Below, one piece after another: positions 1 through 64,000 of a stretch of 64,000 nt of DNA. The notes beneath the pieces are model-generated. The model made no database searches. It was not told the origin of the DNA and was given only the letters and a program-made list of their open reading frames with translations. This stretch comes from Tausonia pullulans. Its lineage: Eukaryota; Basidiomycota; Tremellomycetes; Cystofilobasidiales; Mrakiaceae. Where the stretch lies: contig OX637626.1 of NCBI GenBank assembly GCA_951802195.1, positions 1,054,001-1,118,000 on the forward strand. Reading direction: 5' to 3'. The position numbers were made by a program, and so were the translations under genes. The first letter of the stretch is position 1; each line of letters starts with the position of its first letter.

Positions 1-11
1 GGGTTCGGACC
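1..11 (+). tRNA. tRNA-Pro(AGG), 3' end only (window edge)
   Basis: The first bases are the last three bases of a T-stem, a full 3' acceptor strand (TTCGGAC) and a C discriminator. They match the 3' ends of the two complete tRNA-Pro genes at 4117 and 54954 base for base. A C and then five T residues (13-17) follow, which is the same Pol III terminator layout. The rest of the gene lies outside the window, so the isoacceptor identity is inferred from that match. Confidence 0.75.
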
Positions 12-2220
12 CTTTTTCATCCAGCTCCCAAGAAATTTTTCCACCTTGAGAAGTGCTAAGCCTTCTTGACCGATACCTCGGGTATGTGGCACGTTGCTTT
101 CACTCTGGCCCTGATTTGCACTGAAAGTCTCTCCATCTTATCACCTTGACCGTCTTCCTCTCCAGATCTTCATCATGCACACGCCTGAAGTCCAATGAAG
201 AAGAGGGACTACGAGTTGAGACTCTGCGTCCCCGCTCGCTAACTTCCATCAACTTCCAGAAGACCCTCACCGTTCACGTCACAAGCAAGTACCACCCCCC
301 ATCTGTCGCCTTCGCTCCGACACTTCCAGAATGTTGATACTTGATACTCCTTGCCAAACACTCTGCTTCGAACCCTTTCCCCCTCCTCTGTCAGACAATA
401 TCAATTTCCTAGCCGGATCTAATTCCTTTTTTTGCGTAGATGCTTTTGCGTCATTTGTGCGCCATCCCACGAAGGCTGCAAAGGTCGATTTCCACAGGCC
501 GAGAAGTTAGAGGGGGGTTCGCTGCCGATGGAAACAAACCCCTGATCGATTCGCGCACTTTCGTCCTGCTCATCGGGTCCAACGTTCATGCAAGACGGTC
601 CCACGTCGCCGTTTCAGGGCGCGTCTTATGTGCTTGCTGCTTTGTTCTCTTGACGAGGCTTCTGGGCCCGGGCTAAGCTCCTTCTTCTCATCAACTATGA
701 AAAACGCTCTGTTCTGGATTTCAGGCTCCCCTGCGCTTACCATTGACTCGCGGCCATGCGATCCTCGCCTTTCTCTCCATGGCCGTGTCACTTTCCTTGA
801 TCGCGGCACTCGTGAGGGCCGTTCCGGCCGGACTTCAACCCTTGCGACCCCGCTCGCGGCGCTTAGCCCTTTCCAGCTGGCCCCGGATACTGCTCCTCCG
901 GTCCCTGTTCGGGCGCCTGCCACTGGGACAAGCGCGGGAAGGGTCTTCTGCCGATCGCGCTGTTAGGATTGATCCAAGGGTTGAGCACTGAGGGAGATAA
1001 GTCTAGGCTGGACTGGGTTTTTTATGGACGAGGAGGCATATCGATACAGGAGATGAGAAGGACGAGGAAGCAAGGAAGTGTGGCATGATGGGACAAGAGG
1101 GCGAAGGGTGAGAAAGCAAAGAAGTGCGGGACAGATGACGAACGACAAGAGAGGAAGGAACAACGAAAGAGGGAGCGTAGTAAGATGTGGCGAAATATGG
1201 AACGAAGAAATGGGAATACTAATTAAGCAAAGGAGAGGTTACACAGGCGCAGAGTTGGCCAGGCACAGAGCCGAGGTGGGAATCCGCGAGATCATGACAG
1301 CAGGAGACTTCAAAGGTGTCGAATATCTGCGTTCGGGTGAACCAGGGGAATGGAAGCCTCATCGAAGCAATAGGAAGAAGGGGAACCAGTTTTGCAAACC
1401 GAAAAGAAGATGAATCGACGAGTACGATCGCATGTCGAAAATGAGCCTGTCCACACGCGCTGTGGCGAGATGCAGAGACTGCAGCAATTGTTGAGGCACC
1501 ACCACAGCGAGTCGGGCCGGTTCGATGGGACAATCCAACAGACTGGAAACTCCGGGTCGCAATAATGACCCTCAGCCTCGATTTTGGAGAGCAGGAGACG
1601 GTGACAAGGCCTGATTAAAGTCATGAGACTGAGTCATCCCTCGCGCTGGAGCGAGTCGATGAGGGCGTCGAGGACCGTGATAAGATGATAAGATATAGGA
1701 GAGCCCAGAAGAGGCAGGGAAACAAGCGGCAGGCAATTTACCGTCGAGTTGCCATCATGATTGGAGAAGCCCCGATAAGCAGATCGAGATCGAGTTGGCT
1801 GTTAGGGTGACAAGGGTAAGCCTCATCAGCTCAGGCGGACAGACGTACGCGTGCGGCGTGATCACGCGCCTCGCGCCTGGTCCCTAGCTCTCGGATACAG
1901 GAGCGCACCCACGGTCGTCAGGAGACGCGATGGAGACCAGCCATACGTACATATCTGCCATCTCTCCGTCCTGGTGAGAAATCGGCTTGCCTCATTTGAC
2001 ACCGATGGCTCTTGCGGTCCGCCTTCTTGAACTCATCGGAATATCCGTCGGATAAAATCGGTCAGGAGGCTTAATCGCTTCCTGCCCTGCTTTCTCTTTT
2101 TGTGACTGTCTAGTGCTGGACGAGGATGAGAGAAGAACCGAACTCACGCCGGACAAAACAGTAGCCATCGTTGTGAATACGTGGATATATATTCAGCCTC
2201 AGCAGCTGGCATTCAGGAAC
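12..2220. other. No gene I can support
   Basis: About 2.2 kb with only short overlapping open frames on both strands. The best candidate is a plus-strand frame near 743-991 that begins with a hydrophobic signal-like stretch (AILAFLSMAVSLSLIAALV), but it lacks convincing exon partners and homology I recognise. A TATATAT-like run at about 2185-2191 sits roughly 30 bp upstream of the permuted tRNA leader and may be its upstream promoter element. Confidence 0.5.
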
Positions 2221-2221
2221 G

Positions 2222-2344
2222 CATCCTCTCTTCGCTCTTTCCGCCACCCGAAGGTTTCCAGATCGAAACTGGAGCCCGCAACTAAACAATGCGGGCTGGC
2301 GCAATGGTAGCGTGTCGGGCTCATATGATTCAGAGAAGAAGATG
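2222..2344 (+). ncRNA. Predicted leader-trailer helix of the permuted pre-tRNA
   Basis: In a permuted precursor, the 5' leader and 3' trailer take the place of an intron. Here CATC, TCTT and CTCT in the leader (2222-2225, 2229-2232, 2235-2238) pair with GATG, AAGA and AGAG in the trailer (2341-2344, 2336-2339, 2332-2335), giving 12 Watson-Crick pairs with small bulges. G2243, third from the 3' cut site, can pair with C32 at 2320, which is the anticodon-intron pair needed by eukaryotic splicing endonuclease. C2244, C2245 and A2246 form the usual three-base bulge. The pairings are seen directly; processing is inferred. Confidence 0.75.
2246..2325 (+). tRNA. Circularly permuted initiator tRNA-Met(CAT) gene
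   Basis: The 3' half (2246-2281) precedes the 5' half (2290-2325). The 3' half reads A38, anticodon stem CCCGA, variable AGGTT, T-stem TCCAG, loop ATCGAAA, CTGGA, acceptor GCCCGCA and discriminator A. Eight bases follow (2282-2289). The 5' half then gives acceptor TGCGGGC, D-arm (TGGCGCAATGGTAGCGTG), stem TCGGG and loop CTCATA. All stems pair (7, 4, 5 and 5 bp, the D-stem with one G-T). Initiator hallmarks are the ATCGAAA T-loop, the GGG:CCC anticodon stem and the CAT anticodon. The halves meet between positions 37 and 38, the normal tRNA intron site. Internal B and A boxes occur in reversed order. A T4 terminator follows at 2351-2354. An ordinary reading fails because no T-arm lies downstream. 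The oddity is a T1:A72 pair where eukaryotic initiators have A1:U72. Confidence 0.87.
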
Positions 2345-2350
2345 AATTTC

Positions 2351-2354
2351 TTTT
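2351..2354 (+). terminator. Pol III T-run terminator of the permuted tRNA
   Basis: Four T residues, preceded by TTTC, lie 26 bases after the 5' half. This allows one Pol III transcript to include leader, 3' half, spacer, 5' half and trailer. Confidence 0.6.
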
Positions 2355-2517
2355 GCACCCTGCCCCAACCAATCACCTGGACTTGCGCGAGTCTCAGATC
2401 AGGCTGCACAATACAGCTCTTGGGAACGAACAAGCCGTGAGGGAATGAAACTTCATTTGGGCGAGCAAAAGGGATGGATCCCCTAGGCCTTTCCTTCTCG
2501 CCGCCGCTCAGGGTATT

Positions 2518-2640
2518 TCTTGTATTTCATTCATGCATCAAGCGTAGACAGACGACCTCATGACCCTACGAGAGACCGCGAGGGGGGAGAAGGAGAGATA
2601 GAAGATAACCTAACTAGAGATTCTTGAGAGGAGAGTGTAT
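2518..2640 (-). repeat. Possible old LINE 3' tail remnant
   Basis: On the plus strand the stretch beginning TTGTATTTCATTCATG and continuing through GACCCTACGAGAGACCGCGA resembles, with many differences, the reverse-strand LINE tail found intact at 2770 (TTGTATTTAAGTCATG, ACCCTATGAGAGAT). It would be the oldest copy in the stack leading to tRNA-Pro. Similarity was judged by eye only. Confidence 0.35.
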
Positions 2641-2769
2641 AGATGGGGGGGGGGGGGAGCCGGGAGAGACGAGTGCTGCGGCAGCGGTCCAGACGGCGGG
2701 AACCACAGGATAGCCAGGTCTCGTCGAAGAAGATGGAGGAGAGGACTCAACCGGGGATCGAGGTCCTGG

Positions 2770-3184
2770 TTTTTTTGTATTTAAGTCATGAGTTATACAT
2801 AGAGAACGAGGTAACCCTATGAGAGATGGTGATTCTTAGCTAGATAGAGAGAGAGCGAAAATGAAAGTAGGGGTGGAAGGAAAGCAAAAGATGGTTATGG
2901 ACATATGCCCATGAGAAAAGGTAAGATATCAAGATGACCAGCTATATCCAGCGGTGGCTATGGTCTAACCATACTTCGCCACCCCTGTCCTTTTGTTCAC
3001 CCAGGGTCGATGTCGTCGCCGACAGCAGTGCCAGCCATCTGGCCCCTGCCAGCCATCCACCGCGTGCTCGACTGCCAGTGTGTCTGCCGGATCGTAGACG
3101 CGATCTTGCGGATCTTAGACGCGATCTTGCGGATCTCCTCGTCCGTGACAGGGTCGAGGGCTGCGATCTTGCTGAACCTCCGCC
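2770..3184 (-). mobile_element. LINE, 5'-truncated copy (3' end of ORF plus 3' UTR and tail)
   Basis: A minus-strand non-LTR retrotransposon fragment. It begins (on the minus strand) inside the reverse transcriptase reading frame, matching the last part of the ORF at 56254-57221 including the final GDDIDPG and stop. It continues through the shared 3' UTR and ends in TTTAAATAC plus an A-run, seen here as a T-run at 2770-2776. A short internal duplication (AAGATCCGCAAGATCGCGTCT-like) lies near 3100-3140. Its 5' end abuts the next element's A-tail at 3185, so it was inserted first or shares the same site. Confidence 0.8.
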
Positions 3185-4036
3185 TTTTTTTTTTGTATTT
3201 AAGTCATGAGTTATACGTGGAGAACGAGGTAACCCTATGAGAGATAGCGAGTTGTAGCTAGATAGAGGGAGAGCGGACATGACCGAGCGCGAGAACGTCG
3301 GGCGAGGCGCCGTGGGAAGAGGGTTGGTCGAACCACCGGGGATGGTGGTTGGCCGAAAGGGGGTTGGTCGAACCACCGGGATGGTGGTTGGCCGGAAGGG
3401 GGTTGGTCGAACCACTGGGGATGGTTGGCCGGACGGCGTGATGGGCGCCGTGGGAGGGGGGTTGGTCGAACCACCGGGATGGTGGTTGGCCGGAAGGGGG
3501 TTGGTCGAACCACCGGGATGGTGGTTGGCCGGAAGGGGGTTGGTCGAACCACCGGGATGGTGGTTGGCCGGAAGGGGGTTGGTCGAACCACTGGGGATGG
3601 TTGGCCGGACGGCGTGATGGGCGCCGTGGGAGGGGGGTTGGTCGAACCACCGGGATGGTGGTTGGCCGGAAGGGGGTTGGTCGAACCACTGGGGATGGTT
3701 GGCCGGACGGCGTGATGGGCGCCGTGGGAGGGGGGTTGGTCGAACCACCGGGATGGTGGTTGGCCGGAAGGGGGTTGGTCGAACCACCGGGATGGTGGTT
3801 GGCCGGAAGGGGGTTGGTCGAACCACCGGGATGGTGGTTGGCCGGAAGGGGGTTGGTCGAACCACTGGGGATGGTTGGCCGGACGGCGTGATGGGCGCCG
3901 TGGGAGGGGGGTTGGTCGAACCACCGGGATGGTGGTTGGCCGGAAGGGGGTTGGTCGAACCACTGGGGATGGTTGGCCGGACGGCGTGATGGGCGCCGTG
4001 GGAGGGGGGTTGGTCGAACCACCGGGATGGTGGTTG
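3185..4036 (-). mobile_element. Non-autonomous retroelement with minisatellite body and LINE-type tail
   Basis: On the minus strand this copy has a tandem-repeat body, then a short unique segment, then the same roughly 100-bp tail and A-run as the LINE copies (T-run 3185-3194 on the plus strand). The body holds 16 copies of the core GGTTGGTCGAACCA. These are arranged as 39-bp units interspersed with longer units of about 58-60 bp that carry GGACGGCGTGATGGGCGCCG. Related copies lie at 55681 and 57750. It encodes no protein I recognise; the long open frames arise because the 39-bp unit is a multiple of three with no stops. It probably uses the LINE machinery through the shared tail. Confidence 0.7.
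3323..4036. repeat. 39-bp minisatellite array with higher-order structure
   Basis: Sixteen cores read GGTTGGTCGAACCAC followed by CGGGATGGTGGTTGGCCGGAAGGG (39-bp unit) or by TGGGGATGG and a GGCGTGATGGGCGCCG insert (longer unit). The order is short and long units in irregular blocks, as expected from slippage and unequal exchange. The core is a near palindrome around TCGA. Its reverse strand contains GGTTCGACC, which resembles the start of a Pol III B box. Confidence 0.85.
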
Positions 4037-4116
4037 CCTCCGGACGAATCCTGGAATCGATGACCTGGCTGGCCAGGAGGGAGAGTCGACATACTCAGGA
4101 TCATGCGATCCTGCTC

Positions 4117-4233
4117 GTCTGGATGGTGTAGCGGTATCACGCCATGTTAGGGTGCCTGACTACTGCGGAATCATTCGTATTCAGTCAAACCATCACTTCA
4201 TGGAGGTCCTCGGTTCAATCCCGGGTTCGGACC
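4117..4233 (+). tRNA. tRNA-Pro(AGG) with 45-nt intron
   Basis: The acceptor GTCTGGA pairs with TTCGGAC (4226-4232). The D-arm region GTGTAGCGGTATCAC, anticodon stem CCATG (4142-4146) with CATGG (4199-4203), variable AGGTC, and T-arm CTCGG-TTCAATC-CCGGG are all present. The loop TTAGGG (4147-4152) plus T4198 gives anticodon AGG, read as proline. An intron at 4153-4197 interrupts the canonical position after base 37. A C discriminator (4233) and a T5 terminator (4235-4239) follow. A near-identical gene lies at 54838-54954 on the minus strand. Confidence 0.93.
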
Positions 4234-4239
4234 CTTTTT

Positions 4240-4587
4240 CTCCTTCAACCTATCTACAATGGTAGGATGAGGATATTTCTCGTCCGAATAATGGCCAGCA
4301 AGGATGTCGATGAAGCGTGAGTTGTGCTTGGGGATCGAGGGCGAATGTCGCGAGTCGGTCTCTGCGGTGGTTCCTGCCCTGCTTTACTTCGCCTGTCTCT
4401 GCGACTGAGAGAGTACATCATGAGCTGACGCTAACCGGTTAACCTTCGAGGATGAGCCTACTGAAGGTATATGGCGCAGAGGAGTAAGTGTCTGTGCCCT
4501 GGCGACCGGGGATGGCCGATAATGCCCGGCTCGCAAGCCGCTGTCGCGAGCTTCCCCTCAACAGCCACCATTCACCCTCCCATCATC
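4240..4587. other. Intergenic, ATG16 promoter side
   Basis: Between the tRNA-Pro terminator and the ATG16 start codon I see no further RNA gene or conserved reading frame. Confidence 0.5.
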
Positions 4588-5857
4588 ATGACCACCCTCG
4601 CCTCAACACCCTGGCAGGAGAGCATAAGGCTCAGCATCGATTCACGTAACGCTTCTGAATCCACCTATGCCGACATCATCAATCAGTGTGCGTGCTTCTC
4701 CCACTGCTTCCTTTCCCGTCCTGAGCGGCGCCCTTCTCTCGTATCGAACCGCGTACACTCGCTCACTCGAGCCATTGCCTGCTCGCCATCCATTCAGATC
4801 GGAGACTTGCCAAACAGGCGAAGCAGCTCAAGATCCGCAACCAGGCTCTTCTCCGCGCGGCAACGAGCGTCCTGAGCGAGCCGGGTCGGACTGGCGCGAG
4901 CAGTGGTGGAGGCGGCGAAGAGTGAGATCAGTGAAGGAGGGAGGGGAAGGGCTCTTTCGCCCCCCACTCTCACCCGTGCACCCGAAACAAGAGCACCACT
5001 GATGAACTTGCCCGCAACGGCTACAGAAACCCCGTTCTCCAAGCCTACGTCGCGTCCCTCGAGACGCAGATCAACAGTCTGAAGAGCGAGCTCTCGGACG
5101 TCTACAAGCAGCAGGGAACCAACACCCAGAAGCTTTTGACCATGACCGAGGCTCGCTAGATCCTTCATCCTTCCCCCCTTTTAGAAAAGTGCTGTCGCTG
5201 ACGACGCCCTTGCGTGGTATAGACCCTCCAAGAGCGCGACTACCAGGCCCGAGCGGATCAGGCCGAACTCGCCCGGCTCACGGAGGCTGAGGCTCGTTGG
5301 AAGCGGTCGATTGAAGAGTGGACGGAGCGGAATCGAATGAAGGACCGGGACCTCCAGGTGAATCTCTCCTCATCCTATCAGACAGGCGAACGAGGACACT
5401 GGTTGTCGATAGCGCTCAGACGCGTCTCGACTCCGACCTGACGCCCCAGGCGTTGTTTCGCTCCCCTCTCGTCTCACCCATTTCAAGGCTCAGCAAGACG
5501 AGCAAACTGCTCTTAACCTCGAGCTCGAGCACACCCTCGTCAAGCTGCAAAAAGTCCAAGCCGACAATAAGAACCTTCTCTCGCGATGGATCGACCACAT
5601 GAGTCTCCAGGTTGACCGGATGAACGCCGCGAATGAGGACGCCCTCTCTGGGCCTAGTGAAGAAGAATCGTCTTCAAAGTTGGAAGCAACCGAAAAGCAG
5701 AAGTACGAGGTGCCTTTCCTCGCTTCCCCTTTTCAAATCTTCGTTGCTCGGACGCGCTAATACATAGGCCGTCTGCCCTCTCTCACAGACCGTGAAGGGC
5801 CGGAAGCGGGCAGGCTCGGATTTTCAAAGAAGAGGACAGACCCAGAAGGGGAGCTAG
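4588..5857 (+). CDS. ATG16: Autophagy protein ATG16
   Basis: Coiled-coil partner of the ATG12-ATG5 conjugate; together they act as the E3-like enzyme that lipidates ATG8 at the growing autophagosome. Exon 1 (4588-4687) encodes MTTLASTPWQESI and an N-terminal helix expected to bind ATG5. Exon 2 (4798-4921) continues with RRLAKQAKQLKIRNQALLRAA. Later exons carry the family core: NPVLQAYVASLETQINSLK, LSDVYKQQGTNTQKLL, LNLELEHTLVKLQKVQ and LLSRWIDHM. Fungal ATG16 lacks the animal WD40 part, which fits this short protein. The exon ending near 5157 has no GT donor; a GC-AG intron reaching the acceptor at 5221-5222 would restore the frame. The last exon is uncertain: phase 0 splicing ends at TAG 5855-5857, whereas another donor would lead into an acidic frame ending at 6081. 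Confidence 0.85.
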
Positions 5858-6218
5858 ATCTCATCTCGAGCGGCGTGCTTGTCGAAAAACCGGCGGACCT
5901 GGCGGTCGACAGCGACAGCGAGGTCAGCGGAGTCGTTCCTGTCTTATCGGAGAGTTGGGATCGGATTGAGCGAGAGGAGGAGAGGCAGGAGGAGGATTTT
6001 AGGGGGAATGGTAGAGAGGTGGACGAGCTAAACGAGAAAGACTGGCACGAAGTGAAGAGGGACGGAGAGGGAGACAGCTGATGGGCGCATGAGGAAGTAG
6101 CAAAGTGGCGAGTCTGGATTTCACCTGAATATACGATTCCGGGTCATAAAATGAGTCATATAGCCAAGATTCTGTCGTTAAATAAGAGAATAGAAGCTAA
6201 CGCTACGATCTCATCAAG

Positions 6219-6514
6219 GGCACGCTTTCGCCGCCCGCAGCATCGGGCAGTACCTCGCTACCCTCTACTCCGGCTCCGTCTCGCTTCCGCTCTTGACTTC
6301 GGAGGCAGTCTCTTTTTTGAGCGCGGGTAATGGACCCGAAGAACCTACGAGGGAGAGCATAATAAGTTGGGCAAGGAACGTCGGGCGAAAGGACGAAGAC
6401 GACGACGCACTTGCGATCTCGCTGGGGCAAGCGCTTTTGGACTTGAAATCCCCATCCGAACTCTCGCCACCAGAAAAGACGCAGGCAAGCGGCTTGCCTG
6501 AGGATCTGGGATGA
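6219..6514 (+). CDS. Orphan 3' exon of an unassigned plus-strand gene
   Basis: An open stretch begins after an AG acceptor preceded by a good branch site (GCTAACGCTAC) and reads HAFAARSIGQYLATLYSGS, then SEAVSFLSAGNGPEEPTRES, ending LPEDLG with TGA 6512-6514. It looks coding in composition and helix pattern. It could be the final exon of a small gene that includes the acidic open frame 5875-6081, or a long alternative 3' end of ATG16. I do not recognise the domain. Confidence 0.35.
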
Positions 6515-6516
6515 GA

Positions 6517-8771
6517 TTATAAAAGAAGAATGTTAGGACGTGATCGGAAGAATGGACCGTCCATCACTCGCTTTAACGTCGGCCGGGACACTTCCTTCTT
6601 CACGCGATTGTAAGGCGGCGGTTGGGATTGAGACATTTCCGACGACTGCATGGCCTGCAAGGATTGGACGAAAGAGGACTCCGTAGATGAGGCATGCTGA
6701 GGCGACCTCGATGTGGACGCCGCCCTTCCTGTGAGCGAATGTAAGGAAGAGGTGGGCGCTGCCTTGTGTTGAATCGACTTGGTCAGCCCAAAGGGCTGGA
6801 TGAGCGCCTTACGAGACTGCTGGCTTAAGGATGCGAGATCTGCCGCTGAGACAGAGCCTGTCAGGCAAGGACTCTGGCGCCTAGAGAGGAGACTGAGAGT
6901 TAGACGCACTCTTGGGTCCCTTACTGTGTCCAGCCATGCTGTCGTCGCTATCATCGCCTGACGAGTCTGAGCCCGAGAAAATTGGTCCCACCAGGAAGCG
7001 AGGCTGCTTTTGATGTGGATTTGCCATGTTAGACCCAGTGCGCTTCTGCGGCGTCGGGGCTGAGACGGGTGACTTGGCTAGGTCAACAGCGATAGAAGGT
7101 CGAGGAAGAGCAAGCACTCACGAGCGGAGATCTGGCTCGAGCTGTAATTGGACTTCTCTTTGTCCTCCAGGTCCTTCTGGGCCCACTTGAGCCGGTCTTT
7201 CGTGGCTTCATGCGCCGCCTTCTCGGCCGCGAGCAACTTCTGATAGTCTTCGAACGAATCGCATCAGTGCCAGAACATCGGGGACAGCTAAGCTGGGAGG
7301 CGGACCTGGGCTGGACCCCCGAGAGTTGAAAGATGGACCAAGTTGATGCGGGCGGTCCTTAGCATCAAGGAAGAACTGTAGGGAGGCAACGAGCCAGTTG
7401 GCCGAATGAACGCACTCATTCGCGCGCGTCGAGAGGTCCCTCTTACCCACCTCATTGAGCAAGTCCGCGGCTAGGCCGTCCGAAGCCTCCCCTTTTGATT
7501 GGAGTTTGATCGAGAAGGGATCATATGTGGCCCGTGTCGACCCGATCTTGAGCTGTGACACACGCAAGTGGGGATGAATGAGAGGCATGGGTCAACATAG
7601 CCCTACCCGGACACGTCTGTGACAACAGTCGCAACATCCGGGTGAAGGCCGACTCACAACGATGACTTCCTCGAGGCCGGTCTTGACGCCCTCGACATGG
7701 ATCTCGCCAGAGGAGATGCATTTGATCATTCTTTGGCAGCTGGAGGAGGGAGGAGGGATCAGAAACAGCTCGGACGAGGGCTAGAACAGAGTACGTTGCC
7801 GCACAAGGCCGATTCATCGCGGTCTGCTATGAGCGTCGACATCTGTGAAGGGCCACGATCAGAGTCCATCACCAGCACTCTCCGAGGAAGAGTTAGCCTA
7901 CTCACCATGGTGAGCAGCTCTTGGCCAGCGCTCCAGCCACCTTCCCAGCCCCGCCAGGTCGAGCGTGTCGCCAGCGCGGCCGCCTCTGCCGACCTGTCTC
8001 CCGCATTGACTGCCTGTCCGGTTGAGGACGCGTCCTGCTCGAAGCGCTCGAGGAGAAGAACCCGCCAGCCGAGGCTGGCGGAGGCGCGGGAGTGGAAGAG
8101 GTAGGTGTGGCTGATAGCATCGGCCGAGGTGTAGTGGACCTGCTGGATAAGGCCGTGGAGGAGGGCAAGGTCCTGCCAATCGAACGAGGGTAGGAGAGCG
8201 GGAGGAACGAGAGGACGCACCGTCAGCGCAAGCGCAGGCTAGGGTTGAACATCAGATGAGGCCAGAGGGAGATACGTACAAGGACCGGCATGACTTGTGT
8301 GGGCGCCCAGAGGAGGAGGGTATCAACGCGGATGATGGATCTTCAGAGAGAAACAGAGGGAGGGATGGAGAGGAGAGGAGAGGAAAGGAGAGGAGGCGGG
8401 TAGCGCCGGTGGGCGCGCACTTGCCATCGACCGTTGTTGGCCTGCCTTCGACGCGGCCCAGAATAATGTCATCGAAGCTCTGCTCGCTGGCGAGCAGAAT
8501 GCCGCAATATCAGTGTGACCGATGGCGGACGAATAGGGAGGCTGCTCAGGTGCCTGCTCCTCGGGACGAGGCGAAGAGTTGTCGGGTTCATGTCATCCGC
8601 GCAGGATCGCAGGTCCGGAATGAGCGGAATGAACTTCGTTTGGCCAAACGTCACTCGTCGGCCGTTTTTCGCCCTGCCCGATCCCAGGTCTTCTACTTGG
8701 ACCCGCGAGAAAACGGAGGATGGGACCGAGGAGGATGAGAGATCAAAGTGGTTGTCTTCACCGCTTGACAT
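6517..8771 (-). CDS. Unrecognised multi-exon protein with C-terminal coiled coil
   Basis: Exons on the minus strand read in order: MSSGEDNHFDLSSSSVPSS (start 8771), then GILLASEQSFDDIILGRVEG, VDTLLLWAPTQVMPVL, DWQDLALLHGLIQQVHYTS with GWRVLLLERFEQ, MIKCISSGEIHVEGVKTGLE, LKIGSTRATYDPFSIKLQSK, and a charged helical part YQKLLAAEKAAHEATKDRLK, before a serine-rich tail. A globular head followed by coiled coil and disordered tail is the plan of XRCC4/XLF-type repair factors, but I cannot match their motifs, so no function is assigned. The 3' end is uncertain: it stops near 6862 or continues to a frame ending at 6517. It is divergent from the cyclin gene. Confidence 0.6.
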
Positions 8772-9187
8772 CGACGCCAGCCCTTGGTACGGCTAGGTTC
8801 GATGCTTCCGCTCGCTCGAAGCCCGATTCTTCCGGACAGCAGGTATCCATCCCATCCCGGGATTCATCAGACAAGAGAAAGAAAGCAGGTGGGCCGATTC
8901 CTTCTCCGTTCGCACAGGAGTTGGTCGTTGCTCAACCTCACGGATGCCCGGGCGGACGTCCTACACCGAAACCTGGGCTGGGGTGTTTACACGCGAAGTG
9001 CACAAGAACATTTGGTGCTCATTGCCCGCCCGTCAAGATCCAGGGGGGAAAGTGGCGGGAGGAGTCATCGAGCCTGGGGGCGTTCTGGAGGAGATCGCGC
9101 GAATCATCGAGGCGAGCTTCCCACCTTGCTCCCTTCTTCCCTCCGTCCACGACTTTCCCTCTTCCGGTTTCCCTTCTTCCTCCGCAG
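8772..9187. promoter_or_regulatory. Shared intergenic region of divergent genes
   Basis: About 416 bp separate the start codons of the minus-strand unknown gene and the plus-strand cyclin. Open frames crossing it are not supported by splice context. No clear motif stands out. Confidence 0.4.
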
Positions 9188-10901
9188 ATGTTGCCCGTCC
9201 CGGCTCATCCAGACAGTGCCAGCATCCGAGGGCGCCGATCCCCTGATGCAGACACCATTGTCAATGACATCGTCGCCCACTCAGAATCGGACAGCAGCAG
9301 CAGCAGCAGCCGCCGATCCCCGTCATCCTCGGCGGCCACCCCCTCACCCGGCCTCTTCCTCGTCGACGGTCCTCTCACTAGGAGTTGTCCCGGCGGCGTT
9401 GTCCATGCCACTCCTCCCACCTCGCCTGACGACGACTGGCTTTGCCTCCAGCAGCAAAGGCTGCTGCTCAGAAAGCACCACCAGCTCGAAACGCTCGTGG
9501 TATCGAGCGTCCGCATGCTGAGGCCCACCATCCTCGACAATTTCGTTGGCGAAAATCTCGAGACCATGCTGATGGGAGAGAGCACAAGGCAAGCGTCTCC
9601 ATGGACCCCGATCCTCGACGTCAACGATCGCGCTCAGATGGACAACCTTATGTCGCTCCCGGTCGATTTTCTCTCCTGCGGTGAGCACCGCTCCCACTCT
9701 CGGTCTACGTGGCTCGTGACAATTGGGGGCGTGCTGATCGACTTCTCTTCATCTGTCGATTCTCGCTCCTTCTTCAGAGATGGCTAGCGAAGTCCTCGGC
9801 CAGATCCTCCCGCCCTTCCCCGCCACCAGCTTTCCGCTCACCGATTCCACCTTGACTTCCTCCGGCTCGCGCTCGCCGTTATCTCTCGCTCCCGCCGATC
9901 TCATTGAGCTACTCGAGCATCAAACGCACCAAATCGCTCGTTGTTTGGGCTACTGGGCGTCGCTCACGCCACACCCGGTGCGCCCTCGTTCTCCTCCAGT
10001 AGCCAATCGGTGAGCGCTGATGAGCTGACGTTCCGTTCCTGACTCGCTCGACTGCCCTATAGCTCTGCGTCCTCATCGCAGCCGTCCTCTACCTAGAGCG
10101 CCTCAAGCGACTCCACCCTGCTCTTTCGTCAAACGGACGTGAGCGAAGGTTTCCTCTCCGCCTCCTTCGTCTCGCGCGCTGCTGAAGATACCTTCCTCCC
10201 GATGTCCCCAGATACGACGGACAGTGGCCTCCGCGTCATCTTCTCCGCCGTCCTCCTTGCCTCCAAGTGGCTCTGCGACGTCTCACACTCCAATAGGGCT
10301 TACGTCAGGCGTACTCCCTGGACGCTTTTCGAGATAAACTCGATGGAGCGCGAGAGTGCGTCCGATTATGCGCATCGGCGCTTCTGACTCAAACTGACAA
10401 CGCAGCACGGTCCTTGCGCACAGTGCTGGAACATCTGAACTACGACGTCTTTATATCGGTCAAGGAGTCAGTGATAATTGTCGGATATTTGTGCTCTTTG
10501 CGACTCTAATATCGCTAACTACCTTTCTTCCGTTCGAAGGATGCTTCACCGTGCCAAAGGCTTTTGGACAGCCAGGTACTTACGTCTTTCCACCTCGAGG
10601 CACGAATATTACTCCTGTCTACTAACATATCTACACAACTTTCTCAGAGGTCCTGAGCAAGCGCGGTACGGTGCAGATGATGGGGTGCATTGAAACTCGC
10701 TCTTTCATATCTCGCCGCTTTATCTACTGACGCCTATCTGCGTAACAGAGCATCAGCTTCTCGCCGGCCATCTACGAGCACATCAACCACTTCTTAGAAG
10801 GCCGCACGACGTCGCCTCTCAGGCCCGAGTCGGTGCGTTCTCGCCGAAAGCTTATGTTGTTTGCAGGCCTTAATCCTACGCCCTCTCCTTCTCTTCCATA
10901 G
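9188..10901 (+). CDS. PHO80/PCL-type cyclin
   Basis: Regulatory cyclin of the Pho80/Pcl group, expected to partner a Pho85-like kinase in nutrient or polarity signalling. The N-terminus is long, polar and serine-rich (poly-Ser near residues 40-50). After several introns the cyclin box appears as LCVLIAAVLYLERLKRL, LRVIFSAVLLASKWLCDVSH and LRTVLEHLNYDVFISVKE; the KWLCD and LNYDVF elements are typical of this family. Short terminal exons follow (MLHRAKGFWTA, then SISFSPAIYEHINHFLEG). The 3' end is chosen by reading through to TAG 10899-10901 and could be shifted by another intron. It is convergent with the NCBP3-like gene. Confidence 0.75.
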
Positions 10902-11251
10902 ATATGAAAGGGATATCCTCATACCCATCCCACACATTTGTTCATCCCATCAAGACGCGCTGTGCATGCTTTCCCCCCTTTGTTGTCTGTTCACTCTTCA
11001 TATCGTCCTAGCATCATCACCTCATATATACATATCGTCCTGGCATCATCACCTCTCTTTCTCCTTATGTCGAGTTTTCTCCTAGTTCTTCTCCTCTTTA
11101 CTTTGCCTTTGGTCCTGCTTCTTCGTTGTTTCGTTGCTCCGTTTGCGCGCGCCTTCTGCTGGCCTCCGGTGGAGGGCAATAACAATCCTTCGACGACCGA
11201 AAGTGTGCGAGGGTTCGCTTAACTTCACATTCGTGTATCCCAGCCAGCACG
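10902..11251. other. Intergenic between convergent genes
   Basis: Pyrimidine-rich plus strand, with an imperfect direct repeat of CATCATCACCTC near 11010-11055. It is likely the 3' UTRs of the cyclin and the NCBP3-like gene. Confidence 0.45.
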
Positions 11252-13020
11252 TCATGACCGTCGCTCCTGCAGGAATGCCTCGAGTTCAGCATCCAGGTCC
11301 TCAACCTTCTTGGGCTCCCGCCTCTCCCGCCTCCCCCCTCCTCCTCTTTCCTCACTCCTCCCTTGACCTCTATCTCCCCGACTCAAACCATAACTGCGGT
11401 CCCCATCCCGCATAGCGTCCAGCTCAGCGTCCAAGTCCCTCGCCCTCTCCCACCTATGCCCTCCACCATCTCTACCGCTGCGACCGCCATCCTCCCCCCT
11501 CCGACGAGGTGGAGGTGCCCTCATAGGCTGAGCTCTCAGAAAATCGCTGCGCATTCCTCCCCCAGCACGTTGAACCTCGATCTCTTCCGTTTGGTCTTCG
11601 AGCGCTTCTTCCTCTTCATTGTTGGCTGGTGCAGCGCCAAGGCGGGAGCTGAAAGCGTGTTCGGGGGTACGTGAGCGGAGCCGTCGATTGATCGAAGTGC
11701 GGGTCGGACGATCGTCTTCTCCGGCACCAGGGGAGGCAGACCTCTGCCGCTGTCGTCGACGAGTTGTGGATCGGTCCATCGAGAAACTTTCGTCGAGGAG
11801 ATCCGTCTGCGGTTCATCGCATCGTCGGCGGTCTGTCGAAGGCGACAAGCGCGAGTCCTCGTATGTGGCGACGGGCCCGTCGTAATCGTTCCGAGATCGG
11901 TCTTTATAGCCCGGTGGCTTGCCGGCGAGGGAGCCGTGCTTGTCGTAGAAGGAAGACCTGCCGAAAGGCTTTGACAGAAAAGAGGTGGGTAAGCTCCCCT
12001 ACCGCAACGCTCGCTTCGAAACAAACCAACTCACCCTGCGCTGCTTTTTATCCGTGGACCTCGCCCACCTCGCCTGAATCGCACCCTTCATCTTGTTCTC
12101 CTCCGGCACCTCCACATCCATATCCACGTCCATGCCCCTATCGTCGTCCTCCTCGCCGTCCGTCCGGACACTCCCCTTCGCGCCATACGCCGCCTGGGCT
12201 CGAACCCGCTTGGGTCGGTACTCGTCTGGCCAGAGCCGCTGAGGGACCGAGTGGGTCTCGGTGCTTGCAGGGTGGGACTCGGGCGTGCGAAGGATGTCGG
12301 AGAGGGCTGAGGAGGCATTGGTGGAGTTTGAGAAGACGAGAACAAGGCCTGGCGGGAACGCGTCGTCGCGTTAGGGAGGGGCGGGGAGTTTGAGAGTGCA
12401 AGGCCCTGACTGGCACCACGTACGGTCATCGGCGATCCACTCAATCCCGAGCGGGAGAGCCTTGGAGAAGCAGCTGACGAAGGAGAAGACCTTGTCCGTC
12501 GGAAGCTCCGTGAGCGGGATACCCTCGAGGTAGACAGCGTTTGGTCGGACGTCTGGGTCGTCGGAAGGGACGGGAAGCCGTAGGGTCGCAGCGGTGGCGG
12601 CGGACTCTTCGTCGGCTACTTGACAACTGCTTCGTCAGGAACGGCTTGGGAATGCAGCCCGGATGAAGAGAGACATGGTGATGGCCGACCTTCGTTGTCA
12701 TCGCGTTTCTCAAGGAGGTCGGATGCCTGTGCAGCGCGTCGATTGTTCGTCATGCCTCATCAGCCCTCCGCGCGTGTGCCGCATGTCCACAGAATGCATG
12801 ATAGGCTTACCATCCGATGGTTGAGCATAGGCTTTACCTCCTCCCGGAGATAGAGCCGCGTTGACGGAGGCGGTCGCTCGCGCTGCTCGCGTGTCGGTCG
12901 GGGTTCGTAGTCGTCGAGCGGGCGGTCGAGTGCCGACGGGTACGAGCGAGTAGAGGGCTGCTCGACATAATCAGCTCCATCGTAGGGGAGGCCCTGCTGG
13001 AAGGAAAAGTCGCTGTCCAT
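11252..13020 (-). CDS. NCBP3-like nuclear cap-binding protein
   Basis: Likely RNA-binding factor linking the capped mRNA 5' end to export. The start MDSDFSFQQGLPYD is at 13020. A central RRM-like segment reads RPNAVYLEGIPLTELPTDKV, FSFVSCFSK and LGIEWIADD, closely resembling the NCBP3 pattern in which an IEW(I/L)DD motif follows the second strand; the next exon gives VVLVFSNSTNASSALSDIL. The C-terminal half is Arg/Ser/Gly-rich with two copies of a short acidic motif, DLDAELDAM and DLDAELEAF, the second within 14 residues of the stop (11252-11254). These resemble the UAP56-binding motif of ALY/Yra1 export adaptors. Start codons of this gene and GET4 are 161 bp apart and divergent. The family call rests on recognised motifs, the export link on inference. 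Confidence 0.7.
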
Positions 13021-13181
13021 GGTGGTGGTTCGAAGAGAGACGCGAGAGGTTGGGCTTCCCTCCTCCTACTTGCTTTGCCCTCGCGCCAGCGCGCTCGGCT
13101 TGACCTGGTCGAAGCGCCTGATTGACCTTGGTTCGTCTCTCTCTCCACTAGAACCACCACCACCCACAGCCAACTTCCACC

Positions 13182-14636
13182 ATGCCGCCCCGATCCATCC
13201 CGACGGATCCCAAGAAGATCATCCCCCCGCTCCTCGAGCTCGACCCCTACTCGGCTCACCAGAAGACCCGGACGACTGCCGCGAGGCTCATCTCGCACGG
13301 CCACGCCGAAGTCGCCGTCGATGTCCTCTTCGAGGTCTCCCGCGAGCTTCTCAAGAAGGGCGACGCCGGCTCGGGCGTCGACCTCGGAACGATGATGATC
13401 CGCGCCTACGAGAGCAAGGAGCAGCCCGTCGGCGACCAGGAGCGAGGTCTGTTCCTCGCCCACGTCACCGCTGGGTGTCGGCTGAACGCGTCGTCGCTCA
13501 TCCTCATCCTGATTCTCCCCGCACACTCGCTCGTCGCTCTACAGCTCGGATCATGAACCTCATCTCTCTCTGCCCGAACACCGGTAACTGGCGGAAGACG
13601 ATCATCAACGGCGCCATTGAGTGCGTCCGCCTCCCCTCCCTCACATTGTCCTCAGTCGGCTCGCCGCGACGACGCGTAGATCTCGAGACTCCTCTCTCAA
13701 GCTGTCCTATGACTGTCACTTGTGGTCAGTCTGCTCACCCGTTTATCGTCCCTTCCTCTCCTCCAGATGGTCCACCAAGTTCCACGCAACTCCCCACCCG
13801 GCCGGCGACCCGCTTCTCCACCACCTCATCGGCTCGCACCTCTTCCGGCTCGGCCTCTACCCTCTCGCCGAGCCCCACCTCCTCTCCTCCGGCTCGCGCG
13901 ACTCAGGGCGACTCCTCGGCGAGATGGCGTTCCTCTGGTCGAGACGTGGGGAGCTCGACCCATCGCCCTACCTCCTTCGGGTGGTCCTCCCGTTCTTGCT
14001 CCTGTCCCCGCCGAGCATCCTCCCGGCCCGAGCGGCACTCTCGACGTTCCTCTCCCTTGCGGCCGACAAGGACGCGTCCTTCGTCCAGGAGCGACTTCCG
14101 CTCGGTGACAGCGATGAGATCCTCTTCACCTCGCTCCCGGTCGTCAACTTCCTCCAGCTCGCCGTCGCGGCCATTCAACGGGCTCCCGCTGCCGACGCAC
14201 CCGCCAAGGTCGGCGACCAAGCCCTCGGGAAGGGTTGGCAGGAGATCACGACAAAGTACCGGGCGTTTGGCAAGCCGTGGATGCGGGATGAGCATGTCAA
14301 GGAGGTGGGTCTGGGTCGTTTTGTCCTTCTTGCTCGCTCTATCTCTCTCTTTCCCTCCCCTTATCTTGCTCAAGTGGCGCGAGAGAGCGGAGACGTGGAT
14401 GGAGTTGAGACCGGACGGACCATGCCGATAAACGAAGGGGGCGACGGCCGAGTTGCTCTGGCCTGTTGCCTTGTGCGTGTCCCTCTCTTATCTCTCGTTC
14501 TGACTTGGTCCTTCTCTCTCAGGCCGTTGCCATCATCAGCCAGGGCTCCTTCCGGATCCAGCCGCCGAGACAAGGCAACAACATGATGGCCGAGCTGCTG
14601 CAGGGTCTGATGGGCGGTGGAGGTGGTGGGCGATAA
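13182..14636 (+). CDS. GET4: GET4 / TRC35, tail-anchored protein targeting
   Basis: Cytosolic scaffold that with GET5 hands tail-anchored proteins from Sgt2 to the GET3 ATPase for ER insertion. Exon 1 reads MPPRSIPTDPKKI and then the alpha-solenoid start TAARLISHGHAEVAVDVLFE, GSGVDLGTMMIRAYESKE, matching the GET4 pattern of a TGSG-D-L turn. Later exons give LCPNTGNWRKTIINGAIE, FHATPHPAGDPLLHHLIGSH and LPVVNFLQLAVAAIQR. The protein ends in a Gly-rich tail (LMGGGGGGR) at TAA 14634-14636. Short introns are evident after GAIE and after EHVKE. Divergent from the NCBP3-like gene across 161 bp. Confidence 0.88.
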
Positions 14637-15277
14637 AAATGGATAACCCCCTCCTTATTTTTTGGACGGCCCGAAGCAAAATGGCTTTCTCGTTGCTCGA
14701 GAAGCGGCGCAAGCTCGCCAGGGGGACTGTGCCGAGGAGGCTTGGCAAGATTAGGTGGCGTGCTTGCTTGCGTAGTTTCGCCCTGAGCCCGACGAACTGG
14801 ATCACCGTCGTTTCGTCTCGCCGCGGTAGATCGATCGGCGAAGGGCCGTGCGTGCGGATGGTCTGGCCAGAGAGCCCGAGGCGAGGGGCCAGCAATCGCA
14901 GAGGCGCGGCAGCGTTCATCTCCAGAGAGAAGGGAAGGCCCAGGGCAAAGGCCCGCGGCGGGCGCCTCGTGCTTCTCGCCGGCCTCGTCGTCGTTGCTCC
15001 TTCTTTCTCCACGAACGTCCGCCCACCCTTACCTCGCCTCACCTCGCCACAGCCACTACACTCCATCTGCTACCGTCTCTTGCCGCCTCGTCCACACGGG
15101 ACGACCACCTCGTGCTCACTCCTCTTCCAGGACCCACGCGCAAACTCTTACCCCGACCTATATCCCCCGTTCCTTCGGCCTCAGGCGACGCCCGACGCCC
15201 GACAGCCACCTCTCCATTAACATTTCGCGACTGACTCGTCTGCCCGCCCGCCCGCCTGCCCGCCTGCCTGAAGCACC
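14637..15277. other. Intergenic, GET4 3' side and OPT promoter
   Basis: About 640 bp. Open frames on both strands lack splice support or recognisable sequence. A CCCGCCCGCCCGCCTGCC repeat lies at about 15243-15268, just before the transporter start. Confidence 0.45.
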
Positions 15278-18200
15278 ATGTTGGCCCACCGCCTGGCCGC
15301 ACGGACGGTCATGACTTCTGAGCGCGTGTGTCCTCCCGCGAAGGAGCGGGGAGGAGTGTCGACTGATTTCCCTGGCTGACTCAAGCGACCCTTTCCCCCG
15401 TCCTTCCCTGCCTCCTACAGGACGTCGGGACGCAGACCTCGCTCTCATTCGAGACGTCCTCGTCCATCCGAGACGAGCTCCTTGCGTACTTCGACGAGCA
15501 GGAGGGCATTGATGACGAAGAAGGCGATGGCATAGGCAGCAAGGACGACGGCGGCGCGAGGAGCTATGTTCGAGGCGTCGGCGACATGACGATAACCGAG
15601 CTGAGGGAGGTGGGTGTCACTCCCATGGTGAAGGCAAGGAGGGGATGTGTTGCGCTGACATGCTGCCGGCTGCGTTCCAAGCTGCACTACCATCACTGCC
15701 TCGACCCAAATTACGACTCAGCCCTGCTGTAAGTCCCTGCACCAGGCCGGCCTGTCCGCCTGACCTCCATACCCACCCAAACCCGTTGTCGCCTGCGGTC
15801 TAGAATTTCTGGTATCGATCCTATCGCCTCCTCGCTCGTTCACTTATCCCCTCCTACTTGCTCACTCATAGAGAACGAGAACAAGCGACCCTTAGCCGGT
15901 GGGACGGCTCGACAACCGGCGGTCCTTCGCGACCGCCGTCGTCGTACGCGTTAGGTTTCTTCCCCTCCGAGGGTGGGAACTCATCCCAGGTTGAGGAAGT
16001 CTACACCGAGTGGGGGTTTGATGAGGGCGAAGAGGACAGTGTCTATGCTGAAGTTCGGGCGGCTGTGTCCAACACGGTGAGTTAGAGGATCTTGGATGAG
16101 ATATGCCGCCTTGCTGTTGCTTATGCTGGTGCGTCTCTGCCCCCCTCTCATGCGTCAATCAAACCAGGACGACCCGACGATACCTACCAACACATTGAGA
16201 GTCTGGGTCCTCGGTATCCTTGGATCTATCACGCTCGCCGGTGTGAACCAGGTAGGAGATTGGCTACTCTTTCATCGGCCTTCTCCGAGCCGAACTCCCG
16301 ACTGTCAAGCTCACTTACATGTCCCTCCGATGCAGTTCTTCTACTATCGTTACCCATCCGTGACCATTGCGAGCCTCATCATCCAGCTCATCTCATTCCC
16401 TCTCGGCCACCTCATGGCGCACGTCCTCCCGCACGGAGACTTTATTAACCCGGGCCCGTTCAACAGTGCGTCTGGCTCTCTTTACTTCTTTATCGCTGTC
16501 GACAACCTTGCTGAGTGGCCCTGGTGGCCATTGTACTAGTCAAGGAGCACACTCTCATCACCATCATGGCAGGCGTTGCTCAGGGGACGGCTTATGCGAC
16601 CAACATCATCACAGGTTCGTCCGTCGTCGAGCTCGATGTTTCTCTCCAGCTCTCTGACCTGGTTTCTGCCTGAATTACAGTTCAACGCTACTTCTAGTCT
16701 GTCCTAGTAGAACCCCAAAACCGATATGGTTCGGCAACGCTAACCCTACTCTCCAACTACAGTCATCAGACGTGGTCGTTCGCTTATCAGGTCAGTCTCA
16801 ATTGGCGCTCCTTTTCTATCATTCGCCGCTGATGGCCTTTTGGACCCAACCAGATCATGCTTGTCCTCTCAACTCAGCTCATTGGATTCTCTATGGGAGG
16901 CCTGCTCCGCCGCTTCCTCGTTTGGCCGGCTGCCATGATTTGTTCGTCTCGAGAGACCTCGAGAGTTTGCGGTGTTTTCTTGGCTCACCTTACTCCTTCC
17001 CTCTGTCAGGGCCTGCGAGTCTCGTGAGCACGGCGTTGCTCAACACTCGTGAGTGTTCTCGATCCACGCATTCTTTGCGATTAACCTCATTATCACTGAC
17101 CTTGTTCATGCCACCTGCAGTGCACAGCGTCCCCTCGGGCGGCGTCTCAGCCGACGGAGCCCTATTGCGAGACAAGGTGCGCCCTACATCCACCCATCCA
17201 TTTACCCACCGAGCCGCCACGAATGTGACGCTGATTATCGCCTCACACCGCAACAGTTCTTCTTCCGGGTCACCGGCGCCATGTTCATCTGGAACTTTTT
17301 GTTCGTCCCGCTGCCCTCCTCTGTCTTCCCTGAAGGCTTCTCTGAAATGAGAACTCCTCCTTCACTCAGCCCGACGTATCTCTTCACCGCTTTGAGCAAC
17401 TTTGATTGGGTTACATGGATGCGAGTCTTCCGTCCCTCATGCGCGTAGTAGTGGGCGACAGCTGACGAGCCGGCTTTGACAGCGCTCCAACGAACGTTAT
17501 CGTCAACCAGGTCTTTGGCTGTCCGTCTTTCAGATTACCCGTCCTGGCTGCTTGTAGCTCCGCTTACTGCCCTTGGCCCCGCTGTCGCAGATCAATCAGG
17601 CCTTGGCTTGAGCTTCATCACGTTTGACTGTGAGCCCCTCTCGACCTCCCCCCCCCTCTTAAAAATCAGCTTCAACTCACTTATCCGCCTCCTCTCTCAA
17701 ACCCAGGGGGTCTCATTTCATCCATCGGCAACCCGCTCGTGATGCCCTGGTGGGCATGCGCCAACATCGTCTTTGGAGTGAGGGTGGCGCAATCTGTCTT
17801 TCTTCATGGGCTGTTCGAGCTGAGGCACAGGCCTGACGCTTTCGAACACCAGTTCTGCACGTTTGTTTGTGTACTGTACCCGTCGCTTTACTACACAGGC
17901 GGTGAGAGATCGAACACCCCATTACTTGCGGGAGGGCGAAGCAGCGCTGAACACCTACCTCTCAGCCTTCGATGCGTGGTATCTCCCCTTCTCCAGCAGC
18001 GGAGCAGTGCGTCATCGGCTTTCCCTTCCTTATATCTCCAAACTTCCCCGACCCCGCCCAACCGACGGCCTCCTCTCTCCGCAGTTTGACAACCAGGGGC
18101 AGCACTACAACGTGACCAAGATCCTCACAGGTGGGGAGGCAGTCCGGTTCGATGAAGAGTGCGTCCAACACCTCCTTTTCCTCTACCCGTACTACTCAGA

Positions 18201-20780
18201 CTCCGCCCGCTGACACACCTCCTTCCCTCCCCGCTCCCTAGGAAATACGCCGCCTACTCGCAGATCTTTGTCCCGTAGGTATCTCTCCTCCTCTTCTTGG
18301 TCGCTGAAGCTCACACCGATTTATTACCCTCTCCAGAATCACCTTCACCATGTCGTACGGCATGAATTTTGCCTGTCTCATGGCGACGCTCGTTCACACC
18401 GTGTACGTCGTTCCGTCAATCTCTGTGCTTCGCGCGGTCGTCAGACTGATCTCCTATCGTCAACAACAGGCTCTACTACCACAAGGAAGTTTGGCGCCAA
18501 GCTCGAAGCACGCTCCACATGCAGACGGACATCCATAGCCGGCTGATGCGGAAATACCGGGAGGTGCCGCGTGAGCAGAACTAGCCTACTCTTTTGAACA
18601 GCCAGCGGGGATGTTAATTAGGGATGTTCGCTTCTGGACAGAATGGTGGTACGCCACCGTGTTCTTGGGCAACCTCGCGCTCGGTACGTGCCTTCATCCG
18701 GCTAGGTGGACTGGATGGGCCACCAGCTGACCGAAACCGAGATACTTGCAGCCCTCGGCGCGACGCTCGGATGGCCGACCGAAATGCCGGCTTGGGCGCT
18801 CATTTTGGCGCTCTTTATCGCGTTCTTCTTCGCGCTGCCGATTGTGAGTCAAGGCTCATTCAACCGAGTTCGTTGCGCTCGAAGCTGATCGTCGTGCTTC
18901 TTGTCTTCTTTCAAGGGCATCGTTCAAGCGTGAGCCGCCTCTCCTTGCATGCTTGATGGATTCTGAGCTGACTTAGACCTCTGGTATGTAGAATCACGAA
19001 CCAGCAGGTTGGTCTGAACGTGTAAGTCGCCTCGCCTTACATTGACCCTCTCCATGAGAAAACATAGCCGACCTCAGCTTCTTTGTGCAGAATCTCGGAA
19101 CTCATCATCGGCTACCTCCTCCCCGGACGGCCCATCTGCAGTATGTCGCATCGTCACCACCTGATTCGAAGTGGCGCGCTTGCTGACGCTGGAGTTTCGG
19201 GGGTCCGCGCACTCAGTGATGACGTTCAAGACGTATTCGTACATCACGCTTGCACAAGGTCTTGATTTCGTCAGCGACATGAAGGTGCGTCCTGCGTGGA
19301 TTGGCTTCATTTTTGGAAAAGAACTGATGAAATTCTTGCTTGACCGTGGTGCTCTTTCTCCAGCTTGGTCACTACATGGTAAGGCTCTTTGCGTGTTGAG
19401 TGAAAAACTTGGACCGAGCTGACTTGCGTTCTTTGCACCGATCAGAAAATGTGCGTGGTGATGAACAGATCATGACGTCCGCCCTTACTTTGACGTTGAC
19501 TCTCGCTCCATCTGTAGTCCACCACGACTCATGTTCACCGTCCAGGTGAGGCATCTGATGTTCCATTGTGCGTTGTTTGACCCCCTATGCTGACCTCTCT
19601 CCCGTGATAGATCGTCGCAACTATCGTCGGGGCCTTTGTCCAAGTCGGGTGACCTTGATTCCTCTTTTCTCCTTCTTTTCGAACATCTTTCTGACTCGAA
19701 TCACTTCTGCAATCGCAGCGTCGGAGCGTGGATGTACAGCCACATCCCAGACAGTTTGTCCTTGAACCGTTAAGCGGCCTTTTCTTGCCCATCAGCTGGC
19801 TGACAGGGCGTTATTTTCTCTGTGTAGTGTGCGACATGAAAAAGCGAAGCGAAGGAAACGCCTTCTGGTGCCCCTCGGCGCAGACGTTTGGCACGGCAAG
19901 CATCAGTGAGTTTGTCTCCGCTGGCGGCTAAGCTCGCCTCACGACGTCAACTGACGGTCTATTCCCTCGGCTGCGATCTAGTATGGGGCGTAATTGGACC
20001 TGCGTACGCCCTGTCTCCATTTTTCTCTTCTTTCTGGTCCGTCTAGACGTGGACTAACGTGGGTTTGCTTCTCTTCAATTTACAGACGTCAATTTTCCAT
20101 CGGCCGGATTTACGGACCCGTGCTCTACGGCTTCCTCGCAGGCACGCTTGCCCCTTTGCCGTTCTACTTCCTTGCACGGAGGAACCCTGGAAAGTGGTAC
20201 AAAGTACGTACTCTATCCACTTCTGTTGACAGCCCAACGTTGACATCTCCTCTCATCCCCTCAGTTCATCAACTGGCCTGTCGTCTTCTCCGCCACCTCC
20301 CTCATGCCCCCGTATCTCCCTATCAACATCATCTCGTTCTGTTACACCAACTGTGCGTCCTCTCGCTCGACTCTCTTTGAGCCTCCTGTTTTTGGACTGA
20401 TGCTAGCTTTCTCCTTTTAGTTATCTTTCAATATCGTACGAAACGATTTTCCAACGTCAGTATCCTTGCATGGCTCCTGATATCCTTCTCTATTATCCCC
20501 TCGGCAGTTGTGCGGAAATACCGCTTCGTTTGGTGGAGTCGTTTCAGTGAGTCTCGTCTACAGTGTCTAGCCTACTGTGTCTGGTCTGACCTGTTCTTCT
20601 CCTCCCTCCCTCAGATTATATCCTTTCGTGAGAGCATCTACCCTGGGCGACGCAGAGGGGCTGGTCTACCATCAGAAGCTAACAGTTCTTTCTCCCTCTC
20701 TTCATACAGAGCCGGCTGGAGCGCAGGCTACGCCATCTCAGTTGTTCGTCTCCCACTCTCCCTCTCATTGTTTCTCGTTC

Positions 20781-20820
<40 letters not shown>

Positions 20821-21127
20821 TTTTCTCTCCCAAACTGAAACCCACCGTCACCGTCTCCTTAGATCCTCATATTCTTCGCTTTCTCACTCCCAACGGATCA
20901 CAATGGCGCCCAGATCGGCAACTCCACGGTGCTGGCCGTTCGTTTCTCCCCTCCCTCCTCGTTCCCTTTCCGCTCTGACCCAACGACTGACGGACGGCTC
21001 TCCATCGCATGCCACGCCCTCCCAGTGGTGGGGGAACACCGTCTACAAATCAACCGCCGACGCCCAAGAGACCCCGTTCAAGAACCTCACCGAGGGCCAG
21101 ACGTTTGGGGATAAGACGTGGACGTAG
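15278..21127 (+). CDS. OPT-family oligopeptide transporter
   Basis: Proton-coupled importer of small peptides at the plasma membrane, split into very many short exons. The hydrophilic N-terminus starts MLAHRLAARTVM and has an acidic stretch (DEQEGIDDEEGDG). Membrane segments begin with TLRVWVLGILGSITLAGVNQ and FFYYRYPSVTIASLIIQLIS. The family landmark HTLITIMAGVAQGTAYA (16541-16600) is followed by IMLVLSTQLIGFSMGG, WPASLVSTALLNT, FFFRVTGAMFIWNF and GLGLSFITFDW-like segments. The C-terminus, ETPFKNLTEGQTFGDKTWT, is typical of OPT proteins and ends at TAG 21125-21127. Introns are mostly 50-100 bp; one near 20770-20880 holds a long CT repeat. I did not resolve every exon boundary. Confidence 0.88.
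20785..20822 (+). repeat. CT microsatellite inside an OPT intron
   Basis: A long uninterrupted run of CT dinucleotides, flanked by further pyrimidine-rich sequence, within an intron near the 3' end of the transporter gene. Confidence 0.8.
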
Positions 21128-21725
21128 ATGGTGGGGAGGGTTGAAACTGATATGGCTGGACCCTCTTCTCGCTGCGTTTTTATTTCTCTACTTCCTTTTT
21201 CTCTTGGTTTACTCTTTTCTTTTCTTTCTGTTTTGAGCTCACGCCCCGATCCCTCTATCACGTCCACTTCCCACCCCCCCCCCCCCCCCCCCCTCCCCTC
21301 CCCTCCCCCCAACCACCCACCCACCACCCCCACTCCTCCTACATACCTATATGCACACGACGCACCGGCGCCCTCGGTGCAAACTGAAAGCCATTCCATA
21401 TTCATTTCTTCTTCTTCGGCTGTTCGTACACGGAGGCGGTCGTAGAAAGGGAAAAGTCGCGAGTGGAGGGGAGAAAAAATATATGAAAAAAGGTAGGAAA
21501 GGAGGAAGAATCGTGGTCTTCCCCCCGCTGGGTAGCTCGGTTTCGAAAGGGACGATGTAGTCGCTTTGTACTTGGAGGAGGGGGAACGTGAGAGTCGTGA
21601 GAAAGTGCGTTTGGAAGTGTTTGGGTGTATGGGAAAGAAGTAAGGGAGGGGGGGAAACGATATCGAAAAAGGGGAAGAAATTGATTGATTGAGAAGACTA
21701 GAGAGAGGGGGACTTCCCGCCCTTC
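21128..21725. other. Convergent 3' region with poly-C tract
   Basis: Between the OPT and SSD1 stop codons. Contains a run of about 20 C residues near 21276-21293 followed by C-rich sequence, then a purine-rich plus strand up to 21720. No gene seen. Confidence 0.6.
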
Positions 21726-24700
21726 TCAGGCCTTCTTGGCGTACGGGTTGACAGCGAAGACCTTGATAACAGGTGGCGACTTCTCCATGTCGGCGCTAAT
21801 GATGACCTGGGAAGATGAGAACGAAGGTACTTAGTGCCAATCCAACTCGACAAATCCACGAACCGACTTTGAAGACTCACGGGAACCTTCATGAGCTCCT
21901 TGATCTCCTGAATGCGGTGACCTCCCTGGCTCTTGAGGCCCTGGAACGTCGGGACAGTTTTAGTCGCCGAGCGGGACCTCTGGACGCTCGACTTCTCCTC
22001 CTCCGGTGAGAGCTTCTTGCCCGTCCCGGGGCGAGCGACAATCTGCTCGGCGTGCTCCTCCTCCTCCTCATCGTCATCGTCAAAGAGGGCACTCTCGGCC
22101 TGGGCAGCCGCGGATCCGGTCTCGAGCGCGGCGTGGTGGTCGCCGGCCTTCTTGACCTTGTTGAGGTGATCGTCATCACCGCGCTCAGCGAGAAAGGCGA
22201 TGACGTCGCGCTCACTCCAGTAGAGCTGGAGCGTCTTGGCGTGCTCGTCGTAGACGAGGTTCTGAGAGTGGGAGGCAAAAAGAGAGTCAGGGAGCAGGAA
22301 GAAGCAATTCAGACGATTGGCCCATAACTCACGTCGAGGGGCATCTGGTCCGCATGGACACGCTTTTCAATGCCGAACTCGGAGACGACGACATCGAACG
22401 CCTCGTCGAGGACGTTGACGACGCTCGCCTCACGGATGACGGATCCGTAGCGCTCGGTGAGATCGTGGAGGAGAACGCAAAGGAAGAGGTGGGCTGACTG
22501 CTCCTGGGCAAGCTTAGCGCCCTCCTTCTTCATGTTGCAGTTCTGCGCCGTCTTGGCGACAGTGTCGCGGTCCATCTGGAACCTCGACTCTTGCGGCTGA
22601 CCGGTTGACGATTCGTCGAGCGAAGCGAGTAGCTGCCGGTGGACGACGACGTCGGCGTACCGCCGGATCGGGCTCGTGAAGTGCGTGTAGAGCGGAGCGT
22701 TGAGGGCGTAGTGCGAATACTTGGCGATGTCGATCATGCCGGAGCAGAAGTACTTGGCCTTGTGCATGCCCTTGCCGGCCAGAAGCTCGAGGAGGAGCTT
22801 CGACTCGTCACCCTTGACGGCCGCGAGCGACGTCTGGAGCGCTCCGGCACTCGAGCCGTCGAGCTCGAACCCGAGTCGAGCGGCATGGGCAACATAGGCG
22901 TCAATCCGTCGCTCTGAGGGCGATTCGTGGCGACGAAGGAGAGCCTGCTCCGGCAGGTTGGCAGCGATCTGGGTGGCCGCCGAGATATTGGCCTGAAGCA
23001 TGAACTCCTGAACGAGGTAGTTGGACTCCTTGCGGGTCTCGGCGAAGCAGTCGGTCGGTCGGCCCTCGTCGTCGAGCGTGAACTGAAGCTTGAGGTTATC
23101 GAACTGGAGCGCTCCATTCTCGAACCGGCGGTCGGCCATCTTCTTGGCGAGTATCTGGAGGAAGGGTGGGATGACGGGTCAAAATTCTCTCTCTCTCTCT
23201 GTCTTTTGGAGATAGACCTGGCCAACGACTCACCTGCATCTGCTTAATGTCCGCCTCGAGCTCTTCGACCTTGTGGGAGACGTTCTCCTCAAGCTCAACG
23301 TTGAGCGAGCGGCCCTCAATGACGTCCTGAGCGTCGGCGTACGCAATCTTGGCGCACGAACGGATGACAGACTTCGTGAACGACGTCTTGACGACCCTGC
23401 CGTCGGCGGTGATGGTGAGGAAGATTGAGAATGTGAGCCTGTCCTCGCCCGGGATGAGCGAGCAGAGCTGCTCGCTCAGCGCTGGCGGGAGCATTGGGAC
23501 CGCTCGCTGGACAAGGTAGACGCTCGTTGCACGCTTGCGCGCGTCGCGGTCGAGCGCGGTGCCCGGCTTGACAAAGTGCGAGACATCGGCGATGTGAACA
23601 CCGACCTCATAGGTGCCATCTTCATTCTTGATGACCGAGAGTGCGTCATCGAGATCCTTAGCCGTCATGGGGTCGATGGTGAAGACCCGGGTCTCACGAA
23701 GATCCTTGCGGGTCTCGATCTCACGCTCCGGGATCGACCAAGGGAGCGGCGGGAGGCACTTGAGGACGCTCTCGGAGAAGTCCTCGGTCGGGAAATTGCA
23801 GTCCTTGAGGAGCGCCGACGTCTCAACCTCGACCTGGCCGATGGTACCAATCTCCTCAACGAGCGTTCCAAAGGGGTGAAGCGAGGTGATAGGCCAACGC
23901 TTAATGCATGCGCAGAAGAGTGTGCTCGCGTACGCGTCGGACCGTTCGAGGAAATCGGCGGGCGCCTGCTCCGTCGGGATCGCGATGAGCGGGACCCGCT
24001 TGTCGGTCGGCTTGAACCAGACAATCTTGGGCCGCTCGACTTGCCGAGGCTTGTCAGCTCCAGGGCCCTCGCGTTCACGGCGCTCGGCCTCTTGCTTCTC
24101 CTTGGTGACAGCCGACGAAGGTCGGAGGAGGCCAAGGGTACCGGAGAAGAGCTGACCGGGCATGCGCTCAACGACGGCAACCACGTGCCCCGCGAACTGG
24201 GGCTTGGTCTCATCGTTGACCTCTTCGTCATCGAAGAGCATCATGCCCTGACCCTCGACTTCAACGTCGTCCTTCTTCTTGTCACTCCTGCGCGCCGCAG
24301 CGGACTGGAGACCGCCAACCGCCCTGCCCGCTCCTCCCGGGTAGCTGTTGTACGCGGCATTTTCCTCCTTCTTGCGCTTCTTGTCCTCCTTTTCCTTCTT
24401 TGAAGCCCAAACTTCGTCGACGTCGAGCAGCTCGACAGCCACGGTGTCGCCATCGAGGGCGCGGTTCCTGTCGCGCGAGCCAGAGATGTAGATATCGGCG
24501 TCGAGGACCTCGGTGGCGATGTAGGCGTCAGACCGATTGCGCTTGTTGACGCGGAGGATGCCGATGACGAGCTTGCCAGCCGCGAGGAGCGGCGGAAGTG
24601 AGGCCGCAGGGAGGTAAGGCGAGAAGAGCGATTTGCGCTGGGGCTGCTGCTGCTGTTGCTGGATTTGGAGCTGGAACGCCTGGAGCTGCTGGGGGATGTT

Positions 24701-26892
24701 GAAGTAAGGCTGGGAGTTGGCGTAGAGCACTGTGAGAGCCGATCGGCAGGTTAGTCTCATCTCAGTGAGCTGGAGAGAGAGAGAGACTCACTGTTGGGGA
24801 GCATGTTGGGAAGAGCGAACGAAGCCATCTTGGAGTGGCCACCTCCAGCAGCCGCACGGAAGGCAGCGATGGACTGGAGCTGGGCCTGAGCCTGGGCGAG
24901 GTCACCAGACATGCCACCGCCCTGCTGCTGAACGGAGCCAACTCCACCATCTAAGGAGAGAAGAAGGACAGTCAGATCAAATGTGGCAGTAAAAATAAAG
25001 CTCAGCAAGAGGCCACGTACTCATCCGCCATGAGCCCTCCATAGTGCTTGACTGCCTAGAGTGGTTGCCAGACTGGAATCCGCCGCTCATGTTGCCGTAG
25101 GGTTCGTCCGCCCAATCGAAGCGACCACCGCCAGGACCACCGCCGATGAGGTTGTTCATCTGGGCTGATCCACCGATCGAACCTCCGCCAGGAACGCGGC
25201 TCGCGAGGTTCACGGAGTGGCGGCGGCCATGGCCCGAGGGGAGGCTGTCGAACGCTCCACCTCCTCCCCCAACACCACCAAAAGTCGCCCCGCCACCTAG
25301 ACTTTGCTGGGGTTGGTGGAACTGGCCAAAGTTGCCCGTGCGAGCGAGGTCATTGCCGAAGGACGAGACCGTCGGCGAAGGCGCGACAGACTGGACCCGC
25401 CGGTGACGGTCCATGCCGAGCGGCTGGTTCTCCGGGAGGGAGCCGAACGAGCCCTGAAGTGTCGGCTGCTGCTGTTGGGCGTTGAGGATGAGCTCCCGCT
25501 GCTGGCGCTGGAGTTCCTCAATCTGCTGCTGAAGGCGGACCTAAAGATGAAGAGATGTGGGAGGGATCGTCAGTAGGAGAAGCGAGGGAGGGTTCGAGAC
25601 AGACGCACTTGCTCTGCCATGGCCGGGCTCATCTCGCTGCCCGTCCGCCTGTGCGCCCTCGCGGCGAGACCGAGGAGGCCGCCGATGCCAGGAACGACGG
25701 GTCCCGCCGACAGAGGCGTGATGCCGAACTGCTGCCTGGCCGTATCGTCGTCGATGTCGACCGATCCGCCGTAGGCAGGCTCGAGCGTCGAGGTCCGTCG
25801 GCGGACGCCAAAGGTGAACTGAGGGGCAAGGACTGGGCGTCCTCCACCGCCCGGAGCAGCTGACGCGCCTGCAGCGTCATTGCCCTGCTGAGCGGCGAGG
25901 GCGGCGAAGCGAGGAGCGGTGAAGCTGCCCATCGGGACCTGCTGCTGCTGTCCTCCACCGCGCTGGGGAGCGTTGACAGCCGACGCAGGGATCGGAGGCA
26001 TGCTGAGTCCGTTGTGGTCGAACGAGTCCTGCTCCTCCGAGACCTGGTCAAGCGTTGCCTGCGAGGGGTGAAAGACGGCCGCGTTCGGGTTGGGCGCCTT
26101 AGGTGTGAAGGAGGGCGACGGCGCCATGGCCGTGGCCGCCGAGCCACCTGCAGGCTGAGTAGGAGGAGGGGCAACGATGGGGATCGGCCGGGGTCCACCC
26201 CGAGGTGAAATGAGGGCGGTCGCCTGGCTGACGGTCGTAGGAGGGCTGTCCGTGGCCGACGCTGGCTTGGGCGGCATTCCCTTCAGATCTCCGATTACAC
26301 GTTGGAGCGAGTCAAAGGCGTCGGTGTTCTTGTCGCCTCCTCCGGCCGTGGAGGAGGCCGAGGACGAGCCAGAGTTCTTGCCTCGGCCGCCGCCGCCGTT
26401 GCCGCCCGTCGCGGGCGACTTGACGCGGCGCTGCTGCTGCTGAGTGGACGAGGACGAGCTTGACTTGGCTCCTCCGGTCGAGACAGTGCCGCTGGGCGAG
26501 GACTTGCTGCCTCCCGCACCGCCAGCATTGCTCGACTTCGCGGTCGTCGGCTTCTGCGTCCCAGACGACGACTGCCGACGAGGGGCCTTGGGCTTGTCAC
26601 CGGCGGCGCCCTCGTCCTTCTTGATGTTGTTGTTGCTGTTGTTGCTCGACGCGGGCGGGCGGGAGCGCGAACTAGCTGAGGACGACTGGGCGCGGGCCTT
26701 GCTAGGGTTGCGTCCCTGCTGCTCGCTGGAGGTCGATGACTTAGCCTGCTGCCTGTCTGCTCCCTCTGCGGTGGGCTTCTTAGGCCCGGGTTGACCTCGC
26801 GAGACGGTGGGCGGCTTCGGGGTGGTGGTGGGGGCTGTGATGGAGGCGAGAACCGCCGCCGGCTTGGAGGTGGCCTCAGTGGAAGATGACAT
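21726..26892 (-). CDS. SSD1: SSD1-type RNB-domain RNA-binding protein
   Basis: Member of the Dis3L2/RNase II group that in yeasts binds cell-wall mRNAs and controls their translation or localisation. The start MSSSTEATSKPAAV at 26892 opens a disordered region of roughly 460 residues rich in Ser, Gly, Gln and Pro. A further low-complexity exon follows, then cold-shock domains (FSPYLPAASLPPLLAAGKLV, GQLFSGTLGLLRPSS) and the RNB domain from about FTIDPMTAKDLDDALS, GTYEVGVHIADVSHFVKPG and RKRATSVYLVQRAVPMLPP to YTHFTSPIRRYADVVVHRQL. An S1-like C-terminus ends FAVNPYAKKA at 21726. All four aspartates of the RNase II active-site signature (D-x5-D-x-D-D) are present. In Saccharomyces Ssd1 the activity is reported lost, so this copy may still be a nuclease. 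Confidence 0.9.
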
Positions 26893-28406
26893 GGACGCGC
26901 GACTGGAGGGGAAGATCGACAAGGAAGAGAGGTCAGCGAGCAGGAGAACAAAGGTCAAGACCGGGCGAAGCGACGTACAATGCGGAGGTCAGATGGGTGT
27001 CTCAGCTGACTGACTGAGGATTATGGGTGGAGGGAAGTAAGATGTCGTGTGGGAGCTCGCGGGCTAGACAGATGGAGGGAGGGTCGGAGCGTCAGAGTCG
27101 CGTCTCGAGAAGGTAAACGAAGTGGGATCGCTTGTATGCATGCATGCGTGCACTTTGTGCGTGCGAGTAAGGGGCGCAGTGAGAAGCGAGAGTTCCCCTG
27201 CGATGGCCCGCCGATCTGGTCACAGTCGGTTCATGGAAGGGAGGAGAGAGAGAGGCGGAAGAGGGTTGACGTCGCGGCCACCCGACGGACGGCTTTCCTC
27301 GCTGTCTTCTCTCCTCATGCTTCATCGCCTGCTTGCTTGACAAGGGATAGCCCAGCAACTCCCACATCGAGCCGGGGTCCCAGCAGAACGGCCAGCGTGA
27401 GCAGACGGGCAAGATATGCTCTCGGGGTAAGAGGGCCGCGGTCGCAGTCAGGTCGTCATCGCAGGGGTGAGCCAGGCGGCAGCAGTCTCGCCTCCCATCG
27501 CACGTCGACGAGCGGTCCCATCGAGCGCCTGGCAGTCGCCCGGCGCAAGACGACAGAACAGGGACATCCTCCCCGAGCCCGCGGCGATGGCCACAGTGGA
27601 CAGGTGCAGCAGCGGCGGTCATACGCACAAGGACGCGAGGGCCGAGCGGGGAGAGAAGGTTCAGGCGAGGAGGGTGGGGTGGGAGAGAGGAGAGAGGGGC
27701 GTGTTTTTGTTGGTGACTTGGGGTTGTGTGGGTGCTAGGAGAAGCCGACGGGTGTTCTGTGTTGCACCGATTCAGAAGGGGGAGAGCGAGCGAAAGAGGG
27801 AAGGAGCGGGATGGAGGAGGGGAGGGAAGGAGGAGAGTGAGAGATGAAGAGAGCGAGAGCGGGCGGGCGGGAGCCTGAGAAGGAACTCGCGCGACTCGTC
27901 GTCGGCCCCGTGCTAGCCAGGCGGCAGGCTCTCGTCGTCAAGGGCCGGGCCCTCTCACTCTGTGCATACTCGTGCTCCCTGGTCGCGCTCACAGAGGGCT
28001 AAGTCACATCATTCGTATCATCAGGCAGAGAGCGGTGGCGGAGGAGCCAGGACTGCGCGGCAGAGGGCTCAGTCCACACCTCTGCGCGATCCTCGCTCGA
28101 ACGGCCCCTCGGTTCCTTTACTCTCTAACAGGCAGAGTCTTCTATTACCATCTACATTCAAACAAGACCCACCGTCTGTACCCGCCTGCCTCGTCCCTCG
28201 CGGTCGTTGTCGTTTCAAGTCCCCTTTCACTTCTCCTCGTTACCCCTGGCGGCATGGAGCGCCCTGTCCCTCGTTCCAGATCCGGCCAAAGTTGATACGG
28301 GTAATGTCTAGTGCTGGACGAAACACTCTATTCGAATAAAATAAAACCCCCTCTAGGTTCTGCAGCTTCTACCACAGCAGTCATTTTGTCTCGGCCATCT
28401 TCCTCG
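26893..28406. other. SSD1 5' region, no separate gene seen
   Basis: About 1.5 kb between the SSD1 start and the stop of the same-strand dehydrogenase. The plus strand is purine-rich near 27630-27880. Several overlapping short frames exist but none has splice context. A long SSD1 leader or upstream introns are plausible. A 17-bp string at 28305-28321 is identical to 2107-2123. Confidence 0.5.
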
Positions 28407-30149
28407 TCACTCGCCCTTGCCCCGGACAGCGTTGAGCGCTCCCTTTCCCTCGTCGCAGACTCGCTGGACGTTGATCCGGGCGAGATCGAGAGCACGAACG
28501 AAGTACTCGCTCGACATGCCCCTGCGCGAGCAGGCAAGATGGCATCAGGACGCGGTCGGTAGAGAAGAGTGCTACCGCCAGCGGGACTTACGACATGTGA
28601 GGCGTGAGGAACACGTTCTTGAGCGTCCACAGCGGGCTGTCAGCTCCCAGCGGCTCGGGGACCGTCACATCGAGGGAGGCTGCTCCGATCTTGAGATCGC
28701 CCGAGTATGTCTTGTCAAGGCCGTTCTGGAGTGCCTCGATGAGCGCGTCCTGGTCGACGGTATCTGGGTTTGGCAAGCCTTCAGTCCGACGACACACACC
28801 GCCACTCCATTTGTTTCCGCTCGGGCTCACCTCCTCGACCAATGTTGACAAAGGCCGCGTCCGGCTTCATCGCCTTGAAGGCCTCAACTCCGACATACTT
28901 GGTCGTACCCGCGCTTGAAGGGAGAGTGTTGACGACGACGTCCGCCTCACTATAGAATGTGCGAATCGAGCTGGCATCCTCTGTCGAGTACCATGCCTCT
29001 GGAAGGTCTGAGAATGAGGGGCAAAGAACGTCAGCGCTCAGCTCATCCGCGCCGTCTCTCTCCGCCCTTGCCAACTGCGCACCCCCAGTGTGGTCCCCGG
29101 TCCCCTCGACCAAGTATCCTCCGACACTCGACTTCTTGCCCGCCCTGTTCGCAGCGACGACCCGCATTCCGAGTGCCTTGGCCATCCGAGCGGTCTCACG
29201 GCCGATGTGGCCGTACCCGAGAATGCCGATCGTCGCACCGCGGAGCTCGCGAATGGTGAAGCCTTCAGCCAGAAGCTCAGGGTGCTGCAGGGAGCGATGT
29301 ATCGTGGGTGAGGCAGGGATCAAGAGATAGAGGAATAAAATGGGAGTCAGCCGCTGTATTGCAACAGTGGTAAAGAGAGAAAAACGCACCGGGATCCATC
29401 GCTTCTCATTCGCGCCCGAAAGAACGAACCGAGGAAAGCCGTGCCAGAGGGCCATGACGGAGGCAAGGACGTGCTCCGAGATGGGAACGACACTGTGAAG
29501 AAAATAATCGGGTGTGAGATATGCGGTATCGAGAGGAAGGAACTACATCAGCCACCCCGGTGATACGGACTGGATACCCGAGGCCGATGCGACGATGATC
29601 GGGTGCCTCTCGGGGAGCGACTTGTAGCTGAAAGCCACGAGGACAGTACCAAGATGGAGGGAGTCAGAGATGCCTGAAGCGTGAATTGAGCCTGGTGATC
29701 TTGGCACTTACAAGGCCGAGCTCTCCACGTGATTCGAGCCAGCACTGGCCTGTCAGCGGGTTGGCAAGAGTCTATGTCAACCATCGCCTTTTTCCTTTGT
29801 CCCCATTCCACTTGGCCAACTGGCTCCTCTCACCAGCTGGATCAACTTGAGTCGAGGCGTCTGCTTGATTGACGTCCTAACGGAAACGCCCAGATGTCAG
29901 CCCCTCGGCACTTCTCATCCCTTCTGGTTGAAGGACTACTTACAGGCTGTTAGGAAACTGGAACAGGAAGAGCACATCGGCGTTCGCATACTCCTCTTCC
30001 GTCGGCGGCTCCTCGTTCGGGTTCGTCCGACAGACAACAACGACTTCCCTGCCCTGGCTCGCGAGCGCGCTTGTGAAAGTCTGGAGCGCCGAGGCCGGGT
30101 ACGTCGGGATGAGGACGAGGATGTTGATCGTGGGAGGGTGTTGGGTCAT
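28407..30149 (-). CDS. D-isomer-specific 2-hydroxyacid dehydrogenase
   Basis: NAD(P)-dependent oxidoreductase of the D-2-hydroxyacid family, acting on small 2-keto or 2-hydroxy acids. The start [18 protein letters not shown] is at 30149. Mid-gene exons include [20 protein letters not shown], the Rossmann motif [13 protein letters not shown] and [19 protein letters not shown]. Catalytic residues appear as Arg in FVNIGRGG, Glu in [16 protein letters not shown] and His in FLTPHMSG. It ends [18 protein letters not shown] at TGA 28407-28409. About seven exons are visible. The exact substrate cannot be read from sequence. Divergent from the nitronate monooxygenase gene across about 420 bp. Confidence 0.87.
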
Positions 30150-30567
30150 ATTTGTATGAGTAGCACGATCTTTTGGATGGGCGAGGGAGGTAGTGAGCGT
30201 TCGAGGGGAGGGGGGGAAAGAGACGTCCAATTGAGACGAGGCGGAGGGAAGCAAGCGCCCGGTCGTCGGTCTTGCCCGAAGACGATGACTCCGAGAGACC
30301 GGCAAGTGTGCGCGAAATGTCGACGATATCGCAAGTCCATGACCAACTTGATCGGACGCGGCCGAACCGGGGAAGGACGCTGGGCTGTCGTCTATCTTGT
30401 CGTCAATGTGTCGGAACCAAGGAAGCGCTCAGCGCATTGTCGTCAAAGATCGCCGCCGCTTCGGCCGATCTCGCGCGCGGAAGGGGTCAGAGGGTGACGT
30501 CTGGAGGCCATCAACGTTCGCGTCCAACAACACCCACCAATCCTTGCCTTGACTCGTGCAACTACCC
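30150..30567. promoter_or_regulatory. Shared promoter region of two divergent oxidoreductase genes
   Basis: 418 bp between the start codons of the dehydrogenase (minus) and the nitronate monooxygenase (plus). No convincing motif was picked out. Confidence 0.4.
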
Positions 30568-31932
30568 ATGCCAGCAAGCACTTCTCTCATCGCACGCTAC
30601 GGTCAGCATCGTTCCATCCAGATGTCCTCGTTCATCCCGGCCGCTTCTGACCTCTGAGCTCTCCTTCCACCCCAGGCATCCGCGTCCCGCTCGTCCTGGC
30701 TCCCATGGCAGGGGCGTCTGGCGGCCTCCTGGCCGGATCGGTCTCGAAAGCTGGCGGGCTTGGCTTCGTCGCCTGGACCCGTACGTGCTTCTCCCTGCCT
30801 CCTCACCAAGCCCTCACCCACTCGAAACGTTCTCGGTCTCACCATCTCCTTCCGCAGCTGGACCTGCCGCCCCACTCGCTACCCAACTCGCCCTTGCCCG
30901 CCAAACCGCCGGCTCCTCTACTACTCCACTAGGTGTCGGTCTCCTTTGCTGGGCGCTGGACGCGCGCGGCCAAGACGGCCAAGACGCGCTCGACGTCGTC
31001 GTCGCTGCCGAGGACGTCCGTGCCGTCTGGCTGTTTGCGGGCGAATGGAAGCGATTCGTGAGAGAGATCCGTAGAAGGGAGGAGGAGAGAGGGACCGAGA
31101 AGGGGAGGAGAAAGGATGTTTGGCTGCAAGTGGGGACAATGGAGCAGGCAAGGGAGGCGTTGGAGAGTCGCGAGGTCGACGTGCTTGTCGTCCAGGGTTC
31201 GTTCCTCCTTCTCCTTCGCTCGAGGTCATCTCTTCCGGTCTGAACGCGCCGTCCCATCTCAATCTCCAGGCTCTGAAGCAGGCGGCCATGGTCTCATCGC
31301 CTCCAGACCCCTCGACACTCTTCTCCCCCAAGTCGTCCAGCTTGCGGCGACCTCATCGACGCCTGTTCCCGTCATTGGAGCAGGGGGTCTAATGACAGGA
31401 GCCGACCTTGCGCATGTGCTGAGCCTCGGAGCGGCAGGAGGGGTAATGGGGACGCGTTTCTTGACGACGAGGGAGGCGACGTACCCAAAGGCGAAGAAGC
31501 AGGCTGTCGCGCAGGCTGGGCTGCAGCACGAGGAGCAGGGGAAGGACAAACAGCCTGCGACGGGAAGAAGCGTCGCTTGGGACCGGGCGGGCAATGTTCC
31601 TTGGCCCGGTGCGGTGTCTCTTTCTTCTCCATCTTCACAGGATCTCGACGCACTGACGCTCTCGCTCGCCCGCCTATGCAGAGGGCTACGACGGCAGAGC
31701 ACTCCTCAATCGTACCGCGTCCGACTACGCCGCTCTCTCGTCCAACGGCAACGGCCAAGCCGAGCTCGCCAACCTTCGAGCGCGGTTCAAGCAAGCTGTG
31801 ACTCAGGGCAACCTCGACCAGTCCGTCGTTTGGGCAGGCGTCGGCGCCGGCCAGGTGAGGGAGATTCAGAGTGCGGAGGATGTAGTTCGTGAGGTTGAGG
31901 AGGCCTTCGAGGAGGCACTCGGGCGGGCCTGA
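30568..31932 (+). CDS. Nitronate monooxygenase (2-nitropropane dioxygenase family)
   Basis: FMN enzyme that oxidises alkyl nitronates such as propionate-3-nitronate, usually a detoxification role. Exon 1 encodes MPASTSLIARY and joins to GIRVPLVLAPMAGASGG, the family start with the PMAG flavin-site motif, then GSVSKAGGLGFVAW. Later exons give VLVVQGSEAGGHG, VPVIGAGGLMTGADLAHVLS and GAAGGVMGTRFLTTREATY, the phosphate-binding and barrel-closing parts. The protein ends VEEAFEEALGRA at TGA 31930-31932. Confidence 0.88.
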
Positions 31933-32245
31933 GATGCAGTATGCATGCGTGCTGGGGCTTATTTCTATGCGATGAAGGCTCATCCCATCTCCGGGCACGG
32001 ATCGCTCGCTGCGGGACGCTTGCGTCATGCGAGCACAGATGGGGCAGCTGTGTCGAACGTCCGCAGCCAGCGAGAGGGCGGGAGCAATGAGAGAGACAGG
32101 CCGGGGCGGGGTCCGCCGCTGTCAGTGCGCGCCCCAACCAACCCGTTGCCCCCCTCCACCACCAAGCCACTCGCCGCCTCACGCTTCCTCCAGGCAATCC
32201 TCACCTACTCACCCACTCACATCTTCAACTCCGAAACCGACAGTC
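31933..32245. other. Intergenic, acyl-CoA synthetase promoter side
   Basis: 313 bp between two same-strand genes. C-rich on the plus strand from 32120. No RNA gene or reading frame supported. Confidence 0.45.
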
Positions 32246-35200
32246 ATGCCCAAGCAGGCCTCCATTCCGACCAAGGAGGACAAGACCATCCGCCGGTCGC
32301 ACCTCAGCCCGGATGCCCTCGTGACCCAACCCAACCTCGGCGCCGACCACGACATCCAGACAGTCTACGATGGTGGGGCCTGCCCTCTGGCGATGCTCCC
32401 CTACCCCTTCCCCCTCCCCCCCCTCCCCCCCGGCCTTCCCTGCTGACAACGGCGATGTCTCTCCCTCAGTCTTCCCTACGCTCGCGAAGCGGCACGGCGA
32501 CAAGCACGCCGCGGGATACCGTGACGTCGTTGCCGTCGTCGAGGAGGAAAAGGAGGTCTCCAAGATTGTCGAGGGCAAGGAGGTCAAGGAGAAGAAGACG
32601 TGGAAGTAGTGAGTCTTCTCTCTTGCCTCAGGCAGCATGTTGGCCCAGGTATGGGCGGGAGCGATGCCGCCTCTTGGCATCCCAGATGAGAGGGGTTTGG
32701 TTCAGTCAAGGGATCCGCGACAAGGCGCGCCCCCGCTCTCCCGCCCGCCGTCACCTATGTTGGCGTTCTGTCTCTGGTCTGGGTCCCGTCGATCTCCCGG
32801 CATGGTCTCCCTGCATCGCACACCCGTCCATCCCTCCCACCCTTCCTCTCTCGCGTCCCGCGCGTCCAGACCCCTCTCTGCTCGCTGCAGACCTTCCCTC
32901 GCTGCTACCCCACCGGTTCCTTTCCAAACGGGGGCGGTCCGACGAGAGGGCCGACGGCCGGGCCCGAGGACATCCTGCGGCCCGCCTTCTCTCGCTTCCT
33001 CTCTTCCTTCTCTCCCTTCCTCAATGCACGGCCCCTGTCCGTCATCGGAACACACATAAACACACAGAGTCACACGACGACTTTCCCAAACCTTACTTGC
33101 CGGACTGCTTACTCGCGCTCCTTGTCCTCCAGCTTCACCCTCTCGGATTACAAGTACCTCAGCTACAACGAGCTCTTCCGGCGCATCGAGGAGGTCGGCT
33201 CAGCCCTCCAGCACCTCGGTCTCAAGGAAGGATCCCGCGTGAGCGTCTACGCCGAGACCTCGTGCGTGCAGTCAATGTTCTGGCTTTCTGGACCCAAATC
33301 GTTCTCGCTGATGTCTCGATTCATACATCCCGTTCTGACAGGGTCAATTGGCAGATTGCCGCCCACGGATGCACGCGCGCCCTTCTCCCCATTACCACCG
33401 CTTACCCGACGCTTGGCGTTTCGGGTAGGTCGCCGTCATGCTCCCTTGCTTGCTTCGAACTCAAAGCAATTGACACCGTCGCTCTTCCTCCGCCCTCTAG
33501 GTCTCGCCCACTCGCTCACCGAACCCGAGGTCCAGGCCGTCTTTACCAACGCCGCCCTCCTCCCGACTCTCCAGACAGTCATCTCCAAGGGCGCCAAAGA
33601 GGGCGCAAACGAGGATAAGGAGGCCGGAGGCAGGAATGTCCGGTTCATCATCTATGATGGAGAGTGCAAGGACCAGGTGCATGGTCGGCTTGGGTCTCGA
33701 TCCGCTCATTCGCTTTCCGAGACTCGTCTAACTTTTGTTTCAATCCTATTAGGCCATGCTCGACGAGTTCAAGCAGGTTCTCGAGGAGCGTGGCGGTCAA
33801 ATCCTCACTTTTGACGCCCTCCGCAAGCTCGGAGCTGAGCACCCTGGCAACTTTGAGAAGAAGCCCTCGAGGGATGACATCTTCTGCATCATGTACACCT
33901 CGGTACGTCTCTCTATCCATCCCATCGTTGGCGAAAGACGGTTAGCGTTGACGCTGAAGTGCGCATTTTCAGGGCTCCACCGGTGCTCCCAAGGGTGTCG
34001 TCCTCTCCCACGGCAACATCATCTCGTCGCGTTCGTTCTTGCCCCTCGCTCTTCCTCTCCCGTACAAGCGCTGACTTGTCTTCTGCTTACTCCCTAGTCG
34101 GTGGAACTTGCAAGCTCCTCACTCCTATCGTCAAAAAGGAGGACACCTTCCTCGCATTCCTCCCGCTCTCGCACATCCTTGAGATGCTCGTCGAGCTCAC
34201 CTTTTACACCATGGGCATCCGTATTGGCTACGGAGGTGTCAAGACGCTCACCGATGCCTCGGTTCGCAACTGCGTTGGCGACCTCAAGGCCTACAAGCCC
34301 TCCATCATCGTCGGAGTCCCCGCTATCTTTGAGACCATCCGCAAGGGAATTGTCTCTAAGATCAACGCCGCCTCGCCCGTCGCTAGGGGTGTTTTCAACT
34401 TGGCGTTCAGTCTCAAGAAGAACATCCCGGCCCTCGGAGGTATCTCCGATGCCGTCGTCTTTAACAAGGTCGCTGAAGCGACCGGTGGCCGGCTCCGCAT
34501 CGCCATGAACGGAGGCTCGGCCCTCAGCAAGGTTTGCCCTATCGCCCTTCTATCTCGAGATGCATGTATTCTGACCCAGCGTGCGCTCGCGAATTCACAG
34601 CCTACTCAGGAGTTCCTCTCGACTGCTCTCATGACCGTCCTTCAGGGCTACGGACTCACCGAGACGTGCGGCATGGCCAGCATCCTCGTCCCCGAGTTCT
34701 GGAATGTGCGTGGCCGCCGTCGTTCTACTGCTCTCCTGGCCGGGCGCTGACGGGCTCCATTCTACTTGCCCCACAGTACCAGACCGTTGGTGTCCCCGTT
34801 CCTTCCGTCGAGATCAAGCTTCAGGGTGCGTCTCCTCCTCTGCCCCCTTCCCCACCCCCCTTGGCTGTTGGCTCATCCTCTCGCTGCAGACTACCCCGAC
34901 GCTGGCTACTTCAACTCGAACAAGCCTCATCCGCAGGGTGAGGTCCTCCTCCGCGGAGGCTCCGTCTTCAAGAACTACTTCAAGCGGCCCGATCTTGATG
35001 CCGAGTCCTTCACTGAGGACGGCTGGTTCAAAACGGGCGACATTGGCCAATGGAACGCCGACGGCACGCTCTCCCTCATTGACCGGATCAAGAACCTCAT
35101 CAAGCTCAGCTCGGGCGAATACATCGCGCTTGAGTCGCTCGAATCCGTCTACAAGGGCGCCAATGGTCGGTGCCTCACCAGTGGTTTGTTCGCTTGGTCC

Positions 35201-35594
35201 TCGCTGACGATGGCTTGCTTCCCCAGTCCTCAACAACCTCTGCGTCTACGCCAACTCGGACTGCAACCGCCCCCTCGCCATCGCCACAACACACGAGGCC
35301 AACCTCCGACACTTCCTGAAGGGCCAGGCCAACATCTCCGACGCCGATTCGCGCCCTCTCGAGCAACTGACGACAGACCCTAAGGTTCTCAAGGAGGTCC
35401 TCAAGCACGTCAACGAGGTCGGCAAGCGCAACGGCCTTAAGGGGCCCGAGACGCTCTCGGGCATCCTCCTCGACGCCGAGGAGTGGACCCCGGAGAACGG
35501 CCTCGTCACGGCGGCGCAAAAGCTCAACCGGCATGCGATCATCAAGAAGCATAAGAAGGAGATCGACGAGCTCATCAAGAAGAACTCGTCGTGA
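32246..35594 (+). CDS. Long-chain-fatty-acid-CoA ligase
   Basis: Activates long-chain fatty acids to acyl-CoA via an acyl-AMP, feeding lipid synthesis or beta-oxidation; most like fungal FAA1/FAA4-type enzymes. Exon 1 reads MPKQASIPTKEDKTIRRSHL; a long intron (about 32610-33130) precedes FTLSDYKYLSYNELFRRIEE. The AMP-binding motif YTSGSTGAPKGVVLSHGN is split by an intron after YTS. LPLSHILEMLVELTFY, GYGLTETCGMASIL, DGWFKTGDIGQW and DRIKNLIKLSSGEYIALE are the other conserved AMP-forming signatures. The C-terminus AQKLNRHAIIKKHKKEIDEL ends at TGA 35592-35594. About nine exons. No targeting signal is evident. Confidence 0.92.
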
Positions 35595-35848
35595 ACGCCT
35601 CTCGGCGCTCTTGGCTCACTGGACACCTTCTCTGCTTCACCTCGTCACGGGACACATCTTCCCGCTTAGGTCTCGTTATCGCTCCTTTGTTCGCTCATCC
35701 GCTGCCCTCCACCACCACGTCCCTTAATTAAACTGGCTTCTTGCACACACATATACACACTCCCCTCAAGTTGGCCCCAAGTTGGCCCCTTACTAATCGA
35801 ATCACCTCGAGTGTCCCGGCGTCCTCTCAGCAGGTTGGACACACCTTC

Positions 35849-36600
35849 TCAGTGAAACTTGATACGCGAGAAGACTTTGAGGAACTCGCCATCCTCGGGC
35901 TTCCAAAAGAGAGAAAAGATAAGATAAAGGAAAGAAAAAAAAAAGGAGGGGGGAGGGGGGGTCGACAGGCAAGCAGGCAGCGAGAGAGACGAGTCACATC
36001 AACCAACCCCTTCACCCTCGCGACTGACCATCCGTTTAGTCCCTACCTCAACACTCACCAGCCAGATCGGCTGCTCCAGCCTCGGCGCCGGAGACTGGGG
36101 CAAAGAGGAAGCTACGAAGTAAAAACAAAGACGAAAAGAAAACGGAGACTTGGGGCCATCAGAAGAGTCGAAGACGCCGTCATGGACACGGACGGACATA
36201 CCAAAGAAAGATCTCGAGCGAGTCGGGGCCGGCAAGTTGTGGGAGACAGGACTGCAGGAAGCGGATGGAGCGGACAGACGGACAGGCAGCTAAAGGTGGG
36301 GATGGAGAATGCGAGGGAACGCACCTAACATTGTGTTGCAGATGTTCGTCCGCAGCGTACTGTTGGATAGGCTCGAAGGTACAAAGACGTTGATGTTGAT
36401 TCTCATGCTGACGGTGATGTAAGGAAGGGCCATCAGAAGGTCAGGTGTTGCGGTCAGCGACGTGCATGGGTCCACATATCGATTCGGCCATAGAGGGAGC
36501 GTCAAGGAGCGCGACTCCGCGAGAGGGAGACTCACTCAGCGAAGACGTCTGCATGTAGACGAAAGAAAACGATGTAACCCCACCGAGAACCCCTCATCAA
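35849..36600 (-). CDS. Possible small multi-exon gene, unidentified
   Basis: Four minus-strand segments join with canonical GT-AG borders and matching phases. They encode HENQHQRLCTFEPIQQY with AADEHLQHNV, then SPVSHNLPAPTRSRSFFG, then ASSLPQSPAPRLEQPIWL, then PEDGEFLKVFSRIKFH and a TGA at 35849-35851. Polypyrimidine tracts and CAG acceptors precede each. The 5' end is unresolved: a microexon near 36530-36545 and a strong GTACGT donor near 36680 suggest more upstream exons. I do not recognise the product. It could instead be a spliced noncoding RNA. Confidence 0.35.
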
Positions 36601-37585
36601 GTATATATGAGCAAAGCTCGCCCGAAAGAGAAAGAATCGAGCACTCTTGAGGACGGCCGTGATGATCAAATGCATCAATACGTACTACTCCTTGAGACTG
36701 GCAGAGCGGGAAAGGCTCGAGGAAGGTTAGGCATACCCTGTGGGACGGGACGGGCATGCGGTGAATGGGCGAAGCGGCGAGGGATGGGTGGGATGATGGT
36801 GATCGGTGGGAGGACGAGCAGTCTCGCCTGCGGTTCTCTCCTTGTGATCAACGTCCTACGTGCGCCACAAGCCTGTTCGCTTGCGCCCTTATTATTTGTT
36901 ACGCTCTCTTCGGACAAGGGAAATGCTTAGTTGCAAGCTGGAATTACATGGAGCCGTGATTGATTTGAGTCTTTCATTCATTGTCCATGCCAGAACGTCG
37001 AACGTCGAGGATGAGTCTCGTCGGCAAACGTCAAGAGCCCGACTGTCGGGATCGCCACCTCGGATGTGCGCGCGCCTGGCCACAGTCTCGCCTGCGCTCC
37101 TGCGCCCCCGACCCTGTCTTTTTACTCGACGTGCTTCGGATGATTTGTGTAGGTCACCTGATCAGCCTCCTCTTGTCCAGCATTCCATTTTCTCCGTTCC
37201 TCCTTCCGCCACATCGTCCCATGCTCCTTGCTTCGTTATCCTTACCTCTCTGCTCATTCGTCACTTGTCTCCCACCCTTCTGCTTTCTCATCCTTGCCCT
37301 TCTGGTCCCATCTTGCTGCGGCCCTTTGATTTTTCACCTTTCTGTTCTGCGTTCTGACTATCATTTGGGCCCGACAAACCTGCTCGAGACCTTGAAGCGA
37401 GTCCATGCCACCTCCACCGATGCCCCTCTCCTCACCCATCCTCCTCAGCTCTCGACCCTTGGGCCAGTACTAACCCACCGCCCTTGAAGCACCATAATCG
37501 AAAGACTCCGCTAGAAACAGATTGCTGGGCGAGATTGAAGATTGACCACATGAAAGATACACATTAACTGACAAAGCTACCTCCT
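36601..37585. other. Mostly noncoding; nothing firm
   Basis: Upstream side of the possible small minus-strand gene and downstream side of the GH92 gene. From about 37130 the plus strand is strongly pyrimidine-rich. The stretch 37405-37480 resembles 55225-55295 by eye (shared GACCCTTGGGCCA), hinting at a diverged repeat. Confidence 0.4.
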
Positions 37586-40500
37586 TCATCGTCGCCCCCA
37601 TCGAGTTGGCCGGTCGCTCATCTCAAACAACATCTCCACATCCCGGCCATCCGTGGAGAAGATCTCCTCATGCCTTATGACCGGACGGTCCACATTCCGC
37701 CCGTTGATCGACAGACTCCGGATGTAAGGCTTGACCTCCCTGTAGGTGCCTGCGCCCGGGGCGAGAATTCGCAGGACCCGGTCGGGAAGTCTTGGCGCTG
37801 ATGAAGAGGCGTTGTGCGGCGGTGAGGGCAGGCGGACCGTGATGGACGGGAAGAGAGGAGTCGCAACGATGTATTCTTCCCCTGCGGGATTCACTTGAGG
37901 AGATAGAGAAGCATGGGATAGGTGTCAAACGTGTCCGAGGGCAGAAAGGTTGAGGACAAGTGCGACGGACCTGGATAGAAGCCGAGCGCGGAAAAGAGGA
38001 ACCACGCAGACATTTGGCCGCAATCTTCATTTCTAGGTTTGGTGTTGTCCGTCAGTCTTGGAAAGAGAGGACGTGAGAGGAAATCAAGGAGGACAGACAA
38101 ACCCCAGAAGTCCCTCTGGGCCGAGGCCATAATTCCCTTCTTCGAGCGCCACCTAATTTCGAATTTTGGCAGTAAGTCGATTGGTAGGGTGGAAAAGAGT
38201 GAGGACGGTCGAAATTCACCTGGCGCACCCGTTCTGCAGAGCGGGAAGGCGCCCCAGCCATGGAGTACAGATATGGCTGCATTCGCGACATCAGCGCGAG
38301 CCCTCCAACTGCCTCCAAGTGTCGAACGCACAATATGATGAGACGGCTCGTTAGTGTGGTCGTTGTGGCCGCCGTCAAAGTGGCGATCGAGGAAGTCGAC
38401 AAAAGCTTTCGTGCCGCCGATCAGATCGATGAGACCTGACGAAGGAGAATGTCAGAGAGGTGCCACTTTTGAATTGTGAGAACTCACCAGGGATGTCATG
38501 CACGACGTCGAACGAGTAGGCCCACCTGTAGATTCATGTTCAAAGTCAGAACCAGTCACTCCTGGAGATGGGACGGAAAACAACTCAACTGATCGCCTTC
38601 TGTCCATCCCTCCTTCTTGCCCGCCCAGCTACCGTTCGCCAATCGCGCCTCCATAAACCCGCGCTTCTTGTTCCCTAATGATGATCAAAGCGAGGAAGGT
38701 CAATCCAAGAAACCGGCAATCGCGTCAGGAGGCAGGCACTCACAGATTGAGCGATAGTTCTGCGATCGATTCGCGTACTTCCGAGCGCCGACCTCGTTCC
38801 CCATGGCAGCGCAGACGAGAGAGACGGCATGATCGTCGTAAGCATAGGCGAGCGTCCGAGAGGCGCTCTCCGTGTGCTTCATTCCAGCGGCCCGTCAGCT
38901 TGCGACGTAGAGCGTGACGTAAACAGACAGGAGGGATGTACCAGATCGTCCGCGACATAGCCTTTGGTCCGGTAGAAAGAGTCGAGACCCGCACGGACTT
39001 CGTAGCCGACGTTCTCCTCTCGATCGGCGTATCTGGTGGACGGCATGTATGAGGAATAGTCCCTGGTGCGATAGGGTATAACAACTCACTGCGTCGTCAT
39101 ATCGTGCTCAGGCGCGACGTTTGCATTTTTTAGCACGGCCTCGAGTGCCAAAGTCCGGTTCCAGCCGGTGACGTTGCGAGAAATGGCCGAGGCGATCATC
39201 GAGTCTGCATGGGTTCCAATCTGCGAGGCGAGGGTGAGCGAGCATATCATTCGTGCATGAACAGGGCCACTCACCATGATGTTTGTCTCACTGCAAGGGT
39301 TGGTCGATCAGCTATAAGGTCAAAGGAAGGACGATAACGAGAGACCCACACAATATTCTTCCACATGGGCAGCCATCCACCCTCTCGGTAGTCGTTGAGC
39401 ATGCTTGTGATCATCCCCGGAACCCGCTCGGGCGCAAAGAGGATCAACCACGGCCACTCGGCTCGGAAGGTGTCCCAGTTGCTATAGCCGCCGAAGCTTT
39501 CTCCCTCGTGAACGACGTTGTCGTAGCCCGAGTAATAGTGGCCCTCCTCCGAGGTCTCGAAGGGGTACTGGAGCGAGTGCTGTGTTCGACGAACGCAGGT
39601 CAACCAGGGTATGATGAGCGAGAAAGCTTCAGACATACCCAGAACGCGGTGTAGAAGATTCTGTGCCACTTGTCCGATCTTGGCGGAACCTTGGCCACAT
39701 CGTGCTCCTCTTCATCCTCACCAAAGGTGATTCTTCCAAGCTTCTCTCTCCACGCCTCCCGCGTCGCAGCCGCCGTCTCTTCGATACTCGTCCCATCTGG
39801 TATCTCTCTCTCCAGGTTTCTTCTCGCCTGCTCAACGCTGATGAAGCTCGTTCCTATCCGGACCTCGACCTCCTTGGTCCCCTTCTTGAATCTCGCCCAT
39901 CCAGCAATTTCCTCGCCTTCACCTAACACCTTTTCGCCCGGATGCAGTCTCGCGCCATTCGCAACCCCGTACGACTCGAAGGGCTCCGAGAAGCGGGCAA
40001 AGAAGTAGCCTGCGAAGGAGGACGCTGGGAGAGCGGACGAGAGCAGGATCGAGTCCTGCCGCTCGGGGTTGACGCCGGAGATCTCACGCGTCAAGGGGTG
40101 GATCTGGACGGAGCCGCCAAGGACCGAGGTGATGTTGGTCGAGTTGGAGGTGATGATTGTATTTCGGGTGGATTGGAGAACGATGAAGGGGGAGGAAGCG
40201 ACATTCGTCCCAAATGAGTACTTGATGTGGCCGACTCTCGAAGCTGTCGAGAAGGGTGGCGTCGGCTTCCATAAAGTATCTTCGCAATGGATTCGACTGT
40301 GGGCTCACTCGATGCATGCTCTCCCTTGATGGAACGACCCCGTCCAGCGTCCATCTTTACGCTGTAATGCGAAATTGTGGCATTCTCGTCGGCGTGCGAG
40401 AAGCGAAGGCCTCGATCCCGGAAGGCTGTTTTGACGAGTCCGAGGCCCGCATGGATGACAACTTGGCCCGATTCGCCCATCCATATGGCTGCCAAGAGTT

Positions 40501-41344
40501 GAAAAGGGAGGTGAAGGTGAGCAGTGGAAACAGAAGCTGAGCGCGAGCAACAGACCTGGCTGGTGTGTGCCTAGGAAGACCTTGAACCCTCAGCGTCTGT
40601 TCATCTTTGGCTGAAGTGAAACTTAACTCACCCTGGAACCCATGGATGAAACGATCCGTACGGTTATATGGTGTCGAGGACACGTACTTTTAACATTGAT
40701 AGATCAGCAACGATCAACGATCGACTGCTCGTTGATGTCGAGGCCAGATGACCCACATTCTCCCGCGTCTGGGCGACCCATCTCGTCATTCCGAACGGTG
40801 GAGCCGTCGAGGGGATCATTCCCCCACTCCCATTCGGCGTGTCACCCCCCGTACCAACCATGACGTCGACTAGGTCAACCCCCTCGGGCAACGGCGGTCG
40901 CGGGGATGACCGCCAGGCTGCATTTGAGAGCCAGCGAATGCACGCAAGTGGGTACAAGAGGGCTGACGAAGGGAGGAGGAAGAGCTGGGGATGGATGACT
41001 CGAGAGATCGTATGCAGGGAGAGTCGCTGGAGGAGGGAGAAGAGGAGCACGGCGAGCACGCCAAGGCTAAGGACGCGTGCCGTCGACCGCGAACGATGGA
41101 GCCTCTGGCAGGATGTCGCGATGGGGAGAGAGGAGCGGAAGTCAGATGGACGTGACTGGGCAGCTGTTCGAAGAGTGCCGTCAGGTAACGCACTCGTGCC
41201 GGCATGGTGATGGACGTCGAGGGGACATTGGTGGAACGAGGCACCCTCCCAGCCCGGCCAAGGCCGAAACGAAGGACGCGCGATCTCTCTCATGCTCTGT
41301 CTCTCTCCTTCTCTTGTAAAGCGAGAGCGAGGTTGTCGTTCCAA
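37586..41344 (-). CDS. GH92 alpha-1,2-mannosidase, membrane-anchored
   Basis: Exo-acting mannosidase family common in basidiomycetes and bacteria, trimming alpha-mannose from glycans. An N-terminal hydrophobic anchor (VLSLGVLAVLLFSLLQRLSL) precedes the family start DVMVGTGGDTPNGSGGMIPS, TAPPFGMTRWVAQTREN and TPYNRTDRFIHGFQ. Middle exons give AIWMGESGQVVIHAGLG and SFGGYSNWDTFRAEWPWL with the conserved W-D-T-F-R; later exons give IGTHADSMIASAISRN and, at the end, IRSLSINGRNVDRPVIRHEE. The stop is at 37586-37588. The start at 41344 lies only 12 bases beyond the GPI10 stop on the same strand, so a downstream ATG is also possible. Type II topology in the secretory pathway is inferred. Confidence 0.85.
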
Positions 41345-41356
41345 GTGTCATTCATG

Positions 41357-43429
41357 TCATGACGCGTCTTTCTCCTTTCCGCCTTCTACCCAACTCCAAA
41401 CGACCACCCCTCCGCGCCTCTTCTCATCATCCTGCGCCCAATCGAACCCATTCCATGCACTCCAGACCTGGCTGTAACCCTTCTCCTCCAAGATCGCCTT
41501 CACTTTCGCGCCCTCGTTGTCCTTCACCTCCTCGAGCAGAGACGCGAAGAACGCCAGATGGCTCGGCCAGGCACGGAGGCCGGGCGGGAGAGCTGCTGCG
41601 GTCGTGTTGGGTGAGGGGGGGAACGATTCGAGGAGGTATCGCGAAGGGGAGGCATAGAAGGTCGACTCCTCGGTGACGTGTTTGCGAGGCACGAGACTGT
41701 TGGTGAGGAAGGAGCCATCAATTAGTGAGAGCACGACTGCACGACAGGAAGGGTGCAGGTGTACGTCTTGGGCGGCTCGCAGGTCAGGAACCATGAAGCG
41801 GAATCGATATCCCGCCGGTGGAGATGCGACTGCCAGGGAGTCGAGTGGCACGGCATGAGGACGCCGAGGCCTGTGACGGCCGAGTTGGAGCGAATGTATT
41901 GTATGACGGAGTGCTGGGCGACGCCGTGATAGCGAGAGAGGTAGATCACGGGGCCAAGCGGGGCGAGGCAGAAGAAAGCGAGGGTCCGACGCGAGGGGAG
42001 ACGAAGGACCGACGTTCCGAAGATCATCTTGGTAGATTTTGTCGAGCATGCTACGATGGTGTTGGCGGCGAGGACGTGAAGGACGGGAAGGATTGGGTGT
42101 ATGAAGCGCCACTCCTTGTGGCCGATGATTGAGTAGACGCCGACGGTCCAGGAAGCGAGCTCGGCAAGGAGCTGAGGATTCGGGCCGTAGTGGCCAGACA
42201 AGTTCCGGTAGATGCCAATAACGGCCCACGGAATGGCAGTGGTGAGTAGAATCGGGAGCGCTTGGGTAAGATAATAGTGCCAAGGGGACGTTCCATAGAA
42301 CTCCGATGTCGGAAGGAGGAGGTTATAGGCGAAGAAGGCCAGGGCCGGAATGGAGACCGGAAGAGTCGCCGTCGCTGGTGGGGGGAAGAGCGCCGTGTCT
42401 AGGGCAGTCGATAAGAGAAGAATAGTGGACCTAGTGTCAAAGACCGGGCGATCGACTGTCAGGCAAGGAGATCAAACGCATACGACTGCCCCGCGCCAAC
42501 TTACCCAATGACGGCCGCCTCAACCGTGGCCTTGATGGCTTCACCAGTCCTCCCCCATCTGAGACAGTAAAAGACGTGATGAAGCCCGAGAAATACCCAT
42601 ATCAAAAGGTTGGTTGGCCGTAAGGTGATCGCAACGGCGCCGATCAAGAGAGAGAGCCTGCGTGGAGGACGACACCAGTCCTGGTCAATTTGATTGAACC
42701 ATTGTTGGTTAAAAGCCGGGACACACATTCGCCTCCGGGAATCTATAGGCGAAATCTTGCTAGTGGGTACCGACGGCCACCAACAAAGTGCGAGCGTCGT
42801 GAGAGTCGTCTCAACGCTGTTGGTGAAGGGCCGGATGAGGGCGTGGGCGTGGAAGAGCGACGTCAAGCTCAGCAAGAGCTGGAGACAGTCACGGATCAGT
42901 TATCACACTATCCAGTAATCCTATCAGGCTGTACACACGGCGGTCGGCGCGACATGGGCTCCAAAATGGCGGTACGCAAGGCGATAAGTCGATGCGTCGC
43001 ATACGGCGGCGATGGCGGCCATCACGACCTTGGGCGCTAGCGTCTGATGCACACAGCAGTTCGTCAGCTCCTTCCATATCGTTTCACTGAATTAGGACTT
43101 ACGAGGAGTCCTTCTTCCAAGTGCAGTCGCTGAAGTATCCAGTACACGACCGCCCAGACTCCGACCCAACCTCCACCTCGCAGCCGCCCCTCCGACATCC
43201 ATGCCCAGCTGCCCAACTCCTCAACGAGATCATTAAACCGCCATTCCCACGTGAGGTGACCGTAGCCGAAGATCCGGGCGTGGGCCGGCTCGAGCGACTG
43301 CCAGGTCTCGTCCGGCTGGAAGGGGGTGCGCGTCACGAGCGCGAGGGGGAGCCGGACGAGGAGAAATGCAAGGAGGAAAGGGCCGAGGACCGAGTTGCGC
43401 CCGGCTCTACTCGATTCTGATGCTGCCAT
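41357..43429 (-). CDS. GPI10: GPI mannosyltransferase GPI10 / PIG-B
   Basis: ER membrane enzyme of the PIG-B family that adds the third mannose to the GPI anchor core, using dolichol-phosphate mannose. The start MAASESSRAGRNSV at 43429 leads into the first membrane segment and the luminal loop TRTPFQPDETWQSLEPAHAR, FGYGHLTWEW, whose PDE(x)WQSLE and GHLTWEW motifs are diagnostic. Later exons contain HALIRPFTNSVETTLTTLAL, LTASFVIGRP-type loops and HKEWRFIHPILPVLHVLAA, another family hallmark. It ends SWVEGGKEKDAS at 41357. Divergent from the dioxygenase gene across 229 bp. Same-strand neighbour of GH92, another mannose-handling gene. Confidence 0.9.
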
Positions 43430-43658
43430 GTGTGCAGACCTGTGTGGGGTTCCGAATTACTACCAAGCGTTGGTCGTCGAAGGAGGACGATAGCTGAGAG
43501 GAGGAGGAAGCCGAGCTGCGCACGGATCGGCAACCCTTCCTCTCGGTCTCTCGCTCCTCTCCTTCTTGACTTCCTTCGCCCACCACCCTCCCTCCCTCTT
43601 CCTCCCCCTTTCGTTCTTCCTCTCTCTCTCAACTCGCACTCCTTATTTACCCTCATTC

Positions 43659-45693
43659 ATGGCCAAAGCAGCATCCAACAAGAAGCGCAAGGCCCAGGCG
43701 GCCGCGAACCAGCCAACCAAGAAGCCCGCGACGGCCGCTACCGCTGTCGATGTCAGCAACAGCGACATCGACCAGGCGAGCAAGCCCACGACCGCCGACG
43801 ACAACCTCATCGCAGGACTTGTCTTCCCTGAGGAGCTCGAGGCGACGATCGAGGTCCTCCGGACGCTTGCCGAGAACCCGGCCGCGTTGAGGTCGTCCAA
43901 GGATCTCAAGGGCTTCAAGGGCGCAATGTGGGATTGTTGGCGAGGACTCCAAGAGGCGTCCGGGACTGGTACGTACTTGATCATGTTCAAAGTTCAAATA
44001 CAGAAGCTCAAATTGTACCTTTCTGCACGCCACAGGAGGATCCCTCACGTCCAGAATCTCGGCCGCGCTCCGCGACTCGCTTCACCTTGAGGCGCTTGTT
44101 CTTCTCTCCGAGCTCCGGCTCCGAGGTCAGCTCCCAAAGCTCGGCTCTCTCCAGCGCTGGGTTCGCGAGTGCGACGCCGCCGCTATATCGGCGGCCAACA
44201 AGAAGCGGACGGCGGCTGAGGCCGAGCGGGAGGAAGCGCTCGTCTGGCAAGTGCTCGATGCGCTACTCCGCGCCTGCGGGGACACTGTCGAGGACGTCGA
44301 GGCCATTGGAGAGATTGAGACGGACGTCAAGCGGGGAGGAAAGGGCGTCAGGAGTTGGAAGGAGTGGGATGTGTCGAAGACCGAGGGTTTCCAGGGTCAG
44401 GCCCCGATGAGCCGGAATATCTGGAAAGCCGTCGCTGAGGGTTCGCTTGTTTGTGAGTTGGCGCCTCTCGTTCTTCCATCGAAGAATTAATTACTGACTT
44501 CTCTCTATCTGCTGAGGATTAGCCGAGGAGAACAAGATTGCGTATCAGGCCGCCGTTCTTGCTCTCGACACGACTCCTGGACCCTCTCGCCGGCCGCCTA
44601 ACCTCTTCCCTGCGATCGTCTGGCACATCCCGACGCCCGAGACGCTGGCCTTGTCGCTATCTCACCCTCCTGCGACGCGCCACGCTGTCCCCGGTGTCCC
44701 TGGAGCTCTCCTTCTGACCGACGTTATGTCACATGCCGAATGCCTCGACATCAGTGAGCTCGTTCCTTCGCTTTTGGGGTGCTCGCACTGAAACAACATG
44801 TGTCGGTCTCAACTTCTAGTCAGCATGAGCGAGTCTGTCGGCCTCATTGAGGATGTTCCTGCCGGTGGCTCGGCGACCGAGCTGAACTCGGTACGTCCCC
44901 CTCCCGGTCCAACGCACAGCCCTATCCTGACATTTTGGTTCTTCTCACAGATTCTTGCGCATAACCTCATCCTCCTCGCCCCTCCCCAACTCCTTACTCC
45001 CCTCTTCAACCGCGTTAAGGGCCTCCTTCCCTCGCATGTCCCTGTTCCTGCCGGGTCCAAGATGAGCGGCGCTCTCAAGGGCATCAACAGCCGCTTCCGC
45101 ATCTACCGCTACCAGGAGGGCTCGGTTTACCGGCCGCACGTCGATGGAGCTGTGGGTTCCTCTCCTTTGCGTCCTTTTTACCAAGAGCAAGCGAGCTGAT
45201 TTCCTCCCCTCCCCCCCCCCCCCCCCCCCCCCCTCTCACGCCTTGAAGTGGCCCTCCTCGGCATCGAGCCCCGTCTCAGCTGACGGTCTCACTCCAGCGA
45301 CGTACATCTATGACTCTGATCCGACGCTCTACTCGCGGTACACTTTTCTCCTTTACCTCAACGACTCGTTCACCAACGGCTGCACGACGTTCTTCCTCCC
45401 GGACCCGAACCGCGATGGTGTCCTCGACGCAAGGTCGGTGAAGCCTCGAGCTGGCAGTGCGCTCGTCTTCCCGCATGGTGCGGCGAAGGGTAGCTTGCTT
45501 CATGAAGGCAGCCCCGTGTTCCCTTGCGAGCAGGAGGGAGCGAAGGTGAGTCCGGGGTCCGGCGTTCATCCTTGCGCTTCACGGCTGACTTGTAGCGACA
45601 TTGAATCAGTATGTCATTCGGACCGAAGTCTTGTACGAGGTCGATCGCATCCCCAGTGCCGGCGAGGGAGGCGTCGTTGGTGGACTCGTCTAG
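43659..45693 (+). CDS. 2-oxoglutarate/Fe(II) dioxygenase, prolyl 4-hydroxylase-like
   Basis: Fe(II)/2-oxoglutarate oxygenase of the P4Hc fold. The N-terminus is basic (MAKAASNKKRKAQAAANQ), like a nuclear localisation signal. A helical middle region has no domain I recognise. The catalytic part reads INSRFRIYRYQEGSVYRPHVDG with the H-x-D iron ligands, then YSRYTFLLYLNDSFTNGCTT, RAGSALVFPHG and LLHEGSPV with the distal His. After a small intron it ends YVIRTEVLYEVDRIPS, where Arg is the likely 2-oxoglutarate ligand. The stop is TAG 45691-45693. An intron at about 45155-45245 carries a long poly-C tract. The substrate is unknown. Convergent with the NAT9-like gene (93 bp apart). Confidence 0.8.
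45214..45233 (+). repeat. Poly-C tract in an intron
   Basis: About 20 consecutive C residues in the intron of the dioxygenase gene, close upstream of the acceptor. A similar run sits in the first intron of the bHLH gene. Confidence 0.8.
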
Positions 45694-45786
45694 GCTTTGC
45701 CTTTCTTATCTGGATCTGCAGATTGTATACTTGATCTATCCACATGGAAGAAGTGTCAATATATCAGTCCCGTAGCCACCGCCTGC

Positions 45787-46971
<1,185 letters not shown>

Positions 46972-47118
46972 AGTGCGAGTAGGGTGGTGGTGGACGAGAC
47001 TGTCGTTGTTGGGCGACGACGGCGGCTGGACCGCACGCAACCGAGGAAGAAGCTCGACGAGAATTCGAGTCGCAGCCTTCCTCCCCCTCGACCTCCACCT
47101 CGTCTCGTCTGCATCATC
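46972..47118. promoter_or_regulatory. Bidirectional promoter, NAT9-like / GPN1
   Basis: Only 147 bp separate the two divergent start codons, so the genes must share a promoter region. Confidence 0.55.
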
Positions 47119-49007
47119 ATGTCCGCTGCTGACCAGGCTCCTCCCTCCTCGCCGCCCGAGGCTGCTCCGGCTCTTGCTGCTCCCCTCGACGAGACTCCCG
47201 CCACAGCTGAGGCCGGGTCGTCGTCCTCGCCCAAGAAGCAGCCTGTAGTCGTCATTGTCATCGGTCCGTGCCGGCCACTCGCTCTCACTCCTTCCCTGTC
47301 TCTTGTCTTCGTCCTGACATCGGCTCGCCCCCCGCTCCCCGCCAGGCATGGCCGGCTCGGGCAAGACGACGCTCATGCAGCGGCTCAACTCGCACCTCCA
47401 CTCGCAGCGGACGCCGCCGTACGTCGTCAACCTCGACCCGGCGGTGACGCACATGCCGTACACGGCCAACATCGATATCCGTGACACGGTCGACTACAAG
47501 GAGGTCATGAAGCAGTCAGTTGTGGTCCCTCTTGCGAGTTCGCCCGTCTATGCAGAACAGTACTCCTGTTGAGGAGACAGCGCCGACCTCAGCCATGTTG
47601 TTAGGTCGGAAGCGAGCTAGATGGCTGACTGAGCGACCTTTCCTTGCTCTCTAGATACAACCTCGGCCCGAACGGAGGCATCTTGACAGCCCTCAATCTT
47701 TTCACGACCAAGTTTGACCAGGTCCTTGGCTTCATCGAGAAGCGCGCCGAGACGGTCGAGTACGTCGCTCTCTCTCTCTCCTGTCTCTTCTCCACGCGAC
47801 CAACGACCGACGACACGTCTCTGACGCCTTACTTCTTTCTCTCCAGCCATGTCCTCGTCGACACGCCCGGTCAGATCGAGATCTTCACTTGGTCCGCCTC
47901 AGGTTCCATCATCACCGATGCCATCGCATCTTCCCTTCCTACCTGCATCGCCTACGTGATCGACACCCCTCGAACAACCGCCCCAGCGACGTTCATGTCC
48001 AACATGCTCTATGCGTGTTCGATCCTTTACAAGACCAAGCTGCCCTTCGTGCTCGTTTTCAACAAGACGGATGCGCAGGACCACACATTTGCGCTTGAAT
48101 GGATGCGGGACTTCGAGGTTTTCCAGGAGGCGCTTCAGACGAGGGACAAGGAGGCAAGAGACGGGGAGCCGAGCTACATGAATGGGCTCATGAACAGCAT
48201 GAGTCTTGTGCTCGACGAGTTCTACAAAAACTTGAGGGTGAGTATCGAGTGAGGAGTGGATGATGGAGTCACGACTGACTTCAACCCTTTAGGCCGTCGG
48301 AGTCTCTGCCATGACAGGCGACGGCATGGACGACTTCTTCGCCGCCGTTGAGGAAGCCCGGAAGGAGTACGAGGCGTGGGTGGTCGTCTCATCTATCTGC
48401 GACATCTTGATGGTTCTCTAACTCCGTCCACTTACCGTCTTTCAGCGACTACCGACCTGAGCTCGATCGGCTCGCCAAGGAGCGGGTTCGTTCGCGCGCT
48501 CATCAACCTTCTGCCCACCATGGTCTCGCGCAGCACTGACGATCTCCTCTCCCTCTTCCCTTTTCTCCAGGAGGACGCCAAAGCCGCTTACGCCCAAACC
48601 CAGCTCGACCGCCTCATGGCCGACATGGCCGTCTCCCCCGGCTCAGCCGCGGCCAACCCAAACCTCGGCGGCTCGTCGAGCGTCCCTCCCTCGCGGTTCG
48701 CTGCCAGCCGAGCGAGGGGCAACCAGCCGGGCGACGACGACGATGGGATCATCCAGCGCGATAGAGGGTTCCGAGAGGGGGACTCGTGGGGGGATGAGGA
48801 TGGCGAGGAGGAGGATGTCATGTGGGGGGACTCAGACGAGGATGTTGAGGCTGACACGAGTGAGTCGAGAGCGCCATGCCTGCAGCTCTCGTCAACAAGC
48901 AAAGCTGATGAACTCGGCTCTTGACAGACGAGGAGGTTGGGCCCGGAGGAAGGAGGACGGGTGGACTCGGAGGTGTTGGTGCCGTCAACTGGCCGAGACC
49001 GAGCTAG
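47119..49007 (+). CDS. GPN1: GPN-loop GTPase 1 (NPA3/XAB1)
   Basis: Essential GTPase needed for assembly and nuclear import of RNA polymerase II. Exon 1 encodes a short Ala/Pro/Ser-rich leader and VVIVIG; the P-loop [15 protein letters not shown] follows after an intron. [20 protein letters not shown], the signature [16 protein letters not shown] (the Gly-Pro-Asn loop), [33 protein letters not shown] (G4) and [15 protein letters not shown] (G5) are all in order. The acidic C-terminal tail ([17 protein letters not shown]) ends AVNWPRPS at TAG 49005-49007. Six or seven exons. Confidence 0.94.
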
Positions 49008-49503
49008 ATGACGATGTTCTATCATCTGCGACCAAGATCAGAATCACGTCTTGCGAAAGAGAAAAAAGGGGCCGTCTGGGTGGCGAGATGGTTGCCGACA
49101 TGCAAGCAGCGCGCATGCAGGGGTGCTCGACGCTCGACGCATCTACCCTGGTTTTGTTCGATAAAATCGCTAGACTCCGAGAGCATGCATGCAAACTCAA
49201 CTCTGCTCTGGCAGGACATAAGATTGGGAGAGCACGTCGACAAGCCCGTCGCCCGTCGTGCTCGACTTCGCCCAACCCGACCGCCGCGCGCTGGACATCG
49301 CTCGCGAGAGTCCAATGAGAGTCACGCGCTACTTTCCTTTCCTCCCTTTCCTGAGGGACCCCGCCCGACTGTCATCTCCCCCTCTTTGGACCAGGCTCCT
49401 CGCTCCCTTCTTCCCCTCCCCTATCCCCCAATCTCTGGCCCGCTCCTGGTCGATTCCTCCTCACAGTCCGCTCTAGACGGGACCGACCGACCAACCGGCC
49501 CCC
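49008..49503. other. Intergenic, bHLH promoter side
   Basis: No reading frame with splice support. CATGCATG and nearby ATGCAT-type repeats occur near 49100-49195. Confidence 0.45.
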
Positions 49504-51933
49504 ATGTCATCCCACTCACAGCATTCGTCGTCCACCGGCCAACACCGCGAGCAGCCCCCGGCCACGTCGTCGTCCTCCTCACATTATCATTTCGCAACCA
49601 CCTTCGACATGGGGCCCTACGGCACGCTCGCAGGCCACGAGGACCACAGCATGCTCCCTGTCTTTGACTCGGGCTTTGAGCTCCCCATAGACGAGAGCTT
49701 TGGCCTCGTCGAGCCTGGCGCGTTCGAAGGTACGTCGAGGAGTCGACGTCCCGTCTCGTGTCTCTCGCCTCGTTTCGGCCAGCCCCCCCCCCCCCCCCCC
49801 CCCACGACCGACAGACCATCCATCGCCCGCCAAACTGTCTCTTCCCCCACCGTTATCATCCCGGATCTCTAAGCTGACGCATCCCTCCCTTCTCGCGTGC
49901 TTGCGCGGGCGCGTCGTCCGTCACCTAGACTTCAACCCGCTCCCCTCGCTCCCCTTCGACTCGCCCCTCTTCCCACCCCTCTCGCCCGGGACTGTCGCCG
50001 CCATCGACCCGACGTTTGGGCTCTCGCTCCAGCCAGCGTACCTCGGATCCACCTCCGTCTCGGGCCCTACGGCGCACCAATCCCTCTTCTCGACGCTCGA
50101 AGCCTCGGCGCTCACCTCATTCCTCACTTCCCCGTTCGTCCTGGATGCGGGTCCGCCGCCCTCATCGACGTTGGCACCGACGGGCACCACAGGCGCAGTC
50201 AAGGACAAGAATCCGTTCGCTGGGCTCGCTCGCGCTAGGGGTACATGGGACTTTAATCCGGTCCTGCCGGCGGGCTTGCCCAAGTGGGAGACGCTCGGAG
50301 GGCTTGAAAGGATGCGGATCTCGGGAGGCAGCAGGGAGCCCTCGTCGGAGGGCTCCGGCCCAGCAGCCACGTCGTCATTGTCGTATCAGCCGTCGCCTCG
50401 TTCGTCCTCTGCCACCTATCCTCCTGCACCTCCTCGTCATTTGTCGTCCGTTTCGACGAACCCCTCGCGAGCGACTCCGCGCGCGGCGAGCCGGTCGGGA
50501 GGAGGTCACTCAGGTTCCTCCCGCCGTCGGCCATCGGCGTCCCCGGCTCACCGACACTCCATGCCTCACCACGACGCGACGGCCTCAGAAGATCAGCACT
50601 CCACGGGCTCCTCGACCCGAGGGGCTGAGGATGGTCCCGCCGATAGGTCGGGGGTGCTTCCCAACACGCCTCCGGAGGAAGACGTCGTCATGGCCGAGCC
50701 CGGGGTCGTCGTGAGCGACGAGGGCGAGTCCGAAGCGCCAGAGGTACCTACCTCCGATGGAGACACATCGCCTCCTTTAAGGGCCGGCAGCGCTATCTCC
50801 AGGAAGAAGCAGGGTGGTGGCAGGAGTCGCACCGATCCTTCCCCGTCTGATCAGCCGCCATCATCGCTCTTCGGGTCTCACCAATCTTTGTCGCCTCCGC
50901 AACCGCCAGGACTCGTCATGTTCCCCTTGCTAGGCCATCATCTCCCTCCTACCGACAGCGGCACCCCATCAGACTTCCCCCACCCTCCCGTTCGACCGAC
51001 CATCTCTCCGCCTCTGCCTCCCTCCGCCGCCGCTGCCACGCCGGGATCCTCCTTACTCTCCCACCGTCCCTCACCAGAACCCGAGGATGGCCAGCCGTCC
51101 CAGCCGAAACGGAGGAGGCAGTCAGCCGTCGTCCTCCCGCCTCTCCAACCAGATGCGAGGTCCGCTGCTACGCCGTCAACGCACGCATCGGCGTCTCCAC
51201 TGCCGCTTCCACCACCACCCCCACCGCCGCCTTCTGCGACAGCCAAGGGCAAAGGTCGAGTGACTGCCCCCGTCGCTGCCGCTCCGCAAGCCTCTTCCAG
51301 GAAGCAGCAGTCGAGAGCGGTCGCCTCCGCAATGACCGACGACGACGACGATGCTGCGATGGATGACGGCCCATCAACGGGCGACGTGTCGGCCAAGGCG
51401 GAAGACTCGCCTTCGGCTGTTCCTGCGAGTGTTGCTGGAGGGAAGGGCGGAGCGGGAGGCGGAGCGGCCGGCGGTGCGAAGTTGACGCCGGTGAGTGGAA
51501 GGGGGTTGCGAAGTTTGCGCTTCGGGGCATCTTCGCTGACGCGTCTTGTTGGTATTGACAAACTGCAGAAGGAGCGCCGAGCGAACCACATACTCTCTGA
51601 ACAGCGTAGGCGGGATCTCATCCGGATCTCGTGCGTACTTCAGCTCTCTCTTTATTTTGCGTTGCCATTCCTGATCCCTCCTTCTCTCCTCTCTCCCTTC
51701 TCAGCTACGCCGAGATCACGCACATCCTGGCCTCCTCCACGCTTGCCCCTCTCCCTCCAGTCCCGCAACAGGAGCTCAATGCCCCGCCCCGCAGAGGCGG
51801 CGGTCGTGGCAAAGGAGGCAGTAAAGCCGGCGTGCTCAGGAAGACTGTCGGGTTGATTCGATGGCTGAGCGAGGGGAACCAGTGGATGGAGGAGGAGGTC
51901 GGGAGGTTGGAAAGGGAGGCGGGAGGAGGTTGA
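49504..51933 (+). CDS. bHLH transcription factor with very long N-terminus
   Basis: Nuclear DNA-binding regulator. Exon 1 starts MSSHSQHSSSTGQHREQPPA; an intron with a poly-C tract near 49786-49802 follows. The large second exon is disordered, Ser/Pro/Gly-rich, with a basic patch (QPKRRRQS) and a polyproline run (LPLPPPPPPPPS). The C-terminal bHLH reads KERRANHILSEQRRRDLIRI: the basic region keeps the His-Glu-Arg E-box contact pattern (H..SEQRRR). Helix 1 continues SYAEITHIL and helix 2 is GVLRKTVGLIRWLSEGN. The loop between helices is about 40 residues, with RRGGGRGKGGSK. It resembles the INO4 class, but the target genes cannot be read. Stop TGA 51931-51933. Confidence 0.82.
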
Positions 51934-52678
51934 CCGGAGGCGTGAGAGATGGGGTTAGGGTTCTCGTCGTTGTCTGTTTCTCCGTTGTCTGACCTGCCTT
52001 CTCCTTTTGTGCTAATGTGTAAGACCAGTGTATGATGGCTTATTGATTCTCAAGCGCTCGTCTACCTGATTGAGAGGGTACAGGAGAGGCAGGCACCGGG
52101 CACTCGTCCATTTCCGATCTTCAAGCGCCACCCACCCATTCTTTATCTGAGCCTTCGACAGGAAGACGAGCACCAGGCCTATCGACCTTCCATCGTGGGA
52201 CAACAACGGGAAGGTCCAAACCCGGGATCGAACCAAGGAGGACCTCTGTCTCGTAGTCTCTCGCTCTGTCTGCACATCCACATCGTGTCATCGATCCATC
52301 TCCCTCTCGTCTCGACTCTCGCCCGCTCCCTCGTGGCCCGCTTCCTCGGGGCCCGCTCCGTCGTGGCTTGCTTGCCAGCACATCCCGTCCGTTTCTCTCC
52401 CGTATGGCTCGACGTACCGCTCTTCCTCGAGCTTTGTCCGCGAGTGAGCCGTGCGAGCAAAGTACTTGGAAGGCATGGGAAAGATCGAATCACCGCGTCG
52501 GGGCTTGTATCTACGGGTGCAAAGCTACTGCCACGGCCCTTAAACAAGCGTCCAAGTGACGGCCATCGGGCAGAAACTGGGCAAAGTGGTGCCAGATGAC
52601 AGCGTAAGATAGTCGCCTTCCGCGTTATAACAAAGAACGGTGGGCGCGTTGGCTGGCAGACAGGATGGACGGCATCAG
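51934..52678. other. Intergenic with a tRNA-like 3' half
   Basis: Downstream of the bHLH gene and of the minus-strand secreted-protein gene. The only notable item is the B-box and T-arm-like segment at 52214-52246 (listed separately). No protein gene is supported. Confidence 0.5.
52214..52246 (-). other. tRNA 3'-half-like segment without a partner
   Basis: The minus strand reads AGGTCCTC, then CTTGG-TTCGATC-CCGGG (T-arm with wobble pairs and a perfect B-box core) and TTTGGACC. This resembles the tRNA-Pro 3' end but has three extra bases before the T-stem. No A box or pairing acceptor strand is evident within about 150 bases on either side, in ordinary or permuted order. It may be a decayed tRNA, a free TFIIIC site or half of a split gene. 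Confidence 0.4.
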
Positions 52679-53810
52679 TCACTGAGCGGCGTCACTCGAT
52701 ACTGTGACGGCAGGTGCACGAGGACCGGACCCACCTCCATCCTTGTTGACCCACGTCGCCGTGAGTCCGCCGTTGGGTCCAATCGTGAAGATCGACGACT
52801 CGACGCCGGCAACACCGCTCCACGTGGACTTGAGCACCTGAGGCGCCACGCCAGGGTCAGTGTGCGTAACTCCCGCGAGAGCGTTGAAACTGCAAATGAA
52901 AAGAGTGGACACCTGAGTCAGCTGTTGTCGGCACCCGATCCATGCGAATGAGCTAGTCGCCGCTCACTAGGGGGAGTTGGCAGACAAGTCGCCGCCGTTG
53001 ACTATACCGCCCAGGAAGTAGCCATTGTACGCCGAATTGGGCGTCTGGTCAAATGTACAGAGGAGATCAGTCAAGGTCTGAGATGAAAGAAGAATGGATG
53101 AAGTCTATGAAGACATACAGAGACAATGGAGATCTCGGCTTGGGTGGTGCCTTCTGCCGCAGAGATCGAGACGCCAAACGAATTGGCCGGGTCTGTTCCT
53201 GATGCCCCCGCGAGGTAATTGAGCCAGGTGCTCGGGGCCACTGTTTGGGGAATCAATCAGGATGAGAGAACCCTCTTTCTTCTTCGAGTATCGAAGCTGT
53301 ATCCCACGAACCGTAGCCGATGAAGGAGCCGTCGGACACTTTGTTGATGCGAATTCGCCCGTCTCGAGGCGCAACTGGGGAGGAGCGGGGAGCTGGAGAA
53401 GGGAATGAAGAAGCAGGACGTGGTGGATAGAAATACAGAGAGTGATGGGCAGAGAGGGAAGTAGCGATGAGGGAGTGAAAAATCAGCGGATGGCCAAACA
53501 AGAATCGATGAACGAGCGAGCAGCGCGCATGCCGATCCTGCGTACCCAGAGCTCGGAATCCGCGCTTCTTGGGAGCGGCCGGCGGGAGACCCCTCTTGAA
53601 CCGCTCTCCATTCGTGATCGGTTTGACAGCAGCCGGGACGGGAGCAGGGACCAGAGGAACGACAAGTCCCTCAGCCCCCACCTGAAGAGCAGCGTTGTCT
53701 AAGCCAAGGGCCTGAGGCGAGGCAGAAGTGGCAGACACAGCAGGAACGGCCGTAGCCGGAGCCACGAGGAAGGGGAGGAGGAGGGCCAGCGAGAGGCGTG
53801 AGTAGTGCAT
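52679..53810 (-). CDS. Secreted protein of unknown function
   Basis: The start MHYSRLSLALLLPFLVAPAT at 53810 is a clear signal peptide. An Ala/Pro-rich linker follows with a likely Kex2-type site (FKRGLPPAAPKKRG). After an intron the folded part reads INKVSDGSFIGY, VAPSTWLNYLAGASGTDPAN, SFGVSISAAEGTTQAEISIV, TPNSAYNGYFLGGIVNGGDL and SSIFTIGPNGGLTATWVNKD, ending VTVSSDAAQ at TGA 52679-52681. The repeated Gly/Ser/Thr-rich beta-type strands suggest a small extracellular beta protein. I do not recognise the family. Four or five exons. A G-run lies just upstream of the ATG (53823-53834). Confidence 0.75.
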
Positions 53811-54837
53811 GGTAGGGAGCTGGGGGGGGGGGGGGAGGGGGAGATGTGCTTGGAATGTGGTTGGGATGAGGAGATCACGGCAAGCGCGAAAACACCACTC
53901 TGGCAAGAGGGGAAAGAGCAAGATCAAACCCAAGCCGCCGCCGTCGGGCCCAGACGCCAGAAAGAAGAGAAGGCACGCACCCATTCGTCCCTCGACTTCA
54001 CGCTTTGTCCCTCTGGGCAGGCAGGTCTGACCGTCGGAGCCGGCGACGACGACGGTCAACGCGTGGGGATCGAAGGGAGGACAACCACCCGCTGGACAGT
54101 TGCCGGCGGGCGTTCCTCCAGCCTCAGCTCTCCAGTCTCAGCTTTCCAGCCTCAGTCAGCTCTCCAACTGCAGCTTTGGGCCGCCTGGTCGGACGGACAA
54201 TTCCATCGTCATGCTTGCCAAAGGAGAAACGATTGGGGTCGATATCTCGTCGTATGGACCGAACTGCTTTGCCCGCGAGGTGGCAAGCAGGAGTGACACG
54301 GCTGACGGCGCAGCAGGGTAGGTAGGACCTGCAGACTGAGGAAGAAAGCATCGAGCGTTCCGGGCTCGGACTCTCCAGCGCCCAAGCTCTCCTCTCATGG
54401 ATGGATCCACGCAAACAAGAGATAGGGGTGAGTGCGACAAGGAGTGTGTTCGAAAGGCGGAAGGCAGTCAGAGTATATAAAAAATAGAAGAGCCGCGCTG
54501 TTCGTGGGCGAGCGAGCGGCGGAGAGCGTGGATCGCCCTCCTTCTGCCCCACGACAGTATTGACCTGCGATCGCGCGGCCGATCTGGGTCTGGGCCTTCG
54601 CACGGTCGGGGAGCCATGGATAGGAGGTTCGTGGCTCGGCGAGAAGCAGACCGTGCCGCGTTGGCGAACCTTCGTTTGCATCAGCATGGATCCAAGGCGA
54701 GGGGGTGGGTGTCGAGAGCGTGTGGATCTGTCTCCCCGACAGAGACCGATCATCTTGCCAGCTTGCAGAGGGAGGAGCGGCGGGAGGAGTCGCAGTGGAA
54801 ATTCTTCTCGGACGGAGGAGGTGGAGGAGGGCAAAAG
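53811..54837. other. Intergenic; weak plus-strand open frame only
   Basis: A G-run (53823-53834) lies near the start of the secreted-protein gene. A plus-strand frame at 54100-54321 (SIVMLAKGETIGVDISSYGP) has partly protein-like composition but no clear start, splice context or homology. From about 54480 the region flanks the 3' side of the tRNA-Pro gene. Confidence 0.4.
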
Positions 54838-54954
54838 GGTCCGAACCCGGGATTGAACCGAGGACCTCCATGAAGTGATGGTTTGACTGAATACGGATGA
54901 TTTCGCAGTAGTCAGGCACCCTAACATGGCGTGATACCGCTACACCATCCAGAC
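54838..54954 (-). tRNA. tRNA-Pro(AGG) with 45-nt intron
   Basis: Read on the minus strand, it has the same exons as the gene at 4117: acceptor GTCTGGA with TTCGGAC, CCATG/CATGG anticodon stem, TTAGGG plus T loop, AGGTC variable and CTCGG-TTCAATC-CCGGG T-arm. The intron is the same length and differs from the 4153-4197 intron at only two positions that I can see. A T4 terminator follows (AAAA at 54833-54836 on the plus strand). Confidence 0.93.
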
Positions 54955-55029
54955 AAGCAAGGCGTAAACGCCTATTGATGGTACTAACAGTTTCAAACAC
55001 ATCTATAATTGCATTCGATAATGTGGTAC

Positions 55030-55185
55030 CTGGGCATTTTACATTCTCTAATGGGCCTTTCTCTATACCCAATCTTTCTTTCACTTTAGCTCTCGCCTTA
55101 TCTGGCTACGACTCGCTGTATCTCATAGGGTTGCCTCGCCCTCTACGTATTACTCACGGATTAAATACATACACACACAAAAATT
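55030..55185 (+). mobile_element. LINE 3' tail, diverged and 5'-truncated
   Basis: Starting near TCTAATGGGCC and running through GCTCTCGCCTTATCTGGCTACGACTCG, CATAGGGTTGCCTCG and ACTCACGGATTAAATACA, this is a diverged plus-strand copy of the LINE 3' UTR and tail, ending in an A/C-rich run. It lies about 75 bp upstream of the minus-strand tRNA-Pro and points away from it. It is the most diverged of the clear copies, so probably the oldest. Confidence 0.65.
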
Positions 55186-55680
55186 GCAATATCTCTCCTC
55201 GTTCATCCGAACGGAGCTCCCATCCTCGATTCGCATCCACCTACACCCCTCTTCTCAATCGCACTCCTCAGTCCTTGACCCTTGGGCCAATCCTCAAATA
55301 TCGATCCGACCTCCCGTCGACCTCCTACGGCGTATCGGCGGCGGCTCGCTCTTCCTCATGCTGGAGAAGGCCCGTGACGCCTCTCTACTCCCACTTCGCC
55401 CTTCTTGTTAGGACAAGCACAAGGGTCAATGGCTAAGGGACACGGATGAGAAGAGGGGCGTAGTTGGAGGAGTGGACTGAAATGCTGGCAGTGACACAGG
55501 CTCGCTTTAGCACCTTGGGCAGGTTCGTCGAATCCATATGATGGTCAGAGTGCTGGACAGATTATACGGCGAACTGAGCATCCCCTGATTAGATCAAGTC
55601 GTCTCGTTCCCAATCTCGCGCCCGCTGACTAGCAGGTCTGGTGGCCGGGCCACGGAGGACTTTCCTCGCCTCATTGTCGT
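55186..55680. other. No gene seen
   Basis: Between retroelement copies. A short open frame at 55184-55411 has no recognisable product. Part of it (55225-55295) resembles 37405-37480 by eye. Confidence 0.4.
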
Positions 55681-55848
55681 TTTATTTTTTATTTTTTTAA
55701 TCATGAGTTATACGTGAAGAACGAGGTAACCCTATGAGAGATAGCGAGTTGTAGCTAGATAGAGGGAGAGCGGACATGACCGAGCGCGAGAACGTCGGGC
55801 GAGGCGCCGTGGGAAGAGGGTTGGTCGAACCACTGGGGATGGTGGTTT
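55681..55848 (-). mobile_element. Short copy of the minisatellite-bearing retroelement
   Basis: A T-rich start (tail on the minus strand), then the same order as at 3185: AATCATGAGTTATACGTG, ACCCTATGAGAGATAGCGAG, GGACATGACCGAGCGCGAG and one GGTTGGTCGAACCACTGGGG unit. The array is nearly absent. It is the one copy without a tRNA within 100 bp of its 5' end; unrelated sequence (55849-56179) separates it from the 3' side of tRNA-Ala. Confidence 0.7.
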
Positions 55849-56179
55849 GTCGAGTGCTGCTCAGTCGCGCGAAAGATCTGGGCTGGCGCCGCATCATTCG
55901 GCTACCATTCCGTGTCCTGAAAACCGCTATTCCTGGGATACATTGTCTGTCCGTCAGTCGCGCCCCCCGAGGTCCTGTTCTTGAAGGCAGACGGCCACGC
56001 TCCACGGCACGGCCTTTACCTTGTGCCAGCGGGATGGAGAGTGCAATTTCAACAGCTGGTTTGAATGTGTTGATCAGCGGAGAGGCAAGCGAGGACAAGG
56101 ACTTAAATACCGACGCGCGTTGTAAAAGAATATATTATTTGACGCGTTTTCATTTGCGCGGCGGAGCGCCAAAAGTAAC

Positions 56180-56252
56180 TGGAGGCTATAAGAGTTGAAC
56201 TCATGACCTTTCACATGCGAAGCGAACGCTCTACCAACTGAGCTAAACCCCC
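56180..56252 (-). tRNA. tRNA-Ala(CGC)
   Basis: Minus-strand cloverleaf with acceptor GGGGGTT/AGCCTCC, D-arm GCTCAGTTGGTAGAGC, anticodon stem TTCGC/GTGAA with loop TTCGCAT (anticodon CGC), variable AGGTC, T-arm ATGAG-TTCAACT-CTTAT and discriminator A. It has no intron. The plus strand AAAAG at 56171-56175 gives a T4 terminator. It is identical over the mature sequence to the gene at 58211. Confidence 0.95.
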
Positions 56253-56253
56253 A

Positions 56254-57447
56254 ATACGATATATGTACACGATTGCGGAGATAGGTTATATCAAGGCCAA
56301 AAGCTGTCGCGACCCTGTTTTATCAAGGGTCAATGGTTCTTCCCAGCCGTCTGGTGGAATGCCATCACAAAGCTCCAAGGAGCTCTCCCTGCACGATGGC
56401 AGGCTTACCTCCGGGCATGGTTCGAAGAAATCAGCTTTGACATGAGCTATTGGAATCAAGACCGCTGGAGGAACGCTGTCCACTGGATGTCTATGTTCGG
56501 TACAGATCGCCAGTTGCGGATAGCTCTCCACCCTGGCCACACAAACCTGGGCCGGCTGAACGTCCCTCTTAACAACCCTGGCACACACAGTCGTACTCTA
56601 GCCAACCGCGGCCTCATCATCCCAAAGGGGTGGCAAGACCACTTTCCGGCGCTTACCAAGGTCGACTGGAAGCGTCAGTGGTGCCTGCTCAAGGCCGTGT
56701 CCCGAGCGTCGCCCGAAGACGTCGACTTGGCCCATCGCTTCTCGCTGTACAGTCTCCACCCAGGAAAGCATACTGCTGCGGCATTCCTCGCCGACGGGAC
56801 CGCTACGCCGCACAACAGGTCCAAGCGATGTGCGCTGTGCCTGACGGCCCCCGTCGAGTCCTTCTTCCACCTTTTCGACGACCCGTGTCCCGTCGTTCGC
56901 GCTATCTGGTCGACCGCGGCAGCGCGTGCCTCTCCTTCACTCCCCTCCCATCCTCCGTCCCTCCAGACGCTTGTCTGCCCGACACCGTCGCCGCCGAGGG
57001 CGGCCTTCCTCTTCCACTGCATCTTTGTTGCCCGGACATGGCGATTCGTCCGAAGGCGGAGGTACAGCAAGATCGCAGCCCTCGATCCTGTCACGGACGA
57101 GGAGATCCGCAAGATCGTGTCTACGATCCGGCAGACACACTGGCAGTCGAGTACGAGGTGGATAGCTCGCAGGGACCAGATGGATGGAACTGTGGTCGGC
57201 GCCGACATCGATCCTGGGTGACAAGCAGGTCTGGGGTGGGGAAGTATGGCTGGTCCATAGCCACTGCTTGATGTAGCTGGTCATCTTAACATCTTACCTC
57301 TTTAATGGGCCTATGTCCACACCCATATATTGCTTTCCTTCTACCTGTTCTTTACTTTCGCTCTCCCTCTATCTGGCTATTACTCGATATCTCTCATAGG
57401 GTTACCTCGTTCTCTACGTATAACTCATGACTTAAATACAAAAAAAA
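56254..57447 (+). mobile_element. LINE, 5'-truncated, with RT C-terminus and zf-RVT
   Basis: A non-LTR retrotransposon copy that keeps the last third of its reverse transcriptase ORF. The open frame runs from the tRNA edge (LSRPCFIKGQWFFPAVWWN) through DMSYWNQDRWRNAVHWMSMF and LAHRFSLYSLHPGKHTAAAF to a zinc-knuckle RCALCLTAPVESFFHLFDDP-C (C-x2-C...H...C) and ends GADIDPG at TGA 57219-57221. A 3' UTR of about 200 bp follows, ending ACTTAAATAC plus an A-run. The zinc motif at the RT C-terminus is typical of L1/Tx1- and Tad-like LINEs; the clade is not resolved. The truncated 5' end lies within about 50 bp upstream of the divergent tRNA-Ala. Confidence 0.85.
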
Positions 57448-57480
57448 GTGTTATTATTATTATTTAAATACAAACAAATG

Positions 57481-57749
57481 TTTTTTATTATCTTAAGTCA
57501 TGAGTTATACGTAGAGAACGAGGTAGCCCTATGAGAGATGGTGATTTGTAGATAGATAGAGGGAGAGCGAAAATAAAAGTAGGGGTGGAAGGAAAGCAAA
57601 GAATGGGTTATGGACATAGGCCCATTAGAAAAGGTAAGATATCAAGATGACCAGCTACATCAAGCAGTGGCTATGGACCAGCCATATTTTACCACCCCTG
57701 ACCTGCTTCTCACCCAGGATCGGATGAAGGAGCTATTGACAAAGTCCGG
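57481..57749 (-). mobile_element. LINE, short 5'-truncated copy
   Basis: Minus-strand copy with tail at 57481 (TTTTTTATTATCTTAAGTCA) and LINE 3' UTR up to CACCACCCCTGACC-like and ACCCAGGATCG sequence, ending before the next tail at 57750. It lies tail-to-tail with the plus-strand LINE; between them is a short AT-rich spacer (57448-57480). Confidence 0.8.
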
Positions 57750-58144
57750 TTTTTTTGTATTTAAGTCATGAGTTATACGTGGAGAACGAGGTAACCCTAT
57801 GAGAGATAGCGAGTTGTAGCTAGATAGAGGGAGAGCGGACATGACCGAGCGCGAGATCGTCGGGCGAGGCGCCGTGGGAAGAGGGTTGGCCGAACCACTG
57901 GGGATGGTTGGCCGGACGGCGTGATGGGCGCCGTGAGAGGGGGGGGGGGGGTTGGTCGAACCACTGGGGATGGTTGGCCGGACGGCGTGATGGGCGCCGT
58001 GAGAGGGGGGGGGGGGTTGGTCGAACCACCGGGATGGTGGTTGGCCGGAAGGGGGTTGGTCGAACCACTGGGGATGGTTGGCCGGACGGCGTGATGGGCG
58101 CCGTGAGAGGGGGGGGGGGTTGGTCGAACCACCGGGATGGTGGT
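57750..58144 (-). mobile_element. Minisatellite-bearing retroelement, medium copy
   Basis: Same structure as the copy at 3185: T-run at 57750-57756, shared tail, then about five GGTTGGTCGAACCAC-type cores, three of them followed by GAGAG and G-runs of 9-11. Its 5' end lies about 67 bp upstream of tRNA-Ala at 58211. It abuts the LINE copy at 57749, repeating the stacked order seen at 2770-4036. Confidence 0.75.
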
Positions 58145-58210
58145 CCGGGCTTGAACAAATGTTAGCCATCTAGGTACCCTGTGCCACACACATTATGACA
58201 ACATTTGTCA

Positions 58211-58283
58211 GGGGGTTTAGCTCAGTTGGTAGAGCGTTCGCTTCGCATGTGAAAGGTCATGAGTTCAACTCTTATAGCCTCCA
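58211..58283 (+). tRNA. tRNA-Ala(CGC)
   Basis: Plus-strand copy identical in mature sequence to the minus-strand gene at 56180-56252. Anticodon loop TTCGCAT, no intron, discriminator A at 58283, T4 terminator at 58289-58292. The two genes are divergent, with about 1.96 kb of retroelement sequence between their 5' ends. Confidence 0.95.
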
Positions 58284-58520
58284 ATGACTTTTGTCTTCGT
58301 CGGTGACGGACAGTTATTTCTCTGTCCTTATTTTTTGTTTTGAATAATGTCGCATCGGAGGGTGAAGCGGGCGCAACGGCCATCGAAAGATCATTGAGGT
58401 CGCGAGCCGTCGTCAGAGAGACGACGAGCACCCTTGCGTGTCTCGACAGTACTGAAACGGACGAGACTGCAGGATTTCCTTCTTCTTCTCTTCACCCTCC
58501 CTAACGCAGCAACCAATCCA
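58284..58520. other. Intergenic between tRNA-Ala and RRP45
   Basis: 3' flanks of two convergent genes; nothing else recognised. Confidence 0.5.
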
Positions 58521-59779
58521 TCACATCGCCCCCTCCATCCCCCTCCTCTTGATCTCCTGATCTACCCTCTCCTCCAACCACTTCCCCCACCGCGCACACC
58601 TCTCTGCGCCCAATCGCATGACGTCAAGCAGCTCAAGCGGCGGGAGGGCAACGCCACCGGTCTTGGAGAGCATGTTGAGTTCCGCGGAGGCAGCGTTGGT
58701 CTCGGACGTGGAGGAGAGGGAGAGGGTGAGGAGCGAGGGGGAGAGGAGAAGCTCGGAGAGGGAGGGGTCGAGGAGAGGGGGGAGGCTAGAGGGTCGAAGT
58801 CAGCTCAACAGCGGTGATTGCAGAACAAAGGTCGAAAGACGGACTTCTCAAAGTAGGCAAAGGTGATACAGAGCGGGACGTGATGCAAGGCGAGCGGTAC
58901 AGGCGGCCGCTGGGTTGGCGGGAACTGGAGGAGCGTAGGGGGGTGGGGAGAGTAAGCCAAGAGAAGGGAGTCTCAGAGAGCGGCCGCGACGACTTCTTAC
59001 CATGATGACCTCACCGCCCTCGACCTCCCACTCCCACCGTCGATGACTTTTGAGAGCCGCCATAGTCGCCATCATGGCGCAGTCAAGGAGGTTACCCTGG
59101 TCCGAAAGCGGGTGGATCGTGATCTTAAGGTTGAGAACCTGTCAAAGGCGCGACGCGTCCGACCATCGTCAGCGAGAGCAAGAAGACCGTGATCTTCAGC
59201 GAGTGACGCACTTTCTCGCCGGCAACGATGCAGAGGGACTCGCGGTCGACCGCCTCGGACTTGCGGATAGCCTTCTCGAGCAGCAACGACAGTCGTGTCT
59301 CCTCGTCAGCGGTGCTGAGAAGGAAAGGTGTGATTGTCAACTCAACGCGTCTTCTTTACGCGCGGATAGGAGGGCAAGCTACTCACCGTCCAGTCTCGTA
59401 AGACGTAGAGGCCATCGGAGAAAGCTCAAAGTGGATAGAAAGGATGCCCTCGTATGGCCGGTCGAGCCGCGGCTTGACGATCGTCGACGAGACGCGCGCG
59501 AAGACACTGGAGGATGGCCGCGCACTGCCTATCAGCCTTCTGCCCCTTTTACAACCCACTCTCCCTACCACCAGAGAGCTGCGCTCGAACTGACCAAGTC
59601 TCTCCAAGCCGGCACTCGACACCCCCTCCACCAGCATCGTCCTCACCGGCCACCCACTCAAGCGCCCATGGTCGACCCTCGTCAAGCGCGCGGCCGTCTG
59701 TCCGAATCGAGTGCGGTGGGGCGAGGGCGGCAAGGGTGAACTCGCGCTGGGCGTGGGAGGGTTCCGGGTCCTTGGGCAT
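58521..59779 (-). CDS. RRP45: Exosome core subunit RRP45 (EXOSC9)
   Basis: RNase PH-fold ring subunit of the RNA exosome, acting in nuclear and cytoplasmic 3'-5' RNA processing. The start MPKDPEPSHAQREF at 59779 (an in-frame ATG at 59797 is possible) leads to SIRTDGRALDEGRPWALEW. The next exons give PRLDRPYEGILSIHFELSPM, TRLSLLLEKAIRKSEAVDRE, SLCIVAGEKV and GNLLDCAMMATMAALKSHRR, matching RRP45 blocks including the SLC(V/I)VAGEKVW motif. The end reads NMLSKTGGVALPPLELLDVM and EIKRRGMEGAM, stop TGA 58521-58523. Like other eukaryotic ring subunits it is expected to be catalytically inactive. Divergent from the LETM1-like gene across 369 bp. Confidence 0.85.
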
Positions 59780-60148
59780 GGCGAGGAGAGCGTGCAAAGG
59801 GAGCGGTCGGCCTGGTTGGCAGGTTGGTGGTTGTCGAGAGACAGCTCGCGCTGGGCAGCAGATTTCGGGCGAGCGCGCTTGCCTGCCTTGACCTCAACGT
59901 CGTCAGGGCGTTAGACCGCGAGATTCCCTGCCGTTACCCCGCCGTGGCTACATGGACACAGACGTGGGAATTAGGAGAAACACAAGCCGAGCAGTCTGTA
60001 ACGGCCTCCAGGACGCTCTGAGAATGACCACAAGACCAAAGCGACACGATCCGATCCTGCAATGCCACGGGCCCCTTGCGCTTGCACGCGTTGAAGCAGT
60101 GCGCGGAGTGGGCGTTGCCTTCTCTCTCTTCCCCATCCCCCACCACCA
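59780..60148. promoter_or_regulatory. Shared promoter region, RRP45 / LETM1-like
   Basis: 369 bp between divergent start codons. Open frames run through it but without start or splice support. Confidence 0.4.
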
Positions 60149-62394
60149 ATGTCCGCCGTCTCCATTGCCCGGCTGGCGACAGCCACTCGGTTGAGGTGCG
60201 TACCTCTTGCCTCCTCATTGCCCCCAGAGTAACCTGTGGAGGCGTCCCTGGCGTCCTGAGGACCTCTACGGAGGGTCGGCCTTGCCCCATTTGTTCGCTG
60301 TCCGGCTCGATACCCGAGTCGCCCGGCGTCGTGCCTCGTTCTATAATGGCCCAATGGCCCAATGGCGGCCTCCCTCGCCCCTGCATGTGGAAATGCGTGC
60401 AAGCCAGCCTTTCATGCGCTCCCTTCCACGCCTGCTTTGCTCATCGATCGTTGTTGTGGCTTGTTCTCATCCTTGCTCACGTCCTGACGCGTCCCTTGTT
60501 CGGACTCACCAGACCTCGGTGTCCGAACGTCCTTCTCGGCTCGACGTCCTCTTTCACTGCCCTCGCCAGCATCTCTTCCTCCTCTCTCCTTCAGCCCCGT
60601 CGCTCCTTTGTTTCCCACCCGCCGTGTCGACCGTCTGTCGGGTCTCTGCCCGTTCCTCCAATACCGCCGCGGCGCTCCCCCTCCGTCGTCCTTCTCCCCC
60701 GCCGGTTCAATAGCTCGACCCCCGCTTCCGAACCGGAGAAGGAGGACAAGAACGACGATGAGCTTTACGTGACGCTCGACAACCTCCCTCCGCCCCGAAG
60801 AAACCGCGACGAACCCATCATCATCCCCTTGCTGCCCTCAAAGCCAGTACGAGACATTGCGCCCTACGACGCGCCCAAGAGCCGGACGCTCGCCTGGGTT
60901 ATCTACGGATGGCAGTACATGAAGTTCCTTTTTGGCGGCCTCAACGAGGTCATCGTCGCTTGGAATATCACTGCGAGACGCAACAGAGCCATTTACCGCG
61001 ACGGGAGGCCGCTTAATTGGGAGGAGGCTAACGCGCGTCGGCGCGCAAAGACGGACCTTTGGAAGTAAGCTGAATTGAGGCATTTTATGTCGCTTTGGAA
61101 CTTCCCTTGGAGGCTTCTAGCAGTGGTCTTGAGTCGCCGATTATTATGTGGACGGATGCCACATGCACGCGCTCGCTTTCATCTGGTGGCTGACTGACTG
61201 CGCTCTCTTCCTCATCATTGAAGACTTCTCCCTGCCGGCATTGTCGTCCTCTCGACGTTCGAGGAGCTCATCCCGCTCCTAATCATCTTGTTCGTCCGCC
61301 GATCTCCCTCTCTCATGTCTGCAAGTTGACATTTTCTTCCCTCCCTCTCAGCTTCCCTAGCATCATTCCCTCGACCATCCTCCTCCCTTCCCAAGCCCGG
61401 CAGCTTGCACACAAGCGCGAGCGGACCCTCTTCCTCGCGCGCGAGGCCATCCTTAAGGAGATGCAGCAGCCGCCAACACCGGGGATCCAAGGGCCGCCGG
61501 GGGGTCATATCCCTGAGGGGCTGAGGAGGGGATTGGTGGGATGGAACGGGAAGGGTTGGGTGCAATGGGAGTCACAGGACATTACACTGCTTACGCCGTG
61601 AGTCGCACGATCCTCTCGCTCATGTATCGATCAGGCCCTGATAACCCTCCCTCTGTCGCAGCCTCTTCACCGGACACAAGCTCACTAAGGGCCGCCGCCC
61701 CGTCATCGAAGGTACCTTCCGCCAGGCGTGCCGCGTCCTCGACGACGACGACAAGCTCCTCCTCGCCTACCCTGTCGAGCGCGGTCTCACTAAAGACCAA
61801 CTCCACGAAGCCCTCCAGCGCCGTGGACTCCTTTCCCTCGCTCTTCCGGACGAGGAGCTTGGTCCTCGACTCGCAGCGTACATCCATGCGTGTCGGTGGC
61901 AAGCCAACTTCCACCCGCTGCCCTACGTGCTGAATGACATCATGGAGAACCAAGCGCGGTTCGCGAAGATAGATGCGGAGGAGCAGGAGGTGGTGAGGGA
62001 GAATAACGAGGAGGAGGCGAGGCGGAATGGAGGGTACACTGGGTGGAAGGCGTGGGTGAGGAGGCTGTTCATCAAGGAGACAGAGACGGAGCAGGGGGCG
62101 GCGAAGGCTGGAAAGGGCAAGCCAGAGGACGTTATGGTCGTCCCGGGCGAGGAATGTCACGACTCGCCGTCGACCAAGGCACCGCTACCGCCGGTCGCTG
62201 AGGTCGTGGAGAAGGTCCTCGAGGATGTCGCCTGGAACGACCGGACCGTGACACCGTCGCCGTCTCCGGCCAAGGGTGGGGAGACTGCACCTCGGTCGAC
62301 GTCGTCCTCTGTTATTATGGAGGAGGAGCAGTCCGCCCGGCAGCAGACGAGCAAGCGGAAGGCCACTGCTGCCCAAGGCCGACGCGTGATCTAG
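60149..62394 (+). CDS. LETM1-like mitochondrial inner-membrane protein
   Basis: Mitochondrial protein related to LETM1/MDM28, involved in K+/H+ or Ca2+ exchange and membrane organisation. Exon 1 (MSAVSIARLATATRLR) is a basic presequence; a long intron follows, then Ser/Arg-rich sequence. The conserved part begins RTLAWVIYGWQYMKFLFGG, then LPAGIVVLSTFEELIPLLII (membrane segment), FFPSIIPSTILLPSQARQLA and LTKDQLHEALQRRGLLSLAL, with FHPLPYVLNDIMENQARFAK near the end of the ribosome-binding-like domain. The C-terminus is polar and ends AAQGRRVI at TAG 62392-62394. An in-frame upstream ATG at 60076 would add sequence without presequence character. Confidence 0.82.
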
Positions 62395-62703
62395 ATGGGC
62401 CGTGTGTTGGTATCATTGCTCGAGCAAGCGAAAGTTATGTCACATGTGAGCCCGAAGGGAATGACTCCAGAGATGCGACGCGCTTCTCGCACTTGTCGCG
62501 TCGCGCGTGGTGATCGACAACTCGAAAATGAGAACGGGGAGTAAGGCTTGCTTCCGCGACGGGTGGAGCGACGGGCAAGGGCGAAAGGGCGAGGAGAGAG
62601 AGGCTGGACACAGAGGCGGTGGGGACGGAACGACGCGTCCTTGCCGCTAACCACGATCTTCCCAACCCACACCCATCCATCCATCCAACTACGTGCTTTC
62701 GAC
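62395..62703. promoter_or_regulatory. H2A.Z promoter region
   Basis: 309 bp between the LETM1-like stop and the histone start. A CATCCATCCATCCAAC repeat lies at 62678-62692, just before the ATG. Nothing else stands out. Confidence 0.4.
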
Positions 62704-64000
62704 ATGGCTCCCCCATCCGCCGCTCCTGAATCCACGGCCCCTGCCTCGACCACCGGCGGCGGCCCTCCTTCGAAGAAGGGCGGCGCGAAGAAGGCCTCGG
62801 GCGACCCGGAGAAGAAGGCGCTCCAGACGAGGAGCGCAAAGGCCGGTCTGCAGGTGCGCTTTAAGACATCGTTTCTCTCCCAGCGAAGAGAGAGGAAATA
62901 GCTGTTGGCCCTCCGTGGGTGGATGGGTCGTTGGGTGGAGGGTGGAAGGGGGAGAAAGGAGGAGAGTGCAGGTGGGGGAGTAGTGTCAACCTTACGGTGG
63001 ACAGTCTTCCCCTACATAAACCTCTCATCCGCCCTCTCCCATACATCCAAGCCCTCGTTTTCTCTCCCAGACAATATCCATCCACCTCATTTACCTTTTG
63101 GCTGGACTCTCGCTCGCGCCAGCCGCCGTTAGTGGCCCAAACCCGGCTGACTCGTTCTCGTCGTCGCCCTCTTCAGTTCCCTGTCGGCCGTATCCACCGA
63201 TACCTCAAGCTTCGGACGGCCAATAACGTCCGAATTGGAGCCAAGGCTGCTGTCTATACATCGGCGATCTTGGAGTACCTTACGGCTGAGGTCCTCGAGT
63301 TGGCAGGTGAGCGTTTGGGGGGCAACGACGCGCGTGTTTGGGTGGAATCCAGACAGGTGGACCTGGGAGGACGGAGGATAAAGCTTCATGGGAGCGAATA
63401 CGGCCTCGTTTCAAAGCGAGAATGGCCGTCCGAGGAGGGAGGCGGGTCGTTTGGTGGGCATGAGGGCGTTTGCGATGACGGGACGGGTCATTCACCTCCT
63501 GCCAGCCTGTCTGACTGGACAGGCTTGTTGGAGACGCGTCTTTGGTGGCCCACCGGGACTCGAGCCGGATCCGATCTTTCGCTCCAACGATCATTCAAGT
63601 CCGAGGGTCTCGAGTCGCAGGTGGTAGAGCCTCATTGATGTTGACGGGATGGTAGAAAATGGCTACCATCGCCTTCGGTGCCACTCGAACCGCTCTCGGG
63701 TCGGCCAATTGTTCTAGTCAAACGCATCACAGTCGCTCGCATTGAGGCGTTGCTTTCACCAGGGTCGGACGCTTTGCGTCGTCGATATTGATCAACTGAT
63801 CGGGGAGGAAGGGAGACTGACCCTCCCTCCCTCGCTGGCCCTGGCACCCCGCTCTCATCCGAACCCTTCCCTCCCTTTCAGCTTTGCATGCACATGTTCG
63901 CTGACTTTTTTTTCGCCTGATTTAACATTAGGCAACGCCTCCAAGGACCTCCGCGTCAAGCGCATCACCCCACGCCATCTTCAGCTCGCGATTCGTGGTG
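62704..64000 (+). CDS. HTZ1: Histone variant H2A.Z (3' end outside window)
   Basis: Nucleosome component at promoters and boundaries. Exon 1 (62704-62853) encodes a long tail [20 protein letters not shown] and then [14 protein letters not shown]. Exon 2 (63177-63306) encodes [20 protein letters not shown] and [24 protein letters not shown]. Exon 3 starts at 63932 with [20 protein letters not shown] and runs off the window. LKLRT, the Ala/Tyr-Ser stretch before [14 protein letters not shown], and SKDLRVKRI identify H2A.Z rather than H2A (which has RKGNYAQRVG and ARDNKK). Introns of 323 and 625 nt are long for this genome. Confidence 0.93.
63504..63525 (+). repeat. Perfect 8-bp inverted repeat in H2A.Z intron 2
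   Basis: AGCCTGTC and GACAGGCT are separated by six bases, giving a stable hairpin in the intron RNA. Confidence 0.7.
63648..63670 (+). repeat. Second perfect 8-bp hairpin in H2A.Z intron 2
   Basis: GATGGTAG and CTACCATC flank a seven-base loop (AAAATGG). It lies 122 bp after the first hairpin in the same 625-nt intron. Confidence 0.7.

Follow-up and report, generated by a model that had tools for sequence, protein, structure and literature searches.

The survey of Soma (2014; PMC3978253) counts 34 permuted tRNA genes, from six algae and one archaeon and none of them fungal, and describes most eukaryotes as being without such genes. According to this source, the initiator tRNA gene (iMet) is permuted at position 50/51 in Cyanidioschyzon merolae and at 37/38 in two Micromonas, the gene for tRNA-Gln(CTG) is permuted in C. 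merolae, and most, not all, of the C. merolae permuted genes are preceded by a TATA-like element. The crenarchaeon Thermofilum pendens, with permuted iMet and Tyr genes, is given there as having a permuted initiator as its sole source of this tRNA. The same isotypes thus recur: permuted iMet genes are listed for a red alga, for green algae and for an archaeon, and a permuted Gln(CTG) gene for C. merolae. Reversed halves in eukaryotes are also described for a chlorarachniophyte nucleomorph tRNA-Ser gene (PMC4494063) and for tRNAs of Auxenochlorella (PMC12633428), both algal, unlike the gene presented here, and the first of a different isotype. An earlier note on the present DNA stated that no permuted tRNA was known from fungi, and our literature search, run at title and abstract level and with most subscription journals outside its coverage, likewise gave no fungal report.

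The window, i.e. the whole 64,000-nt stretch of DNA that was analysed, contains on its plus strand, at positions 2246–2325, a full tRNA-iMet(CAT) whose halves are swapped, with residues 38–73 first and 1–37 second. The 3′ half (A38–A73, 2246–2281) comprises the 3′ strand of the anticodon stem, the variable region, the T arm with the loop ATCGAAA, the acceptor strand GCCCGCA and the discriminator A. It is followed by an 8-nt linker, CTAAACAA (2282–2289), which has no T-run and thus no internal stop for Pol III, and by the 5′ half (positions 1–37, 2290–2325), with the acceptor strand TGCGGGC, the D arm, the anticodon stem and the anticodon CAT at 2322–2324. The halves meet at 37/38 and all four stems pair: acceptor 7/7 (TGCGGGC/GCCCGCA), D 4/4 with one G:U (GCGC/GCGT), anticodon 5/5 (TCGGG/CCCGA) and T 5/5 (TCCAG/CTGGA). 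The B box (tRNA positions 52–62, 2260–2270) lies 5′ of the A box (positions 8–19, 2297–2307). A TATA-like element at 2186–2192, 54–60 nt 5′ of the 3′ half, is likely a start signal for Pol III/TFIIIB, and a run of four T resembling a Pol III terminator occupies 2351–2354. Between these signals and the tRNA halves lie a putative precursor 5′ arm (2218–2245) and 3′ arm (2326–2350) that pair with each other; G2243, at position −3, can pair with C32, and it is the pairing of −3 with 32 that constitutes the A-I pair.

The boundaries of both halves, the 8-nt gap, the four paired stems, the 37/38 junction, the reversed boxes and the T4 run had all been proposed in the earlier note, and each was confirmed in the sequence; its reading of the locus as a circularly permuted (type II, 37/38) initiator tRNA gene in a fungus agrees with the anatomy and with the basidiomycete relatives of the encoded proteins. 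The gene matched R1, our covariance model of permuted tRNAs, with 66.5 bits over 2246–2325. It is absent from the output of ARAGORN (bacterial code) and Rfam (gathering score), both of which report two genes for tRNA-Ala in the window and no others. Allowing introns, ARAGORN adds two conventional tRNA-Pro(AGG) genes (4117–4234, plus strand; 54837–54954, minus strand), each with a 45-nt intron at 37/38 and each missed by the bacterial-code scan and by Rfam at gathering score. Like the type II genes of C. merolae and the prasinophytes as described in PMC3978253, the locus shows reversed halves, a 37/38 junction of bulge-helix-bulge type, a short linker, an upstream TATA-like element and a T-run. 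The permuted initiator of T. pendens differs in its junction at 59/60, its extra intron, its encoded CCA and its archaeal endonuclease (PMC3978253). The anatomy of each fungal permuted gene is of the already known type II kind.

Eukaryotic initiator tRNAs are characterised by a CAT anticodon, a GGG:CCC anticodon stem and A60 in the T loop; A1:U72 is their usual, not invariable, first acceptor pair, and A20 is the norm. The hallmarks claimed in the earlier note (T-loop ATCGAAA, GGG:CCC and CAT) are present in the window copy, which has both A54 and A60; A54U55C56 is given as a feature of the initiator T loop in PMC3978253. In place of A1:U72, the acceptor stem begins with U1:A72 (window positions 2290 and 2280); this pair, as well as T20, occurs in all 14 iMet copies of the genome (see below). 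The departure at 1:72 lowers the certainty with which these sequences can be assigned to the initiator; we keep the name because the sequences have the remaining hallmarks and our searches gave no other initiator. A pattern for elongator tRNA-Met, ACTCATAATC, had eight matches in the genome and seven in the reversed control, and no elongator gene was identified from them.

We searched the genome record (23.9 Mb, 21 contigs) for further copies and for an ordinary iMet gene. The 28-nt core of the 5′ half, with up to three mismatches, had 14 matches, all of them exact (0 in the reversed-pattern control), whereas a pattern for the 3′ half, with up to two mismatches, had 20, of which 14 were exact and six had two mismatches (six in the control). 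Reading of the loci showed that the exact matches of both patterns belong to the same 14 genes, with the 3′ half first in 14/14 and a linker of 5–8 nt, lacking a T-run, after A73; their R1 scores range from 66.5 to 75.1 bits. The recurrence of both halves, always in this inverted order, at 14 loci indicates that the permuted gene of the window is not a product of chance. The halves are identical in 13 of the 14 copies, and the two differences of the remaining one, L028 (G for A52 and C for U62), convert A52:U62 into G52:C62 and keep the T-stem pair.

A DNA query with the iMet sequence in normal order matched 28 pieces, two at each of the 14 loci and never as one contiguous match; the longest piece covered 40 of 72 positions, at L031, because the flank of this locus happens to continue the match. 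The uninterrupted anticodon arm, GGGCTCATAACCC, had no exact occurrence in the genome, and one of the 19 places that differ from it by one base is a permuted locus. Neither the half patterns nor the normal-order query found a conventional iMet gene, with or without an intron, in the 23.9-Mb record. Thus, the search for an ordinary iMet gene that the earlier note had proposed, carried out with patterns and a DNA query, left 14/14 loci permuted. The part of that note that took the locus for a permuted gene stands; its treatment as a single gene does not, as there are 14 iMet loci together with permuted Gln and Thr genes. We also reject the locus being a lone oddity beside a normal iMet gene, since no contiguous copy was found in the genome.

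The flanks of the iMet loci have mostly diverged. Three pairs of loci are nearly identical (L033/L034, L035/L036 and L040/L041), which indicates that segmental duplication has occurred, and there is some partial likeness among others, as of L032 to L033. Beyond these, no common unit was seen by eye in the flanks, and a shared repeat element was discarded as the source of the copies. A related explanation would make the permuted copies repeats or pseudogenes derived from tRNAs, akin to SINEs, with a conventional iMet gene that is unassembled or has diverged beyond the reach of our searches. The dispersal of the copies, the three pairs with near-identical flanks and a possibly incomplete genome record would suit this explanation, yet we consider it very improbable, as the halves are intact in 14/14 copies, mostly without a shared repeat unit around them, the flanking arms match each other locus by locus, the G at −3 is invariant, the one change in the T stem is compensated, and 21 Gln loci have the same order of halves. 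Moreover, GGGCTCATAACCC, the half patterns and the normal-order query together detected no ordinary iMet, and no contiguous iMet appeared among the matches. The near-identical partner of L035, L036 (G000:C7:1162770-1162849), is a further iMet copy situated ca. 106 kb beyond that of the window on the same contig, with almost identical flanks.

R1 was built from ten yeast tRNAs and five of this genome, and was run on 73 sources; of 132 loci, the run left out L003, L007, L014–L018, L035, L042–L055, L064–L098 (pieces of 161 nt) and L130–L132, mostly overlaps or repeats. Beyond iMet, it revealed a permuted tRNA-Gln(CTG) gene (42.3 bits; L100:1488-1571, equivalent to G000:C1:751729-751812), which was also read in the letters, and a permuted tRNA-Thr(TGT) gene (50.7 bits; L120:1397-1525, equivalent to G000:C2:1549210-1549338, minus strand), one place seen in both L119 and L120 and the only such locus found in the genome. 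With the rows of these two kinds and of iMet set aside, the other R1 matches (90 of the 107 rows) reached at most 26.4 bits, and those compared lie on conventional tRNAs. The acceptor, anticodon and T stems of the Gln and Thr genes consist entirely of standard pairs; all four stems pair in the Gln gene, and the D stem of the Thr gene has one non-standard pair. The linker of the Thr gene, of 53 nt, can itself form a hairpin, and ARAGORN assigns the 3′ half of this gene to a predicted Leu gene whose intron would measure 533 nt.

Used as a query, the Gln gene identified 21 loci, 19 at full length and two as a pair of separate matches, of which the 3′ one precedes the other; all 21 are permuted by their coordinates, L100 being the one whose letters were read through. 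A 16-nt pattern for the Gln anticodon arm was exact at all 21 loci, in each case where the Gln match ends downstream, and had no listed place with one mismatch; places with two or three mismatches were at chance level (197 in all, against 229 in the reversed control). The anticodon is CTG in L100 and in one further copy, and CTG or TTG is possible in the other 19. Nine of the 21 loci are on contig C18. A B-box pattern had 261 matches in the genome, against 57 for its reversed control; both the Gln and the Thr genes came from the first 30 of these, and the remaining 231 may contain further permuted isotypes. ARAGORN predicted a gene in 26 of these 30 loci, many with introns of 13–82 nt, that in L110 only with an unassigned anticodon. 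There were at least 63 Rfam tRNA matches in the genome, and the 43 of these loci that were read hold conventional genes for Ala, Arg, Asn or Trp. On these counts, the fungal genome appears to contain at least 36 permuted tRNA genes (14 iMet, 21 Gln and one Thr).

Tandem arrays of ordinary tRNA genes could mimic this arrangement, by the chance juxtaposition of halves that belong to adjacent conventional genes. Indeed, R1 also scores such arrays, with up to 45 bits for tandem tRNAs in a viral contig, above the 42.3 bits of the Gln locus, so that an R1 score is not proof by itself. The stems of the viral tandem tRNAs are broken, however, and the array matches that were printed have broken pairs in the acceptor or the anticodon stem, whereas in the iMet, Gln and Thr genes described here all pairs of both stems are standard. 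Additionally, blastn found no relic of the outer halves within ca. 1.4 kb of the 14 iMet copies, the one match being antisense and of 11 nt (E 0.48). We therefore reject the array artefact, which we regard as having a negligible probability. The permuted-iMet pattern had one match in viral and five in prokaryote contigs. Candidate L133 was rejected as a permuted tRNA because it is a run of adjacent conventional tRNAs; L134, L135, L136 and L138 were not accepted, having no R1 match up to E 10, and neither was L137, with a run of weak R1 matches of which one, of 16.1 bits, lies over the place of the pattern.

The sequences flanking the permuted iMet genes are consistent with a precursor in which both ends pair. 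At 11 loci (all iMet loci minus L034, L036 and L041, one of each near-identical pair), we examined the pairing of the 20 nt that immediately precede the 3′ half with the 20 nt that immediately follow the 5′ half. The mean duplex energy was −12.21 kcal/mol for arms of the same locus and −6.62 kcal/mol across loci, and no permutation out of 20,000 equalled the matched arms, with the same result at 25 and 30 nt. The test should be conservative, because some of the 11 loci look related (L032 and L033), which would make mismatched arms pair better. There was little difference in a control with the flanks of 83 conventional genes (−5.62 kcal/mol matched, −5.35 kcal/mol in 2000 sampled mismatched pairs), for which the gene ends given by ARAGORN are possibly a few bases off. 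Some arms are weak at 30 nt (−8.7 kcal/mol in L028 and −11.2 in L038), the window copy being among the weaker ones (−13.3), and the arms of the Gln gene in L100 pair little.

Base −3 is G in the 16 genes read (14 iMet, one Gln and Thr) and can pair with base 32. The ordinary genes with an intron at 37/38 of the same genome share this junction, with the halves in normal order, and their bases 32 and −3 are pairable in 17 of 21 rows, some of which repeat one gene type; the four rows that do not fit are from Ser(GCT) genes, whose introns measure 13–14 nt. Anticodon-intron pairs are described as an element recognised by the yeast endonuclease (PMC3978253). The flanks of the iMet loci fit a relaxed motif of the bulge-helix-bulge type, of a geometry that varies among copies. 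A TATA sequence occurs at −63 to −46 in 11/14 iMet loci, or 11/16 when the Gln and Thr genes are counted, being absent from L031, L038, L039, Gln and Thr; in the background it was found in 65 of 4160 windows of 18 nt and in at most four of 53 upstream regions of conventional genes, whichever 18-nt window was tried. All 14 iMet loci have a run of 4–6 T that starts 14 to 30 nt after the 5′ half. The spacing of the TATA and the T-run would fit a transcript carrying both arms.

These flanks also bear on whether the halves could come from separate transcripts that are joined in trans, in the manner of split tRNAs and without an intramolecular circle. Joining of two transcripts is allowed by the reversed order as well, and dimers would be compatible with the DNA sequence; nevertheless, only 5–8 nt separate the halves, with no T-run between them, and the arms would unite 37 and 38 on the same transcript in a locus-specific manner, which makes joining in trans highly unlikely and favours closure of a single transcript into a circle.

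Predicted folding was less informative. The free fold of the window copy (139 or 111 nt) was not more stable than those of shuffled sequences (z −0.60 and −0.21), and for L100 the free fold was 4.2 kcal/mol better than the cloverleaf fold; folding energy alone is thus uninformative here. In unconstrained folds with 28 and 26 nt of flank, 16 of the 21 cloverleaf pairs were kept in 13 of the 14 iMet copies, and 11 of 21 in L038. The structures of L030 and L035, from which that of L038 differs, contain the acceptor, D and anticodon stems and the helix of the two arms, while a local alternative hairpin takes the place of the T arm.

The genome encodes sequences assignable to the domains of the Sen endonuclease and of the Trl1 ligase. 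Pfam domain PF01974 (Sen2/Sen34) was found at C1:1290511, with 38.7 bits and one TGA inside, and at C7:866660, with 27.5 bits, near the cut-off; relatives of the frame at C7:866660 are named Sen34, and it matches an assembly protein at 100% identity over 95% and is 47% identical to that of Mrakia frigida. Domain PF09511 (Trl1-type ligase) was found in pieces of one stretch at C6:341837-342704. A permuted iMet copy lies ca. 2.5 kb from this stretch (C6:345176-345252), probably by coincidence. As for the host, a tryptophan-synthesis protein (L011) is 72% identical to that of M. frigida, 64–70% to proteins without a species name and at most 55% identical to those of other named tremellomycetes among the matches listed, and the best named matches of a protein encoded in the window, with 8000 candidates scored, are from other basidiomycetes. 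These relationships point to a tremellomycete near the Cystofilobasidiales, with M. frigida as the closest named species among the matches listed.

On this basis we propose a pathway for the expression of these genes. Pol III, guided by the upstream TATA, would start ca. 25–30 nt before the 3′ half and stop at the T-run. The ends of the transcript would then form a helix that prolongs the anticodon arm, so that the two 37/38 junctions would be displayed like those of an ordinary tRNA intron; the predicted A-I pair is G(−3):C32. Cleavage at 37 and 38 by the Sen2/34 endonuclease would remove both ends, and a Trl1-type ligase would join 37 to 38, yielding a circular pre-tRNA with its acceptor closed by the linker of 5–8 nt; the domains of both enzymes are encoded. 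By analogy with the algal pathway as described in PMC3978253, RNase P and tRNase Z would finally excise the linker, and CCA would be added. The circular intermediates have been demonstrated in algae, according to the same source, and are predicted for the fungal genes.

It is very likely that these are working circularly permuted tRNA genes of a basidiomycete. All the loci found, 14 for iMet and 21 for Gln, are permuted, so that initiation and Gln decoding would pass through circular RNA. Protein synthesis in this fungus probably depends, then, on RNAs that are first closed into circles. A stronger and more tentative reading, to which we give somewhat less than an even chance, is that all cytosolic initiation and Gln decoding run obligatorily via circular pre-tRNAs, and that the permuted form has been spreading and has displaced every conventional gene of its isotype; within this reading, dispersal would have occurred perhaps by reverse transcription of the circular pre-tRNA or by duplication, with new self-pairing arms acquired.

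Unlike the algal type II genes described so far, these have a fungal host and form families scattered over the genome, one of 14 loci for iMet and one of 21 for Gln, for which no conventional copy was found; the table in PMC3978253 has a single gene for nearly every permuted anticodon, with two for Gly(CCC) of C. merolae. As far as we have seen, the novelty resides in the kingdom, in the multi-copy dispersed families and in the apparent lack of conventional genes for two isotypes. A basidiomycete host could allow circular RNA to be tested as an obligatory step in translation initiation. Relatives of this basidiomycete are grown in the laboratory. Such a host could also show how Pol III transcribes genes whose A and B boxes are in reverse order, and whether the permuted form arises through tandem duplication or out of circular RNA. 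Essential genes can escape standard tRNA finders, and where the annotation of a fungus seems to lack iMet or Gln, this may be an artefact.

Two kinds of repeats were observed in the course of the analysis. Near the iMet gene of the window, the minus strand of 2942–4140 contains a tandem repeat, with long open frames of near-identical units (VVRPTPFRPTTIP, WFDQPPSGQPPSR). Elsewhere, the members of a repeat family (L013–L018, L021, L026 and L027; 1501–1513) carry TGGCTCATAACCC(GA), which resembles the joined iMet anticodon arm across 37/38; the match, of 13–14 nt, could be a primer-binding site or chance. Its interpretation as a retroelement primer-binding site spanning 37/38 was set aside, as no LTR end is visible where it lies. 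By eye, L015 and L021, of the same family, have frames that look copia-like.
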